Shown here: in pieces, positions 1 to 64,000 of the stretch
Layout: the number at the start of each line of letters is the position of its first letter
Position numbering within the stretch: position 1 is the stretch's first letter
Source: Sphaerisporangium siamense
GTDB lineage: Bacteria; Actinomycetota; Actinomycetes; Streptosporangiales; Streptosporangiaceae
Assembly: GCF_014205275.1 (NCBI RefSeq)
Contig: NZ_JACHND010000001.1
Location: 7,254,001-7,318,000, forward strand
Direction: 5' to 3'
Length of the DNA: 64,000 nt
Position numbers and translations under genes: made by a program
The notes under the pieces: generated by a model
What the model was told of the DNA's origin: nothing
Databases searched by the model: none
The model's input: the letters and a program-made list of their open reading frames with translations, nothing else

Positions 1-154
1 CTCCCGCCGGATGGTTCGGCCGGTCGTCACACCGGTCGCGGCGGGGTCTCCGGAGGTACGATCCGGACGTGGCTTCGCACGGAACTTGACCCCGCGCGGC
101 CGTTCGCCGCCGATCCGCCTGACCGGGCCCCGTGGGGCCGACGAGGAGAAGCGA

Positions 155-3100
155 ATGTCCCGGCGCGATGAGCTCGTCCAGGCGTTACGCGCCCGCCTGG
201 AGCACGTGATCGCCGCGGAGGACCTCTCCCTCGCGCTGGACCCCGTCGTCGCCGCGGACGCGCGCGAGCTGGCCGAGATCCTGCGGGAGCCCGACGTGGA
301 GGCCCTGTACCTGGTGGGCGCGGCGCACTGGCTGCGCCACCTCGCCCTGCCCGAGGGCGCGGACCAGGAGGACCTGGACAAGGCGCTGGTCATGCTCACG
401 CCGTGCCTGGTCTTCGGCGTTCCCGACCTGCCCGAGGAGCTGCTGCCGGTGCTGGCCGAGCGCGCCGTCCCCATGGTGACGTCGCTCATCCGGGAAAGGG
501 TGCTCGTCGCGGCGGACCCGGAGGCGATGGACGCCGCCGTCGCCGTGTGGCGCCGCATCGTGGACGCCACCCCCGCCGGCCACCCCCGCCGTCCGTCGTA
601 CCTGGCCGCCCTGGGCGACACGCTGCGGATGCGCTACGAGCGCACCGGGTCGGCCGACGACCTGGAGGAGGCGGTGGAGATCTGCAGGGAGGCGGCGCGG
701 GGCCTTCCTCCCGGGGTCCCCGAGCATCCGCTGAACCTGAGCACCCTGGGCGTCGCGCTCCAGGCCCGGTACGGCCGCACGGGAGCGCGCGCCGACCTGG
801 ACTCCGCGATCGACATCTGCCGCCGCACGGTGGAGGCCGTCCCCGCCGATCACGCGGACCGGTCTCTTTTCCTGTCCAACCTCGGCAACGCGCTCGGCCT
901 CCGGTACGGCGCGGCCGGCGACCCCGCGGACTTGGACGCCGCCGTCGAGGCCGGGCGCCAGGCGGTGGAGAGCTGCCCCGCCGATCATCCGAGCCTCGCC
1001 ATGTGCCTGTCCAACCTGGCCAACCTGCTGCTCGGCCGCTTCGCCCGCACCGGCGCGACCGGCGACGTGGAGCAGGCGATCGCCGCCGTGCGCCGGGCGG
1101 TGGACGCCACCCCCGCCGACCACCCCAACAGGGGCACCTACCTCACCAACCTGAGCGGCGCGCTGTGGGGCCGGTTCGGGCGCACCGGGGACGACGCCGA
1201 CCTGGAGGCCGCCACCGAGGCCGCGCGCGCCGCGGTCGAGGCGGCCCCGCCCGGCAGCCCGCTGCGCGGCGTGAGCCTGTTCGGCCTCGGCAACGCGCTG
1301 TGGAGCCGGTACGAGCGCAACGGGGACGAGGCGGACCTCGACGAGGCGGTGGCCGCCCTGGACGAGGGCGTGCGCGCCTCGGCGGACGGCGGCCCGTTCG
1401 CCGCCGCCCACCTGTCGGGGCTGGGCAACGCGCTGCGCGCCAGGTACGAGAGGAAAGGCGTCCAGGCCGACCTGGACGCCGCGATCGACACCGGCCGGCG
1501 CGCCTACCACCTCTCCTCCGCCGAGGACCCCAACCGGGGAAGCTACCTGTCCAACCTCGGCAACGCCCTGCGCCTCCGGTTCGAACGCGCCGGGGACCTC
1601 GCCGACGGGGACGAGGCGGTGGCCGTCCTGCGGCGCGCGGTCGGCGCCACCCCCGGCGGCCACGCCGCGCTGCCGATGCACCTGGGCAACCTCGGCGGCG
1701 CGCTGCTGGTCAGGTTCGCGCGCACCGGCGCGCTCACCGACGTCGACGAGGCGGTCGCCGTCCTGGAACGCGCGGTGGCGACGACGTCCGGCGGCGACCC
1801 GAACCTGCCGATGTTCCTCGGCAACCTCGGCAGCGCCCTGTGGAGCCGGTACGAGCGGAGCGGGCAGCGGCGCGACGTCGACCAGGCCATCGCCGTCCTC
1901 ACCCGGGCGCTGGAACTGGTGCCCGCCGGGCATCCGAACCTCGCCCTGTACCTGTCCAGCCTCGGCAACGGCCTGCGCATGCGGTACGTGCACACCGGAG
2001 CGGCGTCCGACCTGGACGAGGCGATCGCGGCGGGGCGGCGCGCCCTGGCGGAGACCCCCGCCGACCACCCTTACCTCGCCCGTTTCCTCGGCAATCTGGG
2101 CAGCGCCCTGTGGATCCGGTTCCAACGCTCCGGCGCCCAGGCCGACCTGGACGAGTCCATCGAGATCGGGCGCCGGGCCGTGGACGCCACCCCCGGCGAC
2201 CACCCCGCGCTGGCGTTGTTCCTGTCCAACCTCGGCGGCAGCCTCCGGATCCGGTTCGAATGGTCCGGGGAACGCGCAGACCTGGACGAGGCCATCACGG
2301 CCGGGCGCCGGGCCGTGGACGCCACACCCGCAGGCCACCCGAACCGTCCGATGTACCTCTCCAACCTCAGCGTCTCCCTGCGGGGCCGCGCGGTGCGCAC
2401 CCGGACGACGTCCGACCTGGACGAGGCCGTCGAGTTCGCCCGCCAGGCGGCCGAGGCCGCGCCCGGCGACCACCCCAACCGGCCCATCTACCTCACCAAC
2501 CTCGGGATCACCCTCGTCGTCAGGTTCGAGGTGGGCGAGCGGCCCGCCGACCTGGACGCGGCCGTCGTGGCCGCCCGCCAGGCGGTCGCCTCCGCGCCCG
2601 CCGGCCACCCCAACCGGCCCATGTACCTGACCAACCTGGGCAGCGCGCTGCGGTCCCGCTTCACCCGCACCGGGAATCCGGCCGACGGGGACGAGGCCGT
2701 CCAGGTCGTCCGCCTGGCCGCCGAGACCGCGCCCGAGGGGCACACCAACCGCGTCCAGTGCCTGATCAACCTGGGCGCCACGCTGCGGGAACGGTTCCGC
2801 CGCGCCGGCGACCCCGCCGACCTGGACGAGGCGCTGTCGGCGTACGAGCGGGCGGCCCGCACCGTGACGGCCCCGCCCTCCGACCGCGTCCGGGCGGGCC
2901 GCGCGGGCGCGGAGCTGGTCGCGGCATCCCGGCCGGGGCGGGCGGCCGACCTGCTGGAGGAGGCGGTGCGGCTGCTGCCGGAGCTCGCGCCGCGGTACCT
3001 GGAGCGGTCCGACCAGCAGTACGCGCTGGGCAGGTTCGCCGGGCTCGCCGCCGACGCGGCGGCCCTCGCCCTGGCCGACCCGGACGCCCCCGCGGACCGG

Positions 3101-4813
3101 GCGGCGGCGCGGGCGCTGAGCCTGCTGGAATCGGCGCGCGCCGTCCTGCTCAGCCAGGCACTCAACACACGCAGCGACCTCACCGACCTGCGCGAACGCC
3201 GCCCCGACCTCGCCGGCGAGTTCGTCCGCCTCCGCGACCTCCTCGACCGGCCCCCGGCCGACCCCACCCCCGCCCCCATCCCCCCGGAAGGCGATGCCCT
3301 CGCGGAGGTCACCGTGATGGAGGACGGCGGCCTGGTGGAGCCGGTCACGTCGGACACAGCGGACCTGGTGGTCGTGCGGGACGGCGCGGGCCCCGTGGAG
3401 GCGGTCGTGGGGGGCGGAGGGGAACTCGGGGAGGCGAGCTTGTGGGAGCACGGGGGACGCGGGGAAGGGGCGGTGGCGCGGGCCTTCGCGCGGGCCGCTC
3501 GTGATCGTCGTCGTCTCACCGCCGAGTTCGCCGCCGTGCTGGAGGAGATCCGCGGCCTGGACGGCCTCGGGTCCTTCGCGCTGCCGCCCACCACCGAGGA
3601 ACTCCTGGCCCAGGCCGAGGACGGGCCCGTGGTGGCGTTGAACGTCAGCGAGCACCGCAGCGACGCCCTCCTCCTCACCCGCGACGGGATCACCGCCCTG
3701 CCGCTGCCCGCCCTCACCCACGACACGGTGATCGACAGGGTCGTCGCCTTCCACCGGGCCCTGCGCGCCGTCACGGCCGGCGCGACACCGCCCGACCGGC
3801 GGGCCGAGGCGCAGACGACGCTGCGCGAGACCCTGGAATGGCTGTGGGAGGCCGCGGCCGAGCCGGTGCTGTCCGCGCTGGGGTACGACGCGGCCCCGGG
3901 CCCCGGCCGGAACTGGCCCCGGGTCTGGTGGGCGCCGGGAGGACTCCTGGGCCTGCTGCCCGTGCACGCCGCCGGCCACCACACCGACCCGCCCGGCCCC
4001 GGCCGCCGCACGGTGATGGACCGCGTCATCTCCTCCTACACCCCCACCATCACCGCCCTCCGCCACGCCCGCCGCCACACCCACCCCACCCCCTCCGGCT
4101 CCCCGGGCCGGGACGCACGGACGGGGTGGCCGGGCTGGGACCGTCAGGCTCAAGGCCCGGGACGGCCGTCGGAGCCGGGGTTCGCATTGATCGTGGCCAT
4201 GCCGTCCACGCCGGGCCTGCCGGGACGGGGCGTCCTGCCGAACGTGCCCGCCGAGGTACGCCTGTTACAGGCACGCCTGCCACGGCCCGTGCTGCTGGCC
4301 GAGCCCGCACCCGGGCTGCCCGCCGAGGGGGTGGCGACCAAGGCCAACGTCCTCGCCCACCTGCCCGGCGCCGGCATCGCGCACTTCGCCTGCCACGGGC
4401 ACGCCGACCCCGCGGATCCCTCGCAGAGCAGACTGCTCCTCCACGACCACGAGCAGGACCCGCTCAGCGTGGCGGGCCTCGCCCCGGTCGCGCTCGACCA
4501 CGCCCGGCTGGCCTACCTGTCCGCGTGCGGCACCGCCGTGACCACGGTCGCCTCCCTGTCCGACGAGGCCATCCACCTGGCGTCGGCGTTCCAGCTCGCC
4601 GGGTTCCCGCACGTGATCGGAACCCTCTGGGAGATCAACGACCGGATCGCCGTCGAGATCACCGGCGCGTTCTACGCGGCCCTGGACGCCGGCGCGGGGG
4701 TCCTGGACACCGGGCTCGCCGCCCACGCGCTGCACCGTGCCGTCCGGACGGTCCGCGACAGGTTCCCCTCCGCCCCGTCTCTCTGGGCGGCCCACGTCCA
4801 CGCCGGCGCCTGA
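155..4813 (+). CDS. TPR-repeat CHAT-domain caspase-like protease
   Basis: Very large cytoplasmic protein (1552 aa). I chose the ATG at 155 because GAGGAG lies 6 bases upstream; a longer open frame runs to base 11. After an N-terminal helical region (about residues 1-145) come 17 degenerate TPR-like repeats of about 45 aa (residues 149-905), each with a core such as YLSNLGNALRLRFERAG followed by an acidic D-L-D-E-A helix. A linker leads to a C-terminal CHAT domain (about 1140-1552) with the caspase dyad His1414 (in FACHGHA) and Cys1458 (in YLSACGTA). Known CHAT-TPR proteins are proteases or scaffolds in signalling or defence; the substrate cannot be read here. Followed 163 bases later by a STAS gene on the same strand. 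Confidence 0.9.
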   Translation: MSRRDELVQALRARLEHVIAAEDLSLALDPVVAADARELAEILREPDVEALYLVGAAHWLRHLALPEGADQEDLDKALVMLTPCLVFGVPDLPEELLPVLAERAVPMVTSLIRERVLVAADPEAMDAAVAVWRRIVDATPAGHPRRPSYLAALGDTLRMRYERTGSADDLEEAVEICREAARGLPPGVPEHPLNLSTLGVALQARYGRTGARADLDSAIDICRRTVEAVPADHADRSLFLSNLGNALGLRYGAAGDPADLDAAVEAGRQAVESCPADHPSLAMCLSNLANLLLGRFARTGATGDVEQAIAAVRRAVDATPADHPNRGTYLTNLSGALWGRFGRTGDDADLEAATEAARAAVEAAPPGSPLRGVSLFGLGNALWSRYERNGDEADLDEAVAALDEGVRASADGGPFAAAHLSGLGNALRARYERKGVQADLDAAIDTGRRAYHLSSAEDPNRGSYLSNLGNALRLRFERAGDLADGDEAVAVLRRAVGATPGGHAALPMHLGNLGGALLVRFARTGALTDVDEAVAVLERAVATTSGGDPNLPMFLGNLGSALWSRYERSGQRRDVDQAIAVLTRALELVPAGHPNLALYLSSLGNGLRMRYVHTGAASDLDEAIAAGRRALAETPADHPYLARFLGNLGSALWIRFQRSGAQADLDESIEIGRRAVDATPGDHPALALFLSNLGGSLRIRFEWSGERADLDEAITAGRRAVDATPAGHPNRPMYLSNLSVSLRGRAVRTRTTSDLDEAVEFARQAAEAAPGDHPNRPIYLTNLGITLVVRFEVGERPADLDAAVVAARQAVASAPAGHPNRPMYLTNLGSALRSRFTRTGNPADGDEAVQVVRLAAETAPEGHTNRVQCLINLGATLRERFRRAGDPADLDEALSAYERAARTVTAPPSDRVRAGRAGAELVAASRPGRAADLLEEAVRLLPELAPRYLERSDQQYALGRFAGLAADAAALALADPDAPADRAAARALSLLESARAVLLSQALNTRSDLTDLRERRPDLAGEFVRLRDLLDRPPADPTPAPIPPEGDALAEVTVMEDGGLVEPVTSDTADLVVVRDGAGPVEAVVGGGGELGEASLWEHGGRGEGAVARAFARAARDRRRLTAEFAAVLEEIRGLDGLGSFALPPTTEELLAQAEDGPVVALNVSEHRSDALLLTRDGITALPLPALTHDTVIDRVVAFHRALRAVTAGATPPDRRAEAQTTLRETLEWLWEAAAEPVLSALGYDAAPGPGRNWPRVWWAPGGLLGLLPVHAAGHHTDPPGPGRRTVMDRVISSYTPTITALRHARRHTHPTPSGSPGRDARTGWPGWDRQAQGPGRPSEPGFALIVAMPSTPGLPGRGVLPNVPAEVRLLQARLPRPVLLAEPAPGLPAEGVATKANVLAHLPGAGIAHFACHGHADPADPSQSRLLLHDHEQDPLSVAGLAPVALDHARLAYLSACGTAVTTVASLSDEAIHLASAFQLAGFPHVIGTLWEINDRIAVEITGAFYAALDAGAGVLDTGLAAHALHRAVRTVRDRFPSAPSLWAAHVHAGA
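598..2870 (+). repeat. 17 tandem TPR-coding units, about 135 bp each
   Basis: Within the CHAT gene the repeat core (aromatic-L-x-N-L-G-x-A-L-x-x-R-aromatic) recurs 17 times at an average 135-base (45-codon) period. Units are diverged at protein level, so this looks like old duplication under selection, not a recent expansion. Confidence 0.85.
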
Positions 4814-4976
4814 CCGCCGGGGTCACCCGCGCTTGAGCGGTCGCTCGTTCACCGCCGCGGACGGCCGCGCACGCGGTCTTTCGCGCGCAGGGGACACCGA
4901 GGGCGTTACGCACGCGGCAGAACTGGTAGGAAGGGTGTCGTGCCTGCCCTGAAACCTGCAGGCTGAAGGAGCTGAC

Positions 4977-5576
4977 ATGCACTTCGAGACAGACCCGCCG
5001 CCGGGCCTCACCCTCGTGTCCGAGGCACGGGACGCCGCGCTGGTCGTTCACCTGCGCGGCGAGCTGGACTTCACCGCCGCGCCACTGCTACGCGCCGGAC
5101 TCGCCCCCGTGTGGGAATCCCCGCCTGGCATGCCATTCGTGCTGGACCTCGATCAGGTGACCTTCTGCGACTCCGTGGGGCTGAGCGAGCTGATCGCCAC
5201 GCTGCGGCGCAGTCAGAGCACGGGCCGCACCTTCCTGCTCAGCGGCGTCCACGGCGGAGTCCTGCGGGTGCTCACGATCACCGGCCTGAACAACGTGTTC
5301 GACCTGCACGACAGCCTCGGGGACGCCCTGCGCCAGGTTCGCGCCTCCACCGTCCCGGACGACGCGCTGCCGGACGGCCCGCTCCCCTTCCCCATGGCCG
5401 CGGCCGTCCCTCCGGACACGCTGCCGGACGGCCCGCTCCCATCCCCCGTGGGCGCGGGCGTTGCCCCGGACGCCCCGGTCGCCGCGCCCGTGAGCGCGTC
5501 TTCTCCACCAGTCGCGCCCGCCCTGGACGTACGCCACGACTCGCCGCCCGTCGACCCGGCCGCCCCGGTCGCGTGA
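4977..5576 (+). CDS. STAS-domain anti-sigma factor antagonist with Pro/Ala-rich tail
   Basis: 199 aa. Residues 1-115 form a STAS domain (LVVHLRGELDFTAAPLLRAG, then FCDSVGLSELIATL); the serine in the DSVGLSEL loop is the usual phosphorylation site in SpoIIAA/RsbV-type antagonists, which release sigma factors from anti-sigma kinases when unphosphorylated. The last ~75 residues are low complexity with an internally repeated LPDGPLP segment and are not part of the family fold. ATG at 4977 is preceded by GAAGGAG. No kinase or sigma-B-type partner is adjacent; the partner is unknown. Converges with the SDR gene. Confidence 0.85.
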   Translation: MHFETDPPPGLTLVSEARDAALVVHLRGELDFTAAPLLRAGLAPVWESPPGMPFVLDLDQVTFCDSVGLSELIATLRRSQSTGRTFLLSGVHGGVLRVLTITGLNNVFDLHDSLGDALRQVRASTVPDDALPDGPLPFPMAAAVPPDTLPDGPLPSPVGAGVAPDAPVAAPVSASSPPVAPALDVRHDSPPVDPAAPVA

Positions 5577-5599
5577 GCGACACCTGACGCGCCGCGGCG

Positions 5600-6355
5600 C
5601 TACATCAGGCGGCCGCCGCCGACCTCCAGCACGGCGCCCGTCATGTAACCGGCCAGGTCGGAGGCGAGGAACAGCACCGCGCCCGCCACCTCGTGGGGCT
5701 CGCCCGCGCGCCGCAGCGGGATGTCGGCCTCGCGGGCGGCGAAGACGTCGGGGGGCATCGCCGCGGTCATGGCGGTCCTGATCAGCCCGGGCTGCACGGC
5801 GTTGACGCGCACCCCGCGCGGGCCCAGCTCCTTGGCGGCGGCCTTGGTGAGCCCGACGATGCCCGCCTTGGCGGCGCTGTAGTTCGTCTGCCCGAAGTTG
5901 CCGGACTTCCCGGACAGCGATGAGATGTTGACGATCGACCCCGATCGCGCCTCGCGCATCACCTTCGCCGCCGCCCGCACCCCCAGCCACGTCCCCTTCA
6001 GATGGACGTCGACGACGGCCTCGAAATCGTCGACGGTCATCTTCCCCAGGGTGGCGTCCCGCGTGATCCCGGCGTTGTTGACCATGATGTCGAGCCCGCC
6101 GAACCGCTCCACCGCGTGCGCGACGGCCCCCTCGACGGCCTCTTCGTCGGTGACGTCGCAGGCCAGCGGCACGACCTCGGGCCCGGCGCCGTGCCCGGCC
6201 TCCCGGGCCGCCGCCTCCGCGAGCGCCGGGTCCCGGTCGCTCACCACGACGCGCGCCCCGTGCTCGCGGAGCAGCCGTGCGATGGCCAGCCCGATCCCCT
6301 GTCCGGCTCCCGTCACCAGCGCCACCCGCCCGGTCACCAGCCCGCCCTCGCCCAC
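5600..6355 (-). CDS. SDR-family oxidoreductase, FabG-like 3-oxoacyl reductase
   Basis: Classical short-chain dehydrogenase: N-terminal cofactor loop VALVTGAGQGIG, NNAG motif, catalytic Ser / Tyr / Lys in the SLSGKSGNFGQTNYSAAKAG segment, and a C-terminus ending in EVGGGRLM as in FabG-type 3-ketoacyl reductases. It should reduce or oxidise a keto/hydroxy group with NAD(P)H; substrate unknown. The frame is open from a TTG at 6394 without a ribosome site. I prefer GTG 6355 (GAAGG 10 bases upstream); GTG 6337, behind GAGG, is an equally good alternative and gives the typical family length. Stands alone between convergent and co-directional genes. Confidence 0.88.
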   Translation of the reverse strand: MGEGGLVTGRVALVTGAGQGIGLAIARLLREHGARVVVSDRDPALAEAAAREAGHGAGPEVVPLACDVTDEEAVEGAVAHAVERFGGLDIMVNNAGITRDATLGKMTVDDFEAVVDVHLKGTWLGVRAAAKVMREARSGSIVNISSLSGKSGNFGQTNYSAAKAGIVGLTKAAAKELGPRGVRVNAVQPGLIRTAMTAAMPPDVFAAREADIPLRRAGEPHEVAGAVLFLASDLAGYMTGAVLEVGGGRLM

Positions 6356-6448
6356 GTGCCACCCGCCTTCTGAAACCGCCGAAAGAACACTCAAGGGTAT
6401 TCAGAGGGCGGTCACCGCCGAGCGCGCGGGTTCCCCGAGGGGTACGCG

Positions 6449-6859
6449 CTACAGGCGGACCTCGTACTCCGGGGAGCGGCGGCGGCCCGGATGCCCGGGC
6501 TCCGCGGCGGGCTCGACCTTGCGGATGTAGCCCGCGGCCTCCAGCAGGTCGAGGGCGGGGACCATCGCCGCGACGGTCTTGAACCGCCGGGCCAGGCGGC
6601 GGAAGACGTCACGGCGGCGGAACCGCTCCTCGCCCATCCTGCGTACACACTCCAGCACGGCCCGGGCGTCGTCCGGCAGGGACTCGTCGGGACGGGGCTG
6701 CGGGGTGACAGGGCTGATCTGCATCCGCGAGGCGCTCTCGTTCCTGACACGGGAGATCTCCAGGATCAGATCGTCCAGGTCGACGAGCATGCGCGTGGCC
6801 GCACGGAAACGCTCAAAGTCATCCTGGATCAACAGCAGCCGCTGCGTTTCCTCTCGCAT
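6449..6859 (-). CDS. Small protein with winged-helix-like C-terminal half
   Basis: 136 aa, function not recognised. The N-terminal ~60 residues are helical and charged; the C-terminal half (RDVFRRLARRFKTVAAMVPA, then LLEAAGYIRKVEP and a Pro/Arg-rich wing RRRSPEYEV) looks like the winged-helix tail found at the end of DUF3987-type primase-helicases of plasmids and integrative elements. It could be a stand-alone DNA-binding protein or a remnant of such a protein. There is no Shine-Dalgarno before ATG 6859, but a promoter places transcription start at or next to the start codon (leaderless). Lies directly downstream of the STAND ATPase gene on the same strand. Confidence 0.7.
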   Translation of the reverse strand: MREETQRLLLIQDDFERFRAATRMLVDLDDLILEISRVRNESASRMQISPVTPQPRPDESLPDDARAVLECVRRMGEERFRRRDVFRRLARRFKTVAAMVPALDLLEAAGYIRKVEPAAEPGHPGRRRSPEYEVRL

Positions 6860-6864
6860 GGCTG

Positions 6865-6893
6865 AATAATGTCATTTTTGGCATTTCTGTCAA
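6865..6893 (-). promoter_or_regulatory. Housekeeping-type promoter giving a leaderless transcript
   Basis: On the minus strand a perfect -35 TTGACA (6888-6893), a 17-base spacer and a -10 ATTATT (6865-6870) lie immediately before ATG 6859, so transcription should start at about 6859-6857, i.e. at the start codon. The block is strikingly AT-rich compared with its surroundings. Confidence 0.65.
6868..6885. promoter_or_regulatory. Palindromic operator inside the promoter spacer
   Basis: AATGTCATTTTTGGCATT: 7-bp arms with one mismatch around a 4-bp centre. It fills the spacer between the -35 and -10 boxes, an ideal place for repression. Regulator unknown; autoregulation by the winged-helix-like product is a guess. 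Confidence 0.5.
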
Positions 6894-6917
6894 CACCCAA
6901 CCCAAGAGCCGCGCCTG

Positions 6918-9314
6918 TCACGTCCGGGAAGGCTCGGCGCCCGTGAGGGCGTAGACAAGGGCGCGGTCCAGGTCGAGTTCGCGTCCTCGGGTGACGGCGT
7001 CCCGGTACGTGCGCTCCCCCAGGGCGTCCATCGCCCGTGCCTCGGTTCGCTCGGTGATGCCGTTCGGGAGGGCGCGGCCGATCCGGAGCCCGAAGGCGTC
7101 CTCGACCAGGTCGCCGACGCCGAGGAGCCGCGCCGCGCGCTCCATGTCGCCGAGCCCGGCCGCCGCGCCGGCGAGGCTCCTGACGACGGCCGCGATGCCG
7201 AGGCTGTCGTGCAGCGCACGCTTGTCGCGCAGCGACGCGCGGCCGAACCGCTCGGCCGCGTGCGGGTCTCCCCGGTCCAGCTCGATGAGGCTGCGCACCC
7301 AGTCGCCCGTGGACCGCAGCCAGATGTCACCGTACGCGTCGCACAGCGCCCGCTGCCCGCGCAGGCATGCCAGCGCCTGCTCGTACCTGCCGAGGCGGCG
7401 CAGCACGTACGCCTCGCCGGCCAGCGCCACCGCCACCCCGGCGCCATGGTCGCCGCCCTCCTCGTGCGCGCGCCGCGCCCGCTCGTACATCGGCAGCACC
7501 TCGGTGACGTACCCCCAGTGCAGACCGGTGTTGGCGCAGCAGATCGTGCCCCACCCCGCCGCCTCACGGTCCCGTCGCGAGAACGCCTGGGAGAGGCACT
7601 CGGTGGCGAGGTCGTTGGCCTCGTCCAGGTCGCCCTGGAAGTCGGCGAGCCAGGCGCACACCCACAGCGCCCGCGACCGGCCCGCGGACGGCGCGTGGCT
7701 GAGGGCGAGCGCGCGGCGCAGGTGGTGGCGGCCCTCGGCGATGAAGCCGCACGCCATCCAGAAGTACGCGAGCCGCCCGGCCAGCTCCAGGCCGACGGGG
7801 TGCTCGGCCTGCTCGGAATGGCAGAGGTCGAGCGCCGAGCGCAGGTTCGGCAGCTCGCGCCGCATGCGGGCGTACCAGGCGACCTGGTCGGGGCCGAACC
7901 ACGCGGCGTCGAAGCGTCGCGCGAGGTCCAGGTAGTGGTCGCGGTGACGGCGGCGCACGAGGTCCCGCTCGCCGAGCTCGCGCAGCCAGTCGGCGCCGTA
8001 GTCGCGCACGGTGCCCAGCATTCGGAAACGGGCGGCCGCGCCGGCGCCGTCACGGCGCAGAATCGACTTGTCGGCCAGCGCGCGCAGCAACTCCGGCACC
8101 TGGCCCGGGTACAGGCCCGTGGCGCCGCCGGGGTCGGCGCACACCGCCTGCGCGGCCTCCAGGTCGAAGTCCCCCGCGAAGACCGACAGCCTGGCCCAGA
8201 GCAGGCGCTCCAGCGGCTCGCACAGCTCGTGACTCCAGCCGATGGCCGTGCGCATCGTGCGGTGCCGGGGCTGGCCGCCACGGTCGCCGTCCAGCAGCAG
8301 GCCGAAACGGTCGTCGATGCGCCCCATGATCTGCTCGACGGACAACGTCCGCAACCGAACGGCCGCAAGCTCGATCGCCAGCGGAATGCCGTCCAACCGC
8401 TCACAGATCACCGCGACTTCAGGCGTAGCCACGAACCCCGGCACCACCCGCCCCGCCCTCTCCACGAACAACGCCACCGCCCCACCACTCCCCAACCCCT
8501 CGTCCGCGAACGCACCGTCTACGTTTCGACGGTCCACGTTCCCGTCGCCCACGCTTGCGCCATCCACGTTCGCGTTCTTAGCGGTTGCGCCGTTCACAGG
8601 TACGCGGTTCACACGTACGCCGTCGGCAGGCGCGCCATCGGCGGGTGCGCCATTCGGGGGCGTGCTGCCGGCGGGTGTGGGGTTCCAAGTTGTGGGGACG
8701 GCTCCAGTTGGGCGGGGGTCGATGGGCAGCGGACTGGGCTCGACGGGTAAGGGGGCGACGGGTAGCGGGCTGGGCTCGATGGGTAAGGGGACTACCTCAT
8801 AGCACGTTTCGCCGGGCATGCCGAGGACGCGCCTGCTCGTTACCAGGGCGCGCAGGCCGGGTGCGGCCTCCAGCAAGGTGACGAGCATGGCCGCGCACTC
8901 CTCCGCCAAGTGCTCGCACGTGTCGAGGACGAGCAGTGCGTGCCGGCGTCCCAGGAACCCGGCGAGGACCTCCATCGGCGGACGCCCGGCCTGCTGCGCC
9001 ACGCGCAGCACCGAGCAGACGGTGTGCCCGAGCAGCTCCGGCTCGCGCAGCGAGGACAGCTCGACGAACCACACCCCATCAGGGAACCGCGGCTGAACGG
9101 CCCGCGCGATCCGCAGAGCCATACGCGTCTTGCCGACCCCGCCGACGCCGGTCAGCGTGACGACCCGCCCCCGTTCCAGCAGTCGGATCACCCGGCCGAC
9201 TTCGCCCCGCCGCCCGACGAAACTGGTGGTCTCCGCGGGAACATCGCCCGCCTTCGTCCAAGCAGGCACCCCACTCGCCGCCCAACGTCGCCTCGCCTCC
9301 AGCTGGCCCCGCAA
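6918..9314 (-). CDS. STAND-family NB-ARC/TPR ATPase of AfsR/LuxR type, lacking a DNA-binding domain
   Basis: 798 aa. Starts at TTG 9314, supported by a perfect GGAGGTGAT Shine-Dalgarno ten bases upstream. NB-ARC: P-loop GVGGVGKT (residues 56-63), Walker B ALLVLD (126-131), sensor TSR at about 159-161, and the PLAIELAA motif. Residues ~400-780 are TPR-like helices. Relatives usually carry a winged-helix or C-terminal LuxR helix-turn-helix; neither is present, so it looks like a signalling switch instead of a classical regulator. Residues ~176-276 are a Pro-rich then Asn/Asp/Gly/Ala-rich expansion inserted in the ATPase core. Divergent from the amyloid-motif membrane protein at 9466. Confidence 0.85.
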   Translation of the reverse strand: MRGQLEARRRWAASGVPAWTKAGDVPAETTSFVGRRGEVGRVIRLLERGRVVTLTGVGGVGKTRMALRIARAVQPRFPDGVWFVELSSLREPELLGHTVCSVLRVAQQAGRPPMEVLAGFLGRRHALLVLDTCEHLAEECAAMLVTLLEAAPGLRALVTSRRVLGMPGETCYEVVPLPIEPSPLPVAPLPVEPSPLPIDPRPTGAVPTTWNPTPAGSTPPNGAPADGAPADGVRVNRVPVNGATAKNANVDGASVGDGNVDRRNVDGAFADEGLGSGGAVALFVERAGRVVPGFVATPEVAVICERLDGIPLAIELAAVRLRTLSVEQIMGRIDDRFGLLLDGDRGGQPRHRTMRTAIGWSHELCEPLERLLWARLSVFAGDFDLEAAQAVCADPGGATGLYPGQVPELLRALADKSILRRDGAGAAARFRMLGTVRDYGADWLRELGERDLVRRRHRDHYLDLARRFDAAWFGPDQVAWYARMRRELPNLRSALDLCHSEQAEHPVGLELAGRLAYFWMACGFIAEGRHHLRRALALSHAPSAGRSRALWVCAWLADFQGDLDEANDLATECLSQAFSRRDREAAGWGTICCANTGLHWGYVTEVLPMYERARRAHEEGGDHGAGVAVALAGEAYVLRRLGRYEQALACLRGQRALCDAYGDIWLRSTGDWVRSLIELDRGDPHAAERFGRASLRDKRALHDSLGIAAVVRSLAGAAAGLGDMERAARLLGVGDLVEDAFGLRIGRALPNGITERTEARAMDALGERTYRDAVTRGRELDLDRALVYALTGAEPSRT
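8489..8789 (-). repeat. In-frame low-complexity expansion in the STAND ATPase
   Basis: About 100 codons made of short imperfect repeats: first Pro-Leu-Pro-x-Glu-Pro-Ser units, then Asn-Val-Asp-Gly-Ala-type units. GC at third positions drops here compared with the flanking gene. It sits between the sensor region and the conserved ALFVERA segment that are normally nearly contiguous in this family. Confidence 0.75.
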
Positions 9315-9465
9315 TCGTAAATCACCTCCGCCGATCTGGAAAGATCACCAGAAATCCGGCCGTGCAACGTCAAATCAGATAACCGCCCGGCCGTAGCGCC
9401 CCATATCGGCCGTCCGCGATCGGCGCCCTCTGTACGGTCTTCCTGGGGCACGCCACAATCGCCCC

Positions 9466-9852
9466 GTGAACCGTTCCCGCGCATCGACGGCCATGCGCAT
9501 CGCCGTTCTTTCCGTCGGGCTCGCGCTGATCGCATTAGCCGTGTACTTCATCGCGATAGGTCTGGATAAGGCCGACAAACTAGCCAGCGTCCTGAGCGCT
9601 TTGACCGGCCTCACCGGCTTGGCCCTCTCCTGGTACGCCACCATGCGCCCGAGCCGCTCCCAGCCGGCCTGCCCCCCGGACAACGAACCCCCACCCGCCC
9701 AAGCCCCGCCCGCCACACGCGAAGACGGCGTCCACAACGTCATCAGCGGCTCAGTCCACGGCCCCGTAATCCAGGGCCGCGACTTCACCGGCCCCCTGAC
9801 CCTCGGCCCCCACCCTCCGCCTCCGCCCCACGACGACACGCCGCCCCGCTAG
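9466..9852 (+). CDS. Two-TM protein with C-terminal RHIM/BASS-like amyloid motif
   Basis: 128 aa. Two hydrophobic helices (about residues 12-33 and 40-59), a Pro-rich linker, then VHNVISGSVHGPVIQGRDFT near residues 96-115 and a Pro/His tail. The G-x-V-x-G-x-V-I-Q-x-x-x-x-x-G pattern matches the RHIM-like bacterial amyloid signalling motifs (BASS3 type) described on effectors and NLR-like proteins of actinobacteria. That family knowledge, with the divergent STAND ATPase next door, suggests a membrane-acting cell-death effector; this is inference. GTG 9466 chosen; ATG 9493 is possible and neither has a clear ribosome site. A hairpin terminator follows. Confidence 0.7.
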   Translation: MNRSRASTAMRIAVLSVGLALIALAVYFIAIGLDKADKLASVLSALTGLTGLALSWYATMRPSRSQPACPPDNEPPPAQAPPATREDGVHNVISGSVHGPVIQGRDFTGPLTLGPHPPPPPHDDTPPR

Positions 9853-9860
9853 CGCCCGAG

Positions 9861-9888
9861 GGCATGGCATGGTCCGCCCTGCCATGCC
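9861..9888 (+). terminator. Hairpin terminator after the amyloid-motif gene
   Basis: GGCATGGCA ... TGCCATGCC, perfect 9-bp arms with a 10-base loop, starting 8 bases after the stop codon. No U-tract, as is common in actinomycetes. Confidence 0.65.
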
Positions 9889-10113
9889 GCGAACGCTCAG
9901 CAGGCCCTGCCGTCGTTGTCCAGCCCCTCCAGCCGTATGTGGATGTCCCCGGCCTCGGGGAAGGCCGAGCCGCGTCAGCAGGTGGACAACGTGACGCCGA
10001 CGCTATTGAGGATGTCGGCCTGATTTCTACGGTCGTCGACCTTCACGCACGGAGACGGCCCCGGTTCGTGACCGTGGACGGGCACGTGCGCGTCACCTTG
10101 GGGTGAACAAGCC

Positions 10114-10278
10114 CTAGTCGGGGGTCGGGGTGGTGGCCTCGGCGTGGCGTTGGCGGAGGCGGGTTCGGATTTGGTCGGGGGTGTAGGCGCGGCGGCGGCG
10201 TTCGGCGCGGGCTACCACCACGCCGGTCGCGGCGACGCCTGCGAAAGCGGCCAACCCCAGTACTTTCCACCAGCGCAT
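10114..10278 (-). CDS. Small single-TM protein
   Basis: 54 aa, starting at ATG 10278. It begins MRWWKVLGLAAFAG, continues as one hydrophobic helix to about residue 23, then has a basic stretch (ARAERRRRAY) and a short hydrophilic helix with TPDQIRTRLRQRH. GC at third positions is high throughout. The layout (short TM anchor, RRRR stop-transfer, amphipathic tail with TPDxIRxRL) recurs in small actinobacterial membrane proteins of unknown function. Divergent from the NlpC/P60-like gene, whose start is 18 bases away, so the two share a promoter region. Confidence 0.7.
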   Translation of the reverse strand: MRWWKVLGLAAFAGVAATGVVVARAERRRRAYTPDQIRTRLRQRHAEATTPTPD

Positions 10279-10295
10279 GTCCCTAGGCTACTGGG

Positions 10296-11126
10296 ATGAT
10301 CCACAGTGGCGGCATCGAACTCGACGAGGCGCTGGAGCTGACGCGTACCGGGGACGTGTGGCTGTTCCGGGGACGGTCGGCGCCGGACCGTGCCATCCAG
10401 ATGACGACGAACAGTCCCGTGAACCATGTCGGCATGTCCGTGGTGATCGAGGACCTGCCGCCGCTGATGTGGCACGCCGAGCTGGGCAGGTCGTTGCCGG
10501 ACATGTGGACGGGCACCCATCAGCGCGGGGTGCAGTTGCACGACCTGCGGGACGCGGTGGTCGTGTGGGCCCGGCGGTACGGACAGCGGGCGTGGCTGCG
10601 ACAGCTCGACGCGGCGGTCACCCGGGAGATGGAGGACGCGCTGCTGCGCACCATCGCGCGCCTGGACGGGACGCCGTTCCCCTCGACGGCGGGCCTGGCC
10701 GGCCGATGGCTGCGCGGCCGCCTCCCGCTCGTCCACGGGAGGGGGAGAAAGGCGGACGACAGGGAGGAGTCGGGTAGTAGGGGGGACGCCGCCAGCAGCG
10801 GGGAAGTGGGTAACCGGCGGACCGCTTGGCACGAGTGGACCGCCAGAACTGCACGGGTCGCACGGGTCGCACGGGTCGTGGGAAACCGAGGAGCCGACGG
10901 GAACGCGGGGCAATCGGGGAGTGCGGCGCTGGAGACGGCTTACTGTGCGGAGGTGGTGGCCGCGACTTATGAGGCGATGGGGCTTCTGCCGGGTGGGCGC
11001 AGGCTCAACTGGTATGACCCGGGGCGGTTCTGGAGCGGGGACGAGTTGGTCTTGTCGGGCGGGGCGCGGCTGGGCGGGGAGATCCCAGTACGGATTCCTC
11101 CGGAGGCCCGGCCGTCCACGCGGTAG
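10296..11126 (+). CDS. Permuted NlpC/P60 (YiiX/LRAT-like) papain-fold protein
   Basis: 276 aa. The order of motifs is that of circularly permuted NlpC/P60 enzymes: TGDVWLFRG and the His in NHVGMSV near the N-terminus, and the Cys in AYCAEVVAATYEAM near the C-terminus. Such enzymes are amidases or acyltransferases acting on peptides or lipids. Between them (about residues 148-212) lies a charged low-complexity insert containing the ARTARVARVARVV repeat. No signal peptide, so probably cytoplasmic. ATG 10296 taken; the ribosome site is weak (CTACTGGG). Substrate unknown. Confidence 0.65.
   Translation: MIHSGGIELDEALELTRTGDVWLFRGRSAPDRAIQMTTNSPVNHVGMSVVIEDLPPLMWHAELGRSLPDMWTGTHQRGVQLHDLRDAVVVWARRYGQRAWLRQLDAAVTREMEDALLRTIARLDGTPFPSTAGLAGRWLRGRLPLVHGRGRKADDREESGSRGDAASSGEVGNRRTAWHEWTARTARVARVARVVGNRGADGNAGQSGSAALETAYCAEVVAATYEAMGLLPGGRRLNWYDPGRFWSGDELVLSGGARLGGEIPVRIPPEARPSTR
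10851..10877 (+). repeat. Three tandem 9-bp units inside the NlpC/P60-like gene
   Basis: GCACGGGTC three times without change, encoding the ARVARVARV run in the low-complexity insert. Because 9 is a multiple of 3, copy-number change would keep the frame. Confidence 0.85.
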
Positions 11127-11680
11127 GAGGGCCCCGGGCTGAGTGACACGCGGCCCTGAGTGACGCGCGGCTCTCAGGTCATCGGGGGTGGGCGGCGGAA
11201 GGCGCAGTGGGGACGGACCGCCAGGGTCGGAGGGATTCGGAGGGGTCCGGAGGGGGTCAGAGGGCGAAGGCGTGCCGCGGCGGTGGGGCGGTTGGGCAGC
11301 GGGGGTGCTTTTCGGCGGGGGCGGGGCGTGTCGCGGCGGTGGGGGCGGTTGCGGCAGCCGGGGGTGCTTGGCAGCGCAGGGGCGGCTGCTGTTAGAGGGT
11401 GGGATCTCCGTTTATGCCGTCGAAGAAGACGTAGGCATTTGAGTTCGCGCCTATGAGTGGGATCGGGGTGCCTGAGTTTTTGTCAGGCCGGAAAGCGGGA
11501 TCACTGTCGTCAGTTGATCATTGGGAGAGGCGGCAGGTCGGCAGCGACACCGGATGCCGATGTCTCGAAGTGGACGGCACGGATTCTTTCTGGAAATTTC
11601 TGTAAGGCATTGTGAAGATCCGGGGTTGTGAGTAGCTTCCGGGCAACGTCCGCGAATCACTCCGACCTGTGGAGGTCCTG
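11127..11680. other. Intergenic region upstream of the amylopullulanase
   Basis: 554 bases. The left ~280 are G-rich, purine-biased and show no coding signal. From about 11395 the GC content drops; this part should hold the amylopullulanase promoter. I see the self-complementary GAAATTTC (11593-11600) and a nearby CTGTAAGG but no convincing -35/-10 pair. Short open frames exist on both strands but have poor third-position GC. Confidence 0.5.
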
Positions 11681-14600
11681 GTGGTCCGGCCCCTCCCCCC
11701 GCACCCCGTGAGAGCGCCGTCCATGCCTCGGAGCCGCCGCGTGGCCGTGCTCCTCGCCGTGGCCCTGTGCGCGCCGCTCGCCGCCGTGTCGGCTCTCTCC
11801 CCCGCCTCCGCCTCGGCCGCGCCCCCTGCCCGCCCGGCCGTGAGCGCCATCCGCACCGGCGCGGGCGCGGTCGCGGCCGCCACTGGCGAGGTCGTGTCGT
11901 CGGCGTCGCCGGCCGGGGCGCCGTTGGTGTCGCCGCTCAGCCGGGGGGCCGGGCGGGGCGACGAGGGGCTTGCGCGGGATGCGGTGCGGGGGGATCTGAC
12001 GCGGGAGCGGTTCTACTTCGCGATGACTGATCGCTTTGCCAATGGCGATCCCGGCAACGACCGGGGCGGGCGGGACGGGGGGCGGCTCGTCAGCGGGTTC
12101 GATCCGACGGACAAGGGGTTCTATCAGGGGGGTGACCTGGCGGGGCTGATCGGGAAGCTCGACTACATCAAGGGGCTCGGCAGCACGGCGTTGTGGCTGA
12201 CGCCTGTGTTCGCCAACAGGGCCGTGCAAGGCTCGGGTGCGGACGCCTCCGCCGGGTACCACGGGTACTGGATCACCGACTTCACCTCCATCGACCCGCA
12301 CCTCGGTACGAACGCGCAGATGAGGCGGCTGGTCCGTGAGGCGCACCGGCGCGGGATGAAGGTCTTCTTCGACGTCATCACCAACCACACCGCCGACGTC
12401 GTGGACTACGAGGAGAAGACCTACGCCTACCGCTCCAAGGGCGCGTATCCGTACGTCGACGCCGACGGCAAGGTGTTCGACGACCGCGCCTACGCGGCCG
12501 GCGGCACGTTCCCGAAGGTGACCGCGGACTCGTTCCCGTACACCCCGGTCGCCCTGGCGGGCGTCAAGAAGCCGGCCTGGCTGAACGACCCGACGATGTA
12601 CCACAACCGCGGCGATTCGACGTTCAGTGGCGGCGAGACCGACGAGTACGGCGACTTCGCGGGCCTGGACGACCTGTGGACCGAACGGCCCGAGGTCGTG
12701 CGGGGCATGATCGACATCTACCGTACGTGGGTGCGCGAGGCCGGGGTGGACGGCTTCAGGATCGACACGGCCAAGCACGTGAACATGGAGTTCTGGGAGC
12801 GGTTCACCCCGGCCCTGCACGGCTACGCCGCCCGGCTCGGCGACGAGCGCTTCTTCATGTTCGGCGAGGTGTACTCCGGCGACCCGGCGGTGACCAGCAG
12901 GTACTCCACGCGCGGCGGCATGGACGCCACGCTGGACTTCCCGTTCCAGGAGGCCGCCCGCTCGTTCGCCGGCGGCACGGCCGGGGCGGACCGGCTGGCC
13001 CGCCTGTACGCGGGCGACGACTACCACACGAGCGCCCGCGACGACGCGGCGTCGCTGCCGACGTTCCTCGGCAACCACGACATGGGCCGGATCGGCAGGT
13101 TCGTCGCCCAGGACGCGCCGGGCGCCTCGGACGCCGAGCTGCTGAGGCGCGACCTGTTCGCGCACGAGCTGATGTACCTCACCCGGGGCCAGCCGGTCGT
13201 CTACTACGGCGACGAGCAGGGCTTCACGGGCAAGGGCGGCGACAAGGACGCCCGCCAGACCATGTTCGCCTCGCGCACGCCGAGCTATCTGACCGACGAC
13301 CTGATCGGCACGGACGCCACGCACGCCCAGGACAACTTCGTCCCCTCCCACCCGCTCTACCGGGGCATCGCGGCGCTGGCGCGGCTGCGCGACGCCCATC
13401 CCGCGCTCGCGGACGGCGCGCAGGTCGAGCGGCTGGCCTCGGGCGGCCTGTACGCCTTCAGCCGCGTCGGCGCCAAGGAGCGGGTCGAGTACGTGGTCGC
13501 GGTCAACAACGCCCGCACCCCGGCCACCGCGGACGTCCCGACGTACTCGCCGGGCATGGACTTCGCCCGCGTGTACGGCACGGCCGCCGCGCGCCTGACC
13601 TCGGCGGCCGACCGCACGCTGCGCCTGACCGTGCCGCCGCTGTCGGCGGTGGTCTACCGGGCCGCCGCGGCGCTCGCCGTCCCGGCGTCCGGGCCCGCGG
13701 TGTCGGTCGCGTTGCCGGGCGCCGAAGTCCGGGGCACGCCCGGCGAGCCGAGGATCCCGGTGACGGCCACCGTCCCGGGCACCGGCTTCGACCAGGTGAC
13801 GTTCGCCGTACGGGCGGGGGACGGCGCGTGGACGGTGCTCGGCACCGACGACGCTCCCACGACGAACGGGACGGCCCGGACCTTCCGCGTGTTCCACGAC
13901 CTGACCGGCATCGCGCCGGGGACGAAGCTGACCTACAAGGCCGTCGTCAAGGACTCGGCGGGCCGGTACGCCTCGGCCGCCGTGACCGTCACCGTCGCCG
14001 CGCCGCCCGATCCCGGGGGGCCGGGGCCGGTGCGACGGGACTGGCTGGTCGTCCACTACAAGCGGGCTGATCACGACGGCTGGGGCCTGCACGTCTGGGG
14101 CGACGTCGAGCGGCCCACCGACTGGGGCTCCCCCGTGCCGTTCGCCGGGGAGGACGCCTACGGCCGTTTCGCCTGGATCAGGCTCAAGCCGGGCGCGACC
14201 GGCGTCGGGATCATCGCCCACAAGGGGGACGAGAAGGACGGCGGCGACCGGCTGGTGGACCCGCGCCGGACCGGGGAGGTGTGGCTGGCCGAGGGCCGGC
14301 CGGAGACGTACGGCTCGCGGGCCGCCGCCCAGGGGTACGCCACCGTCCACTACCGGCGCCCGGACGGGGACCACGGCGGCTGGGGCCTGCACCTGTGGGG
14401 CGACGGCCTGGCCGGCGGCACGGCCACCGACTGGGCGAACCCGCGCCCGCCGGACGGCGCGGACTCCTACGGCGCGTTCTGGAGGGTGCCGCTCAAGGAC
14501 GCCGCGGCGCCGCTGAACTTCATCGTGCACAAGGGGGACGCCAAGGACCCCGGCCCGGACCAGGCGTTCACACCCGCCGCCCGCGCGGATGCGTACGTGA

Positions 14601-17575
14601 ACTCGGGCGACGCCCGGGCGCACCCGACGCGGGCCGCGGCCGAGAACGTCGCGATCCTGCATTATCGCCGCCCGGACGGGAACCACGACGGCTGGGGGCT
14701 GCACGTGTGGACCGGAGCCGCGGCCCCCACCGAATGGGCGGCGCCGCTGGCGCCGGCCGGGGCCGACGGCTTCGGCGTGTACTTCAGGGTGCCGCTGGCG
14801 GAGGGGGCGACGAGCCTGAGCTATATCTTCCACAAGGGCGACGAGAAGGACCTGCCGTCCGACCGGTCAGTGGACCTGGCCGCGACCGGCCACGAGGTGT
14901 GGCGGCTGGCGGGCGCCGAGGGCGACCTGCTGCCCCAGCCCGCGGCGCCGGGCGCCGACGCCGACCTGTCCAAGGCACGGGCCCACTGGATCGACCGGGA
15001 CACCCTCGCCTGGGACGTCACCCCTTCGGCGTCCTCGCGCTACTCGGTGGCCTTCTCCGCGCAGGGCGACCTGGCGTACGACCAGGGCGAGCTGCGGGGG
15101 GACGCCCACCTCATCCGCCTGGCGCCCGGCGAGCTGACCGCGGCGCAGCAGGCCGCCCGGCCGCACCTGGCGGCGTACGCGGCGCTCAAGGTGGACCCCC
15201 GTGACGCGGATCTGGTCCCCGGGGCGCTGCGCGGCCAGGTCGTGGCGGTGGAGCGGGACACCTCGGGCGCGCTGCGCGCCGCGACGGGCGTGCAGATCCC
15301 CGGCGTGCTCGACGACCTGTACGCCCGGGCGGTGTCCGCCCCGCTGGGCCCGGTCTGGTCCTCGGGGTCGCCGACGGTGTCGGTGTGGGCGCCGACCGCG
15401 CGGAAGGTCGAGCTGGCGCTGTACACCGGCCCGGCGGGCGGCGCGCGCACCGTGCACGCGATGCGCCGCGACGACGCCACCGGCGTGTGGTCGGCGCGGG
15501 GCACGCCCGCCTGGAAGGACCGCTACTACACCTTCCTGGTCACGGTGTACGCGCCCGCGGCGGGCGGGGTCGTCACCAACGAGGTCACCGACCCCTACGG
15601 CCTGGCGCTGGCGGCCGACTCGGCGCGCGGCCGGCTCGTGGACCTGTCGGACCGCTCGCTGCGCCCGGACGGCTGGGCGGACCTGCGCAAACCTCCGGCC
15701 ACCGACCGGCCGTCGATCTACGAGCTGCACGTGCGGGACTTCTCGGCCTCCGACGCGACCGTCCCGGCGGCCGAGCGCGGCACCTACGCGGCGTTCACCC
15801 GTGACTCGGCCGGCACGCGGGCGCTGCGGGCGCTGGCCGCCGACGGGCTGACGCACGTGCACCTGCTGCCGGCCTTCGACTTCGGCAGCGTGCCGGAGCG
15901 CAGGGCGGACCGGACCGAGCCGTCCTGCGACCTCGCCGCGCTGCCGCCCGACTCCGACCGGCAGCAGGCGTGCGTGGCGGCCACCGCGGCCACGGACTCC
16001 TTCAACTGGGGGTACGACCCGGTCCACTACACGGTCCCGGAGGGGTCCTACGCCACCGATCCGGACGGGTCGCGGCGCGTGGTGGAGTTCCGCGCCATGG
16101 TCGCCGCGCTGAACGGGGCCGGGCTGCGCGTGGTCATGGACGTGGTCTACAACCACACCTACGCCGCCGGGCAGGACCCGAGGTCGGTGCTCGACAGGAT
16201 CGTGCCCGGGTACTACCACCGGCTGCTGGCGGACGGCTCGGTGGCGACGTCCACGTGCTGCGCGAACACCGCGCCCGAGCACGCCATGATGGGCAGGCTC
16301 GTCGTCGACTCGGTGGTCACCTGGGCCAGGGAGTACAAGGTCGACGGGTTCCGGTTCGACCTCATGGGCCACCACCCGAAGGCGAACATCCTGGCGGTGC
16401 GGGCCGCGCTGGACCGGCTCACGCCCGCCCGCGACGGCGTGGACGGCAGGTCGGTCGTCCTGTACGGCGAGGGGTGGAACTTCGGCGAGGTCGCGGACGG
16501 CGCGCGGTTCGTCCAGGCCACGCAGGCGAACATGGCGGGCACCGGCGTGGGCACCTTCAACGACCGGCTGCGCGACGCCGTGCGGGGCGGCGGCCCGTTC
16601 GACGCCGACCCGCGCGTGCAGGGGTTCGCCTCGGGGCTCGCGGGGGCGCCCAACGGCTCCCCGGCGAACGGCACCGAGGAGCAGCGGCGGGCCCGCCTGC
16701 TCCACTACCAGGACCTGATCAAGGTGGGTCTGGCGGGGAACCTGCGCGACTACCGGTTCACCGCGTCCTCGGGCGCGGAGGTCACCGGCGCGCAGGTGGA
16801 CTACAACGGCGCGCCCGCCGGGTACACCGCGGCGCCCGGCGAGGCCGTGACCTACGCCGACGCCCACGACAACGAGACCCTGTTCGACGCGCTGGCCTAC
16901 AAGCTCCCGCCGGACACGCCGATGGCGGACCGGGTGCGCATGCAGTCGGTGGCGCTGGCCTCGGTGCTGCTGTCGCAGGGCGTCGCGTTCCTGCATGCGG
17001 GCAGCGAGCGGTTGCGGTCCAAGTCGCTGGACCGCAACTCCTACGACTCCGGCGACTGGTTCAACCGGCTGCTGTGGGACTGCGCGGCGGGCAACGGCTT
17101 CGGGTCGGGGCTGCCGCCCGCGGCCGACAACGCGGCCACGTGGCCGTACGCCGGGCCGCTGCTCGCCGACCCCGCGCTCAGGCCGGACTGCGCGGACATC
17201 GGCGCGGCGCGGGCCCGTGCGGGCGAGCTGCTGCGGATCCGCTCCTCCTCCCCGGCCTTCGCGCTCGGCTCGCGCGAGGACGTGCAGCGGCGGCTGTCGT
17301 TCCCGCTGAGCGGCGCGAACGAGACGCCGGGCGTCATCACCATGCACCTGGACACGGCGGGGCTGGACCCGCGCTGGGCGTCGATCACGGTGGTCTTCAA
17401 CGCGACGCCGGACGAGCGGCGGCAGGTCGTGCCCGCCCTGAAGGGGGCGCGGGCGGCGCTGCACCCGGTGCAGGCCGCCTCGGACGACCCGGTGGTGGGA
17501 CGGTCGGCCTTCGACCCGGCGACCGGCGCCCTGACCGTCCCCGCGCGGACCGTGGCGGTGTTCGTCCGCCCGTGA
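11681..17575 (+). CDS. Secreted bifunctional amylopullulanase (two GH13 domains, three CBM41)
   Basis: 1964 aa. GTG 11681 has GGAGG five bases upstream; the signal peptide ([16 protein letters not shown]... ending near SASA-AP) starts at the inner Met codon 11723. Domain order: GH13 alpha-amylase (about 100-660; Asp362 in GFRIDTAKH, Glu396 in FGEVYSG, Asp467 in GNHDMGR), an immunoglobulin-like linker, three PUD/CBM41 starch-binding repeats (about 788-1085, each with HYxRxDxDxxGWGLHVW), then a GH13_14 pullulanase (about 1240-1964; Asp1560 in FRFDLMGHH, Glu1597 in YGEGWNF, Asp1730 in DAHDNET). It should cut alpha-1,4 and alpha-1,6 bonds of starch, glycogen or pullulan outside the cell. Converges with the EEP nuclease, 3 bases apart. 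Confidence 0.93.
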
Positions 17576-17578
17576 CCC

Positions 17579-18529
17579 TCACAGGTCGAGGCGGGCGTAG
17601 AGGGGGGCGTGGTCGGAGTCGGCGGCGTCGCGGCGGGCCGTCGGGTCCTCGGAGATCGACGGCAGGCCGTGGGAGACGACGGAGCGCATCTCCGCGACGC
17701 GCTCGATGAGGGCCCGGCTGACCAGGATGTGGTCGATGAGCTCCCCCTTGCCTTGGTGGATCCGCGAGTAGCGGTCGGCCGCGGGCTCGATGCGCGTGGC
17801 GAGGTTCCACAGGCGCCAGGCGTCGCCCTTGTCGGGGCGCAGGGCCCCGGGCGTGCCGAGCTCCGATCCCGGGGGGCCCAGCACGATCTGGGTGGTGGCG
17901 GCCTGCGGCTCGTCGTTGAAGTCGCCGAGCACGACGAGCGGGCGCCGCCGCCCCTGGCCGTCGAGCAGAGCGTCGGCGAGACCGCGCAGCGTGGTGGCCT
18001 CGGCGGCGCGCCGGTAGAGGGCGTAGGCGCCGAACCGGGCGCGCTCGCCCTCGTCGCGGGCGGCGAACCTGCCGCCGGGGAAGCTGAGCAGCTTGGACTT
18101 CAGGTGGCAGACGGCGACCGACAGCGTCGTGCCCGGGGTGGGCTCCACCTGGACGGCGAGCATGCCGCGGCTGGTCTGGGAGGTGCCGGGGCCGGTGTCG
18201 TCGTTCTGGACGGCGGCCAGGGGCGCGGCGAAGACGCTCACGTCCCGCTGGACGGTGAGCGGGAACCTGCTGATCACGCCGACGCGGATGCCGCGGGCGT
18301 CGGGGTGGCCGGACAGCGCGGTGTGCCATTCGCCGCCGAGCTCGGCGGTGAGGTCGTCCAGCGCCTCGGGGTCGCCGACCTCCTGGACGCCGAGCACGTC
18401 GGGCGCGAAGCCGGTGATCGTGGTGGCGAGCGCCTTGATCTTGGCCTGGTAGGAGGTGGTGTCGCCGGGGCCGAACTCACCTCCCGGGCGGTACAGGTTC
18501 TCCAGGTTCCACGTGCCGACGACGACCAT
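17579..18529 (-). CDS. Endonuclease/exonuclease/phosphatase (EEP) family protein
   Basis: 316 aa. Begins MVVVGTWNLENLYRPG, with the Asn and Glu metal-site residues (NLEN, and VQEVGDPEA), ends with the catalytic SDHAPLYARL, and has GDFNDEP in the middle, so all EEP signature residues are present. Family members hydrolyse phosphodiester or phosphoester bonds in nucleic acids or lipids with Mg2+; the substrate is not identifiable. ATG 18529 is preceded by GGGGAG; a longer frame to 18667 has no ribosome site. No signal peptide, so cytoplasmic. Confidence 0.88.
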   Translation of the reverse strand: MVVVGTWNLENLYRPGGEFGPGDTTSYQAKIKALATTITGFAPDVLGVQEVGDPEALDDLTAELGGEWHTALSGHPDARGIRVGVISRFPLTVQRDVSVFAAPLAAVQNDDTGPGTSQTSRGMLAVQVEPTPGTTLSVAVCHLKSKLLSFPGGRFAARDEGERARFGAYALYRRAAEATTLRGLADALLDGQGRRRPLVVLGDFNDEPQAATTQIVLGPPGSELGTPGALRPDKGDAWRLWNLATRIEPAADRYSRIHQGKGELIDHILVSRALIERVAEMRSVVSHGLPSISEDPTARRDAADSDHAPLYARLDL

Positions 18530-18792
18530 GATCGCTCCCCACCCGCTGTCCCACCCCTGAGGCACGGGCCAGGCGCCGGCCGCGTCCCGCGGCTCAACTA
18601 TGGGCCTCCGGGCCACGGTGCGCCACGGTTTCGCGGCGAATCGTGACGCGTGTCGCGGGCGATCCACCCCAACGCCCCGTCAACGGAGCATCAGCGAGAT
18701 TCGACCTTTCCAATCCAGAGATCCGGTTTATCGACCTCAAAGACGGCAAAGGCCGAACTGTTAGGACAAATCGACCCTGGCGAGGAGACGCA

Positions 18793-19077
18793 ATGCTCAC
18801 GCTGACAGACACCGCCGCCAAGGTGATCCGAGACCTCAACGCCCAGTCGGAATCGACCGACAAGGGCATCCGCATCTCGTCCCAGGGCGACGACGCGGGC
18901 TCGCTGATGCTCTCCGTCGCCGAAGGGCCCGAGACGACCGACAAGGTCGTCGAGAGCGAGGGGGCGAAGGTCTACCTCGACCCGGTCGCCGCGTCCGTGC
19001 TCGACGACAAGGCTCTCGACGCCGACATCGACGACCAGGGCGGCATCTCCTTCCACGTGGAGGACCAGACGCCCTGA
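18793..19077 (+). CDS. IscA/HesB-fold protein without cysteines
   Basis: 94 aa, ATG 18793 behind GAGGAG. It starts MLTLTDTAAKVIRDL, matching the first helix and strands of A-type Fe-S carriers (IscA/HesB), and has the GIRIS and KVYLDPVAASVLDDKALDAD segments of the family. True carriers need one Cys in the middle and a C-G-C at the C-terminus; this protein contains no cysteine at all, so it cannot hold a cluster in the classical way. Role unknown. Very acidic. The divergent EEP gene shares the upstream region. Confidence 0.8.
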   Translation: MLTLTDTAAKVIRDLNAQSESTDKGIRISSQGDDAGSLMLSVAEGPETTDKVVESEGAKVYLDPVAASVLDDKALDADIDDQGGISFHVEDQTP

Positions 19078-19152
19078 TCCCGCACCGTGCGCGACCCACC
19101 TCCGGGCGCGCACGGCCTTCACCCGGCCGCCCGCCGCGCGGGCGCCGGCGTC

Positions 19153-19722
19153 TCAGGGCGCGGGATGAGCCCAGGTCAGCAGGCTCAGCCTCCGCCCTTT
19201 CTCCTGGACGACCTTGGGGGGCTCGCCGGTGAGGGCGAAGCCCGCCGCGCGGGCCACCCGCGCGCTGGCCTCGTTGTCCTTCTCGATCTCCAGGCAGACC
19301 CGCGAGAGCCCGGCCACGGTGTGCGCGAAGACGGCCATGACCCGGACCGCGCGCGCCGCCAGCCGCCGGCCGCGGTGGGCCGCGCCGACGACGTAACCGA
19401 TGCTGGCCGTGCCCGCCGGCCAGCCCACCCGGCTCAGCAGGATCTCCCCCTTGGGCACGCCCCCGTCGGTGGTGATCGCCAGGTTCAGCCGTTCCCCTGC
19501 CGCGCGCGAGCGCCGCGCCGCCTCCAGGTACCGGCGGGCCGCCGCCAGGTCGAACGGGCTGGCCAGCGGCGTCCAGCGCGCCACGTCGGGGTCGTCGAAC
19601 AGCTCCGCCATGGCGGGCAGGTCGCCGTCGGTCCACTCCCGCAGGACCAGCCCCTCCCCGCTCAGCCGGATCTCGACGGAGGGCGGGGAGGACGCGGCGG
19701 GCGTGCCGTACTCGATCGTCAT
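19153..19722 (-). CDS. GNAT-family N-acetyltransferase (RimJ-like)
   Basis: 189 aa. Contains LVLREWTDGDLPAMAELFDD, GYVVGAAHRGRRLAARAV (the acetyl-CoA loop, in Q/RxxGxG/A position), and the IEKDNEASARVARAAGF motif typical of RimJ/RimL-type acetyltransferases that modify protein N-termini or small amines. ATG 19722 is preceded by GAGAGG; a further in-frame start at 19779 lacks one. It reads toward the IscA-fold gene and is a monocistron. Confidence 0.85.
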   Translation of the reverse strand: MTIEYGTPAASSPPSVEIRLSGEGLVLREWTDGDLPAMAELFDDPDVARWTPLASPFDLAAARRYLEAARRSRAAGERLNLAITTDGGVPKGEILLSRVGWPAGTASIGYVVGAAHRGRRLAARAVRVMAVFAHTVAGLSRVCLEIEKDNEASARVARAAGFALTGEPPKVVQEKGRRLSLLTWAHPAP

Positions 19723-20122
19723 GGGGGCCTCTCGACGGCGTGGGCCATGGCCGATGACCATGGAGGTGCGGGCGACCACAGGGTGCCAGACCGGCGCGCC
19801 GGCGTGGGGCCGGCAAGACCGATCTGCCGGTCATGCCGCCGTTCGAGGGGCGAAACGTCTCGCTGGACGGCCCGGAAGACGCCCGGAAGCGGCAAGCCGT
19901 GCCGGGAGGCCGGTCGGCGGCGAACGGGCCTCGGGGACGGGTGCGTCCTCCCGTCCCCGAGGGCTCAAGGTTCCGGCGCGCCCGCCTGCGGCGCACGCGT
20001 GCCCGATGGACCCGTCCGCCACCCTAGGACGGCGGCCACGCGGCGGCAATGATCCCGCAGGACACCACCCGGTCACGACCTCATCTCGACACGGGTGCCG
20101 CGCCACCCGCCGGCGGCCCGGG
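19723..20122. other. Intergenic region between GNAT and mshB genes
   Basis: 400 bases without a supported gene. The left part carries the GNAT promoter region; a strong hairpin at 19929-19962 lies downstream of mshB. Open frames here have no coding-like third-position bias. Confidence 0.6.
19929..19962 (-). terminator. 13-bp-stem hairpin downstream of mshB
   Basis: CCTCGGGGACGGG (19929-19941) and CCCGTCCCCGAGG (19950-19962) are perfect arms with an 8-base loop. It lies 160 bases past the mshB stop and no other transcript approaches it, so it most likely ends mshB transcription. Confidence 0.6.
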
Positions 20123-20974
20123 TCAGTCGAACAGGCCGGTCTCGCGCCCCTCGGCGTCGAGGGGGCCGGGGGCGCCCGCGAGGCGCGTGTAGTACTCGGC
20201 GGGGTAGACGGGGTGGCCGACGTTGTTGGACAGGGCGAAGTGGCCGCCGTTCACCATGATCTGGGTGCGGTGGGCGCGCAGGGCCGCGAGCTTGGCGTCG
20301 AACTGGGCGGCCACGTCGACGCGGGTCGTGATCTGCTCGTCGGGGACGCCGAAGCCGAAGTCCTCGACGGACTTCACCCGCGCGAACGGACCGGAGTCCA
20401 CCGCGCCCTCCAGCAGCGACAGGGGCATGGCGGTGGCGTAGAAGCGCGAGGGCGTCCAGGGCTCGCCCTCGCCGAAGGACGGGTCGCCGGCCTTCTCGAA
20501 GGCCCGCCACGCCACCCGGTGGGCCTGGATGTGGTCGGGGTGGCCGTAGTAGCCGTTGTCGTCGTAGGTCACGATGACCTGCGGGCATACCTCGCGCACG
20601 ATGCCGGCCAGCTCGGCGGCGGCCAGGTCGACGTCGGCCTGCCAGAAGCAGTCCGGGTCCTCGTTGGTGGGGGCGCCCATCATGCCCGAGTCGCGCCAGC
20701 GCCCGGCCCCGCCGAGGAAACGGTGGTCGGTGACGCCGAGGGCCGCGCACGCGCGGGCCAGCTCGCCGGCGCGGTACTCCCCGAGGCGGTCCTCGCGGTC
20801 GGCGGCGAGGTGGCGCAGCTCGGGCGGGATGACCTCGCCCTCCTCGCCGAGCGTGCACGTCACCAGGCAGACGTGGGCGCCCTCCGCCGCGTACTTGGCC
20901 ATGGTCGCGCCGGTGCCGATCGTCTCGTCGTCTGGATGCGCGTGGACGAACAGGATGCGTCGTTCGGGCGGCAT
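20123..20974 (-). CDS. mshB: MshB, GlcNAc-Ins deacetylase of mycothiol synthesis
   Basis: 283 aa LmbE/PIG-L zinc deacetylase. The metal site [15 protein letters not shown] is at residues 12-26 and the third ligand in [12 protein letters not shown]. Its length and the segments [20 protein letters not shown] and YPAEYYTR are characteristic of MshB, which removes the acetyl group from GlcNAc-inositol in the second committed step of mycothiol synthesis (the Mca amidase is longer and ends differently). ATG 20974 is preceded by AAGGAAAGG. Mycothiol is found only in actinobacteria, which fits the window. Upstream on the same strand is a PLP-dependent cysteine/ACC enzyme. Confidence 0.9.
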
Positions 20975-21087
20975 GCGGCCTGCCTTTCCTTCGGATGGCT
21001 GAATCCCGTGGGACGTGCCCGCCCAGAACCATACGCGCGTCGTGTCACGGTCCCGGTACGACTCCGTCGCGGGAACGGCCCCGCGGC

Positions 21088-21975
21088 TCAGCCGGTGACG
21101 ACGGCGACGATCCGCGTGCCGGGGGCGAACGCGCCCCGCGCGGCGAGCGCGAAGACGCCGTACATCATCTTGGCGACGTACACCGGCTCCAGGACGCGGC
21201 CGTGCCGGGCGGCGAAATCGGCGGCGAAAGCGTCCAGCTCCGGGGTGCGCCGGGCGTAGCCGCCGAAGTGGAAGCCGCACTCCAGGCCGTAGTTGTCCGA
21301 TGAGGCGCCGAACGCCTCGCGCCGCAGCCGCTCGACCTCGCCCGCCAGGAACTCCCCGCCCTTCAGCGCGGAGAAGCCGAGGGCCCTGCGGGCGGGGGGC
21401 AGCCCGGCGGCGATGCCCGCGAGCGTGCCGCCGGTGCCGGCGGCGCAGCAGATCACGTCGAAGGCGACGCCCTGGGCCTCGATCTCGGCGGGCAGCTCGG
21501 CGCAGCCGCGCACCGCCCGGGCGTTGCTCCCCCCTTCCGGGATCAGGTGGAACCGGCCGTGCTCGGCGCGCAGCCGGGCGATCACCTCGGGGGTGTGCTT
21601 GGCCCGGTAGGTCGTGCGGTCCATGTAGGTCAGCCGCATGCCCTGCGCCGCCGCGTACGCCAGGGACGGGTTGAGGGGCAGGTGCTCCTCCCCCCGGATC
21701 ACCCCGATGGTCGCGAACCCGAAGAGCCGCCCGGCCGCGGCGGTGGCGCGGATGTGGCCCGAGTAGGCGCCGCCGAAGGTCAGCAGCGTGTCCTCGCCCC
21801 GCCGCGCCGCCTCGGCCAGGTTGTCCCTGAGCTTGCGCCACTTGTTGCCCGGCAGGCCGGGATGGATCAGGTCGTCGCGCTTGAGGAACAGGCGCGCGCC
21901 GCCGAGCCGCGGGTCGCCGATCTCCTCCATCGGGCTCGGCAGCCGCGCCCCGGGGAGGGAGAGGTGCTCGTCCAC
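21088..21975 (-). CDS. PLP-dependent D-cysteine desulfhydrase / ACC deaminase family
   Basis: 295 aa fold-type II PLP enzyme. The cofactor lysine lies in [15 protein letters not shown], the phosphate loop in [10 protein letters not shown], and the family [15 protein letters not shown] segment follows the lysine. These are shared by 1-aminocyclopropane-1-carboxylate deaminases and D-cysteine desulfhydrases; sequence alone does not separate them, but most bacterial proteins of this kind are D-cysteine desulfhydrases giving pyruvate, H2S and ammonia. GTG 21975 start. Divergent from galK, 70 bases apart. Confidence 0.85.
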
Positions 21976-22045
21976 AGGCCCAGCTTGGCACGGATGCGGG
22001 CCGCACTAGGCTTACGGGGACCCCGAGCGAGGAGAGAGCGTCGTC

Positions 22046-23170
<1,125 letters not shown>

Positions 23171-24673
23171 TCAGGCCACGCGCGGCACCGTCGGGCCGGC
23201 GGTGGCGGCCAGCACGGCGCGGGCGAGGGCGTCCAGCGGCGGCGGGTCGTCGGCGGACAGCGGGTCGGCCCCGGTGGTCCAGCCGCCGAGCGCGAAGCGG
23301 CGCGGGTGCGCGGCGCCGCTGCTGTCCACGATGCGGTTGCCCGGCAGGCTCACCTTCAGCCGGCCGCATTCCTCGGCGCACTCGCCCCGGTCGTGCAGGC
23401 GCCTGAGCAGCGGGTCGCGGGTGCGGTCCAGGCTGGGGGCGGGGCGTCTGGCGTCGACGAAGGCCGTGGCGGTCACGGCGCCGGGCACGCTGGCCGAGGT
23501 GGCGCGCCAGGCGCCGTCCGCCGAGGGATCGACCCGGGCCGCGGCGCCGAGGAAGGTCAGCACGCCGGCCCGGCCGAGCGCCCGGAGCTCGGCGATCCGC
23601 GTGGCGGACAGGCCGCCCGCGGCGTGGCGGGCCAGGCGGTGGAGCCAGGCGTCCTGCGGCACCCGCCCGGCCAGGGCGTCCAGCACGCCGCGCAGCCCCT
23701 CGATCATGGCGAGGTCGGCGCTGTGGGCGGGGTCGGCGCGGCGGGCCAGGTCGGCGGACAGGTAGCCGTGCATCCACCGCTGCAGCCCCGCCAGGTCGCC
23801 GAAGCGCATGCCGGCGAGGGGGCGGTCGAGCCGGGCGAAGGTGAGCCGGTCCTCGAAGCGCGGCACGGCCGCGCGGATCAGCGCGCGCATGGCGGCGCCG
23901 TCCCACTCCTCGGGGGCGAAGGCGGCGGCGAAGCCGGGCCAGCCCATGCGGGCCCGGTCCCGGTGGAGGGTGAGCAGGTGGTGGTAGTAGGCGTAGGCCA
24001 GGTCCTTGGCGACCAGCGGCCACACCTCGCGCCGGAAGTCGTGCGGCCCGGGGCCGAGCGCGGTGACGAAGCGCGGGGACGGCGGCGGGCCGCCGGTGCG
24101 GTAGGCGTGCCGGGCGTGGTGGGGAACCCCGCGCGGGGACCCGACGTGGATCACGGGTTCCGCGCCGCTCGGCAGGTAGACGGGCCCGCCGTCGCGCCCC
24201 GGCCGGAACCGCCCGCCCCGTCCGGTGGTGAGCCGGGCGACGACGCCGGACATCACCGCCCCGAGCCCGAGCACCAGCACCGGCCGCCCGCCCGCCACCC
24301 GGTCCAGGGAGGGACGACCGCCCGCGTGCCCGGCGGGCCGGTAGTAGAGGCCGTGGTCGCGGGCGAAGTCGCGCAGTTCGCGCTCGCGGGGCGAGGGCAG
24401 CACGTCGGGCCAGGCCTGGGCGAGGACGACGGCGCCGGTGTCCAGGCGGGTGCCGTCGTCGAGGAGGACGAAGCGGCCGGACAGGTCGACGGCGCCGGCC
24501 CGGTGGGCGTGGACCCGCAGCCCGTCCGGGGACGGCCCCCTGGCCGCCGTACCGGCCGCCTGAGGGTCCACGACGTGGACGTCCAGCGGTCCGGCGGAGG
24601 CGTGGGCACGTATCCGCTCCACCAGGCGGATCCCCGTGGCCCCGGCGCCGACGACGCAGATTGACGCGGTCAC
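23171..24673 (-). CDS. FAD/NAD(P)-binding protein (NAD_binding_9 type)
   Basis: 500 aa. Starts at GTG 24673 with GGAGG five bases upstream, giving MTASICVVGAGATGIRLVER, a Rossmann dinucleotide loop (G-x-G-x-x-G) at the very N-terminus. A second nucleotide site may be VLVLGLGAVMSGV. The rest resembles the actinobacterial HI0933/NAD_binding_9 oxidoreductases, often near biosynthetic or siderophore genes; the reaction is unknown. Cytoplasmic. A longer frame exists to 24781 but without a ribosome site. Confidence 0.8.
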   Translation of the reverse strand: MTASICVVGAGATGIRLVERIRAHASAGPLDVHVVDPQAAGTAARGPSPDGLRVHAHRAGAVDLSGRFVLLDDGTRLDTGAVVLAQAWPDVLPSPRERELRDFARDHGLYYRPAGHAGGRPSLDRVAGGRPVLVLGLGAVMSGVVARLTTGRGGRFRPGRDGGPVYLPSGAEPVIHVGSPRGVPHHARHAYRTGGPPPSPRFVTALGPGPHDFRREVWPLVAKDLAYAYYHHLLTLHRDRARMGWPGFAAAFAPEEWDGAAMRALIRAAVPRFEDRLTFARLDRPLAGMRFGDLAGLQRWMHGYLSADLARRADPAHSADLAMIEGLRGVLDALAGRVPQDAWLHRLARHAAGGLSATRIAELRALGRAGVLTFLGAAARVDPSADGAWRATSASVPGAVTATAFVDARRPAPSLDRTRDPLLRRLHDRGECAEECGRLKVSLPGNRIVDSSGAAHPRRFALGGWTTGADPLSADDPPPLDALARAVLAATAGPTVPRVA

Positions 24674-24809
24674 GCGCGCCTCCCGGTATTCAGCTATCCA
24701 GACGGTAGGGATTACAGGAAATCCTCGCCCGTCCATGGTATGACGAACGGCGCCTTCCCCGAAGGGAGGGCGCCGTGCCATGTCGGATGCCGCGCCACCG
24801 CGGCGGGGA

Positions 24810-25175
24810 TCAGTGCCGGAGGGCCGCCTGCGCGGCGCGGGCCGCGTCCAGGGTCTCGGCCGGGGTGCGCGTCCGGCGGACGGGGAAGCGGGCGCCGAGG
24901 CCGCTGGCCTCCAGCACGCGGAGCACGGACGGGGAGGGCGAGATCAGGCACACCCCTCCGCCGAGGCGCAGCGAGCGCCGCCGGGCGGCCATCAGGGCGG
25001 CGACACCGCTCGCGTCCATGAAGGTCACCCCCGACAGGTCCACCTCAAGGCGGGGACGCGGGGGCTGCAGCGCGGCCAGCAGCCGCTCGCGCAGTACGGG
25101 TGAACAGGAGATGTCGACGTCACCGGTCACGCGGCAGACCGTCGAATCGGCCTGGATGAGAAGGTGCAGGTCCAT
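24810..25175 (-). CDS. STAS-domain anti-sigma factor antagonist
   Basis: 121 aa, the whole protein being one STAS domain: CRVTGDVDISCSPVLRERLL, then LEVDLSGVTFMDASGVAALM with Ser in the DASG loop as the presumed phosphorylation site. It is therefore an RsbV/SpoIIAA-type switch protein that frees a sigma factor from its anti-sigma partner. ATG 25175 has GGAGG eight bases upstream; the frame is open to 25271. No anti-sigma kinase is adjacent. It is the second STAS protein of the window and lacks the Pro-rich tail of the first. Confidence 0.87.
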   Translation of the reverse strand: MDLHLLIQADSTVCRVTGDVDISCSPVLRERLLAALQPPRPRLEVDLSGVTFMDASGVAALMAARRRSLRLGGGVCLISPSPSVLRVLEASGLGARFPVRRTRTPAETLDAARAAQAALRH

Positions 25176-25421
25176 CGACGGGACCTCCAATCGATGGACG
25201 CGGGGCGGTCGCCACTCGGACGGACCTGCCGCCCGCGTCCCAAGAGTGAGGACGGCGCCCGCCGTCCTCACGGAGCCTCACGGCTCGCTGTGTTCGGTGG
25301 TCATGATGACCGGGTGAGAGACGCGGCCCGTCCGGGCGGGGCCTAGCGGCCCCTCCGTGCGAGCACGCGACTCGTCGTCAGGGGGCCTCGCGGCCCCCCT
25401 CGCGCGTCGGCGCCCCGCGCG

Positions 25422-25625
25422 TCAGATCGGGCGGACCTGCTCGGCCTGGGGCCCCTTCGGACCACGCGTCGTCTGGAAGTCGACCCGCTGGTTCTCCTCC
25501 AGGCTGCGGTAGCCGCTGGAGTCGATGGCGGAGTAGTGGACGAAGACGTCAGCGCTGCCGTCGTCGGGCGCGATGAAGCCGAAGCCCTTCTCGGCGTTGA
25601 ACCACTTGACGGTTCCCTGAGCCAT
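25422..25625 (-). CDS. Cold shock protein, CspA family
   Basis: 67 aa, single cold-shock domain with both RNA-binding motifs [14 protein letters not shown] (RNP1) and VFVHYSAI (RNP2). It binds single-stranded RNA and DNA and acts as an RNA chaperone. ATG 25625 is preceded by GAGGAGAA. The 256 bases up to the next gene are longer than a minimal promoter needs, as is usual for cold-shock leaders whose RNA structure controls translation, but I cannot define the transcript start. Confidence 0.95.
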
Positions 25626-25881
25626 GGACTGATTCTCCTCATTGAGACGATCTACGAGGCCCGCGGATGCGGCTCCTCGGGTTGTCCGGCGACCGACCGC
25701 CCCTCGAAAGCACGTTGGCTTCGCATGGTGGAACGCCCGCTGTGAGAACTTCGCAGGCGCTGCTACACGTAACGAACCTCTACTACAACCGCTCCCCATT
25801 CAACACCATGGCTCGGCGCCCTGGCGAACGCAGGGGCCGCACGAAAGAGGCCGGAAGTGGCCCGCCGGGCGGTGCGGGGCG

Positions 25882-26667
25882 TCAGTCAGGCGCGCCGAGC
25901 GGCGGAAACGCGGGCGGACGGCGTTCCAGATAGCTGGCGACGCCCTCGGCGAAATCGGGCCGGGCGAACGACTCGGTCATGAGCCGGAACGCCTCGGCGG
26001 CCGAGACGTCCAGCGTCGTCTCCCAGTCGCCCCAGACCTGCCGCTTGATCACGGCCATGGACGCCGGGGAGCTGTGGGCGGCCAGCTCGCGCGCGTAGCC
26101 GGCGACCTCCTCCGCCAGCCGCTCCCCCGGCGTCACCCGGCAGGCCAGGCCGAGCCCGCCCGCCTCCGCGCCGGTGAACGTGCGGCCGGACAGCAGCAGT
26201 TCCATGGCCCTGGCCTGCCCGGCGAGCCGGGGCAGTATCCACGACAGGCCGTACTCGGCGATCAGGCCGCGGCGGGCGAACGCGGTGGTCCACTTGGCCT
26301 CGGCCGCCGTGAACACGAGGTCGCACACCAGCGCCTGGAGCATGCCGAAGCCGGCGCAGGCCCCGTTGACCGCCGCGATGATCGGCTTGCGGATCGTCGT
26401 CGGGTGGGTGCCGGGACGCGTGTCCGGCTCCTCGTCGTAGGAGCCGTCCCGGACGGCGGCCAGCGTCTCGAAGTCGGCGCCCGCGCAGAAGCCCCGTCCC
26501 GCGCCGGTGACCACGATGACGCGGACGCCGGGGTCGCGGTCGGCCTCGTCCAGCAGGTCGAAGTAGCGGCGCCCGAGGGCCCCGGTCCAGGCGTTGAGCC
26601 GGTCGGGACGGTTGAACGTCAGCGTCAGCACGCCGGCGTCCAGGGACGCCGGCACGAGATCGGACAC
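25882..26667 (-). CDS. Enoyl-CoA hydratase/isomerase family protein
   Basis: 261 aa crotonase-fold protein. The oxyanion-hole segments are GRGFCAGADFETLA and NGACAGFGMLQALVCDLVF; the first catalytic Glu position of true hydratases is here in the GFGMLQAL segment, where Glu is not present, so an isomerase or other crotonase activity is possible. GTG 26667 is preceded by GGGGAGG. A palindromic operator (26706-26720) lies 39 bases upstream. The nitric oxide synthase gene precedes it on the same strand. Confidence 0.87.
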   Translation of the reverse strand: MSDLVPASLDAGVLTLTFNRPDRLNAWTGALGRRYFDLLDEADRDPGVRVIVVTGAGRGFCAGADFETLAAVRDGSYDEEPDTRPGTHPTTIRKPIIAAVNGACAGFGMLQALVCDLVFTAAEAKWTTAFARRGLIAEYGLSWILPRLAGQARAMELLLSGRTFTGAEAGGLGLACRVTPGERLAEEVAGYARELAAHSSPASMAVIKRQVWGDWETTLDVSAAEAFRLMTESFARPDFAEGVASYLERRPPAFPPLGAPD

Positions 26668-26705
26668 GGGCCCTCCCCACGGCAACTACTACCGAGTATC
26701 GTTCT

Positions 26706-26720
26706 ACAGGGTCTCCCTGT
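26706..26720. promoter_or_regulatory. Palindromic operator upstream of the enoyl-CoA hydratase gene
   Basis: ACAGGG-TCT-CCCTGT, perfect 6-bp arms, flanked by two TTCTAC direct repeats. On the minus strand it overlaps the spacer of a weak candidate promoter (AGAACA ... GATACT), as expected for a TetR/GntR-type operator of a fatty-acid gene. No regulator gene is adjacent. Confidence 0.5.
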
Positions 26721-26734
26721 TCTACACCACCGGC

Positions 26735-27937
26735 TCAGCCTTCGTGCTCGCTCTTGCGCGGATGATGGACGAACGCCGGGGACAGCCGCACGTCGTCGTA
26801 GTACCGGTGGAAGACCGGCGTGAGGGCGCCGGACAGCGGGGGAACGATCCACGACCAGTCGGCGGGGCAGACGCGGCCGGAGCGCTCCTCGCGCTCCAGG
26901 TGGGTGATGAACCGCCGGGCCTCGGTGTGGTGGTCGCTGATCGTCACGCCCGCGCGGGCGAAGGAGTGCAGCACCGCGACGTTCAGCTCGACCAGCGCCT
27001 GGTCCTTCCACAGCGTGCGGTCGCTGGAGGTGTCCAGGCCGAGCCCCTCGGCCACGGCGCCGAGCCGGTTGTAGCGGTCCTCGTCGGCGAGGTTGCGCGC
27101 GCCGATCTCCGTCCCCATGTACCACCCGTTGAACGGGGCGCACGGGTAGCACACGCCCCCGATCTCCAGGCACATGTTGGAGATCGCGGGCACCGCGTGC
27201 CAGCGCAGCCCGAGCCCGGCGAACCAGGGGTGCGCCGGGTGTTCGAGCGGCACCTCAAGGACCGCGTCGTCCGGGACCGGGGCCAGCAGCGGCGGCGCGC
27301 CGCCCGCCTCGACCACCAGCGGCAGCACGTCGAAGTCCGTCCCCCGCCCGCCAGGCCAGCCGAGGCGCAGCGCCGTGGCCGTGAGCGCGGCGTTGCGCGC
27401 GTCCCCGGCCAGGACCACGCCGTCCCCGCCGCGGTGGCCGGCGTAGCGGACGAGCTGCTCGTTCCAGATCCGCGGACCGGGACGCCCCGGGCGGTCCTGG
27501 GCGAAGACCGTGATCGTGGGGCGGATCCGGCCGCCGCAGGTCGCCTCGCGCAGGTGGCGGACGCACTCCCGCGCGACGCCTTCCGCGGTCTCGACGGCGC
27601 GCCGGTCCCGGATCCGCAGCGACCGCCAGTACAGGCGGCCGATGCACCGGCCGCTGTTGCGCCAGGCGACCCGCGCGCCGTACTCCAGCTCCGCGGCGGT
27701 GTGGACATAGGTGCCGAACCTGGCGATCTGCGCGGTCACCTCCCGGATCCTCGGCCGCGCCGGACCGGCGGAGGGGTTGTCGGCGTGGAAGAGCCTCAGG
27801 AACTCCTCGGCCTGCGCCGGGTCGACAGGGCCCGTGCCGGCGCCCTGGCGGTGCGGAGGCACGGGCCAGGGCCGCCGCGCGGGCACGCCACGGGGACGAA
27901 AGGGGGTAGGGGGCCGGGATCTCCACCACGCGAGCAT
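26735..27937 (-). CDS. nos: Stand-alone bacterial nitric oxide synthase oxygenase
   Basis: 400 aa from ATG 27937. Heme-thiolate Cys in WRNSGRCIGRLYW, substrate Glu in GWYMGTEIGARNLADEDRYN, and the PCAPFNGWYMGTEI and HHTEARRFITH segments conserved in all NOS oxygenase domains. It oxidises arginine to citrulline and NO with tetrahydrobiopterin or folate; as in other bacteria no reductase domain is fused, so electrons come from cellular reductases. The N-terminal ~30 residues (Arg/Pro-rich) are outside the family and the start lacks a ribosome site; a later GTG may be correct. No nitration or thaxtomin genes are nearby. Confidence 0.9.
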   Translation of the reverse strand: MLAWWRSRPPTPFRPRGVPARRPWPVPPHRQGAGTGPVDPAQAEEFLRLFHADNPSAGPARPRIREVTAQIARFGTYVHTAAELEYGARVAWRNSGRCIGRLYWRSLRIRDRRAVETAEGVARECVRHLREATCGGRIRPTITVFAQDRPGRPGPRIWNEQLVRYAGHRGGDGVVLAGDARNAALTATALRLGWPGGRGTDFDVLPLVVEAGGAPPLLAPVPDDAVLEVPLEHPAHPWFAGLGLRWHAVPAISNMCLEIGGVCYPCAPFNGWYMGTEIGARNLADEDRYNRLGAVAEGLGLDTSSDRTLWKDQALVELNVAVLHSFARAGVTISDHHTEARRFITHLEREERSGRVCPADWSWIVPPLSGALTPVFHRYYDDVRLSPAFVHHPRKSEHEG

Positions 27938-28198
27938 GCGACAACCGCCACGACGAGTCTCACGGGCGTCCGGCGTCGTCCGGGGGTGACGCGAGCGCCC
28001 TGCGCGCAGCGGCCCTTCCCCGCTGTCCTTGGCATGATCCGCGGCCACCGGGCCCCAGGCGCCCCGCGGAGACCCGGGCGCGGTCACGGTGCGCGCCCGG
28101 ACGGTGGCGGGGTGCCACGAAGCCCGGCAAACCCACATCTTCGACCATCGGCTGTGATTTGTCCCGCCATATGGCAAAGAGGGACCCGGAAACGGCGA
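27938..28198. other. Intergenic region upstream of nos
   Basis: About 260 bases without a gene. It holds a perfect 10-bp palindrome GCCATATGGC (28166-28175) flanked by TTTGTCCC and AAAGAGGGAC, a possible operator for nos, which is about 230 bases away. No clear promoter. Confidence 0.4.
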
Positions 28199-28227
28199 CA
28201 GCCCCAGGGTGATCACCCTGGGGCTGT
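28198..28227 (-). terminator. 30-bp perfect palindrome terminating tRNA-Asn
   Basis: ACAGCCCCAGGGTGA followed directly by its exact complement, starting 11 bases after the tRNA 3' end on the minus strand. It folds into a 13-bp GC-rich stem with a minimal loop and no U-tract. Confidence 0.8.
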
Positions 28228-28238
28228 TCGGAGCGTCG

Positions 28239-28311
28239 CTCCCGCGATAGGACTCGAACCTATAACCTGCCGGTTAACAGCCGGCTGCTCTGCCGATTGA
28301 GCTACACGGGA
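28239..28311 (-). tRNA. tRNA-Asn (anticodon GTT)
   Basis: 73 nt on the minus strand. Acceptor arms TCCCGTG and CGCGGGA pair with one G-U, discriminator G, D-loop TAGCTCAATCGGCAGAGCA, anticodon arm CCGGCTGTTAACCGG with GTT at the centre, T-arm GGTTCGAGTCC. CCA is not encoded. No integrase or second attachment-like copy is seen nearby. Confidence 0.97.
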
Positions 28312-28524
28312 TCGCGCGTCACTCGGAGGATCTTTCCGGCCCTTCCTCGCGGCGCGGAACTAGATTAGCGCATTCCGGGGGGTGCGTGTCGCACTCGATC
28401 ACCCGCCCGGGCCGCCCCGGTAGGCGCCCCGGGCGAAGACGCCGCGACTCGGGACCATAACCGCACGCCGCCGGGGTAGGGGACCCGGCAAGCGGGAAGC
28501 CAGCCGCACGCGGAGGTGTGAGAA

Positions 28525-28827
28525 ATGCGATATCGATTTACGTTCGTCGTGGGCCTGGCCGTCGGGTACGTCCTCGGCAGCCGGGCCGGCCGTGAGCGCT
28601 ACGAGCAGATCAGGCGCATGGGCCAACGGGTCCTGGACAGTCCCAGGATCCAGCAGGCGGCGGGGCTCGCGGGCGCGCAGGCGTCCAAGGCCGCCGAGGT
28701 CACCCGGCACAAGCTCGGCGACGTCCTCGGCGACCGGGTGCCGTTCCTGCACAAGAACGGGCGGGTCGTCGGCGAGGCCGACACCGGCACCGGGTGGCCG
28801 GACAACGAGGTCCAGCGGGTCACCTGA
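28525..28827 (+). CDS. YtxH-like small membrane-associated protein
   Basis: 100 aa. N-terminal hydrophobic helix FTFVVGLAVGYVLGSRAGRERY with the glycine/serine pattern and following RAGRERYEQI found in actinobacterial YtxH-type proteins; the rest is an amphipathic helical segment (SPRIQQAAGLAGAQASKAAE) and a polar tail. Probably a single-pass inner membrane or membrane-stress protein; function unknown. ATG 28525 has GGAGG eight bases upstream. Divergent from tRNA-Asn. Confidence 0.82.
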   Translation: MRYRFTFVVGLAVGYVLGSRAGRERYEQIRRMGQRVLDSPRIQQAAGLAGAQASKAAEVTRHKLGDVLGDRVPFLHKNGRVVGEADTGTGWPDNEVQRVT

Positions 28828-28957
28828 CCCCCCCGCGCACGATCGAGGCCCGCGGCGACGCGGGCCTCGATCGTGTCCGGGCGTCTCCCACGGCCCGCCG
28901 GCGCCCCGCTCGCCACACCTGGTGGGGTCCGCCCTCCCCGTCCGTCCATCACCGGCC

Positions 28958-29437
28958 TCAGACGCCGAGGTTGCGGCGCAGGCCCTCCAGCACCTGCTCG
29001 GCGGCGGCGCGCAGGCCGGGGTCGGCCGCGTCCAGCCCGGGGTCGAAGACCATCTCCCACAGCGCGTCGTCCTGGCCGGGCACCCGGCGCGCGACCAGCC
29101 GCACTCCCCCGCGGTCCGTCAGCCGCACGTGCCGGTTGACCAGGATGGAGGAGGTGACCCGCTCGCGCACCGCCTCCGGCAGCCGCCCCGGCTCCGGCAG
29201 CGGGAGCCGCCACTCGGCCCCGTCGGTCGCGACGACGTGCAGTCCCTGCTCGTCCCACTGGGCCCGGTCGATCATGTACCACGGCAGCGGGGCCTCGCCC
29301 GGCAGGCGCAGGGCGCGGTCGGTGGCCACGACGTAGCCGCCGTCCGGCGTGCGGGCGTGGACCAGCGCCCGCTCCCCCGGCTCCAGCGCGACACCGGCCT
29401 CGGCGGGAAGGGAGTGGAAACGCCAGGGAAGTCTCAT
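28958..29437 (-). CDS. Conserved actinobacterial hypothetical protein
   Basis: 159 aa, function not recognised. It begins MRLPWRFHSLPAEAGVALEPGERALVHART and alternates short beta strands (YVVATDRALRLPG, WRLPLPEPG, RLVARRVPGQDD), which suggests a PH-like or other small all-beta domain, then ends with a helix. This pattern is seen in conserved proteins of actinomycetes. No TM segment, no Cys. A very large inverted repeat lies 14 bases upstream of the start. Confidence 0.75.
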   Translation of the reverse strand: MRLPWRFHSLPAEAGVALEPGERALVHARTPDGGYVVATDRALRLPGEAPLPWYMIDRAQWDEQGLHVVATDGAEWRLPLPEPGRLPEAVRERVTSSILVNRHVRLTDRGGVRLVARRVPGQDDALWEMVFDPGLDAADPGLRAAAEQVLEGLRRNLGV

Positions 29438-29450
29438 GCGTGCAAGCTAC

Positions 29451-29567
29451 CGGGCGACGGCGGCCGGCCGGCCACCGGGCGGTGGCGGCCCGCGCGCCGT
29501 CCACGGCCCATGGCCTGGGTGACCATGGACGGCGCGCGGGCCGAGCCGGTGGCCGGCCGTCGCCGGG
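29451..29567. repeat. Large nested inverted repeat (possible rpoD terminator)
   Basis: Inner arms 29487-29503 and 29526-29542 are a perfect 17-bp inverted repeat around 22 bases; outer arms 29451-29478 and 29546-29567 (CCGGCCACCGG / CCGGTGGCCGG and neighbours) also pair with small bulges. The full structure could fold into a 117-base hairpin. It lies 184 bases past the sigma factor stop. Confidence 0.8.
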
Positions 29568-29750
29568 CCATAGGGCCGCCCTTTCCGCGGCCCGTGATTC
29601 ACGCCGCCCGCCCGCCCTCGCCGTTTCCTCTTTTCCGACCATGTATGGGGGCGAACGTGAATCACTCATGAACGAAACCCGTGCCGCGCGACCCCCTTCG
29701 GGGTCCATTTCCGAGCCCTTCACGGCGGCCGCGTGAATGGCGCGGCGATC

Positions 29751-30893
29751 TCAGTCGAGATAGTCGCGCAGCATCTGGGCGCGCGTGGGGTGACGCAGCT
29801 TGGCGAGCGTTTTCGACTCGATCTGGCGGATCCGCTCGCGGGTCACGCCGAACTCGCGGCCCACCTCCTCCAGCGTCCGCGGGTGGCCGTCGGACAGGCC
29901 GAAGCGCAACTGGATGATGCGCTGCTCGCGGTCGGAGAGGGTGGCGAGGATGTCGTCGAGCTGGTCCTGCAGCATGATGAACGCGGCGGCCTCGATGGGC
30001 ACGACGGCGTCGGCGTCCTCGATGAAGTCGCCGAGGTCGGAGTCCTCCTCGCCGATGGGCGACTGCAGCGACACCGGCTCCTGGGCGATGCGCTGGATCT
30101 CCACCACCCGGTCCACCGGGAGGTCCATCTCCAAGGCGATCTCCTCGGGGGCGGGCTCCCGGCCGAGGTCCTGGTGGAGCTGGCGCTGCACCCGCACCAG
30201 CTTGTTGATCGTCTCCACCATGTGCACGGGGATGCGGATCGTCCGCGCCTGGTCGGCGATCGCCCGGGTGATGGCCTGGCGGATCCACCAGGTGGCGTAG
30301 GTGGAGAACTTGTAGCCCTTGGTGTAGTCGAACTTCTCGACCGCGCGGATGAGGCCCAGATTGCCCTCCTGGATCAGGTCCAGGAAGAGCATGCCGCGGC
30401 CGACGTAGCGTTTGGCGATCGACACCACGAGCCGCAGGTTGGCCTCGATGAGGCGCTGCTTGGCGCGCACGCCCTCCCAGACCAGCTCCTCGAACTCCGG
30501 GGTGGGCAGGCGGGCCTCGCAGAGCTTGTCCTCGGCGAACAGCCCGGCCTCGATGGCCTTCGCCAGCTCGACCTCCTCCTCGGCGGTGAGCAGGGGCACT
30601 CTGCCGATCTCGCGGAGGTAGATGCGGACGAGGTCGCTGGTCGGCGCGCGCTTGCCGACGTCCTCCTCGTCCGGGCGGGCGGTGTCGTCGTCGCCCTGAG
30701 GCTCCAGCACCTCCACGCCCTTTTCCGCGAGCATCCGCACGACGCGCTCCAGCGCGTCGGGTGGCAACTCGGAGCGGTCGAGCGCGGCGGCCACGTCGTC
30801 GACGGTGACGCTCCCGCGCTCTCTTCCTCTGGCGACTAGATCCGCCACCTGATCAACCGAAGGCGGTCCACTTGGCAGCACCGATGCACCCAC
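29751..30893 (-). CDS. RpoD/HrdB-family RNA polymerase sigma factor
   Basis: 380 aa from GTG 30893. Region 1.2 ([20 protein letters not shown]), 2.1-2.4 ([54 protein letters not shown]), 3 ([13 protein letters not shown]) and 4.2 ([20 protein letters not shown]) are all intact, so it should recognise -35 TTGACA and -10 TATAAT-type promoters. The N-terminus is short. It follows dnaG on the same strand, the classical macromolecular-synthesis order. The frame continues to GTG 30947 but those codons are AT-rich at position 3 and not coding-like; GTG 30881 is another candidate. Confidence 0.9.
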
Positions 30894-30900
30894 GGTGCAT
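30884..30900. promoter_or_regulatory. 17-bp inverted repeat at the sigma factor start
   Basis: ATGCACC-CAC-GGTGCAT, perfect 7-bp arms. It overlaps GTG 30893 and lies just upstream of GTG 30881, so it could act as an operator or mRNA hairpin at the translation start. Confidence 0.5.
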
Positions 30901-30982
30901 AGTCTGCTGTATGGCCGCCATAAAACGGCAGGCCCTATTTTTGTCACCGATGGTAAGGCTTAATTCATTACCGAATCGATAT

Positions 30983-30996
30983 CAAACAAATGTTTG
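30983..30996. promoter_or_regulatory. Inverted repeat in the dnaG-rpoD gap
   Basis: CAAACA-AA-TGTTTG, perfect 6-bp arms in an AT-rich island (about 30925-31025) between dnaG and rpoD. This island probably contains an internal rpoD promoter. Confidence 0.45.
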
Positions 30997-31026
30997 GTCC
31001 CGGTGACCAGCGGAAAGTAAAGATTC

Positions 31027-32919
31027 TTATGCGCCGACGGCGCGTTCTCTTAACACCCGCCGTTGTTGTTCGAGTGCCACCAGTTCCCCGAACAGACGGT
31101 TGTACTCCTGCTGCTGCTCGACCGGGTTCAGCCGCTCCATCCTGGCCTTCACCTGAACGAGCGCGCGGGTCACCGCGATCTCGGCCAGCCGGGCCAGCAC
31201 GGCGGCGCCGTAGCGCTCCTCGCCCTCCAGCTCGGCGCGCAGCGGCTCGACGGCGAACCTGGTCGCCAGCGCGCGCACCGCGTCGTCCTCGGTGGCGGCG
31301 AGCAGGGCGTCCACCCAGTCGCGCCCGCCGGAGCCGCCCGACGACGTCCCCCCCGCCGCCATGACCAGCTCGTACAGCGCGACGTGCTCGGGCGCCGTGA
31401 ACGCGCCCGTGCCGAGCGCGTCGAACTCGGGCCCCATGAGGGCGGGGCGCTGGACGGCGAGCTTGAGCGCCTCGGCCTCCAGGCGCACCGTGGGGTCGGC
31501 GGAATCGACCGGCGGGCGCGGCGCGGGGACCCGCCTGCCGCCGCGCTCGGGGGCGGCGGCGCGGCCGCCCTGGCGTCCCCCGCCCGCGCCGGCCCCGGCG
31601 ACCTCCTGGATGCGGTGCAGCACCATGCGCTCGTCCATGAAGCCGAGCCAGCGGTCCAGATCGACCGCGTACCTGCCGCGCAGCGCGGAGTCCTTGATGC
31701 CGGCGACCAGCGGGGCCGCGGCGTCGAGGGCGGCCAGGCGGCCCTCGTTGGTGTCGAGCTCGTAGCGGGAGATGACGCTGCGGATGGCGAACGCGAACAG
31801 CGGCTCGCGCCCGGCGATCAGGTCGCGGACCGCGGCGTCGCCGTGCTTGACGCGCAGGTCGCAGGGGTCGAGGCCGTCGGGCTGGACGGCCACGAAGGTC
31901 TGGGTGACGAACTTCTGCTCGTCGGCGAAGGCGCGCAGTGCGGCCTTCTGGCCCGCGGAGTCGCCGTCGAAGGTGAACACGACCTCGCCGCGGAACTCGG
32001 CCTGGTCGAGCAGGAGCCGCCGCAGCACCTTGATGTGCTCCTCGCCGAAGGACGTGCCGCACGTGGCGACCGCGGTGGGCACCCCGGCCAGGTGGCAGGC
32101 CATCACGTCGGTGTACCCCTCGACGACGACGGCCTGGGAGCGCTTGGAGATCTCGCGCTTGGCCAGGTCGATGCCGTAGAGCACCGTGCTCTTCTTGTAG
32201 ATCGGGCTCTCGGGGGTGTTGAGGTACTTGGGCCCGTCGTCGCCGTCGAGGAGTTTGCGGGCGCCGAACCCGATCGTCTCGCCGGTGATGTCGCGGATCG
32301 GCCAGACGAGCCGGCCGCGGAAGCGGTCCACCGGGCCCCTGCGGCCCTCCCTGGCCAGGCCGCCCTTGATCAGCTCGGCGGAGGTGAAGCCGCGCCCCAT
32401 CAGGTGGCGGCTCAGCCGGTCCCAGTCGGAGGGGGCGTAGCCCACGCCGAAGTGCTCGGCGTCGACGCGCTCGAACCCCCGCTCGGACAGGAACCGGCGG
32501 CCGGGGGCGGCCTCGGCCTCGGCGAGCTGGGCGGCGTAGAACTCGGCGGCGGCCTTGTGGGCCTCGATGAGGCGGCTGCGCTCGCCGTGCTCGCGCCCGG
32601 GGACGTACCCGCCCTGCTCGTAGCGGAGCTGGAGGCCGGTGCGCTGGGCCAGCCGCTCGATCGCCTCGGTGAAGGACAGATGCTCCAGCTTGCGGACGAA
32701 GGTGATGACGTCCCCGCCCTCGGCGCAGCCGAAGCAGTACCAGTAGCCCCGGGAGGGGGTCACGTTGAACGACGGCGTCTTCTCCTCATGGAAGGGGCAC
32801 AGCCCCTTGAGGTTGCCGCCGCCGGCGTTGCGAAGCTGGATGTGCTCCCCCACGACGTCGGCGATCGCCGAACGCTCCCGCACGAGCGCGATGTCCTCGT
32901 CACTGATCCGCCCTGCCAC
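31027..32919 (-). CDS. dnaG: DNA primase
   Basis: 630 aa. Zinc finger at the N-terminus (CPFHEEKTPSF and YCFGCAEGGD, the CHC2 type), catalytic core, TOPRIM motifs VVVEGYTDVMACH and FTFDGDSAGQKAALRA, and a C-terminal helicase-binding region. It makes RNA primers at the replication fork. GTG 32919. dnaG followed by rpoD, with dgt further upstream, is the standard actinobacterial block; here the divergent M23-like gene is inserted between dgt and dnaG. Confidence 0.97.
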   Translation of the reverse strand: MAGRISDEDIALVRERSAIADVVGEHIQLRNAGGGNLKGLCPFHEEKTPSFNVTPSRGYWYCFGCAEGGDVITFVRKLEHLSFTEAIERLAQRTGLQLRYEQGGYVPGREHGERSRLIEAHKAAAEFYAAQLAEAEAAPGRRFLSERGFERVDAEHFGVGYAPSDWDRLSRHLMGRGFTSAELIKGGLAREGRRGPVDRFRGRLVWPIRDITGETIGFGARKLLDGDDGPKYLNTPESPIYKKSTVLYGIDLAKREISKRSQAVVVEGYTDVMACHLAGVPTAVATCGTSFGEEHIKVLRRLLLDQAEFRGEVVFTFDGDSAGQKAALRAFADEQKFVTQTFVAVQPDGLDPCDLRVKHGDAAVRDLIAGREPLFAFAIRSVISRYELDTNEGRLAALDAAAPLVAGIKDSALRGRYAVDLDRWLGFMDERMVLHRIQEVAGAGAGGGRQGGRAAAPERGGRRVPAPRPPVDSADPTVRLEAEALKLAVQRPALMGPEFDALGTGAFTAPEHVALYELVMAAGGTSSGGSGGRDWVDALLAATEDDAVRALATRFAVEPLRAELEGEERYGAAVLARLAEIAVTRALVQVKARMERLNPVEQQQEYNRLFGELVALEQQRRVLRERAVGA

Positions 32920-33072
32920 GCCGCGAGTCTACGACCCACCGCCCGCACGCTGGGCACGCGGCGTCCGTGATGGGAGATTTTTCGCGAATGGGTCGTGTCG
33001 GGGTTGAAGGTCGGTTAGAAAGAGAACGCTTGGTTCGGAGCTGGTTTCGGTAACGTCACTCGGGTGGAGATC

Positions 33073-33960
33073 ATGCGATCGGGGCGACTCGCCGCCATTG
33101 CCGCGACGATGCTCGTCGCCACCGCCTGCGCCGCGCCCGGCGGAGTGGCCGGCATCAGCACCCGGCCGACGTCCCTTCCGCAGGACGTGCCCAGCGCGCC
33201 CGCGGCCTTCGACGACTCCCCGGCCTCCCCGGACGCCGGACGCGGCGCGATCGACGCCGCCACGCTCGGCCCGACCGTCACCCCCAGCCCGCAGGCGCGG
33301 GTGACCCCGCCCGCGGGCGACGAGCCGGTCCGGGTGCCCCCGCCCAAGCTGTCGCGCTTCACCTACGCCTTCCCCGTGAAGGGCTGCCGGGCCAGCTACA
33401 CCCGCGGCCGGCTCGTGCTGCCGAAGGCCACCATCTGGACCGGGAAGGGCTGCGTGTTCGTCGCGCCGGTCGGCGGCGTCGTGCACGAGGTCAACGCCAG
33501 GAACCGCTGGACGGCCTCCACCGACAGGGGCGCCGACCGCGAGGGCCGCTTCGTCTCGGTCATCGGCGACGACGGCGTGCGCTACCTCGGCGGGCACCTC
33601 GACAGCGTCGCGCCGGGCATACGGCCGGGCACCCGGGTCGCCGCCGGGCGGCTTCTCGGCCGGGTCGGCGACTCCGGGAACGCCAAGGGCGAGGGCACCA
33701 ACCTGTACTTCGCGCTGTCGTGGTCGACCTCCGCCAAGTACTGGTGGGTGCGCCGGGGCATGGTGGACCCGTGGACGTACCTGGACGCCTGGCTGAACGG
33801 CAACGCCACCCTGTCGCCCGCGCCGCGGGTGACCGCCGTGCGCGCCGCCGTCGGGGCTACGCCGCCCTGCCGCACGCTGTGCGCCTCCAAGCCGGTGAAG
33901 CGGCCGGCGAAGAAGCCCGTGCCGACGCAGACCGGCGTACCGGACGTGACGCGCGGCTGA
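33073..33960 (+). CDS. M23/LytM-like lipoprotein that has lost its metal ligands
   Basis: 295 aa. Signal peptide with lipobox LVATAC (Cys about residue 20), Pro-rich linker, then a LytM-type domain (about 100-235) with the family scaffold GCVFVAPVGGVVHEVN, GDDGVRYLGGHLDSVAPGIRPG and GRLLGRVGDSGNAKG. Active relatives need His and Asp in the first motif and H-x-H in the last; here the first is YTRGRLVLPKATIW and the last NLYFALSW. It is therefore probably a pseudoenzyme binding or regulating peptidoglycan hydrolases outside the membrane. Start taken at ATG 33073; GTG 33064 is possible. It ends 6 bases from the converging dgt. Confidence 0.8.
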   Translation: MRSGRLAAIAATMLVATACAAPGGVAGISTRPTSLPQDVPSAPAAFDDSPASPDAGRGAIDAATLGPTVTPSPQARVTPPAGDEPVRVPPPKLSRFTYAFPVKGCRASYTRGRLVLPKATIWTGKGCVFVAPVGGVVHEVNARNRWTASTDRGADREGRFVSVIGDDGVRYLGGHLDSVAPGIRPGTRVAAGRLLGRVGDSGNAKGEGTNLYFALSWSTSAKYWWVRRGMVDPWTYLDAWLNGNATLSPAPRVTAVRAAVGATPPCRTLCASKPVKRPAKKPVPTQTGVPDVTRG

Positions 33961-33966
33961 GGGCCG

Positions 33967-35205
33967 CTAGCGGCGTCCGCCGAGGCCGCGGTGCAGGCTC
34001 ACCGCGGAGCCGTCGGTGAGCGAGGCGATCTGGTCGACGACCACGCGCAGCCGGGCGGCGTCGTCGCGGGCCTCGTCGAAGGCGGGGCGCAGCGCGGGCT
34101 CCAGGGTGGCCGGGGCGCCCAGCATGATCATCGAGGCCAGCTCGGCGATCAGCTCGCGCTGGCGGGCCATGTTGGCGCTGTGCTCGTCCCTGGCCATCAC
34201 GTAGTGGGCCGTCAGCCCCTTGAGCAGCGCGCACTCCAGCCGCGTCGCCCGCGGCACGATCAGATCGGCCCCGTGCCGGGTGAGCGCGCCCGCGCCGTAC
34301 GCCGCGCGGGTCGCGGCCTGCGCGGACAGGCAGAAGCGTCCGATCAGCGCGCTGGTGAACGACTTCAGCGCGACCAGGTCGCTCATGCCGCCCTCGAAGC
34401 GCCACGGCCACAGCGGCTCCTCGGTGAGCCGGGCGAAGGTCTCCTCCAGCTCGGTCATGCCGCTGTCGTCGGCGTACCACTTGAGCGTGCGCTCGCACAC
34501 CTCACGCCGCTCGCCGGGGTCGCGCAGGCTCGCGGGCAGGACGTGGCCGGAGTGCAGCGCGTCCTCCAGGTCGTGGACGGAGTAGGCGACGTCGTCGGAC
34601 CAGTCCATGACCTGGGCCTCGAAGCTGACGCTGCCGGCGGGCACGCCCTGCCTGACCCATTCGAAGACCGGCATGTCGTCGGGGTAGACGCCGTACTTGG
34701 GGCCGCGCGCGGAGGTCCAGGGGTACTTCAGCGCGGAGTCGAGCGTCGCCCGGGTCAGGTTCAGCCCGGCGCTGCGGCCGTCCGCGGTCAGGACCTTGGC
34801 CTCCAGCCGGGTGAGCAGGCGCAGGCTCTGGGCGTTGCCCTCGAAGCCGCCGCAGCGGGCGGCCAGCTCGTTCAGCGCGGTCTCGCCGTTGTGCCCGAAG
34901 GGGGGATGGCCGAGGTCGTGCGCGAGGCACGCCGTCTCGACCAGGTCGGGGTCGCAGCCGAGGGCCTTGCCCATCTCCCTGCCGATCTGAGCGCACTCCA
35001 GGGAGTGGGTCAGGCGGGTGCGCGGGATGTGGCGGCCGTGGTCGGGGACGTCGCCCGGCCCGACGACCTGCGTCTTGGCCGCCAGCCTGCGCAGCGCCGC
35101 GCTGTGCAGCACCCGGGCGCGGTCGCGTTCGAACGCGCTGCGCTCGGGGTTGCCGGCGGGTTCCGGCACCCATCTGGCCTGATCGGACTGGTCGTAGGCA
35201 CTCAT
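33967..35205 (-). CDS. dgt: Deoxyguanosinetriphosphate triphosphohydrolase-like protein
   Basis: 412 aa HD-domain phosphohydrolase. H-R-x-R-x-L-T-H start (RTRLTHSLECAQIGR), the HD pair in LAHDLGHPPFGHNGE, the downstream SDDVAYSVHDLEDA Asp ligand and the long helical C-terminus mark the Dgt group. It hydrolyses dNTPs (dGTP in E. coli) to the nucleoside and tripolyphosphate, helping to balance the dNTP pool; proximity to dnaG fits replication. ATG 35205. Confidence 0.93.
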   Translation of the reverse strand: MSAYDQSDQARWVPEPAGNPERSAFERDRARVLHSAALRRLAAKTQVVGPGDVPDHGRHIPRTRLTHSLECAQIGREMGKALGCDPDLVETACLAHDLGHPPFGHNGETALNELAARCGGFEGNAQSLRLLTRLEAKVLTADGRSAGLNLTRATLDSALKYPWTSARGPKYGVYPDDMPVFEWVRQGVPAGSVSFEAQVMDWSDDVAYSVHDLEDALHSGHVLPASLRDPGERREVCERTLKWYADDSGMTELEETFARLTEEPLWPWRFEGGMSDLVALKSFTSALIGRFCLSAQAATRAAYGAGALTRHGADLIVPRATRLECALLKGLTAHYVMARDEHSANMARQRELIAELASMIMLGAPATLEPALRPAFDEARDDAARLRVVVDQIASLTDGSAVSLHRGLGGRR

Positions 35206-35338
35206 CGGTAGCGGGATGCTACCCGCGCGACGGGTCGGTAATTACTAACATGCGGGAAACTCACGGCATCCACCGCATTTCCGGTATTTCGGCAGATCAT
35301 CCACCCCGTAGGCCACCCCAGCCCAAGGGGGTCCCACC

Positions 35339-35373
35339 CCGGCCCGAGCACCCCCAGCGGTGGCCCGGGCCGG
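35339..35373 (-). terminator. Hairpin after ppdK
   Basis: CCCGGGCCGG (35364-35373) and CCGGCCCGAG (35339-35348) pair over 10 bp with one mismatch around 15 bases, beginning 11 bases past the ppdK stop on the minus strand. Confidence 0.55.
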
Positions 35374-35383
35374 AGCCCCGCGT

Positions 35384-38044
35384 TCAGCGGGTCTCGGACT
35401 CCCCGCCCGACAGCGCCGCGCGCCCGGCCTCCAGGCGGGCCACCGGCACCCGGAACGGCGAGCAGGACACGTAGTCCAGGCCGATCTCGTGGCAGAAGTG
35501 GACGGACTCGGGGTCGCCGCCGTGCTCGCCGCAGATGCCGAGCTTGATGTCGGGACGGGTGGCCCGGCCCTCCTCGACGGCGATCCGCATGAGGCGGCCG
35601 ACGCCGCTCCTGTCGATCGTCTCGAACGGCGACACCCCGAAGATGCCGAGGTCCAGGTAGCGCGAGAAGAACGCCGCCTCGACGTCGTCACGCGAGAAGC
35701 CCCACGTCATCTGGGTGAGGTCGTTGGTGCCGAACGAGAAGAAGCGCGCCGCCTCGGCGATCTGCCCGGCCGTCAGGGCCGCGCGCGGCACCTCGATCAT
35801 CGTGCCGATCAGCGCCTCGACGCCGGTCTCCGCCAGGATCTTCTCGGCCTCGTCCCGTACGCCCTCCAGCTCCTGGACGGCGCTCACCAGCGGGATCATG
35901 ATCTCCGCGCGGGGGTCTCCCCCGGCCGCGCGCCGCTCGGCCGCCGCCTCGGCGATGGCCCGCACCTGCATCGTGAACAGGCCCGGGATCACCAGGCCGA
36001 GGCGCACGCCGCGCAGGCCGAGCATCGGGTTCTGCTCGTGCAGGCGCTTGACGGCCGCGAGCAGCTTGCGGTCCCGCGGGTCGGCCTCGTCCCCGGCCAC
36101 CGCGATCTTCACCGACAGGGCGGTGAGGTCGGGCAGGAACTCGTGCAGCGGCGGGTCGATGAGGCGGACCGTCACCGGCAGGCCGTCCATCGCCGCCAGG
36201 ATCCCCACGAAGTCGGACTTCTGCAGCGGCTCCAGCGCGCCGAGCGCCGCCCGGCGGTCCTCATCGGACTCGGCGAGGATCAGGTCCTCGACGAGGCGGC
36301 GGCGGTCGCCGAGGAACATGTGCTCGGTCCGGCACAGGCCGATGCCCTCGGCGCCGAACCTGCGGGCCCGCGCGGCGTCCTCGGGGTTGTCGGCGTTGGC
36401 GCGCACGGCCATGCGGCGGCGCTCGTCGGCGTGGCGCATGACGCGGTCCACGGCCTGGACGAGCTCGTCGGCCGCCCCGCCCACGCCCTCGAAGTACTCC
36501 ACGACCGGGGAGTCCACGACCGGGACCTCGCCGAGGAACACCTCGCCGGTGCTGCCGTCGATCGAGATGACGTCGCCCTCCTGGACGGTCACCCCGCCGG
36601 GGGCGGTGAACCGCCCGGCCCTGGCGTCGACGTCCAGCTCCTCCGCGCCGCACACGCAGGTCTTGCCCATGCCGCGCGCGACCACGGCGGCGTGGGAGGT
36701 CTTGCCGCCCCTGCTGGTCAGCACGCCCCTGGCGGCGATCATGCCGGCCAGGTCGTCGGGGGTGGTCTCGCGGCGGACCAGGATGACGTCCTCGCCCTTG
36801 CCCGCCAGCTCCGCGGCGCGCTCGGAGGAGAACACGGCCTTGCCGACCGCCGCGCCCGGGGAGGCGTTCATGCCCTTGGTGATGGTCTTCTTCTCGGCGC
36901 CCCCGTCGAACCGGGGGAACATGAGCTGGGCGAGCTGGGCGCCGCTGACCCGCCGGACCGCCTCGTCCATGTCGATGAGGCCCTGGTCCACGAGCTGGGT
37001 CGCGATGCGGAACGCCGCCGCCGCGGTGCGCTTGCCCACGCGGGTCTGCAGCATCCACAGCTTGCCGCGCTCGATCGTGAACTCGATGTCGCACAGGTCG
37101 CGGTAGTGGTCCTCCAGCGTCTTCATGATCTCAAGGAGCCGCCGGTAGGACGCGGGGTCGATCTCCTCCAGCCGCTGGAGCGGCACGGTGTTGCGGATGC
37201 CCGCGACCACGTCCTCGCCCTGGGCGTTCTGCAGGTAGTCGCCGTAGACGCCCTGCTGGCCCGAGCCGGGGTCACGGGTGAAGGCGACGCCGGTGCCCGA
37301 CTCCATGCCGAGGTTGCCGAAGACCATCGCCACGATGTTGACCGCCGTGCCGAGGTCCTCGGGGATGCGCTCCTGGCGGCGGTAGATGATCGCGCGCGGC
37401 GCGTTCCAGGAGTCGAAGACGGCGCGGACGGCCTGGCGCATCTGCTCGCGCGGGTCCGAGGGGAAGTCGCCGCCGGTGTGCTCCCTGACGATGCCCTTGT
37501 AGGTGTCCACGAGGCGCTGGAAGTCCGCCGCGTCCAGGTCCAGGTCGCTGACCACGCCCTTGCCGCGCTTGAGGTCGTCGATCGCCGTCTCGAAGAGATC
37601 GCCCTCCAGGCCGAGGACGGTCTTGCCGAACATCTGGATGAGGCGGCGGTAGGAGTCCCAGGCGAAGCGGTCGTCGCCGGCCTGCTTGGCCAGACCCTGG
37701 ACGGACTCGTCGTTGAGGCCGATGTTGAGGACGGTCTCCATCATGCCGGGCATGGAGAACTTCGCCCCGGAACGCACGCTGACCAACAGGGGGTCCGCCG
37801 CGGCGCCGAGCCGCTTGCCCATACCCTGCTCCAGCGCCTCCAGGTGGGCCTCGACCTCTTCGTCGAGCCCTTCGGGGAGGCCGCCCTCGGTCAGGTAGGC
37901 ACGGCATGCCTCAGTGGTGATCGTGAACCCCGGAGGCACGGGCAGACCCAGGTTCGTCATCTCAGCGAGATTGGCACCCTTACCACCGAGAAGATCTTTC
38001 AGATCTTTGTTGCCCTCGGTGAAGTCGTACACGTATTTGGGCAC
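35384..38044 (-). CDS. ppdK: Pyruvate, phosphate dikinase
   Basis: 886 aa, the full length of the family. ATP-grasp N-terminus (DLLGGKGANLAEMTNLGLPV), phosphohistidine domain with TSRGGKTSHAAVVARGMGK, and a PEP/pyruvate TIM barrel ending CGEHGGDPESVHFCHEIGLDYVSCSPFRVPVARL. It interconverts pyruvate + ATP + Pi with PEP + AMP + PPi, feeding PEP to gluconeogenesis or to the PTS. GTG 38044 behind GGAG. The upstream region (38045-38464) holds a -10-like box and four symmetric elements, two of them of DasR type. Confidence 0.96.
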   Translation of the reverse strand: MPKYVYDFTEGNKDLKDLLGGKGANLAEMTNLGLPVPPGFTITTEACRAYLTEGGLPEGLDEEVEAHLEALEQGMGKRLGAAADPLLVSVRSGAKFSMPGMMETVLNIGLNDESVQGLAKQAGDDRFAWDSYRRLIQMFGKTVLGLEGDLFETAIDDLKRGKGVVSDLDLDAADFQRLVDTYKGIVREHTGGDFPSDPREQMRQAVRAVFDSWNAPRAIIYRRQERIPEDLGTAVNIVAMVFGNLGMESGTGVAFTRDPGSGQQGVYGDYLQNAQGEDVVAGIRNTVPLQRLEEIDPASYRRLLEIMKTLEDHYRDLCDIEFTIERGKLWMLQTRVGKRTAAAAFRIATQLVDQGLIDMDEAVRRVSGAQLAQLMFPRFDGGAEKKTITKGMNASPGAAVGKAVFSSERAAELAGKGEDVILVRRETTPDDLAGMIAARGVLTSRGGKTSHAAVVARGMGKTCVCGAEELDVDARAGRFTAPGGVTVQEGDVISIDGSTGEVFLGEVPVVDSPVVEYFEGVGGAADELVQAVDRVMRHADERRRMAVRANADNPEDAARARRFGAEGIGLCRTEHMFLGDRRRLVEDLILAESDEDRRAALGALEPLQKSDFVGILAAMDGLPVTVRLIDPPLHEFLPDLTALSVKIAVAGDEADPRDRKLLAAVKRLHEQNPMLGLRGVRLGLVIPGLFTMQVRAIAEAAAERRAAGGDPRAEIMIPLVSAVQELEGVRDEAEKILAETGVEALIGTMIEVPRAALTAGQIAEAARFFSFGTNDLTQMTWGFSRDDVEAAFFSRYLDLGIFGVSPFETIDRSGVGRLMRIAVEEGRATRPDIKLGICGEHGGDPESVHFCHEIGLDYVSCSPFRVPVARLEAGRAALSGGESETR

Positions 38045-38118
38045 TCGAGCTCCTTCAACGACTTCGCGGCGTATGATTCCGCCTCGTTGCGGGGGACTCT
38101 ACCTATGAATCTGACGGG

Positions 38119-38137
38119 GAAACGTCACCCACGTTTC
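38119..38137. promoter_or_regulatory. Inverted repeat in the ppdK leader
   Basis: GAAACGT-CACCC-ACGTTTC, perfect 7-bp arms, 75 bases upstream of the ppdK start and downstream of its -10-like box. LacI-type operators have this look. Confidence 0.5.
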
Positions 38138-38156
38138 GGGCTGATGTCTTCGCAGC

Positions 38157-38178
38157 TAGACCCCAATATAGCGGTCTA
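38157..38178 (-). promoter_or_regulatory. ppdK -10 box framed by an inverted repeat
   Basis: On the minus strand TATATT (complement of 38165-38170) is a good -10; no -35 is obvious. It is framed by TAGACC and GGTCTA half-sites (38157-38162 and 38173-38178), the same half-sites as in DasR/GntR operators. Confidence 0.45.
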
Positions 38179-38230
38179 ATCCATTCCCCCGTGGAAGCCC
38201 TCCGGCGGCAAAGTCGAACACCCGCCCACA

Positions 38231-38242
38231 TGGTATATACCA
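38231..38242. promoter_or_regulatory. DasR-like operator 1
   Basis: TGGTATATACCA, perfect 12-bp palindrome; the core of the GntR/DasR dre consensus is TGGTCTAGACCA (10 of 12 match). Confidence 0.55.
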
Positions 38243-38292
38243 ATTACGGGAAGCCGCCGCGAAGATTCACTCCCCATTCCGCGGGCACCCAT

Positions 38293-38304
38293 TGGTGTAG
38301 ACCA
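38293..38304. promoter_or_regulatory. DasR-like operator 2
   Basis: TGGTGTAGACCA, 11 of 12 identical to the dre core TGGTCTAGACCA, 62 bp from operator 1 (six helical turns). Lies between ppdK and the divergent aminotransferase gene. Confidence 0.6.
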
Positions 38305-38464
38305 TTCTCGGCCGGTACTCCGGCCCGGCCATTCCGGCCCGCCCGCGCCCCGCGGTTCCGGACGCCGGCCGGCTAGAGCAGTTCGCCGAGCGGAGCGTCA
38401 CGCCGGGGGCGAACACGGCCGCCGCCGGGGTTCGCGGGCGTCGGGACGGTGCCAGGATGGCCGC

Positions 38465-39250
38465 ATGATGGAGTTGAACGGACGTCCGGTCACCGCCGGC
38501 GAACTCGGCGCGCTCGCGATGCACAACTACGGCCACTTCACGACCATGCGGGTCGAGGACGGCCGGGTGCGCGGGCTGGCGCTCCATCTCGACCGGCTGC
38601 AGGGGGACTGCCGCGTCCTGCACGGCGCCGACCTCGACCTGGACCGGGTGCGCCGCCTGGTGCGGCGGGCCACCGCCGGCGCCCCGCCGGTGGTCGTCCG
38701 CGTCACCGTCTTCGACCCCGAGTTCGACATCGCCAGGCCCACGGCCAAGGCCGCCCCCGAGATCCTGGTCGGCACGCGGCCCGTCCCCGGCGACCTGCCG
38801 CCCCTGGCCCTCGGCACCGCCGAGTACGAGCGCGACCTGCCGGAGCTGAAGCACACCGGCCTGTTCGGGCCGCTGGTCCAGCGGCGGTTCACCCTGCTCG
38901 GCGGCTACGACGACGTGCTGTTCACCGACGGCAGGGCCCGGGTCACCGAGGGGCCGACGTGGAACATCGGCTTCGTCCGCGACGGCCGCCTGCTCTGGCC
39001 GGGCTTCGACCGCCTGAACGGCGTCACCATGCGTCTTCTGGAGGGCATCGCCGAGCGCGCCGGCATCCCGTCCACCCAGGCCGAGATCGACATTGACGAC
39101 CTGCCCGGCATGACCGCCGCCTTCGTCACCAACGCCGCGACCGGCCCGCGCGCCGTCCGCTCCATCGACGGCGCGGAGCTGCGGGCGGACGACGCGATCC
39201 TCACCACGCTGCGCCGCGAGTACGCCGCCCTCCCCGGCGACCCCCTCTGA
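38465..39250 (+). CDS. Class IV aminotransferase-fold protein
   Basis: 261 aa. ELNGRPVTAGEL at the N-terminus, the R in HLDRL, catalytic Lys in DLPELKHTGLFGPLVQRR, and VTNAATGPRAVRSIDG at the phosphate site place it in the fold-type IV PLP family (branched-chain aminotransferases, D-amino acid aminotransferases, aminodeoxychorismate lyases). Which of these it is cannot be told; no pabA/B gene is nearby. ATG 38465 or 38468 (AGGA upstream). It shares its upstream region with ppdK, and so perhaps the DasR-like sites. Confidence 0.82.
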   Translation: MMELNGRPVTAGELGALAMHNYGHFTTMRVEDGRVRGLALHLDRLQGDCRVLHGADLDLDRVRRLVRRATAGAPPVVVRVTVFDPEFDIARPTAKAAPEILVGTRPVPGDLPPLALGTAEYERDLPELKHTGLFGPLVQRRFTLLGGYDDVLFTDGRARVTEGPTWNIGFVRDGRLLWPGFDRLNGVTMRLLEGIAERAGIPSTQAEIDIDDLPGMTAAFVTNAATGPRAVRSIDGAELRADDAILTTLRREYAALPGDPL

Positions 39251-39259
39251 TCCGGCCCG

Positions 39260-40120
39260 TCACCGGGGCGGCCCCTGGACGGGGACGGCGCCGGTCGCGG
39301 CGGACAGCAGGTCCTCGTAGACCTCGCGCCCGGTGGTGAACGCGCCGAGCCGGACGGTCTTGTTGTCGCCGTGGTAGTCGCTGGACCCGGTCACGCGCAG
39401 GCCCAGCTCGCGGGCCAGCGCGCGGACGTGGGCGGCGTCCCCGGGCGCGTGGTCGACGTGATCGGCCTCGACGCCCCACAGCCCGGCGTCCGCGAGGCCG
39501 GCGATCAGCGCGTCCGGCAGGACGTGGCCCCGGCTGCCCGCCATGGGATGGGCCAGCACGGCCACGCCGCCGGCCTCGCCGATCAGCCGTATCGCGGTGA
39601 GCACGTCGATGTCGGTCTTGGGGAGCCGGTAGCGCCCGCCGAGCCATTCGGGGGCGAACGCCTCGTCCACCGACCCGACCAGGCCGCGGGCGACCAGGGC
39701 GCGGGCGACGTGCGGGCGCCCGGCGGTGCCGCCCGCGACCAGGGCGCGCACCTCGTCCATGGTGAGGTCGATGCCGTCGGCGTTCAGCATCTCGACGATC
39801 GCCTCGGCGCGCCGGTCCCGTGAGCGCCGCACCGCGGCCAGCTCGGCGGTCAGCCCCGGGTGGCCGGGGTCGAACAGGTAGGCCAGCAGGTGCAGGCCGA
39901 TCGTGGGCTCGTCCCGGTACCACCGTCCCGACAGCTCGGCGCCGGGCACCAGCGTCAGCCCCGGCGGCACGGCCGAGGCCGCCCGCGCCCAGCCGGCCGT
40001 GGTGTCGTGGTCGGTCAGCGCGATCACGTCGAGCCCGGCCCCGGCGGCGTGCCTCATCAGGGCGTCGGGGGCGTCGGTTCCGTCGCTCGCGGTGGAGTGC
40101 GTGTGCAGATCGATCCGCAT
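39260..40120 (-). CDS. PHP-domain phosphoesterase
   Basis: 286 aa. Metal-binding motifs MRIDLHTHSTASDGT, ALTDHDTTAGW, PGAELSGRW, LAHPMAGSRG and GSSDYHGDNK follow the PHP order. This group (like YciV/RNase AM) removes phosphate from nucleoside 3',5'-bisphosphates or short RNA 5' ends. ATG 40120. Converges with the aminotransferase gene, 9 bases apart, and follows the sulfur operon after a 106-base gap; not clearly part of it. Confidence 0.88.
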   Translation of the reverse strand: MRIDLHTHSTASDGTDAPDALMRHAAGAGLDVIALTDHDTTAGWARAASAVPPGLTLVPGAELSGRWYRDEPTIGLHLLAYLFDPGHPGLTAELAAVRRSRDRRAEAIVEMLNADGIDLTMDEVRALVAGGTAGRPHVARALVARGLVGSVDEAFAPEWLGGRYRLPKTDIDVLTAIRLIGEAGGVAVLAHPMAGSRGHVLPDALIAGLADAGLWGVEADHVDHAPGDAAHVRALARELGLRVTGSSDYHGDNKTVRLGAFTTGREVYEDLLSAATGAVPVQGPPR

Positions 40121-40226
40121 GCCCCGAGCCTGTCAGCAATCGGGCCCCGGCGTGGCGCCGGCCGCCCCGGGAGACCGGACCCCCGGGACGGTCCTCGCCT
40201 CCGGGGAGTCCGGGCACGGCCGGGGG

Positions 40227-41144
40227 TCAGGGGCGGCGGGTGGACTCGACCAGGCGGTTGAGCTCGGGCAGCACGGCCTCGGACACGGTGATCTTGCGGT
40301 CGATGAGCCCGCTCGCGTGGAAGAGGTCGGCGGCGCGCTGCTGCTCGGCGACGAAGTCCTCGGTGACCGGGTTGAGGCCGAACGGGCGGGTGCGCAGGGC
40401 GTGCTCCCACGCGTCCAGGTCTCCCCCGTCGTCGGCGGCGAACAGCTCGGCCGCGGCGCGCGGGTTCTCGCGGATCCAGGCGTCGGACTCCTGGAGGGCG
40501 CCGACGATCGCGGCCAGCTCCTCGGGGTGGTCGGCGGCGAAGTCGCGGCGGGTGAACCACAGCGAGCGGTGGCTGAACAGCCCGTCGGTGGCGACGAGCT
40601 CGCGGACGGTCGTCTCGCGCTCCACGCGGGTCAGCGCGGGGTAGGAGCCGACCCAGGCGTCCACCTCGCCGTCGAGGAAGAGCTGGGCGGCGTCGCCGTA
40701 GACGTCGACGGGCTCGATGTCCTTCCAGGTGAGCCCGGCGCGGTCCAGGGCGAACAGCAGGAGCGTGGTCTGCCAGGAGCCGTGGCCGAGCGCGACGCGC
40801 CTGCCGGCCAGGTCCTCCAGGGAGTGGACGGGCGAGTCCTGTTTGACGACGAGCCGCCCGTTCTCGTGCCGGGAGCCGGAGACGGCGACGTAGACGATGT
40901 CGTGGCCCTTGCCCTGGGCGGTGACGGGCGGGGTGGAGCCGGTGCCGATGAAGTCGTACCCGCCGTCGAACAGGTGGTCGCCGTGCAGGGACGGCAGGGA
41001 CCTCGTGGGGTCGGGGCGCTCGCCGGCCGGGAGGGAGCGCAGGTCCACCCATTCGACGCCGGGCAGGGAGCGCTCCAGGATGCCGCGGTGGCGCAGCACC
41101 CACAGCGAGTTGTTGTGAGGGAAGTAGCCGACACGGACGCTCAT
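40227..41144 (-). CDS. SsuA-like solute-binding fold protein without signal peptide
   Basis: 305 aa. Has the SsuA/TauA-type scaffold: VRVGYFPHNNSLWVLRHRGI, GYDFIGTGSTPPVTAQGKG, LAGRRVALGHGSWQTTLLLF and a VDAWVGSYPAL loop. ATG 41144 has AAAGG upstream, and the protein begins directly with the first strand: no signal peptide and no cysteine, so it is cytoplasmic and not lipid-anchored. A second such protein, the DszB-like enzyme at 43422, is encoded in the same operon. It could be a substrate carrier or an enzyme of the same fold. Last gene of the seven-gene unit. Confidence 0.8.
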   Translation of the reverse strand: MSVRVGYFPHNNSLWVLRHRGILERSLPGVEWVDLRSLPAGERPDPTRSLPSLHGDHLFDGGYDFIGTGSTPPVTAQGKGHDIVYVAVSGSRHENGRLVVKQDSPVHSLEDLAGRRVALGHGSWQTTLLLFALDRAGLTWKDIEPVDVYGDAAQLFLDGEVDAWVGSYPALTRVERETTVRELVATDGLFSHRSLWFTRRDFAADHPEELAAIVGALQESDAWIRENPRAAAELFAADDGGDLDAWEHALRTRPFGLNPVTEDFVAEQQRAADLFHASGLIDRKITVSEAVLPELNRLVESTRRP

Positions 41145-41198
41145 GTTCGAGCCTTTCTTCACGCGTGGTCGCGGATGGGAGGTCGGGACGGGGGGCGG

Positions 41199-42368
41199 TC
41201 AGGCGCGGGAGTCGGACAGCGCCGCCCCGAACGGGGAGGCCACGCGCAGGTCGTGGCCCTTGAGCAGGGGCAGGACCTCCTCGCCGACGCGGTAGGCCTC
41301 CTCCAGGTGCGGGACGCCCGCGAGGATGAAGGCGCCGACGCCGAGGCCGATCAGCTCGTCCAGCCGCTCGGCGACCTGCGCGTAGCTGCCGACCAGGCCG
41401 AACGCCGGGCCGCCCCGCAGCAGGTGGAAGCCGCCCCAGACGTTCGGGGAGACCTCCAGCTCGCGGTGGTGGCGCACCGGCCAGGACACGAACGACTGGC
41501 TGCGCAGCCAGCCGACCGAGTCGCCGTCCGGGCTGACCAGCGCGGCCGGGTCGACGTGCTCCCAGCCGCGCCTGATCTCGTCCCAGGCGGCCTCCTCGGT
41601 CTCGCGGGCCAGCACGTCGACGCGCACGGCGAACTTCGGGGCGGTGCCGAGTGCGGCGCTGTGCTCGCGCACCTGGCCGAACTTGGCGGCGAGGTCGGGG
41701 AACGGCTCCAGCCAGGACAGGTAGTAGTCGGCGTGCCGGCCCGCCGCCTCGATCGCGGCCTTGGAGGAGCCGGAGAAGTAGATCTCGGGGAACGGCTGGC
41801 GGGCGAGCGGCTCGGGCAGCCCGGCCCCCTCGACCCGGTAGAACCGGCCCTCGTAGTCGAAGGGCCCGCCGTTCCAAACGCCCTTGAGGACGTCGAGGAA
41901 CTCCGAGGTGCGCGCGTACCGGTCATCGTGGTCGACGCGGTCGCCCCACCAGAGCTGGGCGGGGCCGCCCCCGCCGGAGATGACGTTGTAGACGACCCGC
42001 CCGCCGGTCGCCCGCTGCAGCGTGGCCGACATGCGCGCGGCCTGCACCGGGTGCAGGAACCCCGGCTGGTAGGCGATCATGAACCGGTAGGTCGTGGTCT
42101 CGCGGGCGAGCGCGGCGGCCGTGGCCCACGGGTCGTCGGTGAAGGGGAAGGACGGCAGCAGCCCGCCGACGAACCCGGAGACCTCCGAGGCGCGGGCGAC
42201 GTCGGCCATGTGCTCGACGTAGGAGTAGCCGTCGCGGCGACCGTGCCGCACCCCGGGGGCGAGGCTGCCGGGCACGACGGGCGCCCATTCCCCCCTGCTG
42301 GTCACCCGGCGGCGCAGCGACGGCTGGTCGCCGTGGGTGCCGATGCGCCAGTAGATGTCAATGGACAT
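41199..42368 (-). CDS. SsuD/DszA-type FMN-dependent monooxygenase
   Basis: 389 aa luciferase-like (LLM) monooxygenase. MSIDIYWRIGTHGDQPSLRR at the start, TGGRVVYNVISGGG (flavin phosphate site), EIYFSGSSKAAIEAAGRHADYYL and a C-terminal GVGAFILAGVPHLEEA match the alkanesulfonate monooxygenase (SsuD) group, which cleaves C-S bonds with FMNH2 and O2. It overlaps the upstream LLM gene by 11 bases, so translation is coupled. The FMN reductase partner (SsuE) is not in the window. Confidence 0.88.
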   Translation of the reverse strand: MSIDIYWRIGTHGDQPSLRRRVTSRGEWAPVVPGSLAPGVRHGRRDGYSYVEHMADVARASEVSGFVGGLLPSFPFTDDPWATAAALARETTTYRFMIAYQPGFLHPVQAARMSATLQRATGGRVVYNVISGGGGPAQLWWGDRVDHDDRYARTSEFLDVLKGVWNGGPFDYEGRFYRVEGAGLPEPLARQPFPEIYFSGSSKAAIEAAGRHADYYLSWLEPFPDLAAKFGQVREHSAALGTAPKFAVRVDVLARETEEAAWDEIRRGWEHVDPAALVSPDGDSVGWLRSQSFVSWPVRHHRELEVSPNVWGGFHLLRGGPAFGLVGSYAQVAERLDELIGLGVGAFILAGVPHLEEAYRVGEEVLPLLKGHDLRVASPFGAALSDSRA

Positions 42369-43425
42369 GCGCGGTCTCCCTCTCGAACTCCGTCGCGAAC
42401 AGTGGCAGCAGGCGTTCGCCGAGCCGGTAGGCCTCCTCGACGGTGGGCCGGGCCGACAGGACGAACGTCGTGATGCCGAGGTCCCGGTAGGCGCGGATCC
42501 CGGCGGCGACGCCCTCGTAGGAGCCGACCAGGCCGAGCGCGCCCGGCCCCGCGATCCGGTCGAAGCCCGGCCACAACCCGGTCCGCGGGTCCGGGGCGGG
42601 GAAGTCCTCGTCGGCGCCGCCCGCCAGCGCCCACAGGCCGCGGGCGTCGCGCCACGCCTCCTCCTCGTCCTCGCGGGCCAGGACCGGCAGCCGCAGGCCG
42701 CAGGCGACCGCGCGTCCCTCTGCCGCCGCGCGGTCGCCCAGGCCGGCGATCCCGACGTCGAGGTTCTGGCCGGGGTCGAACAGGTGCACGTCGGCGTGGC
42801 GGGCCGACAGCGCGAGCGCGCCGGGTTCGATGCCGCCGAGGTGGACGCGCGGGAAGGGCAGGCCGGCGTTGGGCGGCTGGAATCCGCCGGCGAGCACCTG
42901 GTAGAAGACGCCCTCGTAGGTGAAGCCCTCCTCGTGCCACACGCCCTTGGCGACGGTCAGGAACTCCTCGGCGCGGGCGTAGCGGTCGCCGCCCTGGAGG
43001 AAGTCGCCGTGCGCGCGGGCCACGACCGGGTCGAGGGCGACGTCGATCTGCCAGTCGAGCCGCCCGCCGGTGAACCGCTGCAGGGAGGCGGACAGCTTGG
43101 CCGCGTACACCGGGGTGGCGATCCCGGCGTGGAACCCGGCGATGACGCGCAGGTGCCTGCTGCCGCGCAGCAGCCCGGCCGCCAGCACCAGCGACTCCTC
43201 GCCGTCGGGGTCGAAGGGGACGAGCGCGCCGTCCAGGCCGGCGATCTCGGCGGCCCTGCCGACCTGGGCGATGTGGGCGGACGGCCCGGACACCCCGCCG
43301 CGCGGGTCGGTGACGAAGGCGGGCAGCGCGCGGCGTTCCTCCCAGTCGCCGCGGTCGCGGCGCAGCGGGTGGCGTCCGTCGCCGCGCGTGGGGACGGTGA
43401 CCAGGAACTCGGGCACCGCGGTCAT
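42358..43425 (-). CDS. Second SsuD-like FMN-dependent monooxygenase
   Basis: 355 aa. LLM fold with SASLQRFTGGRLDWQIDVAL, HLGGIEPGALALSARHADVH and TTFVLSARPTVEEAYRLGERL. It is clearly diverged from the other monooxygenase of this operon, so the two probably act on different substrates or steps (for instance sulfone to sulfinate and sulfonate to aldehyde plus sulfite). Its ATG overlaps the stop of the DszB-like gene (ATGA), and it overlaps the next gene by 11 bases. Confidence 0.86.
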   Translation of the reverse strand: MTAVPEFLVTVPTRGDGRHPLRRDRGDWEERRALPAFVTDPRGGVSGPSAHIAQVGRAAEIAGLDGALVPFDPDGEESLVLAAGLLRGSRHLRVIAGFHAGIATPVYAAKLSASLQRFTGGRLDWQIDVALDPVVARAHGDFLQGGDRYARAEEFLTVAKGVWHEEGFTYEGVFYQVLAGGFQPPNAGLPFPRVHLGGIEPGALALSARHADVHLFDPGQNLDVGIAGLGDRAAAEGRAVACGLRLPVLAREDEEEAWRDARGLWALAGGADEDFPAPDPRTGLWPGFDRIAGPGALGLVGSYEGVAAGIRAYRDLGITTFVLSARPTVEEAYRLGERLLPLFATEFERETAHVH

Positions 43426-44459
43426 CGCGCCACCGCCCCGGCGAGGTCGCCGGCCAGGCGCGCGCGGGCCGCAGCGAGCGGCTCGTGCGCCGCCCACGCG
43501 GCGACGTCGACGTCGGCGTCCAGGAAGCCGTGCACGAGCAGGAAGTCCTTCTGGACGCGGAGCAGGTCCAGGCGATGCTCCGACAGGTCGGGGTGCAGGG
43601 AGTGGTGGAAGTCCCCGCGGTAGGCGGTGGCCACCGCGCCGGCGCCGGACCTGGTCTCCGCGGAGAGGATCTCGCGGACCCGCCCGAGGTCGCCGCGCGC
43701 CCACTCGGCCGCGCGCAGCGTCTGGACGAGGAATCCGACGACCAGGTCGGGCCGCTCGTCGAGGAGGCGCTCGTGGACGGTGATGGGCCGCGGCGTGCCG
43801 TTGTTGACGCGGGTGCGCACGTCCGGGTGGGCGTCGAGGTCCACGGCGACGACCGCGCCGATCTCGGCGGCCTGCTCGGCCGCGCGCGCCCCCTTGGCGT
43901 ACACGGCGTCGACCTCGCCGCGCGCCAGCTCGGAGATGCCGGGCCAGGCGAAGGCCCGCGCGCCCGCGTCGCGGCCCACGCTCGGCCTGACCTGGGCGGC
44001 GACCTCGACGAAGGTGACGTCGTCGAGGGTGAGGCCGCCCTGGGACAGCGCGCCCTTGAACCCGTGCAGGGCCATGGCCCTCGGGAAGCTCTTGGCGCGG
44101 GTCTCGGCCCAGCCCGGCAGCGCGACCCGGGCGCCGGCCAGGCCGGCGGCGTTGGCGATCCCGGAGTCGGCGCGGACGAGGATGGACTGCCATTCCTCGA
44201 TCCAGGTGAGGCCGATCAGCCGGGTCGGGGCGCCGGCGGACCGCGCGGCCAGGGCGGGGACGTTGCCGCCCTCGCGGAACAGGCCGAGCAGGCGGTGGTC
44301 GAAGTGGCGCTCGGCCAGCTCGGGCGCCGCGTCCTGCAGGACGCCGATCTCCAGGCCCGCGGCCCGGAACTCCTCGGCGAGCCAGCCCTGGTTGTGGGCC
44401 AGGCCGCTGGCGGTGGGGACGGGGCAGCGGGTGTACCAAAGCTTGTCGACGGAGGTCAT
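43422..44459 (-). CDS. DszB-like sulfinate desulfinase
   Basis: 345 aa, cytoplasmic, binding-protein fold. The N-terminus LWYTRCPVPTASGLAHNQGW resembles the catalytic YSNCPVP loop of DszB (2-(2-hydroxyphenyl)benzenesulfinate desulfinase); Cys12 would be the nucleophile. His52, Arg62 and Gly65 have exactly the spacing of DszB His60, Arg70 and Gly73. TRLIGLTW and ARVALPGWAETRAKSF continue the similarity. Inferred role: release of sulfite from an organic sulfinate made by the neighbouring monooxygenases. ATG 44459 behind GAGGAG. Without biochemical data it could also be a plain SsuA-type binding protein. Confidence 0.78.
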   Translation of the reverse strand: MTSVDKLWYTRCPVPTASGLAHNQGWLAEEFRAAGLEIGVLQDAAPELAERHFDHRLLGLFREGGNVPALAARSAGAPTRLIGLTWIEEWQSILVRADSGIANAAGLAGARVALPGWAETRAKSFPRAMALHGFKGALSQGGLTLDDVTFVEVAAQVRPSVGRDAGARAFAWPGISELARGEVDAVYAKGARAAEQAAEIGAVVAVDLDAHPDVRTRVNNGTPRPITVHERLLDERPDLVVGFLVQTLRAAEWARGDLGRVREILSAETRSGAGAVATAYRGDFHHSLHPDLSEHRLDLLRVQKDFLLVHGFLDADVDVAAWAAHEPLAAARARLAGDLAGAVAR

Positions 44460-44476
44460 GGGACTCCTCGGGTGTC

Positions 44477-45217
44477 TCAGTGGACGGCGGCGGTGACGCC
44501 GAGGTGGGACAGGAACAGGCGGCGGGCGCCGGCGAACTCGGGCGCGTTACGGTCACGGGGGTGGGGTAGGTCGATGGTCCTGTCGACGGCGAGCGCGCCG
44601 TCCCGCAGCACCACCACGCGGTCGGCGAGCCGGACCGCCTCCTCCACGTCGTGGGTGACCAGGACGACCGCCGGGCGGTGGCGTTCGCACAGCTCGGCGA
44701 CCAGGTCCTGCATCTGCAGGCGGGTGAGGGCGTCGAGCGCGGCGAACGGCTCGTCCAGCAGCAGCACCTCGGGGTCGCGCACCAGGGCCCTGGCCAGGGC
44801 CACGCGCTGCGCCTCGCCGCCCGACAGCGTCGCGGGCCACTTGCGGGCGTACCCGTCGAGGCCGACCTCGGCGAGCGCGCGGCGCCCGGCCTCGCGGGCC
44901 GCGGAGGGCAGGCCGAGGGTGACGTTGGCGAGCACCCGCCGGGCGGGGATGAGCCGGGGCTCCTGGTAGACGGTCGTGCGGCGGCGCGCGGCCAGGACGG
45001 TGCCCGCGTCGGGCAGTTCCAGCCCGGCCAGGATGCGCAGCAGCGTGGTCTTGCCGGTGCCGCTCGGGCCGAGCAGCGCGAAGAACTCGCCCCTGCGGAT
45101 GTCCAGGTCGACGCCGTCCAGCACGGTCTTGGCGCCGAACGCCTTGCGCAGCCCCCTGACCTGGACGGCCAGGTCGCCGGCGATCTCGCCGCGCGGCTGG
45201 AAGACGGGCTCGCTCAT
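44477..45217 (-). CDS. Sulfonate/nitrate/taurine-type ABC transporter ATPase
   Basis: 246 aa. Walker A GPSGTGKT, Q-loop TVYQEPRLIP, signature LSGGEAQRVALARAL, Walker B VLLLDEPFAALD and H-loop VLVTHDVEEAVRLADR: a complete SsuB/TauB-type ATPase. The start ATG 45217 overlaps the permease stop (ATGA), so the two are made together. It powers uptake by the permease below, probably of a sulfonate, given the neighbours. Confidence 0.93.
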   Translation of the reverse strand: MSEPVFQPRGEIAGDLAVQVRGLRKAFGAKTVLDGVDLDIRRGEFFALLGPSGTGKTTLLRILAGLELPDAGTVLAARRRTTVYQEPRLIPARRVLANVTLGLPSAAREAGRRALAEVGLDGYARKWPATLSGGEAQRVALARALVRDPEVLLLDEPFAALDALTRLQMQDLVAELCERHRPAVVLVTHDVEEAVRLADRVVVLRDGALAVDRTIDLPHPRDRNAPEFAGARRLFLSHLGVTAAVH

Positions 45218-46098
45218 CGGGCCACCACCTGGCCGCGCCACGGCATGGCCAGCCGCTCGACCACGCGGATGGCGCCGTCGAAGATCAGCCCGAGCGCGGC
45301 GTAGACGAGCACGCACAGCACCATGTAGTCGGGGCGGAAGTACTGCTGGGCGAGCGTGACCAGGTAGCCGATGCCCTCGGTGGCGCCGATCTGCTCGGCG
45401 GCGATCAGGCCGGTCAGCGAGACCGACAGGCTGATGCGCAGGGCCATGAGCACGCTGGGCAGCGCGCTCGGGACGACCACGCCGAGCGCGAGCCGGTGCC
45501 CGCGCAGGCCGAACCCGCGCGCGGCCTCCACGACCTTGCGGTCCACGTTCCTGACCCCCAGATAGGTGTAGGCGTACATCGGGATGGCGGCGGCGACCGC
45601 GATGAGCAGGATCTTGAAGGTCTCGCCGACCCCGAACCACGAGATGAACAGCGGGACGAGCGCAAGGAACGGCACGGCCCGCAGCATCTGCATGGTCGGG
45701 TCGACCAGTTCCTCGCCGAGCGCCGACAGCCCGGCCGCGACGCCGAGCACGAGCCCGAGGCCGCCGCCGGTGAGCACGCCGAGCCCGGCGCGGTGCCCGG
45801 AGGCGAGCAGGTAGTCGGTGAGCTGCCCGGTGGCGGCCAGCTCGCGCAGCGCGCCGAGGACCGCGGACGGCGCGGCGAGCACGTCCGGCGGGATGTGCCC
45901 GCTCGCGGACCCGTACCACCAGGCGGCCAGGAGCAGCAGGGGGACGGAGATCCGCAGCGCGGCGGAGAGGGCCGCGGGGCGGCGGCGGGCGCCGAGGAAC
46001 CTCGGCGTCTCCAGCCCCGCCGCCGCGCCGCCCCGGCCCTCCCGCGGGCCGGGCGCGGGCCGCCGCGCGGGCGGCTCGTGTACCTTCTCGATGGTCAC
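45214..46098 (-). CDS. Sulfonate/taurine-type ABC transporter permease
   Basis: 294 aa, GTG 46098. About 45 polar residues, then six predicted membrane helices (first at LRISVPLLLLAAWWYGSASG) and the EAA loop VEAARGFGLRGHRLALGVVVPSALP that docks the ATPase, as in SsuC/TauC. It forms a homodimeric channel. Start lies 5 bases after the binding-protein stop. Confidence 0.92.
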   Translation of the reverse strand: MTIEKVHEPPARRPAPGPREGRGGAAAGLETPRFLGARRRPAALSAALRISVPLLLLAAWWYGSASGHIPPDVLAAPSAVLGALRELAATGQLTDYLLASGHRAGLGVLTGGGLGLVLGVAAGLSALGEELVDPTMQMLRAVPFLALVPLFISWFGVGETFKILLIAVAAAIPMYAYTYLGVRNVDRKVVEAARGFGLRGHRLALGVVVPSALPSVLMALRISLSVSLTGLIAAEQIGATEGIGYLVTLAQQYFRPDYMVLCVLVYAALGLIFDGAIRVVERLAMPWRGQVVAR

Positions 46099-46102
46099 GG
46101 CG

Positions 46103-47170
46103 TCACCCCGAGGCGGCGGGCGAGGCGGCGCCGGTCGCGGCCTTGAGGTCGAAGAGGACGTCGGCGGGGTCGATGGGCTTGGTCACGACCCCGTATTCGC
46201 GGAACAGGTCGGCCACCGCGGTGATGTAGGCGCCGTCCTCCTTGGTGGCGTACCGGGGGATGTTGGCGTGCTCGGCCGTGTCGATGTCCAGGGCGAGGCG
46301 GGCGCCGGTCACGGCGGTGGGCCCTTGGGTGAGGAAGACGTTCTCGAACTTCTCCGGGGTCTTCCTGGCCTCCTCGGTCAGTTCCTGGAGCACCTCCAGG
46401 TAGACGCGGACGGCCGCGGGCGCGCGGTCGAGCAGTTCCTCGCGGGCCGCGATGATGGTGAGGTCCTTGTCGTCGAGGTCGCGGCCGTGCACGATCACCC
46501 GGGCGCCCTTGGCGACGGCCTCGGGGTAGGCGCGGACGATGGCCCACCAGGCGTCCACCTTGCCGGTGGCGAACGCGGCGGCGCCCTGGTCGGGGTTGAG
46601 GTAGACCCGCTTGACCTGGTCGACGGGGACGCCCGCCTTCTCCAGGGCGAGCAGGAGCAGGTACTCGCCCTTGCCGCCCTTGTTGACGGCGACCTGCTTG
46701 CCGGCCAGGTCCTTCACGGACCTGACGGGGCTGTCGGGCCGCACCACCAGGCCGTCGGTCTGCGGGGCCGCCGGGTCGGTGACGGGGTCGGTGACCGAGA
46801 AGATCCTGATGTCGGGGCTGTTGGCGAGGTAGCCGATGGCGGGCGAGATGGCGCCGGTGAGGATGTTCACCGAGCCGGCGTGGACGGCGTCGACGGTGGC
46901 GGTGAAGGATGCGTAGGAGCCGCCCCACTCGACGGTGGCGCCGACGGCCTTGAGGCGCTTCTCCAGGAGGCCCTCGCGCTTGGCGTAGGCCAGGGGGCCG
47001 GCGTTTCCGGGGTCCTGAAGCTTGAGGACCGCTCCGGAGCCCTTGGCGGCCGCGGGGCCGCCCGCCGCGGAGGAGGTTCCGCAGGCGGTCGCCAGCCCGG
47101 CGACGGTGAGGGCGAGCGCGGCGAGCGCCACGCGCCTGGGACGGGCGTGCGGCCCGGGGGTTTTCCACAT
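46103..47170 (-). CDS. ABC transporter substrate-binding lipoprotein (SsuA/TauA type)
   Basis: 355 aa. Signal peptide with lipobox LATAC (Cys about residue 30), then an SsuA-type binding fold (AVLKLQDPGNAGPLAYAKRE, TGAISPAIGYLANSP, DLAGKQVAVNKGGKGEYLLL). It captures a sulfonated or nitrogenous anion at the outer face of the membrane and delivers it to the permease. First structural gene of the operon; the leader peptide starts about 260 bases upstream. ATG 47170; AGGGA is 10 bases upstream. Confidence 0.9.
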   Translation of the reverse strand: MWKTPGPHARPRRVALAALALTVAGLATACGTSSAAGGPAAAKGSGAVLKLQDPGNAGPLAYAKREGLLEKRLKAVGATVEWGGSYASFTATVDAVHAGSVNILTGAISPAIGYLANSPDIRIFSVTDPVTDPAAPQTDGLVVRPDSPVRSVKDLAGKQVAVNKGGKGEYLLLLALEKAGVPVDQVKRVYLNPDQGAAAFATGKVDAWWAIVRAYPEAVAKGARVIVHGRDLDDKDLTIIAAREELLDRAPAAVRVYLEVLQELTEEARKTPEKFENVFLTQGPTAVTGARLALDIDTAEHANIPRYATKEDGAYITAVADLFREYGVVTKPIDPADVLFDLKAATGAASPAASG

Positions 47171-47364
47171 GATGGCGAGTCCCTAACGACGAGAGCACGA
47201 TGAGAGGACAGACGGGGACCGGTGGCGAACCGGCCGCGGGGCATGGTGACGGAGGCCCCCGGGACAGGGGCGCGGACGTGGTCCTGACGGCGGTTCTGAA
47301 GGGTCGGGAACAGGCGGTGAGAGGCGTCGTCTCCAGCGCGAGGCCCGCGCGAGACGGAACACGT

Positions 47365-47427
47365 TCACTGACAGAGGCTGCTGTCCACGTGCATGAAGTC
47401 GATCGCGCGCCGGACGGTCAAGTTCAC
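47365..47427 (-). CDS. Cysteine-containing leader peptide of the sulfur operon
   Basis: 20 codons from GTG 47427; it ends RRAIDFMHVDSSLCQ. The R-R-x-I-D-x-x-x-V-x-S-S-L-C pattern matches the very short upstream peptides found before many actinobacterial sulfur-assimilation and sulfonate-transport genes, where ribosome stalling or passage at the Cys codon near the end reports cysteine supply. The stop codon lies about 195 bases before the binding-protein gene. No ribosome site is visible before GTG, so it may be translated from a very short leader. Confidence 0.75.
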   Translation of the reverse strand: MNLTVRRAIDFMHVDSSLCQ

Positions 47428-47444
47428 AATCGGCACATTGCCTA

Positions 47445-47472
47445 TATTTCAGGTAGGAAATACGGCAGTCAA
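47445..47472 (-). promoter_or_regulatory. Operon promoter with overlapping palindrome
   Basis: On the minus strand -35 TTGACT (complement of 47467-47472) is followed by an AT-rich -10 region (AAATATAGG). The spacer and -10 contain the inverted repeat TATTTC-N6-GAAATA (47445-47462), a likely operator, possibly for a CymR/CysB/LysR-type sulfur regulator. The leader peptide starts 17 bases downstream. Confidence 0.6.
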
Positions 47473-47600
47473 CCCATGTCTCACATGTCGAGACGCTCGC
47501 CGAGTGCGGCGCGCCGGCTCGTGACCGGCCCCTCGCCGCCCGCGCGCACATGTGCGATTCAGAGGTTCGTCCGCGATCAGGGCCGATAGGCTGCTTCGTC

Positions 47601-48668
47601 ATGCCTCAGCCTGGTTCTCCGGCCTCCGCCCGCGACGAAGAGGAGCCGCCCGGCGCGGCGCCGGCCGGCGAGCGGCGCCGGGGGCGGTGGCGGCGGCTGT
47701 GGACGGTGGCCGTCATCGTCGTCTCGGTCCCCGCGCTGGCCCTCATCGCGTCCGGGACGGCCCTCTACCTGCTCGGCACGGGCAGCCCGCACGCCGTCAC
47801 GCGGGGCAGGGACGCCGTGTGGCTCGGGCACGCGTGGGTGGACGGGCGCAACGGCGACCCCGAGGTCGCGGCCCTCGCCGCCCGAATCGGCGGCACCGGC
47901 GTGAGCGACCTGTACGTCCACACCGGGCCGCTCGCCCCCGACGGCACGCTGGCCGCCTCCCTCTACCCCCGCGCCGCCTGGGCCGTCGCCGCGCTACGCC
48001 GCGCGCTGCCGGGCGTGCGGGTGCACGCCTGGCTCGGGCAGCGGCTGGACCCGGGGCTCATGGACCTGTCTTCGGCCGCGACGCGCGCCACCATCGTCCG
48101 CTCGGCCGGGCAGGCGATGGCGGCCGGGTTCGACGGGATCCACTACAACTTCGAGCCGGTCAACGACGACGACCAGGGCCTGCTGGACGTGCTGGACCGC
48201 ACCCGCGCGGCGCTCCCCCGCGCCGTGCTGTCGATGTCGGTGCACCAGATGGAGCCGCTGCCCGGCATGAGCGCGGCCCAGGGCCTGGTGTTCGGCGAGG
48301 AGCGGTGGTGGACGCCGGGGTACATGACGCAGGTCGCCCGCCGCGTCGACCAGGTGGCGCTGATGACCTACGACACCGCCCAGCCGACCGAGGCCCTGTT
48401 CACCGGGTACGTCCGGCGGCAGACCTCGCTGGCGCTCGCCGCGGTGCCGCCGTCCACGCGGCTGCTGGTCGGCGTGCCCGCCTACCACGACGACAACTGG
48501 ACCCACCACCCGTCCGCCGAGACGATGCGGGCCGCGATCCGGGGCGTGCGCCTCGCCCTCGGGTCCGGCGACCGGCGGGACTTCGGCGTCGCGCTGTACG
48601 TGGACTTCGCGGCCACCGAGACCGACTGGGCCGAGTACCGCGCCGGCTGGGGCGCGCCCGCGCGCTGA
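47601..48668 (+). CDS. Membrane-anchored GH18-like protein
   Basis: 355 aa. A cytoplasmic basic segment, one TM helix (WTVAVIVVSVPALALIASGTAL, about residues 34-55), then a TIM-barrel domain with FDGIHYNFEPVNDDDQ at strand 4, where GH18 chitinases have DxxDxDxE; the terminal Glu is kept but the Asp residues are not, as in several bacterial spore/cell-wall GH18-like proteins. DQVALMTYDTAQP matches the strand-6 motif (MxYD). Extracellular polysaccharide or peptidoglycan role likely, substrate unknown. ATG 47601; weak ribosome site. Divergent from the sulfur operon. Confidence 0.8.
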   Translation: MPQPGSPASARDEEEPPGAAPAGERRRGRWRRLWTVAVIVVSVPALALIASGTALYLLGTGSPHAVTRGRDAVWLGHAWVDGRNGDPEVAALAARIGGTGVSDLYVHTGPLAPDGTLAASLYPRAAWAVAALRRALPGVRVHAWLGQRLDPGLMDLSSAATRATIVRSAGQAMAAGFDGIHYNFEPVNDDDQGLLDVLDRTRAALPRAVLSMSVHQMEPLPGMSAAQGLVFGEERWWTPGYMTQVARRVDQVALMTYDTAQPTEALFTGYVRRQTSLALAAVPPSTRLLVGVPAYHDDNWTHHPSAETMRAAIRGVRLALGSGDRRDFGVALYVDFAATETDWAEYRAGWGAPAR

Positions 48669-48673
48669 GCGGG

Positions 48674-48689
48674 GCGCCGGGACCGGCGC
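48674..48689. terminator. GC-rich hairpin between converging genes
   Basis: GCGCCGG-GA-CCGGCGC in the 31-base gap between the GH18-like gene and lepB; it could serve as a bidirectional terminator, with the loop opening to four to six bases. Confidence 0.4.
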
Positions 48690-48699
48690 GGCGACGCCC

Positions 48700-49554
48700 T
48701 CAGAGGTCGCGGACGGGGGCCGCCAGGCCGGAGCGCCGGTCGTGGTAGGGCCTGGTCAGCAGGCGCCTGCGCCACAGCATCAGAGGCATCGCGCAGGCGA
48801 AGCCGCCGACCAGCGGCGTGGCCCCGCCGAGCGCGGCGACGGCGTGCAGCGCGGGCTGGGCGAAGGTGTCCGGGATCGGGATCGTGGTCAGCCGCGAGAA
48901 CGGCCACACGATGATGAAGGCGCGGCCCACGACCGTGTCCACGGGGATCGCGCCGTCGCCCTTGTCACCCTGGTGGGAGCGCGAGTCGTAGGAGATCTCC
49001 CGGTGGTCGCCCATCACCCACAGGCGGCCGGGCTGCACCTTGACCTCGAAGGTCTTGTCCGAGGGCGCGTTGCCGGGGTAGAGGTAGGACTCCTCCTCCA
49101 GCGGCACGCCGTTGACCGTGACGCGCCCCTTGTCGTCGCAGCACTTCACCGTGTCGCCGCCGACGCCGATCACGCGCTTGATGTAGTCCTTCTCGCCGGG
49201 CGTCACGCCGAAGGCGGTGCCGATCCAGCGCAGCACGGACTCGCCCACGTTGGACGGCGGCGGGACCTCGACCTCGCCCTTCCAGGAGTCGACGCCGGAG
49301 AACACGATGACGTCGCCGCGCTCGACGTCGCGGGTGTGGTAGACGAGCTTGTTGACCAGGACCCGGTCGTTCAGCAGCAGCGTGTTCTCCATCGACCCCG
49401 AGGGGATGTAGAACGCCTGCACGAGGAAGGTCTTGATCGTCAGCGCCATCAGCAGGGCGGCGATCACCAGAACGGGCAGCTCGCGCCAGAAGGAGCCCTT
49501 CTTGCGCTTGTCGCTCTTGGTGGGCCTCTTGGTGTCTTCGGCGACCACGTTCAC
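48700..49554 (-). CDS. lepB: Signal peptidase I
   Basis: 284 aa from GTG 49554 (GAGG five bases upstream); the frame is open to 49680. N-terminal TM helix LPVLVIAALLMALTIKTFLV, catalytic Ser in IPSGSMENTLLLNDRVLVNK, catalytic Lys in DYIKRVIGVGGD, and GDHREISYDSRSHQG (box E). It removes signal peptides from Sec and Tat substrates at the outer face of the membrane. A second TM helix near the C-terminus (LGGATPLVGGFACAMPLML) is typical of actinobacterial forms. Confidence 0.95.
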   Translation of the reverse strand: MNVVAEDTKRPTKSDKRKKGSFWRELPVLVIAALLMALTIKTFLVQAFYIPSGSMENTLLLNDRVLVNKLVYHTRDVERGDVIVFSGVDSWKGEVEVPPPSNVGESVLRWIGTAFGVTPGEKDYIKRVIGVGGDTVKCCDDKGRVTVNGVPLEEESYLYPGNAPSDKTFEVKVQPGRLWVMGDHREISYDSRSHQGDKGDGAIPVDTVVGRAFIIVWPFSRLTTIPIPDTFAQPALHAVAALGGATPLVGGFACAMPLMLWRRRLLTRPYHDRRSGLAAPVRDL

Positions 49555-49608
49555 CCCGTCCTCGACTGGCGGCAAGCGCCCTCTATGCCCATTTTCACCG
49601 ATGTTTGC

Positions 49609-49625
49609 TGATACCGGTTGATACC
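49609..49625. promoter_or_regulatory. 10-bp-spaced direct repeat upstream of lepB
   Basis: TGATACC-GGT-TGATACC: two identical 7-bp repeats exactly one helical turn apart, 55 bases upstream of the lepB start. This spacing is typical of sites bound by tandem response regulators. Confidence 0.4.
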
Positions 49626-49821
49626 CAGCGACATCGATCGCATCCGCGAATCCGGGCCCACTCGTGCCCGCCGGCGCCACGTCCCCGCGGCCCCGCGCAC
49701 GGCGGCCTCACGCTCCCTTACGCCCACCAGATCATTGTCCCTGCCCGGGATAAGGCCCGCGTACACGAGGGCCCCGGCCGCGCCGGCCGCCTGGAGCGCC
49801 AGGTCCGTCGTTCCGCACGGT

Positions 49822-49852
49822 TTGACCTCAACAAAGGTTGATGTTTCACGAT
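49822..49852 (+). promoter_or_regulatory. MerR-type promoter of the NmrA-like gene
   Basis: -35 TTGACC (49822-49827), a long 19-bp spacer and -10 CACGAT (49847-49852). The spacer holds ACCTCAAC-AAAG-GTTGATGT (49825-49844), an inverted repeat with 7 of 8 pairs. Over-long spacers with such a dyad are the hallmark of MerR/SoxR-controlled promoters; SoxR sites in actinomycetes are related to CCTCAA...TTGAGG. Confidence 0.55.
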
Positions 49853-49886
49853 GGCGGCCGTACGTCCACCGATGAGGGGAGACAAG

Positions 49887-50744
49887 ATGTCCACGACATT
49901 CCTGGTGACAGGGGCCACGGGCAACGTCGGCCGCCACGCCGTCGCGCTGCTGCTGGAGGCGGGCGCGCGCGTCCGCGCGCTGACCCGCGACCCGGCCGCC
50001 GCGCGCCTGCCGGACGGCGCCGAGGCCGTCGGCGGCGACCTGACCGAGCCCGATTCCCTGAAGGCCGCCCTGGGCGGCGTGGACGGGGTGTTCCTGGTCT
50101 GGCCCACCGTGTCCGCCGACCACGCCGCGCCCGCCGCGGTCCAGGCGCTCGCCGGGGCCGCCGGCCACATCGTCTACCTGTCCGCCCGTGGCGTGTCCGA
50201 CGCGCCGGAGGAAACCCAGGGGTTCATCCTCGGCTCGCACGCCCGCATGGAGCGCCTCATCGCGGACTCGGGCGCGGCCTGGACGTTCCTGCGCCCGTCC
50301 GGGTTCGCCGCCAACACCCTGCAGTGGGCCGAGCAGATCCGCACGACCGGGACCGTCCGGTGGGTGTACGGGAACGCGGGGCGCTCGCTCGTCCACGAGC
50401 GCGACATCGCCGCCGTGGGAGTGCGCGCGCTGCTCGACGACGGGCACGCCGGGGCCGCGCACGTGCTGACCGGGCCGCGGACGCTGACGCAGATCGAGCA
50501 GGTCGCCGCCATCGGGGAGGCGATCGGCCGTCCGGTCCGCTGGGTGGAGACGCCCGCGGAGGACGTGCGCCGGGGGATCCTCGCACGCGGGTATCCGGCG
50601 GAGATGGCCGACGCGATCCTCGCGGGCCAGGCCGCGATGGCCGCCTCCCCCGAGCCGGTCACCCCCACCGTGGAACAGGTCACCGGCCGCCCCGCCACCC
50701 CCTACCTCCAGTGGGCGGCCGACCACGCCGACGCGTTCCGCTGA
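49887..50744 (+). CDS. NmrA-like NAD(P)-binding reductase/epimerase
   Basis: 285 aa atypical SDR. FLVTGATGNVGRHAVALLL cofactor loop, VWPTVSADHAAP and WTFLRPSGFAANTLQWAEQI (active-site region of NmrA/HSCARG and quinone-reductase-like proteins). ATG 49887 has GGGGAG upstream. Such proteins reduce quinones or act as NADPH sensors; the MerR/SoxR-like promoter suggests induction by redox-active compounds. Substrate unknown. Confidence 0.85.
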   Translation: MSTTFLVTGATGNVGRHAVALLLEAGARVRALTRDPAAARLPDGAEAVGGDLTEPDSLKAALGGVDGVFLVWPTVSADHAAPAAVQALAGAAGHIVYLSARGVSDAPEETQGFILGSHARMERLIADSGAAWTFLRPSGFAANTLQWAEQIRTTGTVRWVYGNAGRSLVHERDIAAVGVRALLDDGHAGAAHVLTGPRTLTQIEQVAAIGEAIGRPVRWVETPAEDVRRGILARGYPAEMADAILAGQAAMAASPEPVTPTVEQVTGRPATPYLQWAADHADAFR

Positions 50745-50807
50745 CCACCGCCTGTCCCCGCCGGCCACGCGGCGGGGACCGTGCCGGGGGACGCTCGGCG
50801 GGGCGTG

Positions 50808-51656
50808 TCAGGCGTGGGTGCGGAGGGTGGCGGCGTGGTCGGGGACGCGGTTGCGTTCGTTGCGCGGGAGGCGGCGGTATCCGGACGACGGCGGGCGTGC
50901 CGGGAGCTCCAGGGGCGGGCGCCGCACGTCGTGATAGGGCACGCTGCCGAGCAGGTGCGCGATCATGTTGATGCGCGCGCTGCGCTTGTCCTCGCTCTCG
51001 ACCTCGTACCACGGCGCCTCGGGGATGTCGGTGTGAAGCAGCATCTCGTCCTTGGCCCGCGAGTAGTCCTCCCAGCGCGTGATCGACTCCATGTCCATCG
51101 GGGACAGCTTCCACCGCCGCATGGGGTCCTCCAGCCGGGACCGGAACCGGCGCTCCTGCTCGGCGTCGCTGACGGAGAACCAGTACTTGCGCAGCAGGAT
51201 GCCGTCCTCCACCAGCAGCCGCTCGAAGATCGGGCACTGGCGCAGGAACCGCGTGTACTCCTCGGGGGTGCAGAACCCCATCACCCGTTCCACCCCGGCA
51301 CGGTTGTACCAGCTCCGGTCGAACAGCACGATCTCGCCCGCGGCCGGGAGCTCCTGGATGTACCGCTGGAAGTACCACTGGGTGCGTTCCCGTTCGCCCG
51401 GCGCCGGAAGCGCCACGATCCTGGCGACGCGCGGGTTGAGGTACTCGGTCACCCGTTTGATCGCGCTGCCCTTGCCGGCCGCGTCCCTGCCCTCGAACAG
51501 CACGACCAGCCGCGCGCCCTCGGCCCGCACCCATTCCTGCAGCTTGACCAGCTCGCCCTGCAGGCGGAACAGCTCGGCCTCGTAGACCTTCTTGCCGAGC
51601 CGCCCGTCCTTCCCCTTGCCTTCGCCGTGCTTCCCCGCGCCACCGCCGCCGCCCAT
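50808..51656 (-). CDS. ppk2: Polyphosphate kinase 2
   Basis: 282 aa. Walker A FEGRDAAGKGSAIKRVTEYLNP, lid SWYNRAGVERVMGFCT, and DRSWYNRAG and KYWFSVSDAEQERRF motifs of PPK2. It moves phosphate between polyphosphate and nucleotides, here of the long-lid class that favours making GTP/ATP from polyP. The N-terminus (MGGGGGAGKHGEGKGKDGRL) is a basic Gly-rich extension. ATG 51656 behind GGAAGG. Confidence 0.93.
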   Translation of the reverse strand: MGGGGGAGKHGEGKGKDGRLGKKVYEAELFRLQGELVKLQEWVRAEGARLVVLFEGRDAAGKGSAIKRVTEYLNPRVARIVALPAPGERERTQWYFQRYIQELPAAGEIVLFDRSWYNRAGVERVMGFCTPEEYTRFLRQCPIFERLLVEDGILLRKYWFSVSDAEQERRFRSRLEDPMRRWKLSPMDMESITRWEDYSRAKDEMLLHTDIPEAPWYEVESEDKRSARINMIAHLLGSVPYHDVRRPPLELPARPPSSGYRRLPRNERNRVPDHAATLRTHA

Positions 51657-51901
51657 GCGGACCACCTTCCCGTTCCGTCCGGCGCTCCCCCGCCGTCCCG
51701 CCTCGGGAGCCACACGGCGGGGACGCGCCGATCCCGGCACGCCGTGCGCCGTCCTCTACTATGCTCGTCGCCCGTGATCAGCACCAACCCGGCCGTACCG
51801 GACAGCGGAGCGCCGGGCCGGGGCGGCGATCACGGACCGGCGGCCCGGGACGGCGGGCGGCCCCCTCTTCTCCTCTCTTCGACCTCCGACGGGCGGGCAT
51901 C

Positions 51902-52810
51902 ATGAGCGACCACCGGTACTACGAGTTCCTCGCACTGGACCGCCCGCTCGGCCCGGACGAGCAGGCGGAGGTCCGTGCCATGTCGGCCACCGCGGACGTC
52001 ACCGCGACCCGCTTCACCGACTTCTACGAGTCCGGCGACTTCGGCGGCGACGTCCCGGCGGTGCTGGAGCGCTACTACGACGCGCACCTCTACACCGACG
52101 GCGCGGGCACCCGCGAGGTGATGCTGCGCCTGCCCGTGGACGCGCCCGGCCTGCCCGCCGTGGAGGCGTACCTGCTCGACGACCAGGTGGACGCGTGGGT
52201 CTCGTCCTCCGGCGACCACCTCGTCCTCGACCTCATCAGCCAGGACGGCGACACCCGGCCCGCCGCGGCCAACGGGACCGCCCTGGTCAACGGGACCGCG
52301 CGCGCCGGCGAGCCGGGGAAGGGCGCCGGGGCCGTGGCGGGCGGCGGATCGTCGTCCGCCGTCACGGGCGTCCGGGCCGAGCTCGCCTCCGGCGACCTGC
52401 GTCCCCTCTACCTGGCCTGGCTCGCGGCCGTCGGCTCCTGGGAGCGGGACGAGGACGCGTTCGAGGAGGACTTCGAGGACGAGCAGGAGCCCCCGGTGCC
52501 GTCCGGCCTGAACAGGCTCACGGAGCCGCAGCGGGCGCTGGCCGAGTTCCTCCGCCTGGACCCCGACCTGCTCGCGGTCGCGGCGTCCGCGGAGACGCCC
52601 GCCGACCAGGCGCCCTGGATCGCCGCGCTGCCCGCGAACCAGAAGGACGCGCTGCTGCTGCGGGTGCTGCGCGGCGAGGGCGAGGAGGTCCGGCGGGACC
52701 TGCTCCGCCACCACCCCGCCGACGCCTCGCCGCGGCGCACCGTCGGGTACCTGCTCGACAGCGCCGCCGAGGCCCGCCAGGCCCGGGAACGCGCCAACGC
52801 GGCGAACTGA
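51902..52810 (+). CDS. Conserved actinobacterial protein of unknown function
   Basis: 302 aa. Starts MSDHRYYEFLALDRPLGPDE, an N-terminus seen in a recurrent actinobacterial hypothetical family often near SWIM-zinc-finger or repair genes; residues 1-100 look like one compact domain (DFYESGDFGGD, VLERYYDAHLY). A Gly/Ala/Asn-rich spacer (about 120-155) and a helical C-terminus (about 160-302) with an acidic patch EDEDAFEEDFEDEQE follow. No motif gives a function. ATG 51902; next gene 123 bases downstream on the same strand. Confidence 0.78.
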   Translation: MSDHRYYEFLALDRPLGPDEQAEVRAMSATADVTATRFTDFYESGDFGGDVPAVLERYYDAHLYTDGAGTREVMLRLPVDAPGLPAVEAYLLDDQVDAWVSSSGDHLVLDLISQDGDTRPAAANGTALVNGTARAGEPGKGAGAVAGGGSSSAVTGVRAELASGDLRPLYLAWLAAVGSWERDEDAFEEDFEDEQEPPVPSGLNRLTEPQRALAEFLRLDPDLLAVAASAETPADQAPWIAALPANQKDALLLRVLRGEGEEVRRDLLRHHPADASPRRTVGYLLDSAAEARQARERANAAN

Positions 52811-52933
52811 CGGCCCCGGCCGCCCGCTCCGCACGGCGCGGCGTGGGATCGTGGTCAGGCCACACCATGGAGGCGCACGCCGAGCGGCACTCCGCCCGCC
52901 GAAGGGGTGCTTCGCAGGAAAGGTTGTATCAGG

Positions 52934-53818
52934 ATGACCCAGGATCCCGGTCTCGCGCGGCAGATGTGGCACCAGCTCGAACCCGTGCACGCGCCGTTCT
53001 GGTACTCCCCCGAGGTGTTCGCCGAGGCGGCGGCGCTCGGCTTCGACGTGGCGACCCGCTGGCCGAGCTACTTCGCCTGGCGGTCCGCGCCACTCGGCGC
53101 GCCCGGCGCGGAACTGGTCGCGTCCACGTTCTACAGCTTCAGCCCGCGCATGGTGGGCGAGCACGTCCCCGCCGCCTGGACCGTCGCGTCCTCGGCGCGG
53201 GTGCTGGAGGCCCGGCCGCGCGCCGTCGACCGCATGTACCGGGGGCTGCTGGGCGAGGAGAGGCTCCGGGACCCGGGGATCGCCGAGGCCGCGGAACTGC
53301 TCCGGGAGGCCGCCGAGTCCGCCGCGCACGCCGGCCGCCCGCTCGCGGCCGCCAACGCCGCCCAGCCGTGGCCGGACGAGCCGCACCTGGTGCTGTGGCA
53401 GGCCATCGCCGTGCTGCGCGAGCACCGGGGTGACGCGCACGTCGCCGCGCTGCTGACCGCGGGCCTCGACCCCTGCGAGGCGCTGGTGTCCTTCGCGGCG
53501 ATCGGCGCCGCGCCGGTGGAGACCTTCGCCAGCCGGGGATGGACGGACGAGGAGTGGGCCGCCGCGTGCGAACGGCTGGCCGCCCGCGGCATGCTGGACG
53601 GCGACGGCACGGCGACCGAACGCTGCCGCGAGCTGCGCGAGTCGATCGAGCGGATCACCGACGACCTGGCCTTCGCCCCGTGGCGCGCCCTCGGCGCCGA
53701 GCGCTGCGCGCGACTCGCCGAGCTCGTCATGCCCTTGCTCATCGCCGCCCTGGAGTCGGGCCTCCTCCCGTCCTCCAACACCCTCGGCATCGGCAGGGTC
53801 CCCGCCCCGTCCCGCTGA
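52934..53818 (+). CDS. SCO6745/SalK-family protein
   Basis: 294 aa. MTQDPGLARQMWHQLEPVHAPFWYSPEVFAEAAALGFD and later FASRGWTDEEWAAACERLAARGMLD show the SCO6745 family: two helical domains with a winged-helix-like part, frequently near secondary-metabolite or regulator genes. No enzymatic motif. ATG 52934 (GGAAAGG upstream); the frame also opens at 52907. Function unknown. It may form a small operon with the gene at 51902. Confidence 0.82.
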   Translation: MTQDPGLARQMWHQLEPVHAPFWYSPEVFAEAAALGFDVATRWPSYFAWRSAPLGAPGAELVASTFYSFSPRMVGEHVPAAWTVASSARVLEARPRAVDRMYRGLLGEERLRDPGIAEAAELLREAAESAAHAGRPLAAANAAQPWPDEPHLVLWQAIAVLREHRGDAHVAALLTAGLDPCEALVSFAAIGAAPVETFASRGWTDEEWAAACERLAARGMLDGDGTATERCRELRESIERITDDLAFAPWRALGAERCARLAELVMPLLIAALESGLLPSSNTLGIGRVPAPSR

Positions 53819-53893
53819 GCCGTGACGCCGGACCGGTCACGCCCGTCCTCCGATCCCGCTACGGTCGCTCTATCCGGCGGAGAGGGGATCATC

Positions 53894-54982
53894 GTGGAAG
53901 ACATGGTCGGCGGCCTGGAGTTCGGCAGCCGGGTGCGCGGCTGTCTGATCGGCGGGGCGGTGGGGGACGCGCTGGGCGCGCCGATCGAGTTCGACTCCAT
54001 CGCGGGCATCCGGGCGGTACACGGACAGGACGGGATCGCCGACTTCGTCCACGACCGGCGGGGACGGGTCGGGCTCATCACCGATGACACCCAGATGACG
54101 CTGTTCACGGTGGAAGGACTGATCCGCGCCGGCGTCCGCGCGGCCGCCGGGGAACCGGACGGCGAGGTGAGCGTCGTCCGTGACGCCTACCTTCGCTGGC
54201 TGGACACCCAGCGGTACGGCTCGCCGCCCCCCGCCGACGGGCGGGTGCGCAGCGGGCGGCTGCGGGAGCAGGAGTGGCTGTACGACCAGCGCGCGCCGGG
54301 CAACGCCTGCCTGTCGGGCCTGCGGCAGGACCTCGGCGCGACGGCCGCGCCCGGGGCGGCGGGCGCGGTGAACCCCGATTCCAAGGGCTGCGGCACGGTC
54401 ATGCGGTCCGCGCCGTTCGGCCTGGCGTTCCGCGACCCCCGCCGGGCGTTCGAGCTGGCCGCCGCGTGCGCGCAGATCACGCACGGCCATCCCACCGGCT
54501 ATCTCGCCGCGGGTGCGTTCGCCGCCCTGGTGTCGTCGGTCGCCTACGGCGGCACGCTGGCCGGGGCGGTGCGGGACGCGCTCGCCCTGCTGTCGGAGCA
54601 GCCGTCGAACGGCGAGACGACCGCCGCGCTCGACGCCGCCGTCGAACTGGCCGCCGAAGGGAACCCCACCCCCGAGACGGTGGAGCGGCTCGGCGGCGCG
54701 TGGGTGGCCGAGGAGGCGCTCGCGATCGCCGTCTACTGCGCCCTGGTGCATGAGGACGACGCCGAGCGGGCGCTGCTGCTCGCCGTCAACCACTCGGGGG
54801 ACAGCGACTCGACCGGCGCCGTCTGCGGCAACATCCTAGGCGCGCTGCACGGCGAGGCCGCGGTCCCCCGGCGCTGGGTGTCGCGGCTGGAGGGCCGCGA
54901 CACCATCACGGCGCTGGCGGACGACCTCACGGCCTGGCTCACCACCGGCCACGCCGACCCGGACGCCTATCCCGGCTTCTGA
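53894..54982 (+). CDS. ADP-ribosylglycohydrolase (DraG/ARH family)
   Basis: 362 aa. Di-magnesium motifs ITDDTQMTLF (residue ~60) and HSGDSDSTGAVCGNILGA, plus the family N-terminus RVRGCLIGGAVGDALGAPIEF and HGHPTGYLAAGAF. It removes ADP-ribose from arginine or related residues, or from other ADP-ribosylated targets. GTG 53894 behind GAGAGGGG. No ADP-ribosyltransferase or nitrogenase genes are nearby, so the target is unknown. Converges with the ABC exporter, 7 bases apart. Confidence 0.9.
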   Translation: MEDMVGGLEFGSRVRGCLIGGAVGDALGAPIEFDSIAGIRAVHGQDGIADFVHDRRGRVGLITDDTQMTLFTVEGLIRAGVRAAAGEPDGEVSVVRDAYLRWLDTQRYGSPPPADGRVRSGRLREQEWLYDQRAPGNACLSGLRQDLGATAAPGAAGAVNPDSKGCGTVMRSAPFGLAFRDPRRAFELAAACAQITHGHPTGYLAAGAFAALVSSVAYGGTLAGAVRDALALLSEQPSNGETTAALDAAVELAAEGNPTPETVERLGGAWVAEEALAIAVYCALVHEDDAERALLLAVNHSGDSDSTGAVCGNILGALHGEAAVPRRWVSRLEGRDTITALADDLTAWLTTGHADPDAYPGF

Positions 54983-54989
54983 CCGTCCG

Positions 54990-56981
54990 TCACCCCGCGG
55001 CGGGCGAGGGGTCCGCCGCGGTGAGGGCGCCGGCGAACTGGGAGGCGTACAGGCGGTGGTAGGCACCCTGGGCGGCGAGCAGCTCGGCGTGGGTGCCGTG
55101 CTCGACGATGTGCCCGGCCTCCATGACGAGGATGAGGTCGGCGTCGCGGATCGTGGAGAGCCGGTGGGCGATGACGAAGCTGGTCCTGTCGGCGCGCAGG
55201 GCGGCCATGGCGTGCTGCACCAGGACCTCGGTGCGGGTGTCGACCGAGCTGGTGGCCTCGTCGAGGATGAGCAGGGACGGGTCGGCGAGGAAGGCGCGCG
55301 CGATGGTGATGAGCTGCTTCTCGCCCGCGCTGACGTTGCCGCCCTCCTCGTCGATCACCGTGTCGTAGCCGTCCGGCAGGCTGCGGACGAACCGGTCGAC
55401 GTAGGTGGCCCTGGCCGCCGCGTGGATCTGCTCGTCGGTGGCCGCGGGGTCGCCGTAGGCGATGTTGTCGCGGATGGTGCCGCCGAACAGCCAGGTGTCC
55501 TGGAGCACCATGCCGATGCTCCCCCGCAGGTCCTCGCGCCGCATGGCGGTGATGTCGACGCCGTCCAGGGTGATGCGCCCCGCGTCCAGCTCGTAGAAGC
55601 GCATGACGAGGTTGACCAGCGTCGTCTTGCCCGCGCCCGTCGGGCCGACGATCGCGATGGTGTGCCCCGGCTCCGCGACCAGCGACAGGTCCTCGATGAG
55701 GGGCCGCTCGGGGTCGTACCGGAAGGACACGTGCTCGAACTCGACACGCCCGCGGCGGGCGGCGGGCAGCGCGGGCTCGGCCGGGTCGGGGGTCTGCTCC
55801 TCGGCGTCGAGCAGCTCGAAGACCCGCTCGGCCGAAGCCACGCCCGACTGCAGCAGGTTCGTCATCGAGGCGACCTGGGTGAGCGGCTGGGTGAACTGGC
55901 GGGAGTACTGGATGAACGCCTGGACGTCGCCGAGGCTCATCGCCCCGGTGGCGACGCGCAGCCCGCCGACGACGGCGATGGCGACGTAGTTGAGGTTTCC
56001 GATGAACATCATCGTCGGCATGACGACGCCGGAGATGAACTGGGCGCCGAAGCCCGCCTTGTAGAGCTGCTCGTTGCGCTGCCGGAAGACCTCCTCGACC
56101 TCCGGGCCGCGTCCGAACACCTTGACCAGCTCGTGGCCGGTGAACGCCTCCTCGATGTGGGCGTTCAGGGAGCCGGTGTGCGCCCACTGGGCGACGAACA
56201 GCTTCTGCGACCGCTTGGCGATCATGCTGGTGACGACCATCGAGACGGGGATGGTGACCAGGGCGATGAGCGCGAGCAGCGGCGAGATGAAGATCATCAT
56301 GGCGAGCACGCCGATGACGGTCAGCAGCGAGGTCAGCAGTTGGCTCAGCGTCTGCTGCAGGGTTTGGGAGACGTTGTCGATGTCGTTGGTGACCCGGCTG
56401 AGCAGCTCGCCGCGCGGCTGGCCGTCGAAGAACCTCAGCGGCAGCCGGTTGAGCTTGTCCTCGACCTCCTCCCGCAGCCGGTACACCGTGCGCTGGGTCA
56501 CGTCGTTGAGCAGGTAGCCCTGCAGCCACATGAACACCGACGCCGCGACGTACAGGCCGAGCGCCCACGCCAGGGTGGTCCCGAGCGCGGCGAAGTCGAT
56601 GCCGTGACCGGGGACGAGGTGCATGCGGGCGAGCATGTCGGCGAAATTGCCGTTGCCCGAGGCGCGGGCGGCCGCGACGGCCTGCTCGGCGGTCGTCCCC
56701 TCGGGGAACCGCCTGCTCACGATGCCGCTGAAGATCAGGTCGGTCGCGTGGCCGAGGATCTTCGGCCCGATGACGGACAGGACCACGCTGACCACGGCGA
56801 GCGCGATCACCGCGAGGATCCTCGGGCGTTCCGGGCGCAGCCGGCCGATCAGCCGCCGGGAGGACGGCCCGAAGTTCATCGACTTCTCCGCGGGCATCCC
56901 GCCCCCGAACGGCCCCCGCCCGAACGGACCGCCGCCCGCGGGCGGCCTCGGACGCGCGGGCGTCACGGTCCGGTCGCTCAT
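54990..56981 (-). CDS. ABC exporter half-transporter with functional ATP site
   Basis: 663 aa, TMD (six helices) then NBD. Walker [11 protein letters not shown], Walker [13 protein letters not shown] with the catalytic Glu, H-loop VIAHRLSTI, but signature VSAGEKQL instead of LSGGQ. Together with the neighbour (57007) it forms a heterodimer with one canonical and one degenerate site. N-terminal ~35 residues are Gly/Pro-rich. Multidrug or lipid exporter of the LmrCD/BmrCD type. ATG 56981, 25 bases after its partner. Confidence 0.92.
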
Positions 56982-57006
56982 TGTGCCCCCTCTTCCCGGA
57001 TCCGGC

Positions 57007-58740
57007 TCACGCGGCGGTCTCCGCGGTCATCTGGGACTCCACGATCTCGACGTAGGTCGGGCAGGTGTCCAGCAGGTGCTCGTGCGTCCCGATCCCGACG
57101 ATGACGCCGTCGTCCAGGACGATGATCTGGTCGGCGTCGGCGATGGTGGACACCCGCTGGCCGACGATGACGACGGCGGCCTCGGCCGTGTGCGGGCGCA
57201 GGGCGGCCCGCAGCCGGGCGTCGGTGGCCAGGTCGAGCGCCGAGAACGCGTCGTCGAACAGGTAGATCTCGGGCCTGCTGACCAGCGCACGGGCGATGGA
57301 CAGACGTTGCCGCTGCCCGCCGGACACGTTGGTGCCGCCCTGCGCGATCGGGGCCTCCAGCCCTTCGGGCATCTCCTCGACGAAGTCGCGGGCCTGCGCG
57401 ACCTCCAGCGCCTCCCACAGCTCCTCGTCGGTGGCGTCGGGGTTGCCGTACCGCAGGTTGCTCGCCACGGTGCCGCTGAACAGGTACGGCTTCTGCGGCA
57501 CGAGGCCGATGCGCGTCCACAGCATCTGCGGCTCCAGCTCGCGGACGTCCACGCCGTCCACCAGCACCGCGCCGGAGGTGACGTCGAACAGCCGCGGCAC
57601 CAGGGAGATCAGCGTGGACTTGCCCGAGCCGGTACTGCCGATGATCGCGGTGGTGGTGCCCGCCGTGGCGTGGAAGGAGATACCCGAAAGGACGGGCGCC
57701 TCCGCCCCCGGGTAGCGGAACCCGACGTCGCGCATCTCCAGCTCGCCCCGCGTGCGTCCTCCCGTCACGGGACGCTCGGCGGCGCGCACGGAGGACTCGG
57801 TGTCCAGCACCTCCACGATGCGCTCGGCGCAGACGGCGGCGCGCGGGATCATGATGGAGATGAACGTGGCCATCATCATCGCGGTCAGGATCTGCATCAG
57901 GTACATGAGGAACGCGGTGAGCGCGCCGACCTGCATCTCGCCGCTGTCCACCCGGGCCGCGCCGAACCACAGGACCGCGACGCTGGAGGCGTTCAGGATC
58001 AGCATCACCGTCGGGAAGATGAGCGCGGTGAGCCGGCCGACGCGCAGCGCGGTCCCGGTCAGCGCGTTGTTGGCCTCGGCGAACCTGCGGGTCTCCTCGC
58101 GTTCCCTGACGAAGGCCCGCACGACCCGGATGCCGGTGAGCTGCTCGCGCAGCACGCGGTTGACCGCGTCGATGCGGGTCTGCATGGCGCGGAACTGCGG
58201 CACCATGCGGACGACGATGAGCCCGATCGAGACGAGCAGCACCGGGACGCACACCAGCATCAGCCAGGACAGGCCGACGTCCTGGTGCAGCGCCATGATG
58301 ACGCCGCCGAGCCCCATGATGGGCGCGGAGACGAGCATGGTGCACGTCATCACGACGAGCATCTGCACCTGCTGCACGTCGTTGGTCGTCCGCGTGATCA
58401 GGCTCGGCGCGCCGAACTGCGAGACCTCCCGGGTCGAGAACCCGACCACCCGGTGGAACACCGCCGACCGCACGTCGCGCCCGAACCCGGCCGCCACCTT
58501 GGCCCCGTAGTAGACCGCCGCGATCGAGCAGGCGATCTGCAGCAGCGAGACGGCGAGCATCCAGCCGCCCGCGGTCAGGATGTAGCCGGTGTCGCCCCTG
58601 GCCACGCCCTGGTCGATGATGTCGGCGTTGAGGCTCGGCAGGTACAGCGCGGCGATGGTGCCGACGAGCTGGAGGACGACCACGGCGGTCAACGCCGCCG
58701 AATGGGGCCGTAGGTGGGTGCGCAACAGCCGGCTCAGCAC
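57007..58740 (-). CDS. ABC exporter half-transporter with degenerate ATP site
   Basis: 577 aa from GTG 58740. Six TM helices, then an NBD with Walker [11 protein letters not shown], proper signature [16 protein letters not shown], but Walker [12 protein letters not shown] (Asp instead of the catalytic Glu) and an H-loop [10 protein letters not shown] (Gln for His). This is the degenerate half of a heterodimeric exporter; the canonical site is formed by its signature plus the Walker motifs of the 54990 subunit. Substrate unknown. Confidence 0.92.
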
Positions 58741-58863
58741 GGGTCCGCCCCGACGACCCCGGCACGGCTAGAGGACGAAGTCACTCGGGTCAGGCTATAG
58801 CAGCACCTATCAGCGGCTCCCCTGGTTTTTCCATGAGCGGAACGCGAGGGAAGCGGCATTATG

Positions 58864-58883
58864 CCCCGTCCACGGGGGTTTTT
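58864..58883 (+). terminator. Intrinsic terminator in a divergent intergenic region
   Basis: CCCCGT-CC-ACGGGG followed by G and a T5 tract. It faces the serine hydrolase gene at 59018 with no gene before it on the plus strand, so it could be an attenuator in that gene's leader or mark an upstream small transcript. The GGTTTTTCC string occurs twice in this region (58829 and 58877 areas). Confidence 0.5.
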
Positions 58884-59017
58884 CCGGTTGACTCGGCGGC
58901 TCACGCTACGACGACGGTTGACGGCAAAGATCCGTCCTGAAGAGGAGGAGCGGCCCGCGAACGCTTGCCAGGCTCTGAAGCGACGGAAATATCCGGATCA
59001 CAGGAGGAACATCCGCG

Positions 59018-60328
59018 ATGGCGTTCGCTCGCTTATCCCTCCGCAAGACGGTCACCGCCGCAGTCGCCGGCGGCACCGCAATTCTGACCTGGACCGCGAC
59101 CACCGGGACCGCGACCGCGCAGCCCGTGTCCGCCCGGACCGTGTCCACCGGGACCGTGTCCACCGGGACCGCGCTCGACCGGCAGGCCCTCGCCAGGACC
59201 CTCGACGCGGTCGTCGAGGCCGGCATGTACGGCACCTACTCCAGCGTGCGCGACGGGCGGGAGCGCTGGCAGGGCGCGGCCGGGGTCGCCGACGTCCGGA
59301 CGAAACGGCCGGTCACCCCCGGCATGCTGCACCGGGTGGGGAGCATCTCCAAGACCTTCACGGCCGTCGCCGTGCTCCAGCAGGTCGCCCGGGGCCGGGT
59401 CGACCTGGACGCGCCGATCGGGCGCTACCTGCCCGACCTGGTGCCCGGCCCGCGCGGCCAGGCCGTCACCGTCCGCATGCTGCTGAACCACACCAGCGGC
59501 ATCGGCGACTACATCGCCGGCGCGTTCCCCTCCCTCACCCGAGGGTCCACGGAGAGCGTCGACGACAACCGGTTCCGCACCGTCCGCCCCGAAGAGCTGG
59601 TGCGCTTCGGCCTCGAAGCGCCGGCCACGGGCGAGCCGGGCAAGGACTGGTCCTACTCCAACACCAACTACGTCATCGCGGGCCTCCTGCTGGAGAAGGT
59701 CACCGGCACCGACGCCGCGACGTACATCACGCGCGACGTCATCCGCAAGGCGGGACTGAAGAACACCTTGTTCCCGCGCACCCCGTTCATCCCGGGGCCG
59801 CACTCCAAGATGTACGAGTCGTACTACGGCCTGATCGACCCGCCGCGCGACTACAGCGTCTACGACAGCTCCTGGTACTCCACGGCCGGCGCCGTCGTCT
59901 CCACGATGAGCGACCTGAACACCTTCTACCGGACGCTGCTCGGCGGCCACCTGCTCGGGCAGCGCGAACTGGCCGAGATGCTGCGCACCGTCCCGGTCAC
60001 CGACGGAGACGAGACCTTCCACTACGGCCTCGGCATCTACGCCCAGGACCTGCCCTGCGGCCGGTTCTGGGGCCACGACGGCGCCGTCATCGGCGCGGGC
60101 ACCTTCTCCCTGTCCAGCCCCGACGGCGCGCGCCAGCTCTCGCTCGGCATCAACCTCATGAAGTACCAGCGCATCGACGAGAACGGAAACATCAAGGACC
60201 ACCCGATCGACCTGGCCCTCGGCACCCACATCCTCCAAGCCCTCTGCGGCCCCTCCACCCCGAAGGCCCTCACGCAACTCCCCTTCACCCCCTTCCCGAC
60301 CGAACGCCTCGCGGCCAAGACCCGCTGA
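59018..60328 (+). CDS. Secreted class C beta-lactamase/DD-peptidase-type serine hydrolase
   Basis: 436 aa. Signal peptide with Arg-Lys n-region and hydrophobic core up to about residue 33, a Thr/Val/Ser repeat (TVSTGTVSTGTA), then the hydrolase: S-x-x-K in VGSISKTFTAVAV, Y-x-N in YSNTNYVIAGLLLEKVTG, and HxG-type HDGAVIGAGT. Members are D-Ala carboxypeptidases, esterases or AmpC-like; the class is broad. ATG 59018 behind AGGAGG. A perfect hairpin terminator follows, then a class A beta-lactamase gene. Confidence 0.87.
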   Translation: MAFARLSLRKTVTAAVAGGTAILTWTATTGTATAQPVSARTVSTGTVSTGTALDRQALARTLDAVVEAGMYGTYSSVRDGRERWQGAAGVADVRTKRPVTPGMLHRVGSISKTFTAVAVLQQVARGRVDLDAPIGRYLPDLVPGPRGQAVTVRMLLNHTSGIGDYIAGAFPSLTRGSTESVDDNRFRTVRPEELVRFGLEAPATGEPGKDWSYSNTNYVIAGLLLEKVTGTDAATYITRDVIRKAGLKNTLFPRTPFIPGPHSKMYESYYGLIDPPRDYSVYDSSWYSTAGAVVSTMSDLNTFYRTLLGGHLLGQRELAEMLRTVPVTDGDETFHYGLGIYAQDLPCGRFWGHDGAVIGAGTFSLSSPDGARQLSLGINLMKYQRIDENGNIKDHPIDLALGTHILQALCGPSTPKALTQLPFTPFPTERLAAKTR

Positions 60329-60338
60329 CGCCCCTGAC

Positions 60339-60369
60339 GGGCGCGGAAGGCGACCCCCCTTCCGCGCCC
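60339..60369 (+). terminator. 12-bp-stem terminator
   Basis: GGGCGCGGAAGG and CCTTCCGCGCCC, perfect arms with a 7-base loop, 11 bases after the serine hydrolase stop. Confidence 0.75.
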
Positions 60370-60620
60370 CCGGGACAGCAGATCCGGCCGCGACACCGGA
60401 CCGACGGACGAGCCGGCGACCAGACCGGGGAAACGGTGGCCTACCGGAGGAACGGTCAGGCCACCGGGACAACGGTGCGGAACAGGTGAGGGAACCACCT
60501 TTTGAACAGGGACGATACAGGGACCGATATCAATACCCGGCTACCGTCGATATTGGACGATCGCCATTTCGGTCTGATGTCCTTCTTTCACTCCGTTCGG
60601 TCGAGAGCGAAGGAAGTGAA

Positions 60621-61640
60621 ATGCGAGACCCGTCACCCCGCCGCGTCCCCGTGGCTCTGCAGGCGACCGGCCTGGCCCTCTCCCTCCTGCTGGCGGGCAC
60701 GGCGTGCGGAGCGCCCCCGGCCTCGGCGACACCCTCGGCGCGCACCACGGTCGCCCCCACCGGAACGGCCACGCCGTCCGTCCTCGCGAGTCCCCAGGCC
60801 GCCGCCTCGCGCGAGGCCGACGCACGCCGCCGCCTGCGCGCGCTGGAGAAGTCGTTCAAGGGCCGCATCGGCGCGTACGCCATCGACACGGGCACCGGCA
60901 GGACGTTCGCCTACCGCTCCGGCGAGCGTTTCCCCCTGCTGTCCACCTTCAAGGCGACGGCGGCCGCGGCCGTCCTGCACAAGGCCCGCACGTCCGACCC
61001 CGGACTCATGAACCGGGTCGTCCACTGGACGCAGGCCGAACTGAAGCCGAACTCCCCGATCACCGAGAAGCACGTGAAGGACGGCCTCACCGTCGCCCGG
61101 CTGTGCGAGGCCGCCATCACCCGAAGCGACAACACCGCAGCCAACATGCTGCTGCAGCAGATCGGCGGCCCCGCCGGGCTGACGAAGTACTTCCGCGCCC
61201 TCGGCGACCGGACCTCCCGCCTCGACCGCTGGGAGACCGAGCTCAACCAGTGGAGCCCCGGAGAGAAACGGGACACCACCACCCCCGCCGCCATGGCCGT
61301 CACCCTGCGAAAACTCACCACCGCGACCTCGTTCGCCCCCGCCGGTCGTCACGCACTCACCCCTCGGGACCGCGCCCGCCTGAACGCCTGGCTCCGCGCG
61401 AACCAGACCGGCGACGCCCGCATCCGCGCCGGCCTCCCCAAGACCTGGCTGATCGGCGACAAGACCGGCTCGTCCTCCTCCTACGGCTCGGCCAACGACA
61501 TCGCCATCGCCCACCCGCCGGGCAGCGCCCCCATGATCATGGCCATCTACACGACCCGCCACGCCCCCGACTCCCCCTACGACGACAAGACCGTCGCCGA
61601 TACCGCCACCATCCTCGCGCGGGCCCTCGGCAAGCTGTGA
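60621..61640 (+). CDS. Class A beta-lactamase (lipoprotein)
   Basis: 339 aa. Lipobox LAGTAC (Cys ~28), Thr/Pro-rich linker, then a class A fold with all catalytic motifs: S-x-x-K in LLSTFKAT (Ser108), S-D-N in ITRSDNTA, E-x-x-L-N in WETELNQ and K-T-G in DKTGSSSSYG. It hydrolyses penicillins and perhaps cephalosporins at the outer membrane face. ATG 60621 (AAGGA upstream). No blaR/blaI-type regulators adjacent. It is not known from sequence whether it is expressed. Confidence 0.93.
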   Translation: MRDPSPRRVPVALQATGLALSLLLAGTACGAPPASATPSARTTVAPTGTATPSVLASPQAAASREADARRRLRALEKSFKGRIGAYAIDTGTGRTFAYRSGERFPLLSTFKATAAAAVLHKARTSDPGLMNRVVHWTQAELKPNSPITEKHVKDGLTVARLCEAAITRSDNTAANMLLQQIGGPAGLTKYFRALGDRTSRLDRWETELNQWSPGEKRDTTTPAAMAVTLRKLTTATSFAPAGRHALTPRDRARLNAWLRANQTGDARIRAGLPKTWLIGDKTGSSSSYGSANDIAIAHPPGSAPMIMAIYTTRHAPDSPYDDKTVADTATILARALGKL

Positions 61641-61747
61641 CGCGACACGGGGCCGCGTCCGTCTTGCGACCGCTCCTCCCCCGGTCACCTTTCCCGCGCG
61701 TATGCCGTCATCAGGAATGACCTGTCAGCTCACACGGGAAACGAACG

Positions 61748-62113
61748 ATGCACACCGCCTACCTCATCGTCGCCATCATCACGATCATCGCCAACGCCGG
61801 AGTCGCCGTGGCCGACTTCCTCCGGGCCCCGTTCGTCCTCGCGAACTCGGCCGAGGTGGGAGTCCCGGCCCGGTTCATCCCCGTGCTCGCCGCCCTCAAG
61901 GCCGCCGGCGCCGCCGGACTGCTCCTCGGCCTCCTCGGCGTCCCGTTCCTCGGGCTGGTGGCCGCCGGCGGCCTCGTCCTGTTCTTCGTCGGCGCGGTCG
62001 GCATCCACCTCCGCGCCCGCGTCTTCCACAACCTGGCCTTCCCCGCCACCTACCTCGCCCTCGCCGCGGCCACCCTCATCCTCGGCGTCATGACGCCGGG
62101 CTCCCAGATGTAA
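61748..62113 (+). CDS. DoxX-like membrane protein
   Basis: 121 aa with four predicted TM helices (AYLIVAIITIIANAGVAVAD, FIPVLAALKAAGAAGLLLGL, LGLVAAGGLVLFFVGAVGIH, FPATYLALAAATLILGV). The pattern ARFIPVLAALKAAGAAGLLLG is that of DoxX-family proteins, linked to redox or sulfur metabolism in other bacteria. ATG 61748. Ends 9 bases before the MazG-like gene, so the two may be co-transcribed. Confidence 0.85.
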   Translation: MHTAYLIVAIITIIANAGVAVADFLRAPFVLANSAEVGVPARFIPVLAALKAAGAAGLLLGLLGVPFLGLVAAGGLVLFFVGAVGIHLRARVFHNLAFPATYLALAAATLILGVMTPGSQM

Positions 62114-62122
62114 CGTGCTCGC

Positions 62123-62479
62123 ATGAGCGACCTTCAAGGCCTGGCCGAGCGGCTGCGGCAGTTCGTCCAGGCCAGGGAGTGGGAAGAATTCCACACGCCG
62201 AAGAACCTGGCCATGGCCCTGGCCGGTGAGGCCGGCGAGCTCCTCGCGGAGTTCCAGTGGCTGACTCCCTCGGAGTCCTCCACCGTGATGGAGGACCCGG
62301 AGGCCGCCGGCCGCGTGCGTGGCGAGGTCGCCGACGTGATGCTCTACCTCGTCCGGCTGGCCGACGCTCTCGGCATCGATCTGATCGAGGCCGCACACGC
62401 CAAACTCAGCGAAAGCGAACAGCGCTACACCGTACGCGACTACCGCGGCTCCGCCAGAAAAGCCCCACCCCTCCCCTGA
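62123..62479 (+). CDS. MazG-like nucleotide pyrophosphohydrolase
   Basis: 118 aa, one all-alpha NTP pyrophosphohydrolase domain: E-x-x-E in GEAGELLAEFQW and E-x-x-D in GEVADVMLYLVRLADALGID, with the KLSESEQRY tail of the RS21-C6/dCTPase type. It hydrolyses non-canonical or excess dNTPs to the monophosphate with Mg2+, cleaning the nucleotide pool. ATG 62123. Confidence 0.9.
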   Translation: MSDLQGLAERLRQFVQAREWEEFHTPKNLAMALAGEAGELLAEFQWLTPSESSTVMEDPEAAGRVRGEVADVMLYLVRLADALGIDLIEAAHAKLSESEQRYTVRDYRGSARKAPPLP

Positions 62480-62595
62480 ACCCCCCATCGCTTCCACTGC
62501 AGGCCGCACACCAAGCCAGGGCCAAGGTTCACGACAGTCGAGAAACCCTCCGGACGACTAGGAATAACGACGGCCCGGGGCGGGTTGTCGCGGTC

Positions 62596-63306
62596 ATGAC
62601 GACTCTGGGACTGATCGGTAGTGGCAACATCGGCGGCACCCTCGCCCGACTGGCGGTCGCGGCCGGTCTGGACGTCGTGCTGAGCAACTCCCGCGGCCCG
62701 CACACGCTGGCCTCCCTCGTCGAGGAACTCGGCCCGCGCGCCCGCGCCGCCACCCCCGCCGAGGCCGCGGCCGCCGGGGACTGGGTCGTGGTCACCGTCC
62801 CCTTCCACGCCTACCGCCAGATCCCGGCGGAGGCGCTGGCGGGCAAGGTCGTCCTTGACACCGGCAACTACTACCCGCAGCGCGACGGACAGATACCCGA
62901 ACTGGACTCCGACCAGACGACGACCAGCGAACTGGTCCAACGCCACCTGCCGGAGTCCCGGGTCGTCAAGGTCTTCAACAACATCTACTTCAAGCACCTG
63001 GCCGCCCTTGCCCGCCCCGTGGGCGCCGCCGACCGCTCCGCCCTCCCCATCGCCGGCGACGACCCCGCCGCCAAGGCCGCCGTCACCACCCTCCTGGACA
63101 TCCTCGGCTTCGACACCGTCGACGCGGGCCCCCTGGCCGAAGGCCGCCGCTTCCAACGCGACACCCCCGCCTACGCCACCCTCTACGCCAAGAACCCCGA
63201 CGGCACCTCCCTCACCCCGGACGACCCAGGCTCCCCGGTCACCGCCGAAACCCTCCGCACCACCCTGACCTCCGTCCGCCACCACGACGACACCGCAGGA
63301 GACTGA
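62596..63306 (+). CDS. NADPH-dependent F420 reductase-type protein
   Basis: 236 aa. GLIGSGNIGGTLARLAVAAG at the N-terminus is the NADP-binding loop; SNSRGPHTL follows with the 2'-phosphate-binding Ser/Arg, and VVVTVPFHAYRQIPAEAL, DTGNYYPQRDGQIPELD, VKVFNNIYFKHL complete the NADP-oxidoreductase (F420-dependent, NpdG-like) family. It would reduce or oxidise F420 or act on another NADP pair. ATG 62596 has no obvious ribosome site; it may be leaderless. Confidence 0.82.
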   Translation: MTTLGLIGSGNIGGTLARLAVAAGLDVVLSNSRGPHTLASLVEELGPRARAATPAEAAAAGDWVVVTVPFHAYRQIPAEALAGKVVLDTGNYYPQRDGQIPELDSDQTTTSELVQRHLPESRVVKVFNNIYFKHLAALARPVGAADRSALPIAGDDPAAKAAVTTLLDILGFDTVDAGPLAEGRRFQRDTPAYATLYAKNPDGTSLTPDDPGSPVTAETLRTTLTSVRHHDDTAGD

Positions 63307-63506
63307 CGACCTCATTACCGGCGCCGGTACATGCCCTGGAAGATGTCCGGCTTCATTCGGCCGGAACAGCGGCGTGACGGATGCGGCCTTTCCAACTCGT
63401 CGCCCCGGGGACGCACCACCCCTGGAAGGAGCGCGACGGCCCGTGGGGACATTCCAGCACCGCGACGGACACCGAGCAGCGACTGCCCGGTGTCCGCCTG
63501 TGTCAC

Positions 63507-63837
63507 TCAGCCGAAGTTGATCCAGGCTCGGGTGGCGCCGTTTCGGGGGTCGGCGTCGAGGTAGTCGGCCCTGCCGTCACCGTTGAGGTCAGCCAAGCGG
63601 ATCGCGAGCCGGCCGCCCATCCCGCCGTTCTCGGTGATCTCCGCCTGTATCTCCGGGACGATGTCCCGGATCCACGGAAGGAGGTATGCCGAGGTCGGAG
63701 GCGTTGAGGGTGATGGTGACATCCCGGTCGGCCGCTCGCGCCGGCAGGGCGGGAGCGAGGCACATCACCATCGCGGTGGTCAGCACGAAAATCAGGACGC
63801 GGCGTAACAATGTTTGTAATTTGCGCGCTTGATGCAT
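63507..63837 (-). pseudogene. Frameshifted secreted protein with FG-GAP motif
   Basis: ATG 63837 (AGGTGG upstream) opens a frame with a signal peptide (MHQARKLQTLLRRVLIFVLT... CLAPALPARA) and about 15 mature residues (DVTITLNASDLG), then the homologous reading continues one frame over (LPWIRDIVPEIQAEITENGG, LADLNGDGRADYLDAD, RNGATRAWINFG) to a stop at 63507. D-x-N-x-D-G-x-x-D is the calcium-binding FG-GAP/VCBS core. The joint is near 63670-63690. The whole is only ~110 codons, far shorter than typical multi-repeat proteins, so it is a remnant or carries a sequencing frameshift. Confidence 0.7.
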
Positions 63838-64000
63838 ATTCCACCTACCAGAGAATTGTTGGATGGGCGTCCGATGACGACGGCGGGCGCGCCACACGCT
63901 GACGCGGCGAGCGTCAGCTGTTTCGACGACCGCGTGACAACGCGTCACGCGTGTCGCGCCTCCTTCGGTCAAGACCGCTCAGGGAGAGCCCAGTCGCACT

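Follow-up and report, generated by a model that had tools for sequence, protein, structure and literature searches.

What does a run of seven genes do that places a desulfinase-like protein between an Ssu-like transporter and a pair of luciferase-like proteins, and is this combination new? The question is raised by a window of 64,000 nucleotides from Sphaerisporangium siamense (positions 7,254,001 to 7,318,000 of contig NZ_JACHND010000001.1). All seven ORFs (g1 to g7) are found on the minus strand, where neighbours either overlap (by 4, 4, and 11 bases) or are separated by 4, 17, and 36-54 bases (ORFs of the window), confirming the one-strand arrangement with overlaps or small gaps that was described in an earlier note. 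As also noted there, SsuE is not encoded by any of the seven genes. Neither is SfnB, and no acyl-CoA-dehydrogenase-type (DszC-type) gene is included among the seven. SsuE- and SfnB-family genes are present elsewhere in the genome, outside the operon, and an SsuE-family gene scoring over the cut-off is located at C1:8307137.

Judged from its genes, the operon is of a kind already known. The bds genes of Gordonia terrae C-6 (GTC6_01620-01585) consist of the bdsABC core and a transporter, and all eight are induced 29-54 fold on benzothiophene relative to sulfate by RT-qPCR (PMC3868597 Table 1). As listed in that table, the substrate-binding protein (SBP), permease, ATPase, desulfinase, FMNH2 monooxygenase, alkanesulfonate monooxygenase, and second SBP follow one another as in our operon, except that an extra gene, GTC6_01590 ('hypothetical'), precedes the last SBP and is lacking in the window. 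In Rhodococcus qingshengii IGTS8, the tabulated genes of the set peg4799-4806 are up-regulated in dibenzothiophene culture compared to sulfate (PMC8557817 Table 1). SsuA, SsuB, SsuA/DszB, SsuD, and SsuA at positions 1, 3, 4, 6, and 8 are shared with the operon, while there are eight positions versus seven here, and peg4800, 4803, and 4805 are absent from the table, their identities being presumed. Gene order, annotation, and related genomes thus liken the operon to the G. terrae bds genes as tabulated, and it appears to fit the IGTS8 numbering. In view of these two tables, novelty of the combination, or a complete lack of prior characterisation, is not supported. We propose, with a probability of about 0.6, that the seven genes form a chromosomal operon for sulfur scavenging, of the G. 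terrae bds type, which acts via a sulfinate intermediate.

The two luciferase-like proteins differ in how much of the SsuD active site they retain. g5 (LLM1, 43425-42358) encodes a divergent luciferase-like protein (Pfam Bac_luciferase, 1.1e-36), and g6 (LLM2, 42368-41199) encodes an SsuD/SfnG-like flavin monooxygenase (Pfam Bac_luciferase), which matches alkanesulfonate monooxygenase in the PDB (4.1e-65). g5 and g6 score 158.9 and 260.9 bits against the SsuD equivalog model of NCBIfam (cut-off 518.2). g6 retains W196, R226, R297, and H333 of SsuD, and H228 is replaced by Asp. g5 is without most of the SsuD active-site residues (residue counts, 31 sequences). Calling both 'SsuD-type monooxygenases' is therefore too strong, though they are SsuD-like, and from the residues g6 is likely the catalytic member of the pair. 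DszA is NtaA/DmoA-like and DszC is acyl-CoA-dehydrogenase-like. Against the NtaA/DmoA model, the operon's two oxygenases score 30.8 and 80.1 bits (cut-off 279.7). With the DszABC (4S) system the operon shares the DszB catalytic residues, sequence kinship, and the association of a desulfinase with flavin monooxygenases, but it has neither a DszC-type gene nor an LLM near the NtaA/DmoA cut-off, and its desulfinase falls outside the DszB clade.

These features bear on whether the operon is a dedicated benzothiophene (thiophene-class) pathway, in which LLM1 would make the sulfone, LLM2 would open the ring, and g4 would remove sulfite, as proposed for bdsABC. Cell extract of E. coli carrying bdsABC, with DszD, NADH, and FMN added, does convert benzothiophene to o-hydroxystyrene (PMC3868597), and the gene order is the same. 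However, IGTS8, with its fitting layout, is listed among the strains that apparently cannot desulfurize benzothiophene (PMC3868597 introduction), so the natural substrate could be another compound. For an ABC importer and its binding protein, a soluble molecule would also be a more fitting cargo than a hydrophobic thiophene, and LLM1, besides having lost most SsuD active-site residues, is luciferase-like and not of the DszC fold. We regard this pathway as rather unlikely.

In the preferred sulfinate-based reading the sulfite would be released by g4 (44459-43422), a DszB-like desulfinase (BdsA-type). It matches Pfam NMT1, as do g1 and g7. Its best PDB match is DszB (2de2, E 2.2e-19), and its profile matches DszB at 4e-35 versus 0.0027 for the best SsuA-type chain. 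Residues 12, 52, 62, and 65 are C, H, R, and G in the DszB register and the loop is CPVP, exactly as had been read from the 43422 protein. Of 42 aligned rows, the window's included, 39 retain the quartet, as do 40 of the 47 rows taken from loci added later and all 19 rows of alignment A3, which contains no true DszB. Retention at 39/42 and 40/47 argues that the pattern is not chance, while the seven later rows without the full quartet imply that the wider g4 family is not uniformly catalytic. In the tree, a 100/100 branch separates g4 and DszB from SsuA and both binding proteins. The g4-type clade (100/98) and the DszB clade (100/99) are separate sister sets; since g4 is outside the DszB clade and sister to it, we name it DszB-like. 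The earlier note had considered that the protein might group with SsuA-type binding proteins. It is placed with DszB instead, and the PDB match, profile, and tree agree that, by sequence, g4 is a genuine DszB-type relative within an operon of transporter and LLM genes.

The transporter is encoded by the first three genes. g1 (47170-46103) encodes a lipoprotein-type, SsuA-like SBP of 355 aa, with a hydrophobic N-terminal segment in all 33 relatives having g1. g2 (46098-45214; Pfam BPD_transp_1, 9.9e-29) encodes an SsuC-like permease, and g3 (45217-44477; Pfam ABC_tran, 4.2e-28) an SsuB-like ATPase. The last gene, g7 (41162/41144-40227), encodes an SsuA-fold protein (PDB profile match to SsuA, 4.1e-37). 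No signal peptide is found for g7 in the relatives examined, so this leaderless protein is predicted to be cytosolic. All of these genes score below curated cut-offs: g1 and g7 at 133 and 156.6 bits against the SsuA family model TIGR01728 (163.5), g2 at 194.6 bits against the SsuC model (347), and g3 at 236.7 bits against the aliphatic sulfonates ATPase model (395). At the SsuA sulfonate contacts Q36/G68/G86/S141, g1 has P/F/A/K, losing all four, and g7 has F/G/G/W, in which the two glycines are retained and two contacts are lost. These losses make an anionic ligand only a guess. The genes are SsuA/B/C-like, but 'SsuABC', as the earlier note had it, is too strong a name in view of the scores, the lost contacts, and the leaderless g7.

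Compared to SsuEADCB, the operon shares transporter genes and an SsuD-like LLM, but it has no SsuE, its scores are under the curated cut-offs, and it includes an extra desulfinase, a second LLM, and the leaderless SBP. General Ssu-type alkanesulfonate scavenging, where g4 and g7 would merely bind sulfonates and g6 would do all the chemistry, has in its favor that, among named models, those of the Ssu proteins come closest to g1-g3 and g5-g7. It is an improbable explanation. In addition to the sub-threshold scores and the altered contacts of g1 and g7, the SsuD His228 position is Asp in 29 of 36 g6-type sequences, and g4 keeps the DszB quartet and falls with DszB.

The bds-type order recurs as a conserved but patchy unit in soil actinomycetes. 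Of the 34 named loci, 19 have all of g1-g7 in the same order, and so do 21 of the 40 fetched regions; in 18 of these 21 a gene is added before g7. In 18 of 19 related genomes this added position is occupied by a class II aldolase-like gene; a search of the S. siamense genome, run without a positive control, finds no match to it at E 0.001. The unit is found in Sphaerisporangium, Nonomuraea, Actinomadura, Streptosporangium, and Planotetraspora. g4 of the related eight-gene operons is 57-63% identical, and within the genus a g4 copy with at least 85% identity exists in four of ten other genomes. Thus an arrangement described in studies of desulfurization by Gordonia and Rhodococcus gains a soil actinomycete member, and its recurrence hints that the natural substrate is a widespread one and not a fossil-fuel thiophene. 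It is also improbable that the compound taken up is itself a sulfinate on which g4 acts directly, with the LLMs serving another branch (e.g., sulfinate to sulfonate, MsuC-like). g4 does occur without the LLM pair (e.g., L034, L035, L090, and L092), but in 19 of the 34 named loci and 25 of the 40 fetched regions the pair lies in one operon with g4, g7, and the transporter.

From the genes, their homology, residues and order, the tree, and the conserved leader ORF, the reactions, substrate, g5-g6 pairing, g7 role, and regulation of the bds-type scavenging operon are predicted as follows. Lipoprotein g1 with g2 and g3 would import an organosulfur compound that is probably anionic. The g6 monooxygenase, paired with the degenerate g5 and fed FMNH2 from reductases encoded elsewhere, would cleave a C-S bond in what is most likely a sulfone, giving an aryl or alkenyl sulfinate. 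g4 would then protonate the carbon through Cys12 and free sulfite for assimilation, while g7, in the cytosol, may bind a substrate or an intermediate. The two-step route suggested in the earlier note, in which a sulfone or sulfonate would yield a sulfinate and this in turn sulfite, is plausible. More tentatively, the operon may employ two cytosolic SBP-fold proteins from separate branches (g4 and g7), the latter being a second enzyme or a carrier of a reactive intermediate, together with a LuxA/LuxB-like pair of active and degenerate LLMs, all under a cysteine-sensing leader peptide. The conserved leaderless SsuA-like protein, the degenerate LLM partner, and the cysteine-ending leader peptide are three oddities that have no mention in the portions of the Gordonia and Rhodococcus accounts cited here. 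The idea that g7 is better conserved than g4 was rejected. Because alignments A2 (74%) and A3 (65%) hold different row sets, the two proteins were compared within loci, where mean identity to the window is 70.2% for g7 and 69.3% for g4, with g7 higher in 32 of 50 rows (a few loci counted twice), and there is no real difference.

Upstream of the operon, a putative leader ORF (47365..47436, minus strand) encodes VPIVNLTVRRAIDFMHVDSSLCQ-stop, with Cys as the next-to-last sense codon; it probably couples expression to cysteine or sulfur supply. Seventeen of the 50 upstream regions, the window's among them, carry it, and none of the 18 of the eight-gene form (L142-L159) does, as judged by one pattern only. 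Single-base codon differences are 344 synonymous to 360 non-synonymous in frame, versus 154:465 and 136:502 in the other two frames. The actinobacterial leaders of NF042933 and NF042934 (NCBIfam) are similarly short ORFs ahead of an operon with a conserved Cys near the end, but scores here are under the model cut-offs: 8.9 bits for the window peptide (cut-off 27, E 1.1), no match for a second peptide, and 15.9 (cut-off 45) and 14 bits (cut-off 27) for a third. The only match to a known RNA family is mir-941 (E 0.088), which is far under the gathering score and taken as chance. RNAalifold (8 sequences) pairs the last codons of the leader with the Shine-Dalgarno (SD) sequence of g1. Anti-SD attenuation is not supported, however, since duplex energies at 16 of 17 loci (L004 was dropped, no start being found) are -19.4 kcal/mol for own, -19.0 for swapped, and -19.2 for shuffled sequences, and the fold of the single sequence falls short of its shuffles in stability (z +1.87), 196 of 200 of them being no less stable. 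Both arms of the RNAalifold pairing are conserved regardless.

Just upstream of the leader ORF is a promoter/operator-like palindromic element, CCTACCTGAAATATAGG (47441..47457, minus strand), which occurs before the leader ORF in 13 of 50 upstream regions (strict pattern, window counted). A palindrome regulon was rejected, as the genome has one site within one mismatch, the operon's own, with the next at three mismatches, and the reversed-pattern control also gives one. With this single site, the palindrome looks operon-specific.

Seven open reading frames (47170-40227) follow one another on the minus strand, overlapping or separated by short gaps, a reading of the earlier note that ORF analysis confirms. 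The gene families claimed there also hold in outline: an SsuA-like substrate-binding protein (g1; SBP), a permease (g2), an ATPase (g3), an NMT1-family protein (g4, the DszB-like 43422 protein), two luciferase-like proteins (g5 or LLM1, and g6 or LLM2), and another SBP (g7). The carrying genome is 8.5 Mb, and the closest named locus is that of Sphaerisporangium album (89%). The operon is real and well conserved, and its kind has already been reported.

With a probability of roughly 85%, the operon is of the same kind as bds of Gordonia terrae C-6. In excerpts of the G. terrae paper (PMC3868597), this set consists of GTC6_01620 (SBP), 01615 (permease), 01610 (ATPase), 01605 (desulfinase, bdsA), 01600 (FMNH2 monooxygenase, bdsB), 01595 (alkanesulfonate monooxygenase, bdsC), 01590 (hypothetical), and 01585 (SBP). 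RT-qPCR shows a 29-54 fold rise of GTC6_01620-01585 on benzothiophene vs sulfate, and E. coli extract with bdsABC produces o-hydroxystyrene. Compared by gene order and annotation, bds matches the eight-gene form found here, in which one gene is added between g6 and g7. Sections of PMC8557817 list IGTS8 genes that are up in dibenzothiophene culture, peg4799 (SsuA), 4801 (SsuB), 4802 (SsuA/DszB), 4804 (SsuD), and 4806 (SsuA), which by numbering and annotation fit positions 1, 3, 4, 6, and 8. According to the introduction of the Gordonia paper (PMC3868597), IGTS8 and similar strains do not seem able to desulfurize benzothiophene, which may therefore not be the natural substrate. For G. alkanivorans 135, no DszB analogue is reported in excerpts of PMC11852219.

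All seven genes are in order in 19 of the 34 named loci (16 exactly, three with extra neighbours); L008 and L015 are cut by contig ends, L017 shows six of the genes, and 12 loci have other contexts. A g4 search of 60 relatives gives 11 matches at E 0.001, and a g4 copy of 85-96% identity is found in four of ten other same-genus genomes. At the same threshold, 30 of 393 genomes in a class sample match, more than half of them weakly and partially. The family of genome G329 has 36 matches among 251 at 1e-10. Twenty-one of these were fetched, G329 among them: 19 loci are g4-type and keep the full seven-gene order, the added gene standing between g6 and g7 in 18 of them, and two (L160, L161) are true DszB. 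The 40 fetched regions comprise 18 with the eight-gene order, 3 with the seven-gene order, 4 with all seven genes otherwise ordered, 3 without a g4-type gene (true DszB), and 12 other contexts. The true DszB genes of L160, L094, and L161 are 99%, 66%, and 62% identical to solved DszB and occur in the same family as the eight-gene operon genomes. L048, a Streptomyces plasmid, as well as L090, L092, and L098 have the genes in a different arrangement (DszB-like, SBP, permease, ATPase, leaderless SBP, single LLM). Six Microbispora loci (L024, L026-L030) have the DszB-like gene in a different setting that contains a distant ABC transporter and an aldolase-like match that is weak (29%); five of them also have an LLM.

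The added gene, whose Pfam assignment comes from the L089 copy only (12970-13689), encodes a class II aldolase-family protein (PF00596). Such a gene lies inside the eight-gene operons of L089 and of L142-L159 except L147. It is also seen near DszB-like genes in Streptomyces, Actinacidiphila, Sphingobium, and Burkholderia (L033, L035, L036, L049, L050).

C12, H52, R62, G65, and the CPVP loop are all present in the 43422 protein as claimed; among solved structures, DszB is the best match to this protein (2.2e-19). When compared with DszB and SsuA in a tree, as had been proposed, g4 sides with DszB and not with SsuA-type binding proteins. In this tree of 72 proteins, the g4-type set (34 proteins) shares one side of a 100/100 branch with two true DszB, that of L094 and the solved one; the other side holds 17 proteins each of g1-type and g7-type, plus two SsuA-type proteins of solved structure. 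The program warned that long branches meet at this split, and the end branches of rows L093 and L095 are long. The g4-type and DszB proteins form separate sister sets. The g4 profile matches DszB at 4e-35 vs 0.0027 for the best SsuA-type chain, while the g7 profile matches SsuA at 4.1e-37 vs 0.00048 for DszB. Excerpts of PMC6100217 describe a DszB mechanism with a proton from Cys27, assistance by His60, and an RXGG motif. Of 42 aligned rows, window counted, 39 have an intact C12/H52/R62/G65 quartet; the others are L002, a paralogue in the window's own genome (C1:3827221-3828195; Ala replaces the Cys and His the Arg), L047, which lacks the Cys and His, and L044, which has no aligned data. Among 47 rows from later-fetched loci the quartet is intact in 40, the exceptions being L100 (same gene as L002), L096, L097, L101, L093, and one copy each in L049 and L050. 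Some members of the wider family would thus not be expected to act as DszB does. Cys is also lost (to Ala or Arg) in DszB-like copies of other same-genus genomes (L096, L097, L101, L047), and a g7-like match lies near those of L101 and L047.

The two luciferase-like proteins were compared at SsuD positions that we take to have active-site roles. Judged by these residues, LLM1 is degenerate: His11, Cys54, Trp196, His228, and Tyr331 are kept in none of 31 sequences (window counted), Arg297 in 2, His333 in 12 (window not among them), and Arg226 in 21. LLM2 (36 sequences, distant single-LLM relatives included) keeps Arg226 in 36, Trp196 and Arg297 in 35, His333 in 32, and His11 in 29; Asp replaces His228 in 29, and Cys54 and Tyr331 are never kept.

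Among the points absent from the earlier note, alongside the LLM1 residue losses, the altered SsuA contacts and the upstream leader region, is that g7, whose conservation is similar to that of g4, lacks a signal peptide in the relatives examined, by N-terminal start pattern and hydropathy. Of 50 rows in which g7 matches strongly, 44 show its start just ahead of a conserved RVG-FP motif. In 13 of the 44 (12 distinct genes, as L056 and L085 are the same one) the preceding stop lies no more than 13 codons upstream, leaving no room for a leader. Four of the six rows missing the pattern visibly begin leaderless (the others are L146 and L150). The 13-residue hydropathy of g7 is 0.25-1.24 in 31 of 32, and 1.70 in L048 with codons ahead of its Met included; g1 has a hydrophobic N-terminal segment in all 33 loci where it is found (1.7-3.0). 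At the positions of the sulfonate-contacting residues of Xanthomonas SsuA given in excerpts of PMC3839906 (Q36, G68, G86, and S141), the window's g1 has P/F/A/K and its g7 has F/G/G/W. None of the four residues is kept in 17 g1-type rows; g7-type rows keep the first glycine in 16 of 17 and the second in 17 of 17.

The most economical reading, which we favour with some reserve, is that an organosulfur compound would be imported by the operon's transporter, monooxygenated to a sulfinate, and desulfinated to sulfite. We infer this step order, as well as the substrate, the g5-g6 pairing, the g7 role, and the leader function. FMNH2 supply is plausible because the genome has 12 flavin-reductase-domain matches and an SsuE-family gene, the latter clustered with SfnB- and SsuD-like genes about 1 Mb from the operon. 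This cluster (C1:8304688-8310336) holds SsuD-like, SfnB, SsuE-family, and second SfnB-like genes and another LLM match; it is likely a sulfone/sulfonate scavenging cluster and FMNH2 source.

Along with leaderless g7 and degenerate LLM1, the putative leader peptide is what makes the operon of interest. A palindrome (47457-47441, minus strand) lies upstream, and four bases past it starts a leader ORF (47436-47365, minus strand) ending in Cys-Gln-stop. Of 50 upstream regions, 17 (window counted) contain the ORF. It is clearly conserved as coding sequence, with ratios of synonymous to non-synonymous changes of 344:360 in frame vs 154:465 and 136:502 out of frame, in counts that ignore row kinship. 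Cysteine-responsive leader ORFs were reportedly described in mycobacteria by Canestrari in 2020. The peptides match NCBIfam leader-peptide models only below cut-off. In L022, an element of this kind directly precedes the g1 start. Between leader ORF and g1 (47171-47364) are GC-rich inverted repeats, possibly a terminator or attenuator structure; a stem of the GTCTCGCGCG...CGCGC-GAGAC type is kept in most of 8 aligned relatives.
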